Positions 1-44,960 of a stretch of DNA of 44,960 nucleotides are shown here, piece by piece. The position numbers and the translations under genes are program-made. The stretch is from Labilithrix sp. (GTDB taxonomy: Bacteria > Myxococcota_A > Polyangia > Polyangiales > Polyangiaceae), in NCBI GenBank assembly GCA_019637105.1, contig JAHBWF010000051.1, forward strand, positions 1 through 44,960, given 5' to 3'. Below the pieces are notes generated by a model. That model made no database searches, was not told where the DNA came from, and saw nothing but the letters and a program-made list of their open reading frames with translations. Every line of letters starts with the position of its first letter. Position 1 is the stretch's first letter.

Positions 1-166
1 GCCGCCGGGCGAGCACGCCCCCGCGACGTCGAAGCCGCCGCCGAGCGAGGGCGCACCGCCGAGCGAGAACACACCGCCGAGCGAGCGCGCGCCGAGCGAG
101 CGCGCGCCGAGCGAGCACGCGCCGCCGGTCCCGGCCGAGACCCACCAGCCCCGAGAGGAGCACTGA
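1..166 (+). CDS. 3' end of a gene with a Pro-Ser-Glu repeat tail (partial)
   Basis: The reading frame is open from base 2 to the TGA at 164-166, so only the last 54 residues are visible. They are low-complexity and rich in Pro, Ala, Ser and Glu, with repeated PPSExx and PSExA units, ending in a short charged tail. All repeat steps are multiples of three bases, which supports this frame as coding. The stop codon directly abuts the next start codon, and a GAGGAG ribosome-binding site for that gene lies inside these last codons, so the two genes are translationally coupled. No domain is visible and the function cannot be told. Such tails usually serve as flexible linkers or surface-exposed ends. 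Confidence 0.6.
   Translation, partial: PPGEHAPATSKPPPSEGAPPSENTPPSERAPSERAPSEHAPPVPAETHQPREEH
38..121 (+). repeat. In-frame 15/18-bp coding repeat (PPSE/PSE units)
   Basis: The core CCGAGCGAG occurs five times, first at 18-bp steps and then at 15-bp steps, encoding PPSEGA, PPSENT, PPSERA, PSERA and PSEHA. The steps keep the frame, as expected for expansion inside a coding region. Confidence 0.75.
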
Positions 167-1549
167 ATGGACGCGATCGTCGGAGTCTGGTTGACCTCGC
201 TCCTCGGAGCGGCGGCGTTCTCGGCCGCGGGGTACGTCCTCGGTCAGCGCGGCGTCTCGCTCCCGCTCCTCGGCCTGAACGCGCCCGCGCGGCCGCTCGC
301 GACCCCGTACGCCGCGCCGGCGAACGACGAGACGTCCCCGGCGACGTTGAGCTCTCCGGCGGTGGCGGGCGCGCCGGCGCCCTCGCCGGACACGATCGAG
401 ACCCCGCTGGCGATCACGGTGACGCCCGAGGCGAGCGCGACGCCGCTTGCGACACCGGCGACGACGCGAGACGCCGCCGAGGACGACGACGGACGCCCCA
501 CGCTCGTCCCCGACACCTTGACCCAAGCCGCCGTCGTCGCCGCGGCGGCCGCGACGATCCCCCCGCCCCGCACGCCGTCGATCCCGATGAGCGAGCTCGC
601 GACGGGGACGGCCGCCGAGCTCCAGGCGGCGCTCGCCAAGGCCGAGGCCGCGGCCGCGCGCGCGCGCGCCGCCGAGGCCGTGAAGGGCGAGCTCGAGCGC
701 CAGATCGAGTCGATCCGCAACGAGCTGCGCAACGAGGTCGTCGCGCGGGCGACCGCGGCGGCGCGGGCCGACGAGCTCGGCGACCGCCTCGCGAACGCCT
801 CGGAGGAGTGCGCGAGCCTGAGGCACAAGGTCTCCGTCCTCGACAAGCAGGCGAGGCAGCTGCGCGAAGCGCTCCAGGGGCGCGTCCGCGCGCTCACGAC
901 GAGCGAGTGGCACCGCCGGCGCGACCTCGAGGAGACCGAGGAGATGCGCGTCAAGCTGCGCGACGTCTACGACAAGCTCGAGCGCTCCTCGATGCCACCG
1001 GCCTCCTCGGCGAGCCTCTCGCCGCCGGCCGCGAGCGCGCCGCCCGCCGCCGTGTCGTCGCCGGGGACGAGCGACGACGTCGCCAGGCTCCGTGAGGAGA
1101 TCGCCCGCCTCTCGCTCCAGAACCGCGACCTCCGCGCGCGCGCGCTCGGGAGCCTCCCGCCGCAGCAGCGGTCGCGCCTCGATCTGGAAGACATCGACGT
1201 CGACGCCTACCGCGACCTCGTCGAGCGCGTCGGCAACGTCGCCGGCCTGAAGGCCGCCGTCCTCGCCGACGAGCTGGGCTCGCTCCTCGTCGGGTCGGGC
1301 GACCTCGCCGAGGGGATGGCGGCGTTCGGCGCGTACATCCGCGACGCGAGCTCGCGGACCGATCGGCTCCTCCCGCTCGAAGGCGTGGAGGAGGTCGGCA
1401 TCCGCGATCGCCGCGGGACGCTCCTGTCGACCCGCGTCATCTCGCACGCGGCCTCCGAGCTCTGCCTCGTCGTGCTCGGCTCGGCCGACGCGTCGCTGAT
1501 CGCCGCGAAGAACCTCGTCGAGGCGCACCTCCGGCTGCGCCGGCCCTGA
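167..1549 (+). CDS. Membrane-anchored coiled-coil protein with C-terminal roadblock/LC7-like domain
   Basis: The protein has 460 residues. Residues about 5-27 form a hydrophobic segment, probably an N-terminal membrane anchor. Residues 35-140 are a Pro/Ala/Thr-rich linker and 145-275 are heptad-like and charged, predicting a coiled coil. A second linker leads to a globular end, about 345-455, that resembles a roadblock/LC7 domain: a GLKAAVLADELGSLLV strand pair, a helix, then VGIRDRRGTLLSTRVI and LCLVVLG strands. In bacteria this family includes MglB, which regulates the small GTPase MglA. The start is set by the abutting upstream stop (TGAATG) and a GAGGAG site seven bases upstream. A role as an inner-membrane polarity or GTPase-regulating scaffold is inference. 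No MglA-like GTPase is present in the window. Confidence 0.7.
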   Translation: MDAIVGVWLTSLLGAAAFSAAGYVLGQRGVSLPLLGLNAPARPLATPYAAPANDETSPATLSSPAVAGAPAPSPDTIETPLAITVTPEASATPLATPATTRDAAEDDDGRPTLVPDTLTQAAVVAAAAATIPPPRTPSIPMSELATGTAAELQAALAKAEAAAARARAAEAVKGELERQIESIRNELRNEVVARATAAARADELGDRLANASEECASLRHKVSVLDKQARQLREALQGRVRALTTSEWHRRRDLEETEEMRVKLRDVYDKLERSSMPPASSASLSPPAASAPPAAVSSPGTSDDVARLREEIARLSLQNRDLRARALGSLPPQQRSRLDLEDIDVDAYRDLVERVGNVAGLKAAVLADELGSLLVGSGDLAEGMAAFGAYIRDASSRTDRLLPLEGVEEVGIRDRRGTLLSTRVISHAASELCLVVLGSADASLIAAKNLVEAHLRLRRP

Positions 1550-1636
1550 GCCGCCGGCTCGGTCCCGCGCTGCGGCACGCGCGCTGCAGCTGACCCCTCT
1601 CGAACCCGTCGCATCTGCGAGAGGAGCGTCAACACC

Positions 1637-1831
1637 ATGACCACGACCAAGTCGCATCGCCGCCTCGACCTCGTCATCTGGATCGCCGTCGTGTGCCTGC
1701 TGGCCGGCACGGTCAGCTGCTTCGGCTACGCGGGGATGCAGCTCGCCCCCGACGGCCGTCCGTCACGTCAGGGCGGTGACGCCCCCGCGCTCAAGCTCCG
1801 CTCCCCCGTCTCGTTCGAGCGGACGCGCTGA
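1637..1831 (+). CDS. Small single-pass membrane protein
   Basis: The product has 64 residues with a basic N-terminus (KSHRR) and one hydrophobic segment at about 12-33 containing a Cys, followed by a short polar tail. A good GAGGAG site (1621-1626) lies ten bases before the ATG. It follows the LC7-domain gene on the same strand after 87 bases and could be co-transcribed with it. There is no recognisable family. The Cys in a VSC context might suggest a lipoprotein signal, but the lipobox is poor and a plain membrane anchor is more likely. Confidence 0.5.
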   Translation: MTTTKSHRRLDLVIWIAVVCLLAGTVSCFGYAGMQLAPDGRPSRQGGDAPALKLRSPVSFERTR

Positions 1832-1836
1832 CCGAG

Positions 1837-1868
1837 GCGGCGTATCCGGATCCGGATCCGTACGCCGC
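1837..1868. terminator. Inverted repeat between convergent genes
   Basis: Arms GCGGCGTA (1837-1844) and TACGCCGC (1861-1868) are perfect complements around a 16-base centre made of GGATCC repeats. It sits between the stops of the small membrane protein gene and tamB, so it could end transcription from both sides. There is no T-tract, which is common in very GC-rich genomes. Confidence 0.35.
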
Positions 1869-1924
1869 GGCGCCGTTCCCCGATCCGCGCCCTTCGCTCC
1901 GGGACCGCGCGACCGAGCCCGCGC

Positions 1925-4900
1925 TCAGTCGAACTCGATGCGCCAGCGGAAGTCGAGGCCGAAGTTGCCGACCGAGCCCGACGAGACGGTGCTGATGTTG
2001 TCGTACGACGTCTGCACGCTGAGCGGCCGGCTCAGGCGCCACTCCACGTTGGAGCGGAGCTGGCGGTCCTCGGTCAGGCCCGTCGAGACGTTCGCGCGGA
2101 CGTTGTCGGTCAGGCGACGTCCCAGCGTGACCTGCGGCTCGGTGCGGCCGGTGCGCGGCGAGTACGCGCTGCCGAAGCGGAAGTCGTCGATCACCGGGAT
2201 GACCGTCTTCACGGCGCGGTCGGCGCCGCTCACCGTGCCGATCGCCTCGAAGGCCGCGCTCGCGTAGACGGAGCCCGAACGGACCTGGTCGACCTCGGCG
2301 CGCGTGAGCCCGATGGTCAGGAGGAAGAAGATGTCCTCGCGGCTGAGCGCCGGATCGCTCGTCATGTCGACGTGGAGGTCCTCCGTGTCGCCGTAGGCGT
2401 GCAGCGTGATCCGCCAGAGGCCGCCGCCGCGGCCGCCGCTCGAGATGTTGCCGGAGGTGACGCCCGCGCCGCCGGTGGTGTTCGCCGCGCCGGAGCTCGC
2501 GCTCGACACGGTGTTGTTGTAGCGCCGGTACTCCGTCACGCCCGTGATGTCGACGTGGGGCACCACGCGCGTCGGATCGTCGAAGCGGATCGACCCCTTC
2601 TGCACCTCGAAGTCGTTGGCGAAGACGCGGAAGCGGCCGCCCGGCATCGTGGCGAGCTCGCCGCGCAGGCCGATGCGCTGGTTCGTCCCCGTGACGTGGA
2701 TGCCGCGCGGATCGATGGCGAGCTTCGCGTCGACGAGGTTGTTGTGGATCTGGAGCGGCGCGCGCGAGCGGACGTCGACGCCGAACGCGACCGCGTCGGC
2801 CGACGGATCGTACGCCTCGACGATCGTGCGCTTGGCGCCGCCCTTGAAGCCGGTGAGATCGAGCGTGACCGGACGCGTGTACTCGAACTGGGTGATCGAC
2901 ACCTCGCCGCCGACGAACGGCAGGCGCCCGTGCGCCGACGGCGCGGCCGGGTTCACCGTGACCTCGAGATCGGCGTCGAGCGTGGCGCGGACGCCGTCGA
3001 CGGGCGCGACGTAGAGCTGGCGCCCCACGACCGTCGCTCGGGCGACGCCGAGCTGCCCGCCCTTGAGCGGCATGTGGGCCGTCATGGCGACGTCACCGCC
3101 GAGGAAGTGACCGACCGCGCGCGTGATCCGCGCCTCCGTCTCGTCGGCCTCGACGTCGACCTCGACGTCGGTGATCCCGCCGGGCAGCCCCTTGACGCCG
3201 AACTCCCCGCCCCGCACCTTGAGGCGCCCGTCGAGGTCGGGCTCGGTCGGGCGCCCCGAGACCTTCACCGACCCGGTCAGCGTGCCGACGGCGCGCGTCA
3301 TCTTCGGGACGACGCCGACGAGGATCCCGAGATCGATCGGCGACAGCGTCGCCTCGAGGCTCAGGTCGCCTCCGCGCGTCACCTTCCGCACCTCACCGCT
3401 CACGGCGAACGAGCCCTTGAGCCCGTTCGGCGTCGCGAGATCGAAGGTCACCTTCGGGAAGGAGATCCTGTCGTCCGCGAGCGCGAAGACGGCCTCCTTG
3501 TCGCGGAGCTCGATCTTCTGGCCGCCGCGGTTCACCCGCAGCGTCTTCGGCGAGAAGCGGACCTTCGCCCGCGCGAGATCGTCCGTCGCGATGCGGTCGA
3601 GCGCGATCTCCCCGGTCAGCTCGCCGCCGAGCGGCGTCGCCGGCGGCGCGGTCGGATCGTCGTTCGCCGTGAGGATCTTCCCGATCGGACCGAGGTCGAA
3701 GCGGTCGAGCGCGACCTTGCCCGTGATCACGGGCGCCTTCTGCCGCGTGGCGACGACGTCCTCGAGCCGCACCTGGCCGCCGAAGAGCGCGCCGGAGACT
3801 CGGTACTCGCCCTGCGAGGACGTGTCCTTGAGGTACGCCTCCTTGTTGAAGGGCGCGCCGATCGGCGCGCCGCACGGCGTCTTGCCGATCGGCTTGTCCG
3901 CCCCGGGCCGCTGGGTCATCGCGACGTGCAGGTCCGAGCCGCCGAACGCCGCCCCCATGACGCGGATCGGCGTGACGTTCACGTCCGCCTCGATGTCGAA
4001 GGCGCTGAGCTTCCCGCCGATGCGCGCCACCCCCGACGCGGCGCCCTCGATCTTCTTCGCCGCGGGCCCGAGGAGATCGGTGCGCGCCAGCGGGAAGCCC
4101 TGGACGACGAGGCTGCCGCGCATGTCCCCGCCGCGATGGACCGCGAGCGAGCCGAGCACGGAGCCGACCCGCTCGCCGCCGCGCGAGCGCGCGCCGTCGG
4201 GGCCGTGGCTCTCCTTCCTCACCTTCGTGAGGGAGAGCGACCGGACGTCGATCTCGGCGCCGTCGATCCCGGCGAGGCGATCGACCCAGCGGTACTCGAA
4301 GTCGGCGTGCCCCTCGTCGAACCGCTCGCCGAGCAGGTTCAGGCCGCGCGCGTTCGTCGACGCCGTCACGCTGAGGAAGCCGCCCTTGCAGACGTCCTCC
4401 GGCCCGCCGAGCGCCAGGTGGATGCGCGCCGTCGTCTCGAGGTCGCCGTCGATCTCGGCGAAGCGCGGGTCCTCGTCGAGGCGGAACATCGAGAAGAAGT
4501 CGCGAACGTTGAGGCCCTTCGACGACACCTGCCCGTCCAGCCGCATGTTCGCCGGCTTATTGAAGTCGAGGCGCCCCGTCGACATCTCGTAGGTGCTCTT
4601 GCCCTTCTGCGCCTTCGCGTCGGTGATGTCGACGGTCAGGTTCGAGATCTCCGACACGACGTGGGCCTGCGTCACGTTCCCGAACGGGATGTCACCGATG
4701 ACGAAGTCCTTGATCGTGGTGTCGCCCACGAGCTTCGGGCTGCCGACGTCGCCGCTGACGGTGACCTTGGGCTCGGCGACGCCGGCCATCACGACCGAGC
4801 CGAGCGGCGAGATTTCGCTGAGGTCGATCTTCCCTCCTCCGACCTCGACGCGGAGCTCGTCGTGGTAGCCGATCATGACCGTGACGTTGTTGACGACGCT

Positions 4901-6442
4901 CTTCGGCGTGGTCACCGTCATGTTCGCGAACTCGAAGCCCTTCGGGCGCACCGCGAGCTTGCCGTTGAGCGCGGCGTCGCGCACGCCGATGACGCGCCCC
5001 CGCGCCGGATCTTTGGCGGGTTTGTCGAAGATCGTGAAGTCGTACGTCCTGCCCGTGAGGTCGCCGTCGAGCTTCAGGGGCTCGGCGGTGCCGCGGACGT
5101 CGGAGACCCGGACGTCGCGGATGTCCCACGCCACGAACGGACGCGGGTGCACGCGGAAATCGCGGAGGAGCGAGGTGAAGTTCGCGTTCTTGATGTCGAC
5201 GCTGCCGACCTTGATCGGGATCCCCTTCTCGAATGGGCGCACCTCGACGTCGCGGATCTCGGTGACGCTGTCGGCGATGTCGAGCTTCGTGATCGGCACG
5301 GACACGACCCCTCGTCGCACCGCGACCTCGCTGGTCACGGTCTTGGCGAAGTTGAAGCGCGCGACGCGGACGTCGTGCGCCTCGAGGCGCCCGGCGAGGT
5401 CCGGGATGGGGGTCTCGGGCGTGTAGCGGAGCTCGACGTCGACGCCGGCCCAGCCCTCGGTGATCGGCGCCCCCGGCCCGGTGCGCCCGACGAGCGGGAT
5501 CGGGGCGCGCGCCTTGACGTGGCCCTCGAAGTTCGGGACCTCGTCCTTGGACCTCGGGAACGTGACGGCGAAGTGGCCGAGCCCGAGCTCGACGTAGCGG
5601 TAGTCGGTCTTCGGCAGATCGCAGCCGAGGTGCGTGTCCGCGGCGGGATCCATGTCGGCGGCGCCGTGCGCCTCGAAGCGACGGACGAGGACGCGCTTGT
5701 CCTCGACGCGCGCGCGGCCGTCGACGCGACAGAGCGTGTCGTCGTCGACCGCGATCACGGCGGGCGCGTCGGCCGTGGCCGGCTGGACCGTGCGGACGAT
5801 CCGCGTCCTCGCCTCGCCCACGCGGAGCGCGATCTCGAACGCGTCGCCGCCCTCCCCGTCGTCGTCGACCGTGACGTCGGCGTCGATCTCGCGCGCCACG
5901 ACGCGCGTGCCGTCGATCGTGAGGTCCACCTCCGCCTCGCTCGTCGAGACGACGGAGAACGGCGCCCTCGTCTTCTTCTCCGACTTGGGCGTCTCGGGGA
6001 GATCGAGCGCGAGGTTCTTCAGCTTGCCGTCCTCGAGGACGACGCGCGCCTTCGGCTGGTCGATCTCGATCTCGTCGATGACGACCTTGCCGGCGAGGAG
6101 CCCGAAGATCTTCGGCTTCGCGGTCGCGCGCTTCGCCGTCAAGAACGGCGTCCCCTGGTCGCTCGCCTCGACCCGGATGTCCGCGAGCGAGACGCTGAGC
6201 GGCCACACGCGCAGGTCGAGCTCGTAGCGCGCGTCGACCCCGAAGCCCGCGAGGAGCGCGCGCGTCTCGCGGGTCGCGACTCCGCGCGCCCACGACGTCC
6301 GCGCGAGCAGACCGACGGCGACGGGCACGAGCCCGCACGTCGCGAAGACGACGCAGAGGACCCGGCACACCAGGCGCACCCAGTCGCGGCGCTTGGTGCG
6401 CCGTACGGGAGGCAGCTGGGTGCTCGAGCTTCGCGCTTCCAT
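1925..6442 (-). CDS. tamB: Translocation and assembly module protein TamB (DUF490/AsmA-like)
   Basis: The protein has 1505 residues, slightly longer than the roughly 1260 of E. coli TamB. A basic N-terminus leads into one membrane segment at about 24-46. A very long stretch of repeated beta-strand segments follows, as in the AsmA/TamB/VPS13-like lipid-transfer fold. The last 300 residues form the conserved DUF490 region: LSREDIFFLLTIGLTRAEV, then VIDDFRFGSAYSPRTGRTEPQVTLGRRL, ending in alternating strands and a terminal aromatic-rich strand with Phe-Asp. TamB is anchored in the inner membrane, spans the periplasm and helps move phospholipids or outer-membrane proteins. The partner tamA (Omp85) is not next to it here. 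A TATGCT box on the minus strand at 6513-6518 may be its promoter, giving a leader of about 60-65 bases. Confidence 0.88.
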   Translation of the reverse strand: MEARSSSTQLPPVRRTKRRDWVRLVCRVLCVVFATCGLVPVAVGLLARTSWARGVATRETRALLAGFGVDARYELDLRVWPLSVSLADIRVEASDQGTPFLTAKRATAKPKIFGLLAGKVVIDEIEIDQPKARVVLEDGKLKNLALDLPETPKSEKKTRAPFSVVSTSEAEVDLTIDGTRVVAREIDADVTVDDDGEGGDAFEIALRVGEARTRIVRTVQPATADAPAVIAVDDDTLCRVDGRARVEDKRVLVRRFEAHGAADMDPAADTHLGCDLPKTDYRYVELGLGHFAVTFPRSKDEVPNFEGHVKARAPIPLVGRTGPGAPITEGWAGVDVELRYTPETPIPDLAGRLEAHDVRVARFNFAKTVTSEVAVRRGVVSVPITKLDIADSVTEIRDVEVRPFEKGIPIKVGSVDIKNANFTSLLRDFRVHPRPFVAWDIRDVRVSDVRGTAEPLKLDGDLTGRTYDFTIFDKPAKDPARGRVIGVRDAALNGKLAVRPKGFEFANMTVTTPKSVVNNVTVMIGYHDELRVEVGGGKIDLSEISPLGSVVMAGVAEPKVTVSGDVGSPKLVGDTTIKDFVIGDIPFGNVTQAHVVSEISNLTVDITDAKAQKGKSTYEMSTGRLDFNKPANMRLDGQVSSKGLNVRDFFSMFRLDEDPRFAEIDGDLETTARIHLALGGPEDVCKGGFLSVTASTNARGLNLLGERFDEGHADFEYRWVDRLAGIDGAEIDVRSLSLTKVRKESHGPDGARSRGGERVGSVLGSLAVHRGGDMRGSLVVQGFPLARTDLLGPAAKKIEGAASGVARIGGKLSAFDIEADVNVTPIRVMGAAFGGSDLHVAMTQRPGADKPIGKTPCGAPIGAPFNKEAYLKDTSSQGEYRVSGALFGGQVRLEDVVATRQKAPVITGKVALDRFDLGPIGKILTANDDPTAPPATPLGGELTGEIALDRIATDDLARAKVRFSPKTLRVNRGGQKIELRDKEAVFALADDRISFPKVTFDLATPNGLKGSFAVSGEVRKVTRGGDLSLEATLSPIDLGILVGVVPKMTRAVGTLTGSVKVSGRPTEPDLDGRLKVRGGEFGVKGLPGGITDVEVDVEADETEARITRAVGHFLGGDVAMTAHMPLKGGQLGVARATVVGRQLYVAPVDGVRATLDADLEVTVNPAAPSAHGRLPFVGGEVSITQFEYTRPVTLDLTGFKGGAKRTIVEAYDPSADAVAFGVDVRSRAPLQIHNNLVDAKLAIDPRGIHVTGTNQRIGLRGELATMPGGRFRVFANDFEVQKGSIRFDDPTRVVPHVDITGVTEYRRYNNTVSSASSGAANTTGGAGVTSGNISSGGRGGGLWRITLHAYGDTEDLHVDMTSDPALSREDIFFLLTIGLTRAEVDQVRSGSVYASAAFEAIGTVSGADRAVKTVIPVIDDFRFGSAYSPRTGRTEPQVTLGRRLTDNVRANVSTGLTEDRQLRSNVEWRLSRPLSVQTSYDNISTVSSGSVGNFGLDFRWRIEFD

Positions 6443-6512
6443 CGCTGGGGGTCGGGGCCAGCCTCTTCAGATGAAGATGGCCGCCCTGGCGTTTGACGGA
6501 TCCGGATCCTCG

Positions 6513-6518
6513 AGCATA
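6513..6518 (-). promoter_or_regulatory. Candidate -10 box for tamB
   Basis: TATGCT on the minus strand, about 70 bases before the tamB start, in otherwise GC-rich DNA. No convincing -35 is seen. Confidence 0.3.
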
Positions 6519-6627
6519 GCGGGCCACCCCCTCCGCCCCCAGTTTGCTGCGCGGTTCTGAGCCTTTGCGCAGTATCGACGCGGCCGTGAGGCTGGGCCTC
6601 GGGGTGGGGAAGCCCGGCCGATCGTGC

Positions 6628-6633
6628 TAGCTC
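6628..6633 (+). promoter_or_regulatory. Candidate extended -10 box (TGC-TAGCTC) for trmH
   Basis: TGC precedes TAGCTC, which ends 10 bases before the trmH ATG. It belongs to the recurring short-leader pattern in this window. Confidence 0.35.
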
Positions 6634-6643
6634 AGGGCCCGAG

Positions 6644-7345
6644 ATGCGGCGCCACAGCGAAGGGGTGCTCCCCGGGAGCCAGGTCGTCCCGTCGCTCATC
6701 GCCAAGGTCGAGCGGCAGGACCCGGAGCGGGTGATCGCCCTGCTTGAGCCGCTCGTCCTGGAGCGCCGCCGCCGGCGGCTCCTCTCGGTCATCGAGGCGC
6801 GGCTCGACAGCGTCCAGGTCGTCTTCGACGCGCCGCACGATCCTCACAACGGCGCCGCGGTGGTGCGGTCCTGCGAGGCCTTCGGCGTCCAGCGGATCAA
6901 CGTCGTCGAGCGGAAGGAGCCCTTCCTCCTCGCGCCGTCGGTGTCGCGCGGATCGGAGAAGTGGGTGGACCTCCGCCGCTGGCGGCGTTCGGACGAGGCG
7001 ATCACGGCGCTGCGCGGAGAAGGCTACGAGCTGGTCGGCGCCCACGCCGAGGGCGAGCTCGCGCCGGAGGACCTCGCGTCGATCCCGCGCCTCGCCGTCG
7101 TCCTCGGCAACGAGCGCGACGGGATCGCCGAGGACCTCGCGCGGGCCTGCACGCGCAGCGTCCGCGTGCCGATGCGCGGCTTCGTCGAGAGCCTGAACGT
7201 CTCCGTGGTGGCGGCGATCCTGCTCGCGTCGGCCACCGCGTCGCGGCCAGGGGACCTGCCCGAGCCGGAGCGGCGGAGGCTCTACGCGCGCGGCCTCTAT
7301 CTCTCCGTGGACAAGGCCGACGAGGTCCTCGCGCACTCCGACTGA
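6644..7345 (+). CDS. trmH: tRNA (guanosine-2'-O-)-methyltransferase TrmH, SPOUT family
   Basis: The protein has 233 residues, the usual size for TrmH. It carries the three SpoU/TrmH motifs: motif 1 N69-R75 within DPHNGAAVVRSCEAFG, motif 2 VVLGNERDGI (about 152-161), and motif 3 VPMRGFVESLNVSVVAA (about 175-191), which form the trefoil knot that binds S-adenosylmethionine. E157 in motif 2 and the SLN triplet in motif 3 are the typical family residues. TrmH methylates the ribose of G18 in the D-loop of tRNA. Other SPOUT rRNA methylases are possible, but the PMRGFVESLNVSV signature and the length fit TrmH best. The gene is divergent from tamB. Confidence 0.88.
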   Translation: MRRHSEGVLPGSQVVPSLIAKVERQDPERVIALLEPLVLERRRRRLLSVIEARLDSVQVVFDAPHDPHNGAAVVRSCEAFGVQRINVVERKEPFLLAPSVSRGSEKWVDLRRWRRSDEAITALRGEGYELVGAHAEGELAPEDLASIPRLAVVLGNERDGIAEDLARACTRSVRVPMRGFVESLNVSVVAAILLASATASRPGDLPEPERRRLYARGLYLSVDKADEVLAHSD

Positions 7346-7433
7346 CTCGCTCGAGGCGCGCGCGTCCGACGACGCGTCGCGGCGCCGGCGCGCCGCCCGC
7401 GCGTGGGCGCTTTACGCGCGCGCGCGCGAGCGG

Positions 7434-7439
7434 TAGCAG
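7434..7439 (+). promoter_or_regulatory. Candidate -10 box (TAGCAG) for the aminotransferase gene
   Basis: The only TA-containing hexamer close to the start, ending seven bases before the ATG at 7447. No ribosome-binding site lies between. Confidence 0.3.
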
Positions 7440-7446
7440 GCTGGGC

Positions 7447-8652
7447 ATGCTCCACGTCATTCCGTCTCACCAGGGCCGTCCGTCCGACGACCCGATCTTC
7501 GCGCTCAACAAAGAAGCCGTGGCGCGGAAGGGCAAGGGCGAGGCGGTCGTGAACGGGACCGTGGGCGCGCTGCTCCACGACGACGGCACGCTCGCGATCC
7601 TCCCGACCGCGGCCCGCGCGGTCCGCGAGGTGCCGGCCGAGGAGTGGGCGCCGTACGCGCCGATCGCCGGCTCGACCGATTTCCTCGCCGCCGTCGTCGC
7701 GGACGTCTTCAAGGACGAGCCCGAGATGCGCGCCTCGGCCGTCGCGGCCGCGACGCCGGGCGGTACGGGCGCGCTCCGCCACGCGATCGCGAACTACCTC
7801 GAGCCCGGGCAGTCGCTGCTGACGACGAGCTACTTCTGGGGTCCGTACCAGACGCTCTGCGACGAGGGCGATCGCAAGGTGTCGACGTTCTCGATGTTCG
7901 CCGCCGACGGCTCGATGGACGTGGCCGCGCTCGATCGCGCGCTCGCGGCGCACGTCGCCGAGCAGAAGCGCGTCCTTCTCTTCCTCAACGACCCCTGCCA
8001 CAACCCCACCGGCTACTCGATGCGCGCCGAGGAGTGGCGCGCGGTCGTCGAGCGGCTCCTGGCGCACGCGAGCGCGGCGCCGATCACGCTCCTCGTCGAC
8101 ATGGCGTACTTCGCCTACAACGCGAACGATCCGCGCGCCTTCTTGAAGGAGCTCCGGCCGCTGCTCGGGAAGGTCGGGCTCGTCTTCGCGTGGAGCGCGT
8201 CGAAGACGTACACGCACTACGGCCTCCGCGTCGGCGCGATCATCGCCTGCGTGCCGGACGCCGCGGAGCGCACCGCGACCGAGGCGGCGCTCTCGTACTC
8301 GTGCCGCGGCACGTGGTCGAACTGCACGCGCGGCGGCATGCGCGCGATCACCCGGCTGCTCACCGATCCGGGGCTCGCGGCGGCGTGCGATCGGGAGCGC
8401 GACGAGCTGAAGGCGCTCCTCGGCGCGCGCGTGGCGGCGTTCAACGAGCTCGCGCCGAGGCGCTCGCTGCGTTACCCGCGCTACGAGGGGGGGTTCTTCG
8501 TCACCGTCTTCGCCGACGACGCCCACGAGCGCGCCGGGCGGATGAAGGACAAAGGCGTCTTCGTCGTACCGCAGAAGGGCGCCCTCCGGGTGGCCCTCTG
8601 CTCGGTGGCCGCGAAGGACGTCGAGCGCCTCGTCGACGCCCTCGCGCTCTGA
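7447..8652 (+). CDS. Class I aminotransferase (aspartate/aromatic type)
   Basis: The protein has 401 residues, typical of the aspartate/tyrosine aminotransferase group. It is a PLP enzyme that would move the amino group between an amino acid and a 2-oxo acid. Visible fold-type I landmarks are the TPGGTGAL cofactor-phosphate loop (about 103-110), NDPCHNPTGY (181-190), D218 in LVDMAYFAY, the Schiff-base lysine K253 in SASKTYTHYGLR with the phosphate-binding R261, and the C-terminal arginine R381 expected to hold the substrate carboxylate. The NPTG and SxSKxxxxxGxR spacing fits the AspC/TyrB branch rather than the large Ibeta or Igamma groups. The frame stays open upstream without a start that fits, and the ATG at 7447 matches the family N-terminus. 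The exact substrate (aspartate or aromatic) cannot be fixed from sequence. Confidence 0.85.
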   Translation: MLHVIPSHQGRPSDDPIFALNKEAVARKGKGEAVVNGTVGALLHDDGTLAILPTAARAVREVPAEEWAPYAPIAGSTDFLAAVVADVFKDEPEMRASAVAAATPGGTGALRHAIANYLEPGQSLLTTSYFWGPYQTLCDEGDRKVSTFSMFAADGSMDVAALDRALAAHVAEQKRVLLFLNDPCHNPTGYSMRAEEWRAVVERLLAHASAAPITLLVDMAYFAYNANDPRAFLKELRPLLGKVGLVFAWSASKTYTHYGLRVGAIIACVPDAAERTATEAALSYSCRGTWSNCTRGGMRAITRLLTDPGLAAACDRERDELKALLGARVAAFNELAPRRSLRYPRYEGGFFVTVFADDAHERAGRMKDKGVFVVPQKGALRVALCSVAAKDVERLVDALAL

Positions 8653-8709
8653 CCGCCCTCCCCGCTCACGACACGCCGATCGGGGCTCGCCAGCGCCGCA
8701 TGGGCTCCT

Positions 8710-8715
8710 TATGCT
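8710..8715 (+). promoter_or_regulatory. Candidate -10 box (TATGCT) for grxC
   Basis: TATGCT ends 11 bases before the grxC ATG, implying a 5' leader of only a few bases. No clear -35 is seen. Confidence 0.45.
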
Positions 8716-8726
8716 TGTGGGCGACC

Positions 8727-8981
8727 ATGAAGGCCGTCCGCCTGTACACGACCCGGATCTGCCCCTACTGCATCCGCGCCAAGCTCCTGCTCCAGGGCCG
8801 CGGCATCGCGTTCGAGGAGATCGACGTCTCGAGCGATCCGGAGAAACGCGCCTGGCTCGTCGAGACGACGGGACGGCGCACGGTGCCGCAGATCTTCATC
8901 GGCGACGAGCCGATCGGCGGCTTCGACGAGCTGCGCGCGCTCGACCTGTCCGGCGAGCTCGACAAGAAGCTCGCGGCCTGA
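8727..8981 (+). CDS. grxC: Glutaredoxin 3-type
   Basis: The product has 84 residues, the normal size of a bacterial class I glutaredoxin (E. coli Grx3 is about 83). The dithiol active site CPYC is at 12-15, the cis-proline motif TVPQIFI at 52-58 and the glutathione-binding GGFDEL at 64-69. It would reduce protein disulfides or glutathione mixed disulfides in the cytoplasm using glutathione. The ATG at 8727 begins the beta1 strand (KAVRLYTT) exactly where the family starts. The sequence between the aminotransferase stop and this ATG contains the TATGCT box and no Shine-Dalgarno sequence. Confidence 0.92.
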   Translation: MKAVRLYTTRICPYCIRAKLLLQGRGIAFEEIDVSSDPEKRAWLVETTGRRTVPQIFIGDEPIGGFDELRALDLSGELDKKLAA

Positions 8982-9056
8982 TCGCGCTCGCGGACGCCGC
9001 AGCGATCGCTTCGATCGGGACCGACGGACGAGCTTGACCACGCCGTCCGCGGCGGG

Positions 9057-9062
9057 TACCGG
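9057..9062 (+). promoter_or_regulatory. Candidate -10 box (TACCGG) before the Cys-rich lipoprotein gene
   Basis: Its end lies seven bases before the ATG at 9070. Part of the recurring short-leader pattern; the hexamer itself is weak. Confidence 0.28.
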
Positions 9063-9069
9063 CTCGACC

Positions 9070-9564
9070 ATGAGTCTTCGCATGAGCTCTCGCGCGCTCG
9101 GCGCCGGCTTCGTCCTCGCGGCGCTCGGCGGGGCGCTCGCCCTCTCCCTCACGAGCAGCGGCTGCTCCGACGACGACGCGCCGGACGCGGGCGACGCCGG
9201 CGCCGAGACCCGGGCGCCCGACGCGAACCGCGCTCCGCCCGCCGGCGAGGACGGCGCGGCGCCGAAGCCCTGCCGGCAGGCGTGCGAGGAGGCTCATCCG
9301 ACGGGCCTCGCGAAGGACGAGGCGATCAACTCGTGCTGGGAGACGTTCTGCGTCGACCCGTGCATCGAGGAGCTGGCCCTCGACGGCGGCGTGGTCGCGG
9401 ACGGCGCGGCGCCGGACGGCGGGACGTGCCGCGCTCCGGTCATCACGATCTCGCTCGATTGCGATCAGTGCACGAACACCTCGTGCTGCGCCTCGTGGGA
9501 CGGGTGCTTCGAGGACGCCGAGTGCACGGCGCTGAACGCTTGCTACCAGGAGTGCGCCGACTGA
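9070..9564 (+). CDS. Secreted Cys-rich lipoprotein
   Basis: The product has 164 residues. A hydrophobic signal segment (about 8-30) is followed by Cys32 in LTSSGC, an imperfect lipobox, then an acidic Asp/Ala-rich linker. The rest holds many cysteines: a CxxxC pair near CRQACEE, CWETFCVDPC, and a C-terminal cluster CDQCTNTSCCASWDGC with CYQEC at the end. The even, spaced cysteines suggest a disulfide-stabilised extracellular domain. This design (signal, acidic linker, small Cys-rich domain) is common in Myxococcota proteomes but has no assigned function. An earlier ATG at 9034 would add 12 residues before the signal and lies upstream of the TA box, so 9070 is preferred. Confidence 0.7.
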   Translation: MSLRMSSRALGAGFVLAALGGALALSLTSSGCSDDDAPDAGDAGAETRAPDANRAPPAGEDGAAPKPCRQACEEAHPTGLAKDEAINSCWETFCVDPCIEELALDGGVVADGAAPDGGTCRAPVITISLDCDQCTNTSCCASWDGCFEDAECTALNACYQECAD

Positions 9565-9635
9565 AGCGGCGATCCGCGCGCCGCCGGGCGGGGACGCGCC
9601 CGCGACCGAGGGGAGATGACCGCCGGGGACCGTGG

Positions 9636-9641
9636 TACGTT
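9636..9641 (+). promoter_or_regulatory. Candidate extended -10 box (TGG-TACGTT) for the clpB-like gene
   Basis: TGG plus TACGTT ends ten bases before the ATG at 9652. If used, it excludes the earlier in-frame ATG at 9616, which lies upstream of the box. Confidence 0.45.
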
Positions 9642-9651
9642 CGACCTCCTC

Positions 9652-12243
9652 ATGGCCTCCGAGCAGACGATCCATCTCGAGCGGTACGCCCCCGACGCCA
9701 AGGCGCTCGTCGCCGGCGCCCAGACCCTCGCCGACGAGCGAAAGCACGTCCAGGTCGAGCCGGTCCACCTGCTCGCGCGCGCGCTCGATCGCGACCGCGG
9801 CGTCGCCGAGGTCTTCAAGAAGGCAGGCGCCGATCCGGCGGACGTCGCGGCCGAGGTCGAGGCGCAGCTCCAGAAGCTCGCGAAGGCGGGCGCCGGGCTC
9901 GCGTACCTGTCGACGGCGATGCTCCAGCTCCTCGGGCGCGCAGAGAAGGAGGCCGACAAGGGCCAGGTCGGGGTCGAGAACCTGCTCAACGCGCTCTCGC
10001 AGGAGATCCGCGGGCCCGCGGCCGTCGTGCTCCAGGCGTTCGCGCTCGGCCCGGGCTCGTTCCGCCCGCACATGGCGGCGCTGAAGAGCGTGCCGCGCGA
10101 GATCGTCGGCGCGTCGGGCTCCGGCTCGACGGCGGACGCCGCGCGCTACCTGCACGACCTGACGGCCCGCGCGAGGGAGAGCGGCTTCGACCCCGTGATC
10201 GGCCGCGACGTCGAGGTGCGCCGCCTCCTCCAGATCCTCGAGCGCCGCCAGAAGAACCACCCGCTCCTCGTCGGCGAGCCCGGCGTCGGCAAGACGGCGA
10301 TCGTCGGCGCGCTCGCGATGCGCATCGCCGCCGGCGACGTCCCGCAGAACCTCGCGTCGCTCTCGATCCTCGAGCTCGAGACCGGCCTGCTCGTCGCCGG
10401 CGCGAAGCTCCGCGGCGAGATCGAGGACCGGCTCAAGCAGGTGATCGCGTCGATCAAGGGGAAGGACTCGCTCCTGTTCATCTCCGGGCTCGAGTCGCTG
10501 CTCGGCCAGGCCGCCGGGGGGAGCGGGATCGGCGACCTCCTGAAGCCGCTGCTCGCGCGCGGAGAGGTGCGCCTGCTCGCGTCGACGACGCCCGAGGGGA
10601 TCCGCAAGCTCTCCGAGAAGGACCCGAACCTCCTCCGTCGCTTCACCGTGCTCACGATCGATCCGGCGACGCCCGAGCGCGCCGTCGAGATCCTCCGCGG
10701 CATCGCCACGCGCTACGAGGCGCACCACAAGGTGCAGATCGGCGACCCCGCGATCACCGCCGCCGTTCGGCTCGCGAAGCGCTACGTCCAGGAGCGAGCG
10801 TTGCCCGACAGCGCGATCGATCTCCTCGACGAGGCCGCCGCGCGCAAGCGCGTCGAGATCGACGGCCTCCCGGCGCACATGGACGACGCCATCCGCCGCG
10901 TCGCCTCGCTGAAGGCGCAGCTCTCGGGCCTGCAGGACGACGTCGACGCGATGAGCGTCAAGACGCGCGAGCGCATCGAGAAGGAGATCCGCGAGCTCGA
11001 GCCCTCGGTCGCCGAGATGCGCACGAAGCTCGAGTCGCGCCGCGGCGCGCTCGCCGCTCAGGCCGCGTTGAAGGAGGAGATGACGAAGCTCCAGACGCAG
11101 CTCGAGCAGGCGCGGCAGGAGCAGAACTTCGCCAAGCTCGGCGAGCTCGAGCACGTGCAGATGCCCGACGTCCGCCGGCGCCTCGAGGCCGCCGACGCCG
11201 CGGTCGAGCGGGCCGGGCTGAAGGACGGCGTCTCCCGCGTGGTCGCCGAGGAGGACGTGGCGCAGGTGCTCGGCGACTGGACGGGCATCCCCGTCTCCAA
11301 GATGCTCGAGGCCGAGAGCGAGAAGCTCCTGAAGATGGAGCAGCGCCTCAGCGAGCGCGTCGTCGGCCAGGACGAAGCGGTGAAGGCGATCTCGAAGGCG
11401 GTCCGCCGCGGGCGCGTCGGCCTGCGCGATCCGGGCAAGCCCATCGGGAGCTTCCTCTTCCTCGGTCCGTCCGGCGTCGGCAAGACCGAGCTCGCGAAGG
11501 CGCTCGCCGAGTTCCTCTTCGACGACGAGCAGTCGATGACCCGCATCGACATGAGCGAGTTCATGGAGAAGCACATGGCGCAGCGCCTCGTCGGCGCTCC
11601 GCCGGGATACGTCGACAGCGAGGAGGGCGGCTTCCTCACCGAGGCCGTGCGCCGGCGGCCGTACAGCGTCCTGCTCTTCGACGAGGTCGAGAAGGCGCAC
11701 GCCGACGTCTTCAACCTGCTCCTCCAGGTGCTCGACGACGGCCGGCTCACCGACGGCCGCGGCCGCACCGCGGACTTCTCGAACACCGTCGTCATCATGA
11801 CGAGCAACATCGGCTCGCAGCGCATCCTCGAGACGGAGCCGAAGCTCTTCGAGTCCGACGAGGGCCGCGAGGCGCTCAGGGACGTGCTCCGCGAGGAGCT
11901 GAAGAACTTCCTCCGCCCGGAGTTCTTGAACCGCATCGACGACGTCATCATCTTCCGCCCGCTCTCGAAGACCGACCTCCGGGGCATCGTCGACATCCAG
12001 CTCCGCAAGGTGGAGAAGCTCGTCGCCGATCGCGAGCTCAAGCTCGAGCTGACCGAGGCGGCGAAGATGCGGCTCGTCGAGCTCGGCTACGAGCCGGCGT
12101 TCGGCGCGCGCCCGGTCAAGCGCGCGATCGTCAAGGCCGTGCAGGACCCGCTCGCCGAGGAGCTGCTCACCGGCGGCTACACCAACGGCAGCACCGTGCG
12201 CTGCGACGTCGACGGCGAGGGCTTCAAGTTCGTCAAGGCGTGA
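9652..12243 (+). CDS. ClpB-like AAA+ disaggregase with degenerate first ATPase module
   Basis: The protein has 863 residues from this start, close to E. coli ClpB (857). Order: Clp N domain (about 10-140), NBD1 (170-395) with intact Walker A GEPGVGKT (208-215), a coiled-coil M domain (about 400-540), then NBD2 with Walker A GPSGVGKT (605-612), Walker B FDE (D677, E678), sensor and C-terminal Clp D2-small domain. The length and M domain place it with ClpB, not ClpA/ClpC. Odd points: the NBD1 Walker B, normally FIDE, reads FISG (Ser278, Gly279), removing both acidic residues. The NBD1 pore loop reads AKLRGE, with Leu253 in place of the conserved Tyr. NBD2 has GYVD instead of GYVG. The Arg-finger pair RRF (329-331) is kept. 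It therefore looks like a specialised paralogue with one live ATPase ring rather than housekeeping ClpB. An alternative ATG is at 9616. Confidence 0.85.
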   Translation: MASEQTIHLERYAPDAKALVAGAQTLADERKHVQVEPVHLLARALDRDRGVAEVFKKAGADPADVAAEVEAQLQKLAKAGAGLAYLSTAMLQLLGRAEKEADKGQVGVENLLNALSQEIRGPAAVVLQAFALGPGSFRPHMAALKSVPREIVGASGSGSTADAARYLHDLTARARESGFDPVIGRDVEVRRLLQILERRQKNHPLLVGEPGVGKTAIVGALAMRIAAGDVPQNLASLSILELETGLLVAGAKLRGEIEDRLKQVIASIKGKDSLLFISGLESLLGQAAGGSGIGDLLKPLLARGEVRLLASTTPEGIRKLSEKDPNLLRRFTVLTIDPATPERAVEILRGIATRYEAHHKVQIGDPAITAAVRLAKRYVQERALPDSAIDLLDEAAARKRVEIDGLPAHMDDAIRRVASLKAQLSGLQDDVDAMSVKTRERIEKEIRELEPSVAEMRTKLESRRGALAAQAALKEEMTKLQTQLEQARQEQNFAKLGELEHVQMPDVRRRLEAADAAVERAGLKDGVSRVVAEEDVAQVLGDWTGIPVSKMLEAESEKLLKMEQRLSERVVGQDEAVKAISKAVRRGRVGLRDPGKPIGSFLFLGPSGVGKTELAKALAEFLFDDEQSMTRIDMSEFMEKHMAQRLVGAPPGYVDSEEGGFLTEAVRRRPYSVLLFDEVEKAHADVFNLLLQVLDDGRLTDGRGRTADFSNTVVIMTSNIGSQRILETEPKLFESDEGREALRDVLREELKNFLRPEFLNRIDDVIIFRPLSKTDLRGIVDIQLRKVEKLVADRELKLELTEAAKMRLVELGYEPAFGARPVKRAIVKAVQDPLAEELLTGGYTNGSTVRCDVDGEGFKFVKA

Positions 12244-12350
12244 CGCCCGGCACGGCACGGCGCCGCGCCGGCGGCTTCGCGTTCGTCGGAACGTGACGCC
12301 CGGCCCCGCGACGACGGCGGTTTCTCGCGTCGTCGAAACGTGACGCACCG
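12220..12350 (+). repeat. Three diverged copies of the clpB-like gene's 3' end
   Basis: The last codons and stop of the clpB-like gene (core GTTCGTCAAGGCGTGACGCC, from 12220) recur downstream as TTCGTCGGAACGTGACGCCC (to about 12301) and CGTCGTCGAAACGTGACGC (to about 12347). The TGA falls at 12241, 12294 and 12341, so spacing is 53 and 47 bp. Only the first copy is coding. Confidence 0.6.
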
Positions 12351-12381
12351 CGACGACGCGGCGCCGGCCGTCCCGCGGTGG

Positions 12382-12387
12382 TAACCT
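12382..12387 (+). promoter_or_regulatory. Candidate extended -10 box (TGG-TAACCT)
   Basis: TGG plus TAACCT ends seven bases before the ATG at 12395. That spacing would start the transcript at or within a base or two of the ATG. Confidence 0.45.
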
Positions 12388-12394
12388 CGTCCTG

Positions 12395-13186
12395 ATGCGA
12401 TACGCCTTCCTCGTCCTCGCGGCGGCGCCTCTCTTCGCCCTCGCCTGCGGCCGCGTCCTCGAGGACGACGAGGACGACGCGGCCCCGACGGGCGCGGACG
12501 CCGGAGAGGGCGGCGCGCCCGCGATCGAAGCCTCCGGCCCCACGCCCGACGCCGCCGACGCCCCGCACGAGAGCAGCGAGGACGACGCGGGCTACGCCGT
12601 GCCGTTCTCGATGACGTTCGAGCAAACGCTCGTCGGCCCCGACGGCGCGAACCAGCCGACGACGGCGACGTTCGCGGAGAGGCCCATCATCGATGGCGGC
12701 TCCGCGAAGGTCGACACGGCCGCGTCCCCGACCTTGATCACGCGCACCTTCCCGGAGCAAGCGCGGCTCTTCGTCTCGTTCTACGTGCGGTTCGACGGGC
12801 CGCTCTCGGGGTCGCTGACCTTCGCGCGCCTCGGGGGCAGCGCCGGCGACACCTTGATCGAGCTCAAGGCATCCGCGACCAATCCGTCTAGGCTGATTCT
12901 CTCCGCGCAGGTCCCCGGGGAGACGATCCCGCTCGGCGAAGTCGCAGCGGACAAGCCCTGGCGGTTCGGGCTCCAAGCGATCCGCACCGGCGCTTCGAAC
13001 CAGCTCGTGGTCGGCGTCGCGATCCTGGCGACCGACTTCGGGGATCCTTACACCACCCAGGTCACCACGAGTCTCCCGAGCAAGATCGAGCTCGGCAGCT
13101 TCTACCCCTTACCCTCCACCTCCGTCGCCGTGGTCTTCGACGACGTGCTCGGGCGCACGGACGACTTCGCGCCGCCCACGCTCTGA
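12395..13186 (+). CDS. Lipoprotein with acidic linker, function unknown
   Basis: The product has 263 residues. The signal peptide ends in a clear lipobox, FALAC, with Cys18. Next comes an acidic, Ala/Asp/Glu-rich linker to about residue 65. The C-terminal 190 residues look like a beta-sandwich: MTFEQTL, then LFVSFYVRFDGPLSGSLTFARLG, LIELKA, and a late VAVVFDDVLG strand. The FYVRF pattern and closing VVFDDV strand resemble LamG/concanavalin-A-like lectin folds in secreted proteins of this group, but that is inferred from strand pattern only. It should be exported and lipid-anchored. No enzyme motif is visible. Confidence 0.7.
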   Translation: MRYAFLVLAAAPLFALACGRVLEDDEDDAAPTGADAGEGGAPAIEASGPTPDAADAPHESSEDDAGYAVPFSMTFEQTLVGPDGANQPTTATFAERPIIDGGSAKVDTAASPTLITRTFPEQARLFVSFYVRFDGPLSGSLTFARLGGSAGDTLIELKASATNPSRLILSAQVPGETIPLGEVAADKPWRFGLQAIRTGASNQLVVGVAILATDFGDPYTTQVTTSLPSKIELGSFYPLPSTSVAVVFDDVLGRTDDFAPPTL

Positions 13187-13276
13187 TCGCGCGGCGGCGC
13201 GTGAGGATCGGCTGAATAGCGCGGCGAAGCGCGTCGTCTACTCGGAGCATCGCCTTCGCTTCCATCTTTCGTCTTG

Positions 13277-14068
13277 GTGCGATTCGCTTCACTCCCCCTG
13301 ATCGTCGGGATCACCCTGACCGCGCGCGCCGCGGCGGCGCAACCCCTCGAGCCGAACCTCTGCATGCCGGACCGCCCGCTCACGCCGGGCTGCCAGTACG
13401 CGCCGCCGGGGAGGCCGCCGGTCGTGACCCCGCAAGAGCAGGCGGCGTACCGCGCCCGGGTCGAGGCGGACTACTTCGCGAAGAACGGGCCGTCGGCCTA
13501 CGACGCCGCGCTCCGGCAGAAGGACGAGGAGCGGCATCGGGCCTGGGTCTCGCGCGCCGAAGCCGCGCGCCCGGCGGACATCCCGGTCCGCTTCCCTCTC
13601 GTCGAGCCGAGCGCCGGCTTCCGCATCGGCACCGTCCAGAGGAAGTCGTACGGCCACGCCGGGCCCGAGGTCGGCTTGACCTTCCGGTTCAATCGGTACT
13701 TCGCGGTCGACGTCCCGATCGCGCTCATGCAGACGTGGGCGGGCAGCCTCGGACGGTGGGCGACCTTCGCCGCGAGCCCCGCCTTCGTCGCGAGCCTCGC
13801 GTCGAAGAGCAGCATCGTCTACGCGCGCGGCGGGCCCGACGTCCTCGTCCCGAGCGGCGCCTCGGGCTTCGCCCCCAACACGATGATCGGCGGGCACCTC
13901 GGCTTCGGGCTCGTCGGCTTCGCCGCGTCCCTCCCGAACTACGGCTACGTGGGCCTCGGCTACGAGCTCCGCGCGTCGTTGCGCGGCGGCGTCGGCGGCC
14001 CGAGCTCGCTGCTCGACGTCCCTCGACTCGGCGCCGACGGCGTCTTCTTCCTGCGGATCGGCCTGTGA
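13277..14068 (+). CDS. Secreted protein with C-terminal outer-membrane-like domain
   Basis: The product has 263 residues from the GTG at 13277; an adjacent TTG at 13274 is an equally possible start. A signal peptide ends in ARAAAAQ. A Cys-containing segment (LCMPDRPLTPGCQY) follows, then a charged helical stretch (EQAAYRARVEADYFAK) to about 105. From there the protein alternates short hydrophobic and polar strands with many Gly and Tyr, such as VGLTFRFNRYFAVDVPIALMQ and YGYVGLGYELRASLRGG, ending in FFLRIGL. This suggests a small beta-barrel in the outer membrane. Its stop overlaps the start of the next gene (GTGA), so the two are translationally coupled. No named family is recognised. Confidence 0.65.
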   Translation: MRFASLPLIVGITLTARAAAAQPLEPNLCMPDRPLTPGCQYAPPGRPPVVTPQEQAAYRARVEADYFAKNGPSAYDAALRQKDEERHRAWVSRAEAARPADIPVRFPLVEPSAGFRIGTVQRKSYGHAGPEVGLTFRFNRYFAVDVPIALMQTWAGSLGRWATFAASPAFVASLASKSSIVYARGGPDVLVPSGASGFAPNTMIGGHLGFGLVGFAASLPNYGYVGLGYELRASLRGGVGGPSSLLDVPRLGADGVFFLRIGL

Positions 14069-14997
14069 AGCACGGTCGCACGCTCCTCGCGCTGCTCTCG
14101 CTCGTTGCCGTGCTCGTGCCGGCGGCGGCGAGCACCGCGCGCGCGCAGACCTGCCCGAACAACGCCCCCGTCTGCGTGGGCACGGACGGCCGCGTCATCA
14201 TCGCGCCGCCGGCGCCCACGGTGCACGTCGATCCTAACGCCGACGCGCGGGCGCGCGCCGAGGCCGAGGCCCGGGCGCGCGCCGAAGCCGAGGCGCGCCT
14301 GCGCGCGCAGCAGGCCGCGCTCCAGGCGGAGGTCGATCGCGTGCTCGCGTGGAAGGCCTACCTGAGCTGGCAGGCTCGGGCGAAGGCCGAGGTCGAGCTC
14401 GCGGCGTCGGCGCGGCTCTCGGCGGACGCGCGCGCGAACGCCGAGCGGTCGTGGGATCGCTGGGCGGGCGCGCCGCTCCCTCTGCTCGGCCCGCGGCCGG
14501 ATCGCTACGTCGCGTTCCCTCGCGCGGAGCTCTCGCCGCTCACGTTCTGCGCCGCCGTCTTCACCGGCCGCGACCTCCCCTCGTACATGGGCGCGTGCCT
14601 CCCGTTCCGCTTCCGCTTCGACCGATCGTGGTCGGTGCTCGTCGACGCGTCGTTCCTCTTCGAGCGGTACCGAGACACGCGCTTCCACACCGCAGGGCTC
14701 CACCCGGCGCTCGCCTACAGCTTCGCGCACGGCCGCGGCGAGCTCGCCGGCTCGCACGCGTTCGTCCGCGCCGGCTTCGACGGGCAGATCCCGATCGACG
14801 GACGCACGGCCACGCCCGACACTTACGTGGGCGCGCACGCGGGGCTCGGCGCGCACGCTCAGCTCGGAGACGTCGTCGGGATCGGGCTCGAGCTCCGCGG
14901 TCTGTACCGCGGCGGCACGAGCGGCGCCGACCACGGCGCCGCGCGCGCGCGCTTCGGCGCGGAGGTCCGCGCGCACGTCCTGACGCTGGCGTGGTGA
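14065..14997 (+). CDS. Secreted coiled-coil plus beta-barrel-like protein
   Basis: The product has 310 residues from the GTG at 14065, which overlaps the preceding stop as GTGA. A signal peptide ends near STARAQ. Then come a short CPNNAPVC segment and a strongly heptad-like Ala/Glu/Arg helix (ARAEAEARARAEAEARLR, about 62-110), and from about 140 a strand-rich region with Phe, Arg and Gly, ending in VRAHVLTLAW. The layout mirrors the upstream protein: signal, Cys pair, helix, barrel-like end. The two may form one envelope complex or derive from an old duplication. Function is unknown. The long Ala/Arg/Glu repeat could inflate similarity to unrelated coiled coils in searches. Confidence 0.65.
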   Translation: MKHGRTLLALLSLVAVLVPAAASTARAQTCPNNAPVCVGTDGRVIIAPPAPTVHVDPNADARARAEAEARARAEAEARLRAQQAALQAEVDRVLAWKAYLSWQARAKAEVELAASARLSADARANAERSWDRWAGAPLPLLGPRPDRYVAFPRAELSPLTFCAAVFTGRDLPSYMGACLPFRFRFDRSWSVLVDASFLFERYRDTRFHTAGLHPALAYSFAHGRGELAGSHAFVRAGFDGQIPIDGRTATPDTYVGAHAGLGAHAQLGDVVGIGLELRGLYRGGTSGADHGAARARFGAEVRAHVLTLAW

Positions 14998-15101
14998 GCC
15001 GGGCCGTTCGCTCGACCGGTTCAGGTCCGCCCGCGCGAGCGCGCGGGCTCGCCCGTTCGCGGTCGAGCCGCCTCCGAGCGCGAGCCGCGCCCGCCGCGCC
15101 C

Positions 15102-15165
15102 GGACCTCCGCCGCGACGGGACCTCCGCCGCCCCGTCCTCCCGGGTCGGACCTCCGCCGCGGCCC
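15102..15165. repeat. GGACCTCCGCCG repeats in a 320-bp non-coding gap
   Basis: The gap 14998-15317 holds no convincing gene. Inside it, GGACCTCCGCCG occurs three times (from 15102, 15119 and 15148) and is followed by further GC-rich decayed copies. The spacing is irregular (17 and 29 bp). A TAGATC box near 15276 could serve the next gene. Confidence 0.45.
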
Positions 15166-15317
15166 GGATCTCGGCCGCGCGGCCGATCCCGACCCCGGCG
15201 GCGCGCGATGGCGTAGCCGTCGCAAGGGCGAACCCGCGGGCTGCGCGGCGGGACCGGCGCGAGCACGCTCCGCGACGTAGATCGTGACGTCCACTCCACC
15301 GACGGCGGCGAAGCCCT

Positions 15318-16763
15318 TTGCCTCATCGTACGCAAGTTGCCGCGAGCGCGCTCACCGAGGGCACATCCGCTCTGCCCGGCTTGTGGTCCACGCTCCGCGA
15401 AGCGGTCCGCGGATCGCAGGAGGACCTCACGACCGTCCCGCTTCGCCGCGCCGTCCTCCTGCTCGCCACTCCGGTCGTGCTCGAGATGTCGATGGAGTCG
15501 CTCTTCGCGATCGTCGACATCTTCTACGTCTCGCGGCTGGGCTCGGAGGCGATCGCCACCGTCGGCCTGACCGAGACGATGCTCTCCCCCGTCTACGCGC
15601 TCTCCATCGGCCTCTCCGCCGGAGCCACGGCGCTCATCTCCCGTCGAACCGGGGAGAAGGACCCGGAGGGCGCGGCCGTCGCGGCGGGGCAGGTCATCCT
15701 CGTCGCGCTCGTCTACGCCGCGGTGATCGGCGCCGCCGGAGCGCTGCTCGCCCCGACCCTCCTGTCGGCGATGGGGGCCAGCGCGAGCGTCCTCGCGTCC
15801 GGCGCGACCTACGCGCGCACGATGCTCGGAGGGAGCGTCACGATCTTCCTCCTCTTCGTGTTCAGCGCCATCTTCAGGAGCGCCGGCGACGCCGTCATCG
15901 CCATGCGATCGCTCTGGCTGGCGAACGGGCTCAACATCGCCCTCGCGCCGGTGCTCATCTTCGGCGTCGGGCCGATCCCGGCGCACGGCGTCCTCGGCGC
16001 GGCCATCGCGACGACGGTGAGCCGCGGCGTCGGCGTCCTCTATCAGGTGAGCGTCCTCTCTCGCGGCCCTCGCCGGCCGCGGCTGCCGTTCGAGCGGCGC
16101 CACCTCGGACCGCGGCCGCGCGTGATGGTCCGCCTGGTTCGGCTCGCCTGGACGGCGACGATCCAGGTCCTCGTCGAGACCGTGAGCTGGCTCGGCCTCG
16201 TGCGCATCCTCTCCGCGTTCGGGAGCGCCGCCGTCGCGGGTTACACGATCGCGATGCGCGTGACGACGTTCGTCCTGCTCCCGGCGCTCGGCCTCGCGAC
16301 GTCGGCGGCGACGCTGGTGGGCCAGAACCTCGGCGCGAACGAGCCGGAGCGCGCGCGTCGATCCGTGAGCACGATCGCGCTCTACAACACCCTCTTCCTC
16401 CTCGTCATCGGCGCGACCCTGGCCGTCGCGGCGAGGTCCGTGCTCGGCGTCTTCACGAGCGATCCGAGCGTCCTCGCCTACGGCGCGGACTGCCTCCGCA
16501 TCGTCGCGATCGGCTTCGTGACGTTCGCCTACGGGATGGTGACGATCCAGGCCTTCAACGGCGCGGGCGATCCCATGACGCCGCTGGCCATCAACCTGGG
16601 CGCGTTCTGGGGCCTGCGGGTGCCCCTCGCGTACGTGCTCGCGGTGCTCGTGGACCTCGGGCCGCGCGGCGTCTTCCTCGCCATCACCGCGTCCTATTCG
16701 GCGCAGGCGATCGCGGGCGGCGTCCTCTTCCGGCGCGGCAGATGGCAGAGGAAGAAGGTGTGA
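15318..16763 (+). CDS. MATE family multidrug/toxin efflux transporter
   Basis: The product has up to 481 residues with about 12 hydrophobic segments in two related halves, as in MATE transporters, which expel cationic drugs or toxins using Na+ or H+ gradients. Family signs are the first-helix region ATPVVLEMSMESLFAIVDIFYVSRLGSEAIA, the loop GLSAGATALISRRTGEKD, FSAIFRSAGDAV, and in the second half GLATSAATLVGQNLGANEPERARRS followed by GMVTIQAFNGAGDPMTPL. The start is uncertain: 15318 is a TTG, and the first 40 residues before the transporter fold are polar, so a later non-ATG start is possible. No regulator is adjacent. The next gene, an MFS transporter, is on the same strand 176 bases on. Confidence 0.85.
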   Translation: MPHRTQVAASALTEGTSALPGLWSTLREAVRGSQEDLTTVPLRRAVLLLATPVVLEMSMESLFAIVDIFYVSRLGSEAIATVGLTETMLSPVYALSIGLSAGATALISRRTGEKDPEGAAVAAGQVILVALVYAAVIGAAGALLAPTLLSAMGASASVLASGATYARTMLGGSVTIFLLFVFSAIFRSAGDAVIAMRSLWLANGLNIALAPVLIFGVGPIPAHGVLGAAIATTVSRGVGVLYQVSVLSRGPRRPRLPFERRHLGPRPRVMVRLVRLAWTATIQVLVETVSWLGLVRILSAFGSAAVAGYTIAMRVTTFVLLPALGLATSAATLVGQNLGANEPERARRSVSTIALYNTLFLLVIGATLAVAARSVLGVFTSDPSVLAYGADCLRIVAIGFVTFAYGMVTIQAFNGAGDPMTPLAINLGAFWGLRVPLAYVLAVLVDLGPRGVFLAITASYSAQAIAGGVLFRRGRWQRKKV

Positions 16764-16939
16764 CCCCGCTCCCGAGCCACTCGCGCGGACGAGCTCCCCG
16801 CGTTCGCCCGAGCTCAGGCGACGCACGGCTCCGCGATCCGCGCGGGCTTCGCTAGTGTCCCGACACGCGGGCGGCGTGCGGCGAGCTCCGCCGACCCGCG
16901 AACGCTACCGTCCATGCACCTCGCGCCGCTTGTCTCCGG

Positions 16940-18235
16940 ATGAACGCGACGCCGTCTTCGCGGCTGCCGGCGGCCCGTTCCATCGTCGAGCGAGCGTCGA
17001 GCGCCCCTTCGACGAACGCAGAGGCCCTCCGGCGATCGCTCGCGGCGTGCACCGCCGAGGGCCTCGCCGCGGAGGTCGTCGGGGCGTGCTTCGGACCGGC
17101 GGTCGTGACCGCGTGGGGGATCGAGCTCGGCGCGAGCCCGCTGCTCCTCGGCGTGCTCTGGGGTCTGCCCCATTTCGGTCAGGTCTTCCAGCTCCCCGCG
17201 GCGTGGGTGACGTCGTCGTTCGGGCGGAAGCGCGTCGCCGTCGCGGTGCAGGCGCTCGCGCGCCAGGTCACGCTGCCCATCGCGGCGCTCCCGTTCGTCG
17301 ACGTCTCGATCGACACGAAGCGCGCGATCCTCGTGGCGTTGTTCGGCCTGTCCTCGCTGTTGTCCGTCATCGGGCACAACGCGTGGCTCGCCTGGATGGG
17401 CGATCTCGTGCCGGCGCACACGCGCGGCGCCTACTTCGGACGGCGCACCGCCGTGTGTACGGCGGTCGGCATGATCGCCACGCTCGTCGTCGCGTCTTCG
17501 CTCGACACGGGGCGGAGCAACACCCTGCTCGGCCCGGTGCTCGCCGCGGTCCTCGTGGCGCGCTCGATCGCCGGGGCGATGACGACGGCCTTCATGTCGC
17601 GACAGCACGATCCTCCGCACGTCGATCGAGCTCCGCGGCTCGCCGACGTGGCGCTGCCGCTCGCCGACCGCGCCTACCGCAGGCTGCTGGCCTACGGCGC
17701 GACCTGGGGCGTCGCGACCGGGCTCACGGCGAGCATCTCCGCCGTGCTCACGCTGCGCGCCCTCGGCCTCGGCTTCTCCGGCATCGCGATCTACGCGACG
17801 ACGGTGGCGCTGCTCCGTGTCGTGACGACCCCGTTGTGGGGGCGAACGCTCGATCGGATCGGAGGCCGCCCGGTGCTCGTCCTGTGCAGCCTCGGGGCGG
17901 CGCTGAGCTCGCTCTCGTGGGTCGGCGTGAGCTACGGCCTCCCGTGGCTGATCGGGCTCGACGCGCTGGCGACCGGGCTCTTGCTCGGGGGGCAGGAGCT
18001 CGCGTTCTTCACGTTGCCGCTCGCGACGGCGCCGCGCGATCGCCGGCCGTTGTTCGCCGCGGCGAGCCTCACGGTCAGCGGCGTCGCGTACGGGGCGTCG
18101 TCGATCCTCGGCGGGTTGCTCGCGGGCTCGATGTCGATCTCCACGCTGCTCTTGCTCTCGACCGCCTGGCGACTGGCCGCGGCGTTCTTCGCGGCGCGCC
18201 TCCACCGTTGCCCGCCCGGCCGTAGCGCCGCGTGA
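16940..18235 (+). CDS. MFS transporter
   Basis: The product has 431 residues with about 11-12 hydrophobic segments. It shows the major facilitator pattern: PHFGQVFQLPAAWVTSSFGRKRVAV (the G-R-K-R loop between helices 2 and 3), WMGDLVPAHTRGAYFGRRTAV in the middle of the first half, and the repeated loop WGRTLDRIGGRPVLVL in the second half. The PAHTRGAYFGRRTAVCTAVGMIATL stretch resembles a subgroup of uncharacterised bacterial MFS proteins, so the substrate cannot be told. A TAGTGT box (16853-16858) lies about 80 bases upstream. The gap 16764-16939 has no other gene. Confidence 0.8.
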   Translation: MNATPSSRLPAARSIVERASSAPSTNAEALRRSLAACTAEGLAAEVVGACFGPAVVTAWGIELGASPLLLGVLWGLPHFGQVFQLPAAWVTSSFGRKRVAVAVQALARQVTLPIAALPFVDVSIDTKRAILVALFGLSSLLSVIGHNAWLAWMGDLVPAHTRGAYFGRRTAVCTAVGMIATLVVASSLDTGRSNTLLGPVLAAVLVARSIAGAMTTAFMSRQHDPPHVDRAPRLADVALPLADRAYRRLLAYGATWGVATGLTASISAVLTLRALGLGFSGIAIYATTVALLRVVTTPLWGRTLDRIGGRPVLVLCSLGAALSSLSWVGVSYGLPWLIGLDALATGLLLGGQELAFFTLPLATAPRDRRPLFAAASLTVSGVAYGASSILGGLLAGSMSISTLLLLSTAWRLAAAFFAARLHRCPPGRSAA

Positions 18236-18326
18236 GCCGCCTCACCGATCGATCTCTGCCTCCGCGGCGCCGCTGTGACGTGACGCTGGCGCGTGACGTG
18301 CACCCGCGACGCGACGAGGCGAATCG

Positions 18327-19439
18327 ATGGCGCGAGGAGACATCGAAGCTGGATCGCTGCGCATCGCGATCGTTTCGACCTGCGCTCTCGCCACGCCGCC
18401 GAAGGCCTACGGCGGGACGGAGCTCGTCATCGCCGAGCTCGCGCGGGAGCTGCGAGAGCTCGGTCATCACCCGGTCGTCTTCGCGACCGGCGACTCCACC
18501 TGCACCGGCGCCCGCCGGGCGCTGTTCGATCGCGGCGTATGGCCCCCGAACCCCTGGGCCGAGCTTCGTCACGCCTGCGCGGCTTGGAGCCGAATCGCGA
18601 CGCTCGAGGACGTCGACGTCGTGCACGTGAGCTCCGCGAGCGCGCTCCCGTTCACGAACCTCTTCCCCGTCCCCACCGTGGCGACGATCCACCACGACCG
18701 TGACGAATCGCTCCTGGCGCACTACGCCGCGTACCCCGGCGTCGATTTCGTCGCGATCTCGCGGCGTCAGGCCGAGCTCTCGCCGGAGGTCCCGTTCCGC
18801 GCGATCGTCCATCACGGGCTGGACGTCGAGCGCTATCCGCTCGGGAGCGGAGGGGACCGCTGCGCCTTCCTCGGGCGCTTCGCCGTCCAGAAGGCGCCGC
18901 ACCTCGCGATCGACGCGGCGAACCGCACGGGGCTCCCCATCGTCCTGGCCGGCGAGGCCCACCCCGCCGACCAAGGCTACTTCGACCGAGAGGTCGCGCC
19001 GCGCCTCGGCGCGAACGTGCGCTGGATCGGGGAAGCCAACCACGAGACGAAGGTCGAGCTCCTCCAGAGCTCGCGGTGCCTCGTCTTCCCCATCCAGTGG
19101 GAGGAGCCGTTCGGGCTCGTCATGATCGAGGCCATGCTCGTCGGGACGCCGGTCGTCGCGTTCGCGCGCGGCTCCGCGCCGGAGGTCGTCGACGACGGCG
19201 TCACGGGCTTCCTCGTCCACTCGCTCGACGAGCTCGCGCGGAGGCTCCACGACGCCGCGTCCCTCGACCGGAGAGCGTGCCGCGATCGCGCTCGCGCTCG
19301 GTGGAGCGCGACGCGGATGAGCCAAGCCTACGTAGCGGTCTACCGCGACGCGATCGATCGCTGGAGCGACGCGTGCCCCGGACACACGTTGCATACGCGA
19401 GGCGACAATGGCGCTGCGTTCACCCGACTCCGCCGATGA
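18327..19439 (+). CDS. Glycosyltransferase family 4
   Basis: The product has 370 residues with a GT-B fold. The N-terminal half begins LRIAIVSTCALATPPKAYGGTELVIAELARELRELGH, the usual acceptor-domain opening with a GGTE loop. The C-terminal half carries the retaining-GT4 motif E-x7-E (E260 and E268 in EEPFGLVMIEAM), followed by GTPVVAFARGSAPEVVDDGVTGFLV. It would move a sugar from a nucleotide sugar to an unknown acceptor in the cytoplasm. Its last 32 bases overlap the start of the debranching-enzyme gene, suggesting coupled expression and a shared pathway in storage or capsule glucan metabolism. That link is inferred from position only. Confidence 0.8.
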   Translation: MARGDIEAGSLRIAIVSTCALATPPKAYGGTELVIAELARELRELGHHPVVFATGDSTCTGARRALFDRGVWPPNPWAELRHACAAWSRIATLEDVDVVHVSSASALPFTNLFPVPTVATIHHDRDESLLAHYAAYPGVDFVAISRRQAELSPEVPFRAIVHHGLDVERYPLGSGGDRCAFLGRFAVQKAPHLAIDAANRTGLPIVLAGEAHPADQGYFDREVAPRLGANVRWIGEANHETKVELLQSSRCLVFPIQWEEPFGLVMIEAMLVGTPVVAFARGSAPEVVDDGVTGFLVHSLDELARRLHDAASLDRRACRDRARARWSATRMSQAYVAVYRDAIDRWSDACPGHTLHTRGDNGAAFTRLRR

Positions 19440-21618
19440 GGGAGCTCCCCTCGAGCTCACGACCGCCGGCGACATCGAGACGCTGGTCCGCGCGCGGGGG
19501 ACGAGGTTCATCGTCACGAACAAGAAGGGCGACGTATCCCCGGCCGGCGCGCGTGAGCTCGGGCTCGTCTTCGACGACACGCGCTACCTGTCTCGCTACG
19601 AGCTCTCGATCCGACCGCAGAGCCGGGATGGCGAGGGGGAGCCCGCCGAGCCGCGCGAGCTCGCGCTCGTGCACCTCTCGTCGGACTCCTTCGATCTGGC
19701 CTGCAACCGCATCGACCTCATGGTCTCCGGCCTCGGCAGCGACGACGCGCTCCTCGACGACCCGCAGAACTTCCTCCACGTGCGGCGGCGCCAGTTCATC
19801 GACGAGCATTTCCGCGAGCAGATCGAGGTCGTCAACTACCTGCCTCGCCGCGTCCACGTCGAGATCTCGCTCTCGTTCGCGGCGGACTTCGCCGACGTCT
19901 TCGAGATCCGCGGCGCCAAGCGCGCGCGGCGCGGCCGGATGCGCCCGCCCGTCGTCGGCCGCCGCGCGGTGCACCTCGCGTACGACGGGCTCGACGGGAC
20001 GACGTACGTCGCGCGCCTCGGGTTCTCGCCCACGCCGGCGCGCGTGTCGGGCGACGAGGCCGCGTTCCATTTGACCATCGAGCCCGGGGGAGCCGCGCAG
20101 GTGGAGATCGACATCGCCCCCGACACCGCGGTCGCGACCGACGCGGGCAGGTGCGCGCCCTTCGACGCTCGCCTCCGCGCCGCGCGCGAGGACGCGGCGC
20201 GGTACTTCGACGCCTGCACGCGCTTCCGATGCGACAACGCGACCATCCAGGACGTCCTCGAGCAGTCGACCAAGGACCTGCGCGCGCTCTCGCTGGCGCT
20301 GCGCGGACAGCGCATCGTCGCCGCGGGCATCCCGTGGTTCTGCTGCCCCTTCGGGCGCGACACGCTGCTCACGGCCTACGAAGCGCTGACGCTCGATCCC
20401 GAGCTCGCCGCGTCGACCTTGCGGGCGCTCGCGATGTTCCAGGGGACGAGGTTCGACGAGTTCACCGAGGAGGAGCCGGGCAAGATCTTCCACGAGCTCC
20501 GCTTCGGCGAGATGACGGCGTGCAAGGAGATCCCGCACTCGCCGTACTACGGGACGATCGACGCGACGCCGCTCTTCGTCGTCGTCGCGCACGCGACGCA
20601 CAAGGTGACGGGCGACGACGCCCTGCTCGCGGAGCTGATGCCGGCGATCCTCGCGGCGCTTCGGTGGATCGACGCGCGGAGCGCGGAGGGGACCCGCCTC
20701 GTCACGTACCGGCAGGAGAGCCCGCGCGGCCTCGAGAACCAGGGCTGGAAGGACTCCCGCGCCGCGCTGTCGTTCCCCGACGGCCGGCGCGCGGAGCCGC
20801 CGATCGCGCTCTCCGAAGTGCAAGGCTACTGCGTCGACGCCTACCGCCGTGGCGCGAGCCTGCTCGAGTCCGCGGGGGATCCGGCCGCCGCGGCGATCTA
20901 CGCCGCGCGCGCGGAGAGGCTGCGCTCCGTCGTCGAGCGCGCGCTGTACATGCCGGACTTCGAGCGCTACGCGTTCGCCGTCGACGGACACGGCGTCCCG
21001 CTCCCGACCGTCGTGTCGAACGTCGGTCACCTCCTGTGGTCGCGGCTGCCGAGCCCGGCTCGCGCGAGGTCGGCGGCGGACCTGCTGATCGCGTCCGAGT
21101 CCCTCTCCGCGTTCGGCATCCGCACGCTGGCGGCGGGCCAGCCGGTGTACAACCCGCTCAGCTACCACAACGGGACCGTGTGGCCGCACGACAACGCCAT
21201 CATCGCCAAGGGCTTCGCGAACTACGACCTGATGGACCACGCGTGCGCGGTCTTCGAGGCGCTCGCCTCGGCGATGACGCGGTTCTCCGACCGGCGGCTG
21301 CCGGAGCTGTTCTGCGGGATCGCCGAGGAGGACGCCCTCGTCCGCTACCCGGTGGCCTGCAGCCCCCAGGCGTGGGCCGCGGCGGCGCCGTTCTTGCTGC
21401 TTCAGTCCGTGCTCGGCATCCACGTCGACGGCGTGCGCCAGCGCATCTTCGTCCGCAACCCGAGGATGCCCGCGTCGATGAGCCGCGTCGAGATCGAGGG
21501 CCTGCGGGTGGGGCGCTCGCGCGTCTCGCTGCGGCTCCGTCGCGTCGGCAAGCGCTGCCACGTCGATCGCCTCGACGTCGTGGGCGCGCCGCTCCGCACG
21601 ATCGTGGAGATCGAATAG
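19408..21618 (+). CDS. Amylo-alpha-1,6-glucosidase, glycogen-debranching type
   Basis: The product has 736 residues. The N-terminal 270 residues are beta-rich (FIVTNKKGDVSPAGARELGLVFDDTRYLSRYEL), matching the GDE_N-type domain. The rest is an (alpha/alpha)6 barrel with family signatures: PWFCCPFGRDTLLTAYEAL (309-327), YGTIDATPLFVV, NQGWKDS (444-450) and the late LSYHNGTVWPHDNAIIAKGF. Enzymes with this layout hydrolyse alpha-1,6 branch points in glycogen or related glucans. The ATG lies inside the glycosyltransferase gene, 32 bases before its stop. A TACGCG box ends eight bases upstream of the ATG and could give a separate transcript. The protein lacks a signal peptide and is likely cytoplasmic. 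Other six-hairpin glycosidase specificities cannot be excluded. Confidence 0.85.
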   Translation: MALRSPDSADEGAPLELTTAGDIETLVRARGTRFIVTNKKGDVSPAGARELGLVFDDTRYLSRYELSIRPQSRDGEGEPAEPRELALVHLSSDSFDLACNRIDLMVSGLGSDDALLDDPQNFLHVRRRQFIDEHFREQIEVVNYLPRRVHVEISLSFAADFADVFEIRGAKRARRGRMRPPVVGRRAVHLAYDGLDGTTYVARLGFSPTPARVSGDEAAFHLTIEPGGAAQVEIDIAPDTAVATDAGRCAPFDARLRAAREDAARYFDACTRFRCDNATIQDVLEQSTKDLRALSLALRGQRIVAAGIPWFCCPFGRDTLLTAYEALTLDPELAASTLRALAMFQGTRFDEFTEEEPGKIFHELRFGEMTACKEIPHSPYYGTIDATPLFVVVAHATHKVTGDDALLAELMPAILAALRWIDARSAEGTRLVTYRQESPRGLENQGWKDSRAALSFPDGRRAEPPIALSEVQGYCVDAYRRGASLLESAGDPAAAAIYAARAERLRSVVERALYMPDFERYAFAVDGHGVPLPTVVSNVGHLLWSRLPSPARARSAADLLIASESLSAFGIRTLAAGQPVYNPLSYHNGTVWPHDNAIIAKGFANYDLMDHACAVFEALASAMTRFSDRRLPELFCGIAEEDALVRYPVACSPQAWAAAAPFLLLQSVLGIHVDGVRQRIFVRNPRMPASMSRVEIEGLRVGRSRVSLRLRRVGKRCHVDRLDVVGAPLRTIVEIE

Positions 21619-21636
21619 CGCCGGCGCGCCCGGCGC
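21618..21636. terminator. Bidirectional hairpin between convergent genes
   Basis: GCGCCGG (21618-21624) pairs with CCGGCGC (21630-21636) across a five-base loop, right after the debranching-enzyme stop. A second small hairpin, GTCCC-CTCA-GGGAC (21644-21657), overlaps the lat stop. There are no T-tracts. Confidence 0.45.
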
Positions 21637-21649
21637 GAGGCGCGTCCCC

Positions 21650-22978
21650 TCAGGGACAGACGGCGGCGATCGCGGCCTCGAGGCGGGCGACGGCGTCGGC
21701 GATGACGTCGGCGCCGACGTTGAGCGCCGGGCGGAAGCGGATCGAGCGCTGCCCGCACGCGAGCACGAGCATCCCGTCGGCGAAGCAGCGCTTGATCACG
21801 GCGTCGCGCGTCTTGGAGTCGGGCACGTCGATCGCGCACATGAGGCCCTTGCCGCGCGCGTTGTCGACCGAGGACCGACGCGCCTGGATCCCCTCCAGCC
21901 CCGCGAGGAGCTCGGCGCCGCGCGCCGCGGCGTTCTCGATGAGCTTCTCCTCGACGATGATCTCGAGGATGCGCGTCGCGCGCACCATGTCCACGAGCCC
22001 GCCGCCCCAGGTGGAGTTGATGCGCCCGGGCTTGTGGAAGACGTTGTCCTCGACGTCGTCGATGCGATCGGACACGAGGATGCCGCCGACCTGCATCTTC
22101 TTCGCGAAGCAGACGATGTCGGGCTTCACGCCGTGGTGCTGGTAGGCCCACCAGGCGCCGGTCCCGCCGAGCCCCGTCTGGACCTCGTCGTAGATCAGGA
22201 GCGCCTCGTGCTCGTCGGCGAGGCGCCGGAGCTCCGAGAAGAAGCTCGGACGGAAGTGGTTGTCGCCGCCCTCGCCCTGGATGGGCTCGAGGATGATCGC
22301 CGCGATCTCGTGCGGCGCGCGCGCGAACGCGGCCTCCGCCGCGGCGACCGCCGCGCGCTCGCGCTCCTCGACCTCGGCGACGTTCCCGCCGGTGAGCGGG
22401 AAGCGGATCATCGGCGAGGGGATCCGCGGCCAGTCGAACTTCGGGAAGTACGCCGTCTTGTTCGGATCGGTGTTCGTGAGGCTCAGCGTGTAGCCCGAAC
22501 GACCGTGGAAGGCCCGCTCGAGGTGCAGGATCTGGTATCCGCGCTCGCCACGCCCCGCCGCGAGGTTCTTCCGCACCTTCCAGTCGAACGCGGTCTTGAG
22601 CGCGTTCTCGACCGCGAGAGCCCCTCCCTCGACGAAGAAATACTTCGAGAGCTCTGCAGGCGCGGCGGTCCGCGCGAGCGTGTCGACGAACTCGGCGAAG
22701 TAGGTGGTGTACTTGTCGGAGTTCGCGACCTTGACGATCGACGTCCTGGCGAGCCGCTCGCGCGTCCGTTCGTCGAGCATGCCGGGGTGGTTGAACCCGA
22801 GCGGATTCGACGCGAAAAACGAGTAGAAATCGAGGAGCTCGCGCCCGCTGGTCGCGTCGCGCACGACCGAGCCGCTGCTCTTTTCGAGATCGATGACGAG
22901 CGGATACCCGTCGACCAGGATGTGACGCCGGAGGGTCGCGTGGACCTCGGCGCTCGGGATTTGCGATCGCCGGAACAT
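21650..22978 (-). CDS. lat: L-lysine 6-transaminase
   Basis: The product has 442 residues and is a class III PLP aminotransferase. Family landmarks are the LAT-specific FYSFFASNPLGFNHP (51-65), FFVEGGALAVENALK, ERAFHGRSGYTLSLTNTDPNKTAYFPKFDWPRI, ILEPIQGEGGDNHFR, IYDEVQTGLGGTG (PLP-pyridine Asp264), the lysine pair FAKKMQ (293/294) that holds PLP, and RINSTWGGGLVDMVR. These match lysine epsilon-aminotransferase, which converts lysine plus 2-oxoglutarate to 2-aminoadipate semialdehyde and glutamate. No beta-lactam pathway genes are nearby, so a catabolic or stress role is more likely. It is divergent from the thiopurine methyltransferase gene with 68 bases between starts. On the minus strand GTGC-TAGAAG ends seven bases before the ATG. 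Confidence 0.9.
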   Translation of the reverse strand: MFRRSQIPSAEVHATLRRHILVDGYPLVIDLEKSSGSVVRDATSGRELLDFYSFFASNPLGFNHPGMLDERTRERLARTSIVKVANSDKYTTYFAEFVDTLARTAAPAELSKYFFVEGGALAVENALKTAFDWKVRKNLAAGRGERGYQILHLERAFHGRSGYTLSLTNTDPNKTAYFPKFDWPRIPSPMIRFPLTGGNVAEVEERERAAVAAAEAAFARAPHEIAAIILEPIQGEGGDNHFRPSFFSELRRLADEHEALLIYDEVQTGLGGTGAWWAYQHHGVKPDIVCFAKKMQVGGILVSDRIDDVEDNVFHKPGRINSTWGGGLVDMVRATRILEIIVEEKLIENAAARGAELLAGLEGIQARRSSVDNARGKGLMCAIDVPDSKTRDAVIKRCFADGMLVLACGQRSIRFRPALNVGADVIADAVARLEAAIAAVCP

Positions 22979-22985
22979 GGCTAGC

Positions 22986-22991
22986 CTTCTA
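22986..22991 (-). promoter_or_regulatory. Candidate extended -10 box (TGC-TAGAAG) for lat
   Basis: On the minus strand, seven bases before the lat ATG. Same spacing as several other genes here, but the sixth base is not T. Confidence 0.3.
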
Positions 22992-23036
22992 GCACCAACG
23001 GCCGCCGCTCGACAGCCGCCCTTCGCGGGAGCAGCA

Positions 23037-23042
23037 TACGCT
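23037..23042 (+). promoter_or_regulatory. Candidate -10 box (TACGCT) for the methyltransferase gene
   Basis: TACGCT ends only four bases before the ATG at 23047. If used, the first transcribed base would fall very near or within the start codon. Confidence 0.35.
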
Positions 23043-23046
23043 CGTC

Positions 23047-23688
23047 ATGGAGATCGACTTCTGGGCGCAGCGCTGGAAGGAAGGCCGCATCGGCTTTCAC
23101 GAAGGCAAGACGAACGTATTCCTCGGCCGCCACGTCGAGCGCCTCGGTTCACCGCCGCGGCGCGTGCTCGTGCCGCTCTGCGGCAAGACGGAGGACATGG
23201 CGTTCCTCGCCTCGCGCGGACACCACGTCGTCGGCGTCGAGGCGGTGGAGGACGCCGTGAAGGCCTTCTTCGCGGAGCACGAGCTCTCTCCGGCGGTCCG
23301 CGAGGTCGGCGAGCACATCCGGGCCTACTCGTCCGAGCGCGTCACGCTCTTCGCGGGCGACGTCTTCGCGTGCACCCAGTCGATCGTCGGCGAGGTCGAC
23401 GCGCTCTACGATCGCGCCGCGCTGGTCGCGCTCTCCAGCGACGTGCGGCCGCGGTACGTCGCGCACCTCCGGACGCTGCTCGCGCCCCGATCGAAGGGGC
23501 TGCTCGTCACGTTCGACTACACGTCGTCGTCGTTCGATCCGCCGCCTTATCCCGTGAGCGAGGACGAGATCCGCCGGCTCTACGCCGGCGCGAGCGTGAC
23601 CGCGATCGACGAAGGGCCCTTCGACGGCCCGCGCTTCCGCGAGGCCGGCGTCACGGCGACGGAGCGCTGCTACGCGATCGAGCTCTGA
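23047..23688 (+). CDS. Thiopurine S-methyltransferase (TPMT family)
   Basis: The product has 213 residues, the normal length for bacterial TPMT. It opens with the family signature DFWAQRWKEGRIGFHEGKTN, then the SAM-binding loop VLVPLCGKTEDMAFLASRGHHVVGVE (40-65, where LCGK replaces the common GxGxG) with acidic E65. VDALYDRAALVALSSDVRPRYVAHL follows, then GLLVTFDYTSSSFDPPPYPVSEDEI. TPMT proteins transfer a methyl group from S-adenosylmethionine to thiols; in bacteria they also act on selenium and tellurium compounds. It is divergent from lat, and its 3' end converges on the CAP-domain gene. Confidence 0.88.
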   Translation: MEIDFWAQRWKEGRIGFHEGKTNVFLGRHVERLGSPPRRVLVPLCGKTEDMAFLASRGHHVVGVEAVEDAVKAFFAEHELSPAVREVGEHIRAYSSERVTLFAGDVFACTQSIVGEVDALYDRAALVALSSDVRPRYVAHLRTLLAPRSKGLLVTFDYTSSSFDPPPYPVSEDEIRRLYAGASVTAIDEGPFDGPRFREAGVTATERCYAIEL

Positions 23689-23731
23689 CACCGACTCATC
23701 GGCTTCGATCCTCGACGGGGGCGCGGCGCGC

Positions 23732-24784
23732 TCAAGGGCAGTCGACCGGCTCGACCGCGTACGCGATCACGGCGCCTCCCTTCTCGACCTGGACGTCGTA
23801 GCGGCTCCCGGCCTGCGCGGCCCATCCGTCGGGCACGAAGCGCACGGCGGTGAGGCTCCCCATCGTGCGCTCGAGCGGGGAGACCGTGACGGCGCGCGGC
23901 TCCCCGGCGGCGCGCACGGTGACGACCGCGCCGTCGAGGTCGAGGCTCGAGCTCTGGATCGTCCAGCCGATCGCGTCGAGCTTCGTCCGGCGGAACACGT
24001 CCATCGGGACCGGGCCGGGCGGCGGCCACGCGACCCACGCCGGGAGCGCGGGCTCCGCGGGCGGCTCGGCGGAGGCGTCGTCCCACTCGCGCCCGTCGAC
24101 GAGCGCGCAGGTGAACCGGCTCGTCGATCCGAAGCCGACGCGGCGGATCTTCTCGCTGAGGAGCCAGCGGCGGTGCACCATCGTCGACTCGTTGCCGGCG
24201 TCCTCGATGAACGGATCGACGGCCTGCGGCGCACTCCGGTTCGCGACGAGGCTGACCGCCGAGGCGCGCGCGCCGCGATCGGACCAGCACGACCACTCCG
24301 GCGGCGGCGAGTGCGACAGCCGCCGGTTCGCGTGCGCGAGCAGAGCGCAGTCCTGCGCCGGCGCTTCCCAGCGCGTCTCGACGGAGAGCTCGGGGACGCC
24401 CGCCAAGAATCGGTAGGCGTTGACCACGCGGAGCGCGCGATCGCGCGCGTGTTCGTCGACGCTGCCCGGGTCGCAGCTCGCCTCGTCGCCGTTCCACGGC
24501 GCGGCGGCGAGCTCGGAGTGACCGCACGCCCAGCGGCTGCAGGCGACGTCGCGCGCGTCGTCGCTCGCGGGCGGGACACACTCCATCGAGGCGATGGAGT
24601 CGAGGCCGAGCGCGCCCACCTCGAGGTTGCCGCTCTTCGTGCAGGCCGCGCCGAGCGCGAGCGTAGCGCCGAGCGCGACCGTCCAAACGCGCGGCTCGGC
24701 CGCGCGGCCCGCGGCCGTTCGCTCCCGCACGGCCACGAGCCGTCGCCGCGCCGCGCGGACGCGGCGCTCCTTCGAGGTGCGCAC
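23732..24784 (-). CDS. CAP/SCP-like domain lipoprotein
   Basis: The product has 350 residues from the GTG at 24784. The start is uncertain: GTGs at residues 17 and 19 give a more normal signal peptide. A hydrophobic segment ends in the lipobox LGAAC (Cys48). Residues about 105-240 resemble a CAP domain (cysteine-rich secretory/antigen 5/PR-1): ALRVVNAYRFLAGVPELSVE, CALLAHANRRLSHSPPPEWSCW, then ESTMVHRRWLLSEKIRRVGFG and TCALVDG. The His and surrounding pattern are loosely kept. The C-terminal 100 residues form a separate strand-rich region. CAP proteins are secreted with varied, mostly non-catalytic roles. Cysteines are numerous, as in other exported proteins here. Confidence 0.65.
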   Translation of the reverse strand: MRTSKERRVRAARRRLVAVRERTAAGRAAEPRVWTVALGATLALGAACTKSGNLEVGALGLDSIASMECVPPASDDARDVACSRWACGHSELAAAPWNGDEASCDPGSVDEHARDRALRVVNAYRFLAGVPELSVETRWEAPAQDCALLAHANRRLSHSPPPEWSCWSDRGARASAVSLVANRSAPQAVDPFIEDAGNESTMVHRRWLLSEKIRRVGFGSTSRFTCALVDGREWDDASAEPPAEPALPAWVAWPPPGPVPMDVFRRTKLDAIGWTIQSSSLDLDGAVVTVRAAGEPRAVTVSPLERTMGSLTAVRFVPDGWAAQAGSRYDVQVEKGGAVIAYAVEPVDCP

Positions 24785-24933
24785 GTGACACCAGCCTCCC
24801 CGTCCGTGCGTCGCGCCGTCGAGTCGGCGTCGCGCGTGGCGCTCTCGCGCACGGCTCGGCGAGCCTCGAGCAAGAAGGAGTCCGGTTCGATCCCGCCGCG
24901 GGCAGGCCATGGTCGCGGCGTCGGGGACGGTGC

Positions 24934-24939
24934 TACCGT
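24934..24939 (+). promoter_or_regulatory. Candidate extended -10 box (TGC-TACCGT)
   Basis: TGC plus TACCGT ends six bases before the ATG at 24946, a spacing expected for a leaderless transcript. Confidence 0.42.
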
Positions 24940-24945
24940 GCCCGC

Positions 24946-25434
24946 ATGAGCTCTCTCTCGACTCGAGCGGCGACCGCCGCCTTCCTCGTCCTCACCGCGT
25001 GCACCTCGGAGGGCGACGACGACGCGGCGCCGCCGCCCCCCGCCCCGGAGACGCTGTTCGAGGCGCTCCCGGCCGCGTCGCCGAACACGCTCCGCGGCGT
25101 GTGGCAGACCACTCAGACGGCGTCGAATGGCACGGTCGAGCTCCGTCTTCGGTTCATGGACCGATACGTCATCGGCGCCGCGAAGTGCGTCGTGACCGGC
25201 AGCGACACCGGCGTGATCGCAGGCGGCTCGATCGGCCTCGACACGGCCGCGCTCGACGCAGCGACGGGCACGCTCACCATCGGCTCGCTCGGGTTCGAGA
25301 AGCAAGAGGGCAACGTCAAGTGCCAGGGCGGCTTGCCGGCGAACACGTACGACTTCACGATCGTGGACAACACCCTGACGCTCACGGTCGGCGGCGCGCA
25401 GCTCAACGCGGCGTTCACCAAGATCGGCGACTGA
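24946..25434 (+). CDS. Small lipoprotein, function unknown
   Basis: The product has 162 residues. A short signal ends in the clear lipobox LTAC (Cys19), followed by an acidic and Pro-rich spacer (EGDDDAAPPPPAPE). The remaining 115 residues form a compact strand-rich domain (LRGVWQTTQ, VELRLRFMDRYVIGAAKCVV, LTIGSLGFEKQEGNVKC, YDFTIVDNTLTLTVGG) with two Cys that could pair. The LRGVW...NTLTL pattern resembles lipocalin-like or META-type lipoprotein domains, but I cannot assign it. It ends ten bases before mpl on the same strand and may be co-transcribed with it. Confidence 0.68.
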   Translation: MSSLSTRAATAAFLVLTACTSEGDDDAAPPPPAPETLFEALPAASPNTLRGVWQTTQTASNGTVELRLRFMDRYVIGAAKCVVTGSDTGVIAGGSIGLDTAALDAATGTLTIGSLGFEKQEGNVKCQGGLPANTYDFTIVDNTLTLTVGGAQLNAAFTKIGD

Positions 25435-25444
25435 GACAACCCCC

Positions 25445-26914
25445 ATGCGCGTTCACTTGATCGGAGTCGCCGGCACCGGCATGGGGCAGCTCGCGAAGCT
25501 GCTCCGTGACGCGGGGCACGACGTCAGCGGGTCCGACGTCTCGTTCGATCCGCCGATGGGCCCCGCGCTCGAGGCGGCGGGGATCCGCTGCCTCCCGGGC
25601 TTTCGCGCGGACCACGTCACCGAGGACCTCGAGCTCGTCGTGGTCGGCAACGCGATCCGCAAGGACAACGTCGAGGCCGTCCGCGCGATCGAGCTCGGCC
25701 TCCCGCGCGCGAGCATGTCCGGCGCGCTCCGCGAGCGCTTCCTCGCCGGCAAGCGGCCGCTCGTCGTCGCCGGGACCCACGGCAAGACGACGACGTCGGC
25801 CATGTGCGCCTGGATCCTGGAGGTCGCCGGGCTCGAGCCGGGCTTCTTCATCGGCGGCCTCCCGAAGAACTTCGGCGCCGGCGCGCGCGCCGCGAGCGCG
25901 AAGCGCAAGATCGTCGGCGCCGCCGCGAAGGCCGCGCCCTTCGTCGTCGAGGGAGACGAGTACGACGCGGTCTACTGGGAGAAGAAGCCCAAGTTCTTCG
26001 ACTACGTCGCGCCGCCGGGCTCGCCGGCCGAGGACGTGGTCATCGTCACGAGCGTCGAGCACGACCACGTCGACATCTACCCGTCGGCGGAGGTCTACGA
26101 GCGGCAGTTCGCCGAGCTCGTGGCGGCGGTCCCCGAGGGCGGCCTCGTCGCGTGCGACGCGCGAGACGCGCGCGCCCGGGCGATCGTCTCGGAGCACGCC
26201 CGCGCGCGGACGGCGTTCTACGCGCTCGACGGCGACGACACCGGCGACGTCACGCCGACGTGGCTCGGCGCGATGGTCCCGGCGGACGCCGAGACCGGCG
26301 TCCAGCCGTTCGATCTGTACCTCGGCGGCTCCTACGGCGGGCGCTTCGCGCTGAAGGTCCCCGGCGCGCACAACGTCCGCAACGCGATCGGCGCGCTCGC
26401 CGCGTGCGCCGAGGGCTTCGGCGTCGACATCGAGAAGGCGCGGCAGGCGCTGACGTCGTTCGAAGGCGTGCGGCGCCGGCAGGACCTCCTCGGGACGCCG
26501 GGAGGCGTCTCCGTCTACGACGACTTCGCGCACCACCCGACGGCGGTGGGCGAGACGCTCCGCGCGCTCCGCTCGCGGCACCCCGGCGGCCGCCTCTGGG
26601 CGGTGTTCGAGCCGCGCAGCGCCACCGCGTGCCGCAACCTCCACCAGCAGGAGTACGCCTCGGCGTTCCGCGCGGCCGACCGCGTGCTGTTCGCGCCGCT
26701 CGGGCGCGCCAACGTCCCCGAGGCCGAGCGGCTCGACGTCGCCGCCGTCGCCCGCGCGATCGGCGAAGGCGCCAGCGCGGCGCCCAGCGTCGACGCGATC
26801 GTCGCTATGCTCGTCGAAGAGGCGCGCGCCGGCGACGTCGTCGCGCTCCTCTCGAACGGCGCGTTCGGCGGGATCCACGCGCGCCTCCTCCGCGAGCTCG
26901 GTGAGCGCCCGTGA
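25445..26914 (+). CDS. mpl: UDP-N-acetylmuramate:L-Ala-gamma-D-Glu-meso-DAP ligase
   Basis: The product has 489 residues, close to E. coli Mpl (457). It is a Mur-ligase family enzyme that re-attaches the recycled murein tripeptide to UDP-MurNAc using ATP. The N-terminal Rossmann part starts HLIGVAGTGMGQLAKLLRDAGHDVSGSD, as in Mpl and MurC. The ATP loop is GTHGKTT (110-116), followed by EGDEYDAVYWEKKPKF, which is typical for Mpl, then SVEHDHVDIYPS, HNVRNAIGALAAC and YDDFAHHPTAVGETL. The EKKPKF stretch separates it from MurC. It follows the small lipoprotein gene and overlaps suhB by four bases (GTGA). No ribosome-binding site is obvious before the ATG. Confidence 0.88.
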   Translation: MRVHLIGVAGTGMGQLAKLLRDAGHDVSGSDVSFDPPMGPALEAAGIRCLPGFRADHVTEDLELVVVGNAIRKDNVEAVRAIELGLPRASMSGALRERFLAGKRPLVVAGTHGKTTTSAMCAWILEVAGLEPGFFIGGLPKNFGAGARAASAKRKIVGAAAKAAPFVVEGDEYDAVYWEKKPKFFDYVAPPGSPAEDVVIVTSVEHDHVDIYPSAEVYERQFAELVAAVPEGGLVACDARDARARAIVSEHARARTAFYALDGDDTGDVTPTWLGAMVPADAETGVQPFDLYLGGSYGGRFALKVPGAHNVRNAIGALAACAEGFGVDIEKARQALTSFEGVRRRQDLLGTPGGVSVYDDFAHHPTAVGETLRALRSRHPGGRLWAVFEPRSATACRNLHQQEYASAFRAADRVLFAPLGRANVPEAERLDVAAVARAIGEGASAAPSVDAIVAMLVEEARAGDVVALLSNGAFGGIHARLLRELGERP

Positions 26915-27819
26915 CGAGCGCCCCCGACCCGACGACGCCCGACGGCCTCGAGGCCATCCTCGCCGTCACCCGCGAGGCCGCGCGCGAGGCCGCGGCGCTC
27001 GTCCTCGGCGGCTTCCGTCACGCCCCCGCCGTCGAGCACAAGGGCGCGGTCGATCTCGTCACGAGCTTCGACCGCGACAGCGAGGACCTCTTGCGCCGGC
27101 GCCTCGGGGACGCGTTGCCGTTCGCGATCGTCGGCGAGGAGCAGGGAGGCTCGGCGGACCGCGTCGCGTTCTACGTCGACCCCGTGGACGGCACGACGAA
27201 CTTCGTCCACGGCCACCCCTTCTGGTGCGTCTCGGTCGGTCTCGTGATCGCGGGGCAGCCCGTGCTCGGCGTGGTCATCTCGCCGCCGCTCGGCGCCGAG
27301 TGGTTCGGCTGGGTCGCGGCGTCGGGCGAGCGCCGCGCGCTCCGTCGATCGGCCGAGAACATGATCTCCCGCGCGATCGTCGCCGGCGCCGAGCCGGCGC
27401 CGCTCCGGATGGTCGAGGAGGCGTGCGCGGTCAGCGCGACCGCCGTCCTCGAGGACTCGCTCCTCGCGACCGGGTTCCCGTACGATCGCCGCGTCAGCGC
27501 CGAGAACAACTTCGACGCGTTCGTCGCCATCAAGCAGCGCTGCCGCGCGGTGCGCCGGTGCGGCTCGGCCGCGCTCGACCTGTGCCTCGTCGCCGACGGC
27601 ACGTACGAGGGCTACTGGGAGCGCAAGCTGCGCCCGTGGGACATCGCCGCCGGGATCGCGATCGTGCGGGCGGCCGGCGGCCGCGTCACCGACTTCGACG
27701 AGGGCACGTCGTACATGGAGACGGGCCACGTCATCGCCACGAACGGAGCCATCCACGACGCGCTGACGACCGAGCTCGCGCACGTCGTGCCCTCCACTCG
27801 GCCGCCGCACGGCGTCTGA
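26911..27819 (+). CDS. Inositol-1-monophosphatase family protein
   Basis: The product has 302 residues, from a GTG overlapping the mpl stop. It carries the family's metal-binding motifs: GEEQGG (75-80), YVDPVDGTTNFVHG (88-101; D90, D93) and WDIAAG (243-248; D244). These Mg-dependent phosphatases remove phosphate from inositol monophosphate, histidinol phosphate or similar small molecules. The sequence matches the SuhB/inositol-phosphatase layout, but the substrate cannot be set from sequence. The N-terminus is about 20 residues longer than SuhB. Tight coupling to mpl hints at co-regulation, not a shared pathway. Confidence 0.85.
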   Translation: MTSAPDPTTPDGLEAILAVTREAAREAAALVLGGFRHAPAVEHKGAVDLVTSFDRDSEDLLRRRLGDALPFAIVGEEQGGSADRVAFYVDPVDGTTNFVHGHPFWCVSVGLVIAGQPVLGVVISPPLGAEWFGWVAASGERRALRRSAENMISRAIVAGAEPAPLRMVEEACAVSATAVLEDSLLATGFPYDRRVSAENNFDAFVAIKQRCRAVRRCGSAALDLCLVADGTYEGYWERKLRPWDIAAGIAIVRAAGGRVTDFDEGTSYMETGHVIATNGAIHDALTTELAHVVPSTRPPHGV

Positions 27820-27896
27820 CCTCCCCGCGCGGCCCGCGGCGCGGCCCGCGCGCGGCGCGTCCGGAGAGGCTCCGTCGTGGGGTCCCTGCGGTCGAT

Positions 27897-27916
27897 GTGC
27901 GAAATAAATTTCGCAC
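27897..27916. promoter_or_regulatory. 20-bp palindrome, candidate operator site 1
   Basis: GTGCGAAATAAATTTCGCAC has perfect 9-base arms around a two-base centre. It is strikingly AT-rich inside a GC-rich gap and lies 97 bases before the metallophosphoesterase start. The half-site is GTGCGAA. Confidence 0.55.
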
Positions 27917-27960
27917 AAACCCATGGCGAAAACTCTTCACGCGATCCATCGTTTAGGTAA

Positions 27961-27980
27961 ACGCGAACGACAATTCGCAC
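27961..27980. promoter_or_regulatory. Degenerate second copy of the palindrome, candidate operator site 2
   Basis: ACGCGAACGACAATTCGCAC shares 14 of 20 positions with site 1, including both GCGAA and TTCGC half-sites with the same six-base spacer. Its centre is 64 bp downstream, about six helical turns, so both sites face the same side of the DNA. A TAGGTA box (27954-27959) lies between them and could be the -10. Confidence 0.5.
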
Positions 27981-28012
27981 TGACGAGCTTGACAGGTTGG
28001 AGGGTCGCATTC

Positions 28013-28894
28013 GTGAGACGCATCGCTCATCTCTCCGACGTTCACATCCTCGACGCCCGCGCGGGCACGCGACGCGCGCGCTACCGCTTCACCACCAAGC
28101 TCGTGAGCATCGGCCAGCGCGCCGTCGATCCTCACGCCCGCAGCCGGAAGCTCGCGCGCGCGCTGCGGGCGGCGAAGGAGCAGGGCGCCGATCACGTCGT
28201 GATCTCCGGCGACCTCACCGAGGTGGGTGCAGACGCCGAGTTCGAGCAGTTCGCGGAGGTCCTCCACGACGCGAGGCTCCCGGCCGACAGCGTCACGCTG
28301 GTCCCCGGGAACCACGACGCGTACACGAACGGCGACGGCTGGGCGCGGGCGATGCGCGGTCCCTTGGCCGCCTTCGCGGCCTCGAGCGCCGCGGCGCCCG
28401 GCAAGGTCGTGGAGCGAGGCGACGTCGTCTTCCTCCCGATCGACACGACGCGGTTCCAGACCATCGCGTGGTCGGGCGGCGTCTTCACGAAGGAGACCGC
28501 GGCCGCCGTCGAGCGTCGGATGACCGATCCGGCGTTCCGCGACAAGGCGATGGTGCTCGTGGTCCACCACCCGCCGTTTCATCCGGTGAAGGCGATGAAG
28601 TGGATCGACGGGCTGCGCGGCGGCGCGAACGTCCTCGATCTGCTCGCGCGCCACCCGCGGCTCCAGCTGCTCCACGGCCACCTGCACCGGATCTTCAACC
28701 ACATCCTGGCGACGTCGAGCGCCGTCGGGGCGGCGGTCGGCCTGCGCCCCAAGACGGACGCGTCCGACGCGCCGACCCGCCTGTTCGGCGCGCCGGCGAC
28801 GTGCGACGGGCCCGATGGAGAAGACGCCGCGCCGGCGCCGAAGCTCCGCTTCTACGACGTCGCCGACGGCGCGCTCCACGCTCTTTGCGGCTGA
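28013..28894 (+). CDS. Metallophosphoesterase (calcineurin-like)
   Basis: The product has 293 residues from the GTG at 28013, which has a GGAGGG site eight bases upstream. An in-frame ATG at 27923 would add 30 residues before the domain and would cover the second palindrome, so it is less likely. Metal-binding motifs run in family order: D9-x-H11 in LSDVHILD, GDLTEVG, GNHD, VVHHPPFHP and HGHLHR. These enzymes cleave phosphodiester or phosphomonoester bonds with two metal ions. The order resembles the cyclic-nucleotide or Icc/CpdA-like branch, so cAMP-type or other diester substrates are possible. The C-terminus ends in an acidic and Pro-rich stretch. The upstream palindromes suggest this gene is specifically regulated. 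Confidence 0.8.
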   Translation: MRRIAHLSDVHILDARAGTRRARYRFTTKLVSIGQRAVDPHARSRKLARALRAAKEQGADHVVISGDLTEVGADAEFEQFAEVLHDARLPADSVTLVPGNHDAYTNGDGWARAMRGPLAAFAASSAAAPGKVVERGDVVFLPIDTTRFQTIAWSGGVFTKETAAAVERRMTDPAFRDKAMVLVVHHPPFHPVKAMKWIDGLRGGANVLDLLARHPRLQLLHGHLHRIFNHILATSSAVGAAVGLRPKTDASDAPTRLFGAPATCDGPDGEDAAPAPKLRFYDVADGALHALCG

Positions 28895-28960
28895 CGGCTC
28901 CTCGCGGCCGACGGCTCCTCGCGGCCGACGGCTCCTCGCGGCCGACGGCTCTCTGCGGCC
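28893..28960 (+). repeat. 17-bp tandem repeat starting at the metallophosphoesterase stop
   Basis: GACGGCTCCTCGCGGCC occurs three times exactly (28893-28943) and once with two changes (28944-28960). A decayed copy (CACGCTCTTTGCGGCT) forms the gene's last codons. The remaining gap to 29154 is plain GC-rich DNA with a TAGTCT box at its end. Confidence 0.85.
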
Positions 28961-29141
28961 GTGGGCGCCGCGGCGTGCGAGGCTCCGGCGCGCGTGATGC
29001 GCGCCGGGCGGACCGGCGACGCCGGAGCCGGCCCGCGAAAAGGCGGGAGGGCGCGCGGGCCGCCCGCGGGCGTCCGACATCGCCACACGGATCGCCCCCC
29101 GTCCGGCGAGATACGGGGCGAAAACGGGCGCCGAGTTCCGC

Positions 29142-29147
29142 TAGTCT
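29142..29147 (+). promoter_or_regulatory. Candidate -10 box (TAGTCT) for the PPP-PilZ gene
   Basis: TAGTCT ends seven bases before the ATG at 29155, with no ribosome-binding site between. Confidence 0.42.
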
Positions 29148-29154
29148 TCGTCCA

Positions 29155-30114
29155 ATGGCGATTTTCGCGATCGGCGACGTCCACGGGTGCGCCGACGAGC
29201 TGGAGGAGCTGCTCGGAATGCTCCCGCTCGACGACGGCTCGACCGTCGTGATGCTCGGCGACTACATCGATCGCGGACCCTACTCGCGGCGCGTGCTCGA
29301 GACGTTGATCGAGTGGAAATCGAAGCACAATATCGTGACCCTCTCGGGCAACCACGAGGAGATGCTCCGCGAGTTCCTCGACGGATCGAACCCGCAGCGC
29401 GTGGCGCGCTTCATCCTCAACGGCGGCTCGAGCACGCTCGCCGACTTCGCCGACGACCACGGCGAGTGGGTCATCCCGAGCGCGCACGTGAGGTTCCTCG
29501 AGGAGCTGAAGCTCTGGCACGAGACCGACGAGCACTTCTTCGTCCACGCGGGCGTGCCCGACATCTCCCTCAAGGAGCTGGATCCCGTCCGCGACCGCGA
29601 CGAGCTGCTCTGGATCCGCCGCGCGTTCATCAGCAGCACGCGGCGCTGGGAGAAGCGCATCGTCCACGGTCACACGCCGGTGAACGCCGTCGAGGTCAGC
29701 GCCTCGCGCATCAACGTCGACACGGCGTGCGCCTACGGCGGCTTCCTCACCGCCATCGAGCTGCCGAGCCACCGCATCTACAGCGTCCCGCGCAAGACCG
29801 GCCTCCGCCCGGCGTTCCTCCGCGACAAGGCCTCGCGCCGCGCGGCGGTCCGCTTCCTCGGCTCGGTCCCGGTGAAGATCCACCACGAGCGCCACGGCGA
29901 GCTCAAGCTCGAGACCTTGAACTACAGCGAGATCGGCATGCTCCTCTGGTCGCCCGAAGAGGCCGACCGCACGAAGCAGCTCCTCGAGCAGGGCGAGGCC
30001 GTCAAGGGCACGGTCGGCGACGGCTGGCAGGTCCCGTTCAGCGCCCGCGTGGTCCACTCGCGCAAGCAAAGCGACGGCTGGCAATACGGCCTCGCGGTCG
30101 ATCTCGAGGGCTGA
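29155..30114 (+). CDS. PPP-family protein phosphatase fused to a PilZ-like domain
   Basis: The product has 319 residues. Residues 1-215 form a PPP-type phosphatase: GDVHG (7-11), GDYIDRG (35-41), GNHE (65-68), HAG (131-133) and HGH (171-173), the metal- and phosphate-binding set of bacterial PPP enzymes such as PrpA or bis(5'-nucleosyl)-tetraphosphatase relatives. Residues 225-319 look like a PilZ domain: R229-AAV-R233 matches the RxxxR c-di-GMP motif and N256-YSEI-G261 matches (D/N)xSxxG 22 residues later. Strands follow, ending FSARVV and WQYGLAVDLEG. A cytosolic phosphatase controlled by c-di-GMP is the simplest reading; target proteins are unknown. The short-leader TAGTCT box fixes the ATG at 29155. 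Confidence 0.8.
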   Translation: MAIFAIGDVHGCADELEELLGMLPLDDGSTVVMLGDYIDRGPYSRRVLETLIEWKSKHNIVTLSGNHEEMLREFLDGSNPQRVARFILNGGSSTLADFADDHGEWVIPSAHVRFLEELKLWHETDEHFFVHAGVPDISLKELDPVRDRDELLWIRRAFISSTRRWEKRIVHGHTPVNAVEVSASRINVDTACAYGGFLTAIELPSHRIYSVPRKTGLRPAFLRDKASRRAAVRFLGSVPVKIHHERHGELKLETLNYSEIGMLLWSPEEADRTKQLLEQGEAVKGTVGDGWQVPFSARVVHSRKQSDGWQYGLAVDLEG

Positions 30115-30185
30115 CGGGGCCCCGCTCGACGCGCCCGCCCGACGACGCGCCGCGCGCCGGCGGGGAGCCCACGCCTCCTTCGTAC

Positions 30186-30200
30186 GCCCGCGTCGCGGGC
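30186..30200. terminator. Palindrome between convergent genes
   Basis: GCCCGCG and CGCGGGC meet with a one-base centre, so only about a six-pair stem with a tight loop can form. It lies between the PPP-PilZ and VWA-like genes. Weak evidence. Confidence 0.2.
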
Positions 30201-30221
30201 GCGCGGGCGCGCCGCGGCGCG

Positions 30222-31598
30222 TCAGCGGGTGAGCTTCGTCGCCGAGAGGAGCGCGACGAGCATGTCGGCCTGCTCCTGGGTGGCGAAGTCGTGCGTGTCG
30301 CGGGCGAGCAGCTGCATCGAGCGCGCGTGGAGCTCGGCGATCTTCCGGAGCCCGCCCGCGCGCGAGACGTCGTCGCCGACGAAGGCGCGGTCGAGGCGGC
30401 GCAGCGTCGCCATCGCCGACGCGTACGCGATGACGTCGCCGTGGCGCGACTTGGCGATGCGCTCGATGTCGTCGTCGTAGACGCACGGCACCTCGGCCGT
30501 GAACTCGCGCGGGCCGCCCCAGGACAGGTCGTCGACGTGCGCGGTGACGGTGAACGTGAACTCCTCCCCGGGCACCCACGCCGGCACGCTGACGCGGAGC
30601 ATCTCGGTCCGCGCCTCGCCCGCGCGGACGTTGCCGAGCACGAGGTCGCCGGCGTCGAGCCGCCAGCGGGCCTCTCCGCCGGACGCCTCGAGGACGTGCG
30701 AAGGCGCCGGCGTCCCCTGGAACGTGAGCCGGACGCTCCGGAAGGTCGTCACGCCGGCGGCGGGGATCGCCGCGCGCACGGCGTCCGCGCGCTCGGCGCG
30801 GTCCTCCTCGCCCTCGCCGGTGGTCGACACGCTCGCGACCTGGACGCCCCGCTGCGCGAGGCGCGCGACCTCGGCGATCTCGTCGGGCGCGAGCGCGCGA
30901 TCGGTGAGCAAGAGCACCCGCTGCGTGACCTTGCCCGTCGCGACGGCCTTGCGGGCCGCCGCGAGCGCGGCCGGCACGTCGCGACGGGCCGCGCCTGCGC
31001 GCGCGCGGAAGTGGGTCCGCAACGCGGCGCCGATCATCGAGCGGTGCGAGGCGGGCATCGGCGGCACGACGGTGCGCGCCCCGCGGACGTCGAGGATCGC
31101 GACGCGATCGCGCCCGGCCAGCTGATCGAGCGCGACGTCGACGAGCGCGGCGGTGTCCGGGCCTTCGCCGTCGATCACGATCGCGACGTTCTCGCCCCAG
31201 CGCGCCGCGCCCTCCGCGGCCGGCGCGATCACGTCGACGCGCATCAGGACCTCGCCGCCCCACGACGGCACGCGCGTGTCGCTCGGGCGGAGGACGATGG
31301 CGAGCCCCGAGGTCGCCAGCACGTGCGGGCGGCTCGTCTCGGTGAAGCGACCGTCGCGCGGGAGGATGAACCCGATCGGCGCGCGCCACGGCTCGTCGGG
31401 ATCGCGCGAGACGACGCGCGAGGGGACGTCGTCGCGATCGTGGAACTCGAGCCCGTTCGCCGTCATCACCGAGGCGCCGCGCGCGCCGGTCTCGGGGAAG
31501 TAGAACGTGCCGTCCTTGGCGAGGTAGGGGCGCTCGCAGCCGCCGATCGTCAGCGCCGAAGCGACCACGGCGAACGTGAGGGCCAGCGAGCGAGCCAC
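30222..31598 (-). CDS. VWA-like lipoprotein without a canonical metal site
   Basis: The product has 458 residues from the GTG at 31598. A signal peptide ends at the lipobox IGGC (Cys21). The N-terminal part is strand-rich. Residues about 125-270 look like a von Willebrand A fold: VAIVIDGEGPDTAALVDVALDQL, DRVAILDVRG, a central helix-rich stretch with ALAAARKAVATGKVTQRVLLLTDRAL, then VQVASVSTTGEG. The first strand lacks the DxSxS metal-ion site and reads DGEGPD, so it probably binds ligands without the usual MIDAS metal. The C-terminal region contains a beta domain and helices. The GTG start is supported by TATAAT on the minus strand six bases upstream. It lies downstream of the SNF2 gene on the same strand. 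Confidence 0.68.
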   Translation of the reverse strand: MARSLALTFAVVASALTIGGCERPYLAKDGTFYFPETGARGASVMTANGLEFHDRDDVPSRVVSRDPDEPWRAPIGFILPRDGRFTETSRPHVLATSGLAIVLRPSDTRVPSWGGEVLMRVDVIAPAAEGAARWGENVAIVIDGEGPDTAALVDVALDQLAGRDRVAILDVRGARTVVPPMPASHRSMIGAALRTHFRARAGAARRDVPAALAAARKAVATGKVTQRVLLLTDRALAPDEIAEVARLAQRGVQVASVSTTGEGEEDRAERADAVRAAIPAAGVTTFRSVRLTFQGTPAPSHVLEASGGEARWRLDAGDLVLGNVRAGEARTEMLRVSVPAWVPGEEFTFTVTAHVDDLSWGGPREFTAEVPCVYDDDIERIAKSRHGDVIAYASAMATLRRLDRAFVGDDVSRAGGLRKIAELHARSMQLLARDTHDFATQEQADMLVALLSATKLTR

Positions 31599-31604
31599 GC
31601 CCTC

Positions 31605-31610
31605 ATTATA
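31605..31610 (-). promoter_or_regulatory. Perfect -10 box (TATAAT) six bases before a GTG start
   Basis: TATAAT on the minus strand ends six bases before the GTG at 31598. A consensus -10 in such GC-rich DNA is unlikely by chance and implies a leaderless mRNA starting at the GTG. No -35 is visible. Confidence 0.6.
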
Positions 31611-31721
31611 CGCGCGCGGCGCGCGCAGGCTGCCGCGCGCCGCGAAAAGGAGTGGGACCCGCTCACACGCGTTGCACGACGCCACGGGGCGTCACGCGAC
31701 GATTACAGCGGCGGCTCGCCG

Positions 31722-34667
31722 TCAGTCGAGCAGCGCGAGGAGCTCCTCGCGCGTGATGGCGGCCGCCCCGCCGGCGTCGCCGAGGGCGACGTCCGCGAGC
31801 GCGCGCTTCTTCTCCTGGAGCGCGAGGATCCGCTCCTCGACGGTGTCGCGCGCGACCATGCGGTAGACGATCACCGGCCGCTCCTGGCCGAAGCGGTGCG
31901 CCCGATCCGCGGCCTGGTCCTCCGCGGCCGGGTTCCACCACGGATCGAGGAGGAAGACGTGGTCGGCGGCCGTGAGGTTCAAGCCCGTCCCTCCCGCCTT
32001 CAGCGAGGCGAGCAGGACCGGCGGCCCGCTCGGGTCCTGGAACTCGCTCACGACGGCGCCGCGGTCCTTCGTCGCGCCGTCGAGCCGCGTGTAGCGCACG
32101 CCGGCCGCCTCGAGGTGGGGCTCGACGAGATCGAGCAGGCTGGTCCACTGCGAGAAGACGAGCGCCTTGTGCCCGTCCGCCGCGGCCTCCTCGAGCGCGC
32201 CGAGGAGCCGCTCGATCTTCGACGAGCTCTCCGCCCTCTGGCCCGGCACGAGCGCCGGATGGCACGCCGCCTGGCGCAGCCGGAGCAGCGCCTCGAGCGC
32301 CGCGAGGACGCCCGCGCCCTCCGCGAGCTTGCTCGCCAGCTCCTTCCGCGCGGCGGCGCGGACGGCGTCGTAGACGACGCGCTCGGTCTCCTCGAGCTCG
32401 ACGTGCAGGACCGAGTCGGTGCGGGGCGGCAGCTCCGGCAAGACGTCGCGCTTCATCCGGCGAAGGACCACGGGGCGGATCTTCGCGCGGAGGCGCTCGG
32501 CCGCGGCGCGGTCGCCCGCCGCGATCGGCGACGAGTAACGCTCCGAGAAGCTGGTCCGCCCGCCGAGGAGCCCGGGGTTCGCGAAATGCATCACGCTCCA
32601 CAGCTCCTCGAGGCGGTTCTCGACGGGGGTGCCGCTGAGCGCGAGGCGGAACGGCGCGCGCAGATCGAAGGCCGCGCGCGCCGTCTGGCTCGACTCGTTC
32701 TTGATGGCCTGCGCCTCGTCGAGGACGACGGTGTCCCACGCCTCCGCCGCGAGCTTGTCGGCGTCGAGGCGGAGGACCGCGTACGTCGTCAGCGTGACCG
32801 CGGCGCGCGGGTCGAGCGCGCGCTTCGGTCCGTGGTAGACGGCGACCGAGAGGCCGGGGCGGAAGCGCGCGATCTCCTCGTGCCAGTTGTAGACCACGCT
32901 CTTCGGACAGACGACGAGCGCGCGCGCCGGCGCGGCGGGCAGGGCGCAGATCGTCTGCAGCGTCTTGCCGAGGCCCATGTCGTCGGCGAGGACGCCTCCG
33001 AGGCCCGCGCTACGGAGGAACGCGAGCCAGTCGACCCCGCGCGTCTGGTAGTCGCGCAGGGTCGCGCGGAGGTCCGCCGGCAACGGCGCCCGCGGGATGC
33101 CGTCGAAGCCGTCGATCAAGGGGGCGAGCTCGTCGACGACGACCGGGCGCGGGACGTCGAGCGCGTCCGAGAGCGCGGCGAGGTCGACGAGCGACGCGCG
33201 CGGAAGCTTCTTCGTGTCGGGATCGCGCGCGGCGAGGAGATCGGCGACGCGGGCGCCGTGCTTCGCGAGCCAGCCCGCCGGCAACGGCGCCCACCCGCCT
33301 CCCTCGAGCGGGACGATGTCGAGCCCGTCGCGCCACGCGCGGAGCACGAGCGACGGCTCGGCGGCCTTCTTCTCGCTCGGCGCCGCGCCGGCGTCGTCCT
33401 CGTGCTCGAAGACGACGTCGAAGCGCCCCTGGTCGTCGACGACGATCCGCGGCGCGAGCGGGCGCCCCTCGAAGACCGCCGCGTGCTCGTGCTCGCCGAC
33501 GAGGTCCTGGAACGCCCGGAGCCGCGCCGCGAAGCGCGTCGCCTCCGCGCCGTCGAAGTGCACGCGCCGACCGACCACGAGGTCGAGCTCGGAGCGCAGC
33601 CGCTGGAGGAGCGCGCGCTCCTGATCGAGCTTGCGGACGGGCACGCCGCCGCCGAGGGAGATCACCGCGTCGCCGTCGACGCGCGCGATCGGCGGATCGC
33701 CGTACACGAGGAGCGGCAGCACGCTCAGCGTGTGCCCCTGGTGGGAGAGGTCCATCTCGAGGCGCGGCCGCGCGTGCACCGTCTTCTTCGCCAGGCGCTT
33801 GGCGCGGACCGTGACCTCGATCTTCTTCTCGAGCTCGGGCAGGACGCGCGTGACGAGCTCCGTCTCCTCGTTCCGCGAGAACGTGCGCACCAGCGGCAAG
33901 CGCTCGAGGCGCTCGCCCGTCGTCGCGGTCTCTCCGAGAGGCCGGAGGACGCCGCCCGCCATCGCGACGCCGAGCCCGACGATCGACGTGACGGCGGGAT
34001 CGGCCTCGACGCGGAGGACGAACGCGCCGTGGGGGGCGTCCTCGACGACGGCGCGCGGCTTCACGCGCTCCGACGACGTCTTGACGGGCGCGCCGTCGAG
34101 CGTGACGTCGGCGCACCCCGAGAGCGCGTCGAAGAGATCGCTCATCCGCTCGAGCGGGAGCACGTCGCGCGAGGTGCTGGCCACGACGCGGTCGATGCGC
34201 ACGTCGTCGTGCGTGGGGGCGAGCTCGGGCGTCTTGAGGCGCACGGAGTCGGCGACGACCGAGCCCTTGAGCGGCTCCTCGCGGCCCTCCCCGCGGACGA
34301 GCACGCGGGCGAGCGTCAGGCGACCGTCGCGCGCGCCGAGGCGGTAGCCGACGTGCGCCGACGGCGCCGGCGCGCTCCCCGCGCTCGCGGCGTCGAGCGG
34401 CGCGCCGATCGACGGCGCCTGCGTCATGGCGATGGCCGAGGCGGCGACGTGCGCGCACGGATCGACCTTGCCGCCGCAGTCGCACGACCACTCCTCGTCG
34501 TCGAAGTACAGCGTGACCGTGGGCGCGACCGGGTGGCTGGCGGCGCGGACGCGGAACGTCGCCTCGCCCTTCGCCTCGCCCACGCGGGTCACGGCGCCCT
34601 CGCGCGCGAGCTTCACCCCCTGCGACCAGATCGCCGGGAGGCAGGCCTTGCGCACGGCGTCGAGCAT
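31722..34667 (-). CDS. SNF2-family helicase-like ATPase with N-terminal SWIM zinc finger
   Basis: The product has 981 residues. The N-terminus holds a SWIM zinc finger, C62-D-C64 with C71-A-H73. A long middle region (about 80-530) has no clear motifs. The C-terminal 450 residues are a SNF2 ATPase: [10 protein letters not shown] (561-569), DEAQ (650-653), [19 protein letters not shown], then [43 protein letters not shown] and the Arg finger region [12 protein letters not shown]. Bacterial proteins of this layout (SWIM plus SNF2) are DNA translocases of unknown cellular role, perhaps in transcription recycling or repair as for RapA. No partner genes flag a defence system. The start is the ATG just after the twin 10-bp repeats, with AGGA eight bases upstream. 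Confidence 0.85.
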
Positions 34668-34680
34668 GGGCGCTTCCTAA

Positions 34681-34700
34681 TACCCGGACATACCCGGACA
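34681..34700. repeat. Perfect 10-bp direct repeat just before the SNF2 start
   Basis: TACCCGGACA occurs twice head to tail, 13 bases upstream of the SNF2 ATG. Read on the minus strand, each copy ends GGGTA and the TA boxes TATGTC and TATTAG fall at the joins, so the repeats probably overlap the promoter. Candidate operator. Confidence 0.5.
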
Positions 34701-34861
34701 CCGAAAATTCGACCGGTTCGTTCCGAACGCCACGCCCCGCGAGGGGGTGGAACGGACCTCCCCTCCCCACGGCCTCGTGTCCAGGAGCTTCGTTTTCGTG
34801 GCCGCGCCTCGGCCCATCGAAACGGATGGGGACGAGCTGACATGCGCGCGCGTCGCGCCCT

Positions 34862-34900
34862 GCATTAACCCATGAAACTGTTCATAAATTATTGAGCCCA
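34862..34900. promoter_or_regulatory. AT-rich patch between divergent SNF2 and response-regulator genes
   Basis: The 344-bp gap 34668-35011 has no gene. This patch is AT-rich against a strongly GC-rich background. It holds ATGAA-ACTG-TTCAT (34872-34885), an imperfect dyad, and TAAATT (34885-34890) that could act as a -10. It may regulate either neighbour. Confidence 0.35.
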
Positions 34901-34999
34901 ACCAAGGTCACCCACATGTAGGTATCGGGGGCCCGTCGGGGGTCACCGGCAAAAAGAGGAGCGGTGAGTCTCGCAACACGCGACTGGTCGCCGCAGTGG

Positions 35000-35005
35000 T
35001 AACTT
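35000..35005 (+). promoter_or_regulatory. Candidate extended -10 box (TGG-TAACTT)
   Basis: TGG plus TAACTT ends six bases before the response-regulator ATG. Confidence 0.45.
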
Positions 35006-35011
35006 GATCGA

Positions 35012-35602
35012 ATGGGGTGGTTTCTGATCGTGGACGACAACGAGCTCGTCAGGCGCGCGCTCACGTGTGTGCTCGGTCGGTACGGGGAGTGTCGGACGGC
35101 CGGATCGGCGCACGAAGGAGAGCGGCTCCTCGCGAGCGGGATCGACTGGGACGGCTTCGTGATCGACGTCAAGCTCGGCGACGGATCGGGGCTCGACGTC
35201 CTCGCGACGGCGAGGCGCTCGTACGCGCAGACGCCCGCGGTCGTGCTCTCCGGAGACCTCGACCGCGAGGCGGTGAACCGCGCCGCGATCCTCGACGCGA
35301 GGTTCGTCTGCAAGCCGTGCGGGACCGAAGAGCTCGCGCCGTTCCTCGCGGACGTGCTCACGCGCACGACCGGCGACCGAATCTACGCCGCGAGCGAGCG
35401 CGCGCGCCACCGCTGGGGCTTGTCCCCCCGCGAGACCGAGATCGTCGAGGCCACCCTCCGCGGCCGCGCGCGCGAGGAGTACGTCGAGGAGGCGGGCATG
35501 TCGGTCAACACCTTCAAGACGCACGTGCGGAACCTGCTCGGCAAGGCCGACTACGAGAACCTCTCGAGCCTCGCGATCGATCTCTTGATCCACCACGTCT
35601 GA
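35012..35602 (+). CDS. REC-LuxR response regulator (orphan)
   Basis: The product has 196 residues. The receiver domain (1-125) has the acidic pair D8-D9, the phospho-acceptor D52 in VIDVKLGDGSG, S80 in the Thr/Ser position and K101 in CKP. All key residues are present, so phosphorylation should be possible. A LuxR/NarL-type helix-turn-helix follows: LSPRETEIVEATLRGRAREEYVEEAGMSVNTFKTHVRNLLGK (about 138-179), in which SVNTFKTHVRN is the recognition helix. No sensor histidine kinase is adjacent. The convergent neighbour is the giant Ser/Thr kinase gene, so the two may belong to one pathway, but nothing shows this directly. Confidence 0.88.
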   Translation: MGWFLIVDDNELVRRALTCVLGRYGECRTAGSAHEGERLLASGIDWDGFVIDVKLGDGSGLDVLATARRSYAQTPAVVLSGDLDREAVNRAAILDARFVCKPCGTEELAPFLADVLTRTTGDRIYAASERARHRWGLSPRETEIVEATLRGRAREEYVEEAGMSVNTFKTHVRNLLGKADYENLSSLAIDLLIHHV

Positions 35603-35604
35603 AG

Positions 35605-35793
35605 GTTGTCCGCTCCTCGGCGGCGGCCGCGAGACCGGCGTCCCGCCCGAAGGCGTCCGCGCTCCGGCGCGGCCGCGAGACCGGCGCTCCCGCCCGAAGG
35701 CGTCCGCGCTCCGGGCGCGGCCGCGAGACCGGCGCTCCCGCCCGAAGGCGTCAGCTCTTCGGCGGCGGCTGCGAGACCGGCGCGCCCATCTCG
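35605..35793. repeat. 46-48-bp tandem repeat derived from the kinase gene's 3' end
   Basis: Four units carry GCGAGACCGGCG at 35629, 35675, 35723 and 35771. The last unit is the kinase's own final codons (minus strand) and stop; the outer units are decayed copies in the gap. The two middle units are nearly identical. Confidence 0.85.
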
Positions 35794-38700
35794 CGGAGCG
35801 CGGTGAGACAGTCGTCGGCGATGAGCCGGTTGCCCGCGGCCCGCGCGAGGTCGCGGAGCTTCTGGTACTCGAGCCGCGACGCGTCCTCGTCGCCGCGCTG
35901 GCGGTGGAGCTGCGCGAGGAGGTGACGCCCGCCGAGGACGTCCCAGGTGAAGTCGTTCGCCTCGGCGTAGCGGATCCCCTGGACCAGGACCTTCTCGGCT
36001 TCGGCGTCGCCCGCGTGCGCGTCGAGGAAGGCGAGGAACATGCGGTTGTGGCTCGCGAGGCGGTCGTAGCCGAGCTCGTCGCAGAGCGCGACCGACTGCT
36101 TGAGCGCGCCGTACGCGCGCGGGTAGTCCTCGAGCACGATGAGGACGTCGCCGAGGTTGTGCAGGTTGATCGCGAGCTCGTACTGCAGCCCGAGCTCGCG
36201 CGCGGCGTCGATCGCCTTCTCGGTGTCGAGCGCCGCCGCGCGGAAGTCGCGCGCGAAGTAGTCGATCAGCGCGCGGAGCTTGTGGCGCTCGCAGATCGCG
36301 ACCGGATCGTCCGGGACGATCGCGCAGGCGCGCTCGAAGTGTCGCATCGCGACCGCGTGATCGCCCATCGCGGCGCTCGCCTGCACGAGGCTCACGAGGA
36401 TCTTGTGCTCCTCCGCCTTGCGCTCCGGCGAGTCCGCCGCGCTGGTGACGATCGACTGCATGCGCTCGAGCAGGGCGTGCGATCTCTTGAAGTCTCCCTG
36501 CCGACCGGCGAGCTCCGCGGAGGCGACGAGCGCCGTCTTCACGAGCTCGGGGCGGTTCCGCGCGATCGCCTCGGCCGACGAGAGCTGCGCGCGCGCCGCG
36601 TCGAGCATGTGGAGCGCGCCGAGGATGCGCCCGGCGTCGATGCGCACCCGGACGCGCCGCTCGTCCCCCTCCTCGGTGAGCGCCTCCGACGTCGCGTCGA
36701 TCCGAGCGATGACGCTCTCGCAGATCTCCATCGCCTCGGGGAGCGCGCCCGCGAACCGGACCGCCTTGGCGAGGCCCGCGAACCAGCGGAGGACGTCGTC
36801 CGTGGCGCGCGCGGCGAGATCGCCGAGCTCGATCGCGCGGGCGTAGTCGCGCGTCGCTGCGTCGAACTGGCCGGCCTCGAGGCGGCGCTCGGCGCTCCGC
36901 GAGAACCAAAGCCCGGCGCTGTCGCGCTCGCCGGCGGCGTAGAGGTGCGTCGCGATGCGCCCGGCGTGCTCGGCGGGGTGCGCGGGGCTCTTGCCCTGAG
37001 CGCCGAGAGCGTTCTCGAGGGCGAGCCCGGCCGCGGCGTGCATCTCTCTGGCCGCCTCGGCGGTGAGCGCGTCGACGACGACCTCGCGCACGATCGGCGA
37101 GTGGAAGCGGAGCTCGATCGGCCCGGTCTGCACGAGGAGCCCGCGCTCCTTCAGCGCCGCGAGCGACTTCTCGAGCGTCACCATCGGCGAGTCGGTCATC
37201 TGCCCGAGGACCGACGCGTTGATCGGATCGCCGAGCACCGCCGCGCTCTGGAGGATGGCGCGGTCGCGCGACTCGAGCCGCGCGATCCGCGAGGCGACGA
37301 GGCCGCGGAGCGTCTTCGGCAGCGAGAGCTCCTGCCCGACGAGCTTCATGCTGACGACGCTGCCGTCGGCGACGGTGACCGCGCGCGCCTCCACGAGCGC
37401 CTTCAGCACCTCCTCGATCATCTGCGGATGCCCGCCGGCGCGCTCGCGCACGAAGCGCATCAGCTCGTTCGGCACGCGCGTGACGTCGAGCCGTAGGCCG
37501 ACGAGGCGCTCGACCTCCTCGGGCTTGAGGTCCGTGAGGTCGAGCCCCGCGTGGACGCCGAGGCGCTCGAGCGGATGGCTGAACCCGGCGCGCGCCGAGA
37601 AGACGACGAGGAAGCGCGACGACGGGATGCGCGCGAGGACGGTCTCGAGCAGCGCGAAGCTGTCGGCGTCCATCGAGTGCGCCGCGTCCCACGCGAGCGC
37701 GTGGGGACGGTCCTCGCAGAGCCGCTGGATCATGCGGGTGAACGCGTTCGCGAGCAGGCCCTTCGCGTTGCCCGAGACCGAGGGGCGCGACGGGCGAGGC
37801 TCGCTGGGGCGATCGACGCGCGCGGCCGCCTCCTGGCCCCACGACGACGCGCCGAGCGCCGCCAGCACGGCGAAGACCTCGTCGTCCTGCAGCCCGAGCG
37901 CGCGGAGGCGCGGCTCGACCTGACGAATGCGGAGCTCCGAGTCACCCTCGGCGACGCCGCACAACGTCTGCAGCATGCTCCCGATCCCGGAGAGCGGCAG
38001 ATCGGTGCCGCGCGGCAGGCAGGTCGCGAGGTACCAGCCGACGTTGTAGCCGCCCTTCTGGAGACGACGCTCGACCTCGTAGAGGAGGCGCGACTTCCCG
38101 ACGCCGTGATCGCCCCGGACCGTGAGGACGCTCGCGGTGCGCCGCGTCGCGTTCGCCAGCATCTCGCCGACGACGCGGAGCTCGTCGCGCCGCCCGACGA
38201 ACCGCCCGAAGGCCTCGCTCGAACCGCGGACCTCCTTCACGAGGAGCGTCGTCGTCGCGCTCACGCCCGGGCGCGACTCGGCGAGCGTGTCGAAGACGAA
38301 GAGGTTCCGCACCTGGCGCATCGCCGCGGCGCTGATCGCGCACATGCCCTCGCGGACGCGCGCGAGATCGCGCGCCGTAGCCACGAGGCTCGCGAGACGC
38401 TCGTCGTCGGTCGGGTCTCCGTCGCTCGTGACGTGGATGCGCCCGACGTGGAGGCCGGCGCTCGGCTGCCGCGCGCCGGCGAGCGAGCGGAGGACGACCA
38501 GCGCGCAGCGCGTGGCGACCTCGGTGTCCCGGCCGTCGGGCTCGGCGACGCCGAAGAGCGCCGTGATGTGCTCGGGCTCGCGCGAGACGATGCGGCCGCC
38601 GTAGCGCGTGATCGCGTCCGCGGCGCGCTCGCCGAGCGTCCCGCCCTCGCCCTGAGGCGGGACGCTCGTGCCGCGCGGCGCGGGCAGCTCGATGGCGAGC

Positions 38701-39872
38701 GCGGTGACCTCACGGCGCTCGCCGAGCTCCGCGGCGCGCCCGACGTCGACGACCGGGACGCCGACCTCGACCTTCGTGATCGACGGGAACTCGCGGCGCG
38801 CGGCCGGCACCTCGACCGGCGTCCGCTCCTGCGACGGCGCGCCCTCGGCGTCGAGGACGACGTACGGCCCGGTCTCGTCGGGCATCCGGAAGCCGGCGAG
38901 GAAATCGGCCAGATCGTGCGCGCTGAAGCGCCGCCCGCTCGTGCCGTCGCCGCGCGGCTTGGGGGCGCCGCGCGAGTAGAGGAACGCGAGGAGCGCCTCG
39001 TACATGCGTCCGGCGTCGGCGAAGCGCGCGTCCACGTCGAGCGCCATCGCGCCCTTGAGCAGCGCCACGAGCTCCGGCGGCACGTCCGGCCGGAGGAGCT
39101 CGACGGGCGGGCACTCGCACGCCTGCACGCGGCGCAGCGTCTCGAACGACGTCGGCGCCGTGAACGGGTTGACCCCCGCGAGCATCTCGTAGAGGACGGC
39201 GCCGAGCGAGAAGAGGTCGCTCCGCGCGTCGACGGCCTCGCCCGCCGCGTGCTCCGGGCTCATGTAACCGAACTTGCCCTGGAGCCGGTGGTTGCGCGTG
39301 TCCTCCATGCCGGAGGGCTCGAGCACGCCGCGCGCCTTGGCGATGCCGAAGTCGGTGACCTTCACCTCGCCCTCGAGCGAGATGAGGATGTTCTGCGGCG
39401 AGACGTCGAGGTGGACGATGTTGAGCGGCTGGTTCTGCTCGTCGCGCCGCCGATGCGCGTGGTCGAGGCCCTTGGCGACCTCGGCGGCGACGTAGACCGC
39501 CATCTCGACCGGGACCTCCACCTGCGCGCGCCGGCACCGGGCGAGGAGCGTCGCGAGGTCGAGCCCGTTCACGTACTCCATCGCCATGTAGTAGGCGTCC
39601 GGAGTGGGCATGCCGCCGCTCACCGAGCCCGGCGCGATGCCGAGGTCGAAGACCTGGACGATGTTCGCGTGCGACAGGCGAACGGCGAGCTTCGCCTCGT
39701 GGATGAACATCTCGACGAACTCGTCGGACTGCGCGAGCTCGGGGAGGATCCGCTTGATGACGACGACCTTCTCGAAGCCCTCGACGCCGTAGCTCTTGGC
39801 CTTGAAGACCTCGGCCATGCCGCCTTGGCCGAGCCTCTCGAGGAGGCGGTAGCGCCCGAACGTCGTGTTCAC
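35751..39872 (-). CDS. Ser/Thr protein kinase with cyclase-like, AAA/NTPase and TPR domains
   Basis: The product has 1373 residues from the GTG at 39872. The kinase domain (5-295) has loop GQGGMAEV, K40, E59, the catalytic loop H154-L-D156-VSPQN and D174-FG. The Arg of HRD is Leu here, so it is a non-RD kinase. Residues about 385-550 resemble a class III cyclase fold (RREVTALAIEL, ALFGVA), but the metal Asp residues are missing. An NTPase module follows, with P-loop GDHGVGKS (587-594) and a degenerate Walker B (ALAWDAAHS). The last 500 residues are helical TPR-like repeats. This architecture is known in Myxococcota regulators that bind signals and partners. The start is supported by TAGCTT ten bases upstream and by the 14-bp non-coding repeat beyond it. 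Its 3' end is the seed of the adjacent tandem repeat. Confidence 0.85.
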   Translation of the reverse strand: MNTTFGRYRLLERLGQGGMAEVFKAKSYGVEGFEKVVVIKRILPELAQSDEFVEMFIHEAKLAVRLSHANIVQVFDLGIAPGSVSGGMPTPDAYYMAMEYVNGLDLATLLARCRRAQVEVPVEMAVYVAAEVAKGLDHAHRRRDEQNQPLNIVHLDVSPQNILISLEGEVKVTDFGIAKARGVLEPSGMEDTRNHRLQGKFGYMSPEHAAGEAVDARSDLFSLGAVLYEMLAGVNPFTAPTSFETLRRVQACECPPVELLRPDVPPELVALLKGAMALDVDARFADAGRMYEALLAFLYSRGAPKPRGDGTSGRRFSAHDLADFLAGFRMPDETGPYVVLDAEGAPSQERTPVEVPAARREFPSITKVEVGVPVVDVGRAAELGERREVTALAIELPAPRGTSVPPQGEGGTLGERAADAITRYGGRIVSREPEHITALFGVAEPDGRDTEVATRCALVVLRSLAGARQPSAGLHVGRIHVTSDGDPTDDERLASLVATARDLARVREGMCAISAAAMRQVRNLFVFDTLAESRPGVSATTTLLVKEVRGSSEAFGRFVGRRDELRVVGEMLANATRRTASVLTVRGDHGVGKSRLLYEVERRLQKGGYNVGWYLATCLPRGTDLPLSGIGSMLQTLCGVAEGDSELRIRQVEPRLRALGLQDDEVFAVLAALGASSWGQEAAARVDRPSEPRPSRPSVSGNAKGLLANAFTRMIQRLCEDRPHALAWDAAHSMDADSFALLETVLARIPSSRFLVVFSARAGFSHPLERLGVHAGLDLTDLKPEEVERLVGLRLDVTRVPNELMRFVRERAGGHPQMIEEVLKALVEARAVTVADGSVVSMKLVGQELSLPKTLRGLVASRIARLESRDRAILQSAAVLGDPINASVLGQMTDSPMVTLEKSLAALKERGLLVQTGPIELRFHSPIVREVVVDALTAEAAREMHAAAGLALENALGAQGKSPAHPAEHAGRIATHLYAAGERDSAGLWFSRSAERRLEAGQFDAATRDYARAIELGDLAARATDDVLRWFAGLAKAVRFAGALPEAMEICESVIARIDATSEALTEEGDERRVRVRIDAGRILGALHMLDAARAQLSSAEAIARNRPELVKTALVASAELAGRQGDFKRSHALLERMQSIVTSAADSPERKAEEHKILVSLVQASAAMGDHAVAMRHFERACAIVPDDPVAICERHKLRALIDYFARDFRAAALDTEKAIDAARELGLQYELAINLHNLGDVLIVLEDYPRAYGALKQSVALCDELGYDRLASHNRMFLAFLDAHAGDAEAEKVLVQGIRYAEANDFTWDVLGGRHLLAQLHRQRGDEDASRLEYQKLRDLARAAGNRLIADDCLTALREMGAPVSQPPPKS

Positions 39873-39882
39873 GGAAGGGGTG

Positions 39883-39888
39883 AAGCTA
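39883..39888 (-). promoter_or_regulatory. Candidate extended -10 box (TGC-TAGCTT) for the kinase gene
   Basis: On the minus strand TGC plus TAGCTT ends ten bases before the GTG at 39872. It argues against starting at the upstream ATG at 40088. Confidence 0.48.
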
Positions 39889-39989
39889 GCACCAAATCGC
39901 GGCCCGCCGCAGCGGCGGCGGACGAGTCGGAGCCGCGGCCTCGAGGCCTCGACGCGCCCCGCGGTGACGTCCGGGAGACTCACCCTCTT

Positions 39990-40045
39990 CGGCTCGGGTC
40001 GCGCGGCTCGGATCGCTCGGCTCGGGCCGCTCGGCTCGGCTTCGC
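39990..40045. repeat. 14-bp tandem repeat, four units
   Basis: CGGCTCGG recurs at 39990, 40004, 40018 and 40032, exactly 14 bp apart, with variable trailing bases. The step is not a multiple of three, which supports this gap (39873-40158) as non-coding. No gene is seen in the gap. Confidence 0.8.
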
Positions 40046-40158
40046 GCTCGCCCGCGACGCGCCGGGATCCGGGCAGATCCGGCGGCACGGGCGCCCGGCG
40101 TTCGCCCCCGACCCCATGGTCCGTCGCCCGGCGCGCGCGGTCGGGCGCGGGCGCCGGC

Positions 40159-42627
40159 TCACTTCAGGTAGATCGGGTTCGTGAAGGCCATCGGCTGGAT
40201 CGGCATGAACGGGAGCGCGTCGTCCATCAGGCGCTCTCCGCGGACGATCGCGATCACCCAGCGCGCGTTCGCGGGCGGCCGGAGCGCCAGCTCGGCCTCG
40301 AAGCGGAGCGTGCGCGCCTCGGCCTCGTCGAGAGCGCCCGAGCCCTTCTTCATGTCGGTCGGCCGCGGGGCGACCGCGCTCTTGAAGAGCGACACCGTGG
40401 GGGACGGCGGGCCGCCGGCGGACTCCGCCGGCGCGATCGGGACGCCGGCGATGACCTCGACCGACGTGACGTCGATCCACGGGGCGGCGCGGACGCGGAT
40501 CCTCCCCCCGAGCGGGACGCCGCTCGGCAGCTCGTCGCCCGGCCTCGCCGCGCGCCCGGACTCGGTGAGCTCCAGCTCGAGGATCGGGCCGCTCGAGACG
40601 AAGCTCCGCCCCTTCTTCAGCGCGGCCACGACCTCCCGGGTGTCGATCGGGAGCCCGGTGTCGCCGGCCGCGCGCGGGTCGAGCAGCGCGTAGGTGCGCG
40701 GGTAGCCCGCCCACTGGTACTGGATGCGGTGGGAGTCGCTCGACCCCGTCGCGGCGATCCGCTTGCCGAAGTTGAGGAGCGCAAACCAGTCTTCCATCAC
40801 CCGCTCGGTCAGCTCGCGCTTCGACAGCTCGTAGCCGTTGTAGACCTCGATCGTGTCGAAGGCCGCGATGGCCGGCGCGCGCGCGCTCTTCGGGTCCAGG
40901 TTGATGATGCTGAAGTGGCCGATGTTCTGCGCCATCCGCGGGTGGTTCACCTGCACGACGCGCGACGGGTCGCTCCTCCGCGCGGCCGCGACGAGGGCGT
41001 TCACGGTGGTCCCTTTGTAGGGCGGGACGCCGGCGCCGACGGTGTACGGGAAGACGCCGAAGTGCCCGAACCGCGGGTTGTACGTGGTGACCTCGACGCC
41101 GGGCACGTGCGCGAGCTGTTTGCCGATGCGCAGGACCTCGAGCGCCGGCGCGTAGTCGCCGACCATGTTGTGCTCCGTCGGGACGGCGAAATCGACGCCC
41201 GCCGAGACGAGCGAGAGCACGCGGTCCTCGGGCGTGACGGGGCTGTCGAAGCTCGGGCGCGCGTGCACGTGGACGTCGCAGCCGACCATCCCCGGCGTGG
41301 GCACGACGTGCCGGGGAGAGAGCTCGATCGCCTTCAGGTGCCCGCTCGTGATGTCGACGACCTGCGAGTCGATGCTCCACTCGATCCCCTTCGTCGCCGC
41401 GACGCGGTAGCGGCCCGCCGGGAGCGGCGTCTGCACCTCCCCCTCGAGGATGTCCATCAGCGGCCCCGCCCCCGACGCGCGGTAGTCCGGGCCGAAGCTC
41501 GGATCGATCGTCCCGTCGATCCCCTTGACGATGAGGCGCGCGATGAGCGGCTGACCGGTGTCGCCGTCGGTCACCTTCACGTGGAGCTCGCCGCCCGCGG
41601 AGACGTCGAGCTTCAGGTCCCACGGCGTCCCGGGGACGAAGCGCACCGGCGCGCTCGTGTGCACGGCCTCGAGCGCGGCGAACCACTGGCGCGCGATCGT
41701 CGGGGCCTCGATCGTGAAGCGACCGTCCGGGTCGGCGAGCGCGCGGATGCGCGGGTGCCCGTCCTCGTCGAGCGCGATCACGTGCGCGCGCTCGCGCGTC
41801 CCCGTCACGACGCCCGTGACCTTCGCGACGTTCATCCGCGAGAGCTGGTAGAGCCGGCCCCACAGCGCCTGGCTCGACGCGCCGACGAGGATCGCGATGT
41901 CGAGGCGCGCCGGTCTCCCCGCGGCCGCGCCCTTCGCGCGCTCGGGCGCCTGCTCCGTGCGCGCGGACACGACGAGGCGCGGTCGAGCGCCGGGCTGGCT
42001 CGTGTCCGGCTCGAGCTCGGTGATCGAGAGCGGCCCCTGCCCGGACAAGAGCGCGAACGGGTGGATCTCGTCGTCGAGCACGACCGATCGCGCCTGCATG
42101 TTCGCGACGTCGCCGATCTCGCCGACGCCGGGGACGTACACGGTGCGGCCCTCGGGCGCGAGGCCGAAGCGCAGCGCGTAGGTGTGGTCCGAGCTCCCCG
42201 CCTCGTGCGTCACGCCGAGGCTCGCCGTCAGGAGATCGGTGGCCGGATCCATCCGGAGCTCGAGCGTCCCCGTCGCGCGCTCGTCGCCGAGCTCGATCGG
42301 GAACTCGCCGATGAGGGTCGACTTGTCCTTGACGTGGACGTCGGCGCGGCGCATCGCGAGGGGCCGCTCGATCCCGTCGACGACGAGCGACATCTCGACG
42401 TCGAGACGGCTCCGCTCGTCGCGGGTCACGACCTCCAGGCGGCCGGCGGTCGGGGAGAGCGTGTAGAGCGCCGCGGCGCCGCTCAGCGCCGTGACGTCGA
42501 CCGTGCGCGCCACCACGGCGAGGGTGCGCCGCCCGCGCTGCGCCCCGAACGAGAGCGCGAGCGCGACGAGCGCCGCGACGATGGCGACGCCGAAGAGGTC
42601 CCGGCGGGGTGTCGCTTCCCTCTGCAC
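40159..42627 (-). CDS. CehA/McbA-type metallohydrolase (PHP-like), membrane-anchored
   Basis: The product has 822 residues from a GTG. An N-terminal hydrophobic segment (about 11-28) suggests a membrane anchor or signal. Residues 30-440 are mostly beta-rich and look like carbohydrate-binding or Ig-like modules (YRVAATKGIEW, GELHVKVTDGDTGQPLIARL). The catalytic part starts at GCDVHVHARPSFDSP (H453, H455), then AGVDFAVPTEHN, VNHPRM, IEVYNGYE and ATGSSDSHRIQYQWAG, matching the PHP-type fold of CehA/McbA enzymes that hydrolyse carbamate or phosphate esters with metals. It ends with a beta domain. It is probably active in the periplasm or at the cell surface; the substrate is unknown. No cluster partner is visible. 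Confidence 0.78.
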   Translation of the reverse strand: MQREATPRRDLFGVAIVAALVALALSFGAQRGRRTLAVVARTVDVTALSGAAALYTLSPTAGRLEVVTRDERSRLDVEMSLVVDGIERPLAMRRADVHVKDKSTLIGEFPIELGDERATGTLELRMDPATDLLTASLGVTHEAGSSDHTYALRFGLAPEGRTVYVPGVGEIGDVANMQARSVVLDDEIHPFALLSGQGPLSITELEPDTSQPGARPRLVVSARTEQAPERAKGAAAGRPARLDIAILVGASSQALWGRLYQLSRMNVAKVTGVVTGTRERAHVIALDEDGHPRIRALADPDGRFTIEAPTIARQWFAALEAVHTSAPVRFVPGTPWDLKLDVSAGGELHVKVTDGDTGQPLIARLIVKGIDGTIDPSFGPDYRASGAGPLMDILEGEVQTPLPAGRYRVAATKGIEWSIDSQVVDITSGHLKAIELSPRHVVPTPGMVGCDVHVHARPSFDSPVTPEDRVLSLVSAGVDFAVPTEHNMVGDYAPALEVLRIGKQLAHVPGVEVTTYNPRFGHFGVFPYTVGAGVPPYKGTTVNALVAAARRSDPSRVVQVNHPRMAQNIGHFSIINLDPKSARAPAIAAFDTIEVYNGYELSKRELTERVMEDWFALLNFGKRIAATGSSDSHRIQYQWAGYPRTYALLDPRAAGDTGLPIDTREVVAALKKGRSFVSSGPILELELTESGRAARPGDELPSGVPLGGRIRVRAAPWIDVTSVEVIAGVPIAPAESAGGPPSPTVSLFKSAVAPRPTDMKKGSGALDEAEARTLRFEAELALRPPANARWVIAIVRGERLMDDALPFMPIQPMAFTNPIYLK

Positions 42628-42756
42628 GTGTACGTGGAGATGAGACCAGAAACGGGCCCGCGGCGCATCCCTTCGCCCGCCGTCGACGGGCCCCCGGCGC
42701 GAGGCCCCCGGCTGGCGCTCCGGCGAGGGCGCTGGAGTCCGCGACCGCTCGACGCG

Positions 42757-42762
42757 TAGACT
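42757..42762 (+). promoter_or_regulatory. Candidate -10 box (TAGACT) for the ART-like gene
   Basis: TAGACT lies 32 bases before the ATG at 42795, and a GAGGGGA ribosome-binding site follows at 42786-42792. This gene therefore has a conventional leader, unlike most genes here. Confidence 0.35.
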
Positions 42763-42794
42763 GTCCGGATTCCACGAATCACGCCGAGGGGAAC

Positions 42795-43265
42795 ATGCCG
42801 ATCTACTATCACGTGACGAAGCTGAGCAACGTGCGCTCCATCTCGATCCACGGCATCAAGGTCTCGACCGGCGTGACCGCCGGCGGCATGAGCTCCGACT
42901 CGAACGAGGCGTACAAGTACAGCGAGCAGGACCGCGACCTCGTCTACCTCTGGACCGACGTCGACCACTCGGACAAGTTCAAGAAGGAGGGGCTCGAGTA
43001 CGCGCTCATCGAGGTCGACGTCGACCTCCCCTTCGACACGGAGCACATCGGCGTGACGGCGTTCTCCAAGCGCGACGGGAAGATCAAAGGCGTCTCGGAG
43101 CTCAGCACGCTCGTGAGCGACGCGAAGATCCCGCTCAAGTTCCTCTTCTATTACAAGAGCGAAGAAGCCTACAAGAAGGGCGAGCGGACGCCGCTGGCCG
43201 AGTGGGGTCGGTTCGACATGAAGTCGGACAAGCGCGACGAGTCGATCTGGGAAGGGCGAACCTGA
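42795..43265 (+). CDS. Small protein resembling the ADP-ribosyltransferase fold
   Basis: The product has 156 residues. It opens YYHVTKLSNVRSISIHGIKVS (H6), much like the first strand-helix of DarT/Tpt1-type and other ART-fold proteins, where a His and a short Ile-rich helix followed by a Gly start the domain. The mid region LVYLWTDVDHSDKFKKEGLEYALIEVDVD also fits the YLTD segment of small ART-like families. I cannot see the final catalytic Glu with certainty. The Lys-rich composition and lower GC differ from its neighbours and may mark transfer. It stands alone, with no obvious antitoxin. A toxin, a tRNA-repair-type phosphotransferase or a non-enzymatic relative are all possible. Confidence 0.5.
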   Translation: MPIYYHVTKLSNVRSISIHGIKVSTGVTAGGMSSDSNEAYKYSEQDRDLVYLWTDVDHSDKFKKEGLEYALIEVDVDLPFDTEHIGVTAFSKRDGKIKGVSELSTLVSDAKIPLKFLFYYKSEEAYKKGERTPLAEWGRFDMKSDKRDESIWEGRT

Positions 43266-43267
43266 GA

Positions 43268-43307
43268 GGGCGCCGGCAGGGATCACCAGGAAGGCGCCCC
43301 GGCGCCC
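43268..43307. terminator. Hairpin between convergent genes
   Basis: GGGCGCCGG (43268-43276) and CCGGCGCCC (43299-43307) are perfect 9-base arms around a 22-base loop, just past the ART-like stop and before the tsaE stop. It may end both transcripts. Confidence 0.45.
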
Positions 43308-43315
43308 CCGCACGG

Positions 43316-43816
43316 TCAGCCCGCGCGGACGGCGGCGCGGCGAACGCCGGAGAGCGTCGCCGCGCGGCCCGCCGCGTCGATCGTCAGCGAGACCGTGAGC
43401 GACGCCGCGCCCCCGAGCTCGCGCTCGAGCCCCTCGCCCCACTCGACGAGGACGATCGCGCCCTCGGCGCGCCGCTCGTCGAGGCCGAGGCGCCGGACGT
43501 CGTTCACCGTCTTCGCGCGATCGCCCTCGTCGCGCAGCCGGTAGAGATCGACGTGGAGGAGCGCGCCGCCCGGCGCCTCGTACTCCTGCACGAGCGTGAA
43601 CGTCGGGCTCGCGATCGCGACGTCGACCGGCACGCCGCGCGCGCGCGCGATCGCCCGCGCCAGGAACGTCTTGCCGGCGCCGAGATCGCCCGAGAGGAGG
43701 ACGAGGTCGCCGGGCTCGAGCGCCTTCGCGATCCTCGCGCCGAGGCGCGTCGTGTCGCGGCGGGTGGCGAGGCGGACGACGTCGAGCTCGGTCACGTGGG
43801 GATCCTCGGGCGGCAC
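43316..43816 (-). CDS. tsaE: tRNA threonylcarbamoyladenosine biosynthesis ATPase TsaE
   Basis: The product has 166 residues, the usual TsaE size. It carries the P-loop GDLGAGKT (43-50), the family signature [11 protein letters not shown] (70-80), [12 protein letters not shown] (88-99) and the VEWGE motif. TsaE works with TsaB and TsaD to make the t6A base at tRNA position 37. It begins with a GTG at 43816; another GTG seven codons later is possible. It lies 46 bases downstream of the secreted barrel-like gene on the same strand. Confidence 0.9.
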
Positions 43817-43862
43817 CGCGATGCGACGGGGAGTCGGACGGACGAGAGCGACCTCTCGTCCT

Positions 43863-44948
43863 CTAGAAGCGCACGACGGCGCGCGCCGTCCCGCCGCCGA
43901 GCAGGAGCGTCCCCGCGCCGCCGAGCGCCGCGGACAGATCGCCCGCGATCTCGGCCTGCACGTTCTCGGTGATGCCGTACGCGAGGAAGAGCGCGCCGTG
44001 GGTCAAGAAGCGCGTGACCTTGTCGGCGCCGAGCGCCACGTGCGCCCCGACGAGGAGCTCCGGGCCGACGAACAGCCGCGCCCCGCGGAGCGGCGCGAAG
44101 GCGTACCGCGCGCCGGCGGACAGCTCGAGCGCGCGCGGGCCGATGACCTGGCTCGTGAGGTTTCCCTTGAGCTCCAGGCCGGGCGCGCTCTCGGCGAGCG
44201 CGTAGCCGATCGCGACGCCGATCGGCATCGCCCACGACGGCCCGCGCGCGTTGTCGGGTCGCGCCATCGCGTTCGTCACGCCGACGGACGCGCCGATCGC
44301 GACGGGGTGACCCGCGCCGTAGACGGGGCGCGGAGCGGGCGGCGCCTCGGGCTCCGCTCGCGCGGGCGGCGGCGCGGGAGCGGGCGGCGCCTTCGGCTTC
44401 GGCTTCGGCCGGCGCACGCCGGTGCGCGACCAAGGGATGTCCGCGTCGGCGATCCCCTCCGGACGGAGGAGGAGCGCGAGCATCTCGGCGATGTCGTCGA
44501 CCGCGTCCTCGGGGAGCATCTCGCGCGAGAGCGACTCGAGCCGGCCGGTGGCGAGCTGGTAGGCCTCGAGCTCGACGCGGTAGGTGGTGAAGCCCGGCTC
44601 CTCGCTGCCGTCCGGGAGCGTCGCGGGCGGGTGATCGCGGCGCTCGACGCGCGCGGTCAGCGTCCAGTCGGCCGAGACGGCGCGGCCCGCGGCCTGGTAC
44701 TCCTGGGTCGTGTCCGCGACGCCGTCCCTCACCGCGGCCTCGGCGGAGACCATCTCGTCGTCGGTCGCGAAGGTGTGCCCCTTCTTCACGACCGCGTCGC
44801 GCGTCCACCGGCGCGCCTCGTCGAGCTCGGGCCGCGGGACGTTGTTCGGCGAGGTGAACGGCAAGATCGCGATCTTGTCCGCCCACGCGGGGAGGCTGAA
44901 CGCGAAGGTGGCCACGAGGGCCGCGGAAGCAAGGAAGAGTCGCCTCAT
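43863..44948 (-). CDS. Secreted protein: CsgG/TolB-N-like start, Pro linker, beta-barrel-like end
   Basis: The product has 361 residues. The signal peptide cleaves near PAWA-DK (about 23). Residues 24-165 begin [12 protein letters not shown] and carry HTFATDDEM and [11 protein letters not shown], reminiscent of the small alpha/beta domain in CsgG-, FlgO- or TolB-N-like proteins. A Pro/Lys/Ala linker (about 180-210) leads to a strand-rich C-terminus (about 215-361) ending [14 protein letters not shown], with the terminal Phe typical of outer-membrane barrels. The fusion of a periplasmic domain with a barrel-like end fits an envelope assembly or sensing protein, but no named family is certain. 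It starts 13 bases from the window edge, so its promoter cannot be seen. Confidence 0.65.
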
Positions 44949-44960
44949 CGAGACGCCGCG

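Follow-up and report, generated by a model that had tools for sequence, protein, structure and literature searches.

The window, the 44,960 bp stretch of Labilithrix sp. DNA that was analysed, contains at 29155..30114 on the forward strand a single open frame, with an ATG at 29155 and a stop ending at 30114. It encodes a protein of 319 amino acids that combines a PPP-type phosphatase with a PilZ domain. The same frame stays open well upstream of this position, as part of a 705 amino acid open reading frame beginning at 27997; position 29155 was taken as the start because alignments with the close orthologues L004-L008 begin at this Met. No GGAGG-type site was obvious immediately upstream of 29155 on inspection by eye. 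The only domains above the Pfam cut-off are Metallophos on residues 1-177 (62.7 bits, cut-off 21.5) and PilZ (PF07238) on residues 228-314 (26.7 bits, cut-off 22.5; 30.1 bits with the C-terminal third alone).

Conservation was counted in 16 intact full-length fusion proteins from 15 genomes and five GTDB families; the window protein is 42-97% identical to the other 15. Excluded from these counts were the genes of genome G539, which has an in-frame TGA, and of genome G570, which is truncated at a contig end. Six relatives from another search (L015-L020) belong to the same group, several of them evidently being genes already among the 16, and were also kept outside the counts.

The PPP catalytic domain comprises residues 1-212 (29155..29790), supported by the Pfam match, by free-standing relatives that stop near the same point and by Foldseek matches. 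Its motifs, all on the forward strand like the other features of the gene, are GDVHG (residues 7-11, 29173..29187; D8 and H10 in 16/16), GDYIDRG (residues 35-41, 29257..29277; D36, D39 and R40 in 16/16), which retains the Asp absent from ApaH, and GNHE (residues 65-68, 29347..29358), HAG (residues 131-133, 29545..29553) and HGH (residues 171-173, 29665..29673), each present in 16/16. Positions 8, 10, 36, 39, 40, 66, 67, 131, 155, 171, 173 and 189 are invariant in the whole set. An inter-domain linker follows at residues 213-226 (29791..29832), with one invariant position out of 14, and then the PilZ domain at residues 227-319 (29833..30111). The PilZ domain includes an RxxxR motif, RAAVR (residues 229-233, 29839..29853), and a (D/N)xSxxG motif, NYSEIG (residues 256-261, 29920..29937), with 22 residues between R233 and N256. 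The original prediction had named the full set of PPP motifs as well as the C-terminal pair R229-AAV-R233 and N256-YSEI-G261, and all are present, the pair at the residues it gave.

The genes upstream encode a TPMT-like methyltransferase, a CAP-family protein (opposite strand), a Mur ligase, an inositol monophosphatase-like protein and a metallophosphoesterase. The last is a separate gene on the same strand, at 27923-28894, directly upstream of the fusion gene. L015, L017 and L018 retain the Mur ligase and inositol monophosphatase-like genes, as does L016 as far as its contig extends. The metallophosphoesterase is kept beside the fusion in L015-L017, and in this comparison was not found in L018. 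A 32% identical relative of it is found beside the fusion, on the opposite strand, in L163 from another family. The upstream metallophosphoesterase was not found in 11 of the 15 fusion loci searched with it, and none of the compared window genes other than the fusion itself was found in L019 or L020. The 5'-nucleotidase-type metallophosphoesterase that adjoins the fusion in L159 gave no match to the upstream one of the window at E up to 1e-3. Ten neighbours selected from five loci further away in relationship have no other recurring family among them. The upstream metallophosphoesterase is a lead and not a conserved partner. In the loci compared the neighbourhood names no clear operon partner, which counts against reading the protein as a c-di-GMP effector.

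In genome G221 the tail-to-tail neighbour of the fusion is a Ser/Thr protein kinase gene (L157:7394-8722), a candidate partner in that genome only. A tandem array of a 17-base unit, in four overlapping 34-base copies, is found at 28880-28964, running from the last bases of the upstream metallophosphoesterase gene into the spacer that precedes the fusion; its two-unit pattern was found nowhere else in the genome at up to 2 mismatches. Two long minus-strand reading frames of the window, 30222-31685 and 40159-42627, match nothing in Pfam at E up to 0.01. In the genome as a whole there are 18 matches to PilZ and 15 to GGDEF, two of the latter apparently being pieces of one. The expected richness in Ser/Thr kinases is borne out by at least 151 Pkinase matches, a lower bound as 150 of the 232 candidates were scored.

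Conservation and predicted structure of the PilZ half

The presumed ligand-binding residues are highly conserved. R229, R233, S258 and G261 are unchanged in 16/16 proteins; at residue 256 thirteen have N and three have D (L097, L098 and L099). S227, A231, F234, G236, P239, V240, T254, Y257 and E259 are also invariant in the 16. Fourteen have R at residue 228, one Q and one K; an Arg in this place is a feature linked to the binding of c-di-GMP as a dimer. Invariant positions are concentrated in the first part of the domain, with 13 of 36 over residues 227-262 versus 5 of 57 over 263-319. The pair of motifs arises in 438 of 200000 shuffles of residues 214-319, and by itself would be weak evidence; it is compelling because all five motif positions are kept in 16/16 proteins (N or D at 256), by which a chance origin of the pair is ruled out. 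The Pfam PilZ model is matched at E up to 0.01 in 12 of the 16 members, and the four that miss it are counted against the effector reading.

In the AlphaFold model six strands are predicted at the C terminus (residues 239-244, 248-257, 261-266, 282-287, 293-305 and 308-316) in a PilZ-like fold, with N256-G261 at the turn between strands 2 and 3. The stretch 217-236 has low confidence. The best structural matches of the C-terminal part in fold searches are PilZ domains, among them c-di-GMP-bound MapZ with CheR1 (5xly). The identification of the C-terminal domain as PilZ is thus upheld by the Pfam score, the six strands and the structural matches alike. On the other side, the whole-protein model was built on 12 rows of which seven carry PilZ, none of the Foldseek E-values for the PilZ model is below 1e-3, and no PDB chain matches the PilZ profile (A3) by sequence at E up to 10; all of these were counted against a c-di-GMP effector.

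The PilZ domains of BcsA, Alg44 and YcgR have their fold in common with the PilZ half of the window protein but, unlike it, no attached phosphatase. They also share both binding motifs with it. For BcsA and YcgR the presence of both c-di-GMP-binding motifs is described in passages of PMC12564702 and PMC11800159.

Binding of c-di-GMP by the PilZ half is likely, since the motifs are conserved and the predicted fold is that of PilZ. A missing six-strand barrel, or motif residues not conserved among orthologues, had been set beforehand as grounds for giving up the idea, and the barrel and the conserved residues were both found.

Binding could also serve another end than a switch. The PilZ domain may be a targeting or docking module by which a constitutively active phosphatase is brought to a partner or a site at high c-di-GMP, without allostery at the active site. 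The linker is poorly conserved and of low confidence in the model, so a tight mechanical coupling between the halves is not evident, and MapZ-CheR1, a docking-type PilZ protein, is among the structural matches. The position of RxxxR at the domain junction in 16/16 proteins, where a switch would be expected, speaks against docking alone, which is judged unlikely.

Type of enzyme half

The window protein has all three motifs GDXHG, GDXXDRG and GNH(E/D) by which the PPP family is characterized according to passages of PMC535813. A further motif, (I/L/V)D(S/T)G, is said there to typify bacterial-type PPPs. At residues 188-191 (29716-29727) the window protein carries VDTA in place of this secondary signature, a departure by one residue, and the relatives L097, L098, L099 and L135 carry VDTG or IDTG. 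The last place of the motif is A or S in the 12 proteins of family f1 and G in the other families, except for L136 (A).

The NCBIfam models score 72.4 (Pnkp), 69.9 (PrpE), 65.7 (ApaH) and 55.9 bits (PrpA), all far under their cut-offs. For the PrpE equivalog the cut-off is 340 bits, for the two ApaH models (65.7 and 26.4 bits) 176 and 222.85, and for the PrpA and PrpB equivalogs (55.9 and 28.3 bits) 326 and 332. The PPP half is therefore not a PrpA/PrpB equivalog. These scores do not tell a protein phosphatase from a nucleotide hydrolase, a point counted against the effector reading, and Ser/Thr phosphatase is a reasonable but putative label. Candidate substrates are perhaps a phosphoprotein, possibly with phosphotyrosine, or a nucleotide.

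The Pnkp model covers a whole protein of 851 positions, in which kinase and ligase domains flank the phosphatase. A Pnkp identity is ruled out by the 72.4 bits against a cut-off of 750, by the 319 amino acids with only Metallophos and PilZ, and by tree topology. In the smaller tree, in which the fusion rows were placed with lambda PP, Pnkp, ApaH and PrpA/PrpB, constraints joining them to Pnkp (p-AU 0.030) or to the ApaH group (p-AU 0.026) were narrowly rejected, and one joining them to PrpA/PrpB/lambda was not rejected (p-AU 0.354). PrpA and PrpB of E. coli and the NinI phosphatase of phage lambda share the PPP motifs, the fold and the side of the tree with the window protein. They differ from it in being single-domain proteins of 218-221 amino acids, and they are distant in sequence, with a stem of 2.5 changes per column.

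It is also conceivable that the enzyme half hydrolyses nucleotides (Ap4A or similar) and not phosphoproteins, in which case the fusion would tie c-di-GMP to the alarmone pool. The Pnkp, PrpE and ApaH models all score above PrpA, and Ap4A hydrolase structures are among the top Foldseek matches; in the search with the whole-protein model lambda PP is the top row, and Pnkp phosphatase, a putative Ap4A hydrolase, RLPH2 and ApaH are also found. Bacterial PPPs are described in part of PMC535813 as broad in specificity, with one group being diadenosine tetraphosphatases. The same source reports that ApaH has a neutral residue for the second Asp of GDXXDRG, but the Asp-Arg is kept in 18/18 fusion rows (the 16 and two partial ones), in a comparison whose 64 "other" rows include the fusion proteins L018-L020. 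This Asp is replaced in E. coli ApaH and in L002, a separate paralogue with the ApaH-type GDLIARG and one of three matches to the window protein in its own genome at E up to 1e-3, itself included. An ApaH identity is ruled out by this Asp, by the scores below cut-off and by the rejected grouping, and hydrolysis of nucleotides appears somewhat less probable than docking.

Distribution and origin of the fusion

At E up to 1e-30 the window protein has 12 matches in the order, in 11 of 184 genomes. In the class the A1 profile finds matches in 17 of 318 genomes at E up to 1e-60. The match extends through PilZ in 16 of the 17, including G539, and is cut by the contig end in the remaining one, G570. 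The in-frame TGA in the fusion gene of G539 (L134) represents an assembly error or decay. The search for the fusion in other genomes, proposed with the original prediction, has thus located it in 16 of the 318 class genomes, spread over five families (f1, f13, f15, f22 and f72). No match to the A1 profile at E up to 1e-60 was obtained in three genomes from the same genus as the window, and the distribution within the class is sporadic; both points were counted against the effector reading. Among the best 80 of 236 relatives, six (L015-L020) align to residue 288 or beyond; these are MAGs titled Labilithrix, Polyangiaceae and Myxococcales. L021 aligns to residue 277, yet has a frame that stops after 234 residues.

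A search of 377 genomes of the phylum gave matches in 78 at E up to 1e-40. Five of these matches are full length, all in the class, and in the other 73 genomes the match stops at profile positions 212-239 of 317, which corresponds to the phosphatase alone, without PilZ. In the phylum of L022 (a Marinicaulis record, labelled Pseudomonadota) three of 398 genomes match at E 1e-45 and none into PilZ. In the two phyla sampled, all matches outside the class were thus to the phosphatase without PilZ, at cut-offs of E 1e-40 and 1e-45 that may miss weaker fusions. Free-standing PPPs of other classes of the phylum (L100-L124) are about 35-40% identical over the phosphatase half and, unlike the window protein, end without PilZ.

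In the tree of 50 phosphatase domains the 13 fusion rows come together as one group (91/89; 94% of bootstrap trees), and both the free-standing group of the phylum (99/99) and Pnkp (100/100) are separate from it. The forks that place the PPP half have 82-90% bootstrap support, which was counted against the effector reading. This pattern would be most simply read as a single fusion that many members later lost, and transfer between families is possible.

Proposed control of the phosphatase by c-di-GMP

The gene product is probably a c-di-GMP effector of the PPP phosphatase type, as suggested by the conserved motifs and the structural model. In the proposed mechanism rising c-di-GMP would bind with the RxxxR arm, a part of the flexible linker between the domains, on one side and the (D/N)xSxxG face of the barrel on the other. 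The arm would then fold onto the barrel, the barrel would shift relative to the catalytic domain, and the shift would alter phosphatase activity or substrate access, activation and inhibition both being compatible. Likely substrates would be phosphoproteins, most plausibly the targets of the many Ser/Thr kinases of the genome, with phosphotyrosine also possible. The fuller proposal, of a single-polypeptide effector in which c-di-GMP directly switches a PPP phosphoprotein phosphatase, formed once in an ancestor within the class of the window's genome and kept in at least five families, is given even chances.

A loss or change of ligand that leaves the PilZ domain as a purely structural or oligomerisation part is very improbable, for although PlpA of M. 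xanthus keeps the conserved PilZ residues and is reported as non-binding in part of PMC8316039, a case also counted against the effector reading, the ligand-contact segment is here the most constrained part of the domain in proteins down to 42% identity.

Known PilZ fusion partners named in passages of PMC11800159 and PMC8316039 are cellulose synthase, Ser/Thr kinase, receiver domain and acetyltransferase. Passages of PMC8316039 report 24 PilZ proteins in M. xanthus, including the Ser/Thr kinase Pkn1 and the acetyltransferase PixB; the word "phosphatase" occurs once in the text of that paper, for a reagent. Pkn1 is similar to the window protein in that PilZ is joined to an enzyme of Ser/Thr phosphorylation in a myxobacterium, but it is a kinase whereas the window protein is a phosphatase. 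Its PilZ domain is predicted as non-binding for c-di-GMP (PMC8316039, in part), whereas that of the window protein has complete, conserved motifs. The kinase with PilZ is thus known as a mirror case, and no description of a PilZ-PPP phosphatase fusion was found in the open-access literature among the matches listed.

Control by c-di-GMP is described for CckA in passages of PMC12564702 and PMC10519070, and the phosphatase passages of these two papers name no PilZ-phosphatase. CckA of Caulobacter, a histidine kinase/phosphatase, resembles the control proposed for the window protein in that its phosphatase activity is switched by c-di-GMP. It differs in that c-di-GMP binds to the catalytic and ATP-binding domains, with no PilZ, and in its histidine-kinase chemistry (PMC12564702, in part).

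If the effector reading is true, c-di-GMP has direct control of dephosphorylation, here in a genome with at least 150 Ser/Thr kinase matches, and how fast phosphate is removed in a kinase network would be determined directly by the second messenger. The fusion would then be a small, assayable protein for the question of crosstalk between c-di-GMP and Hanks-type kinases, and it would join two major bacterial signalling systems in one molecule.
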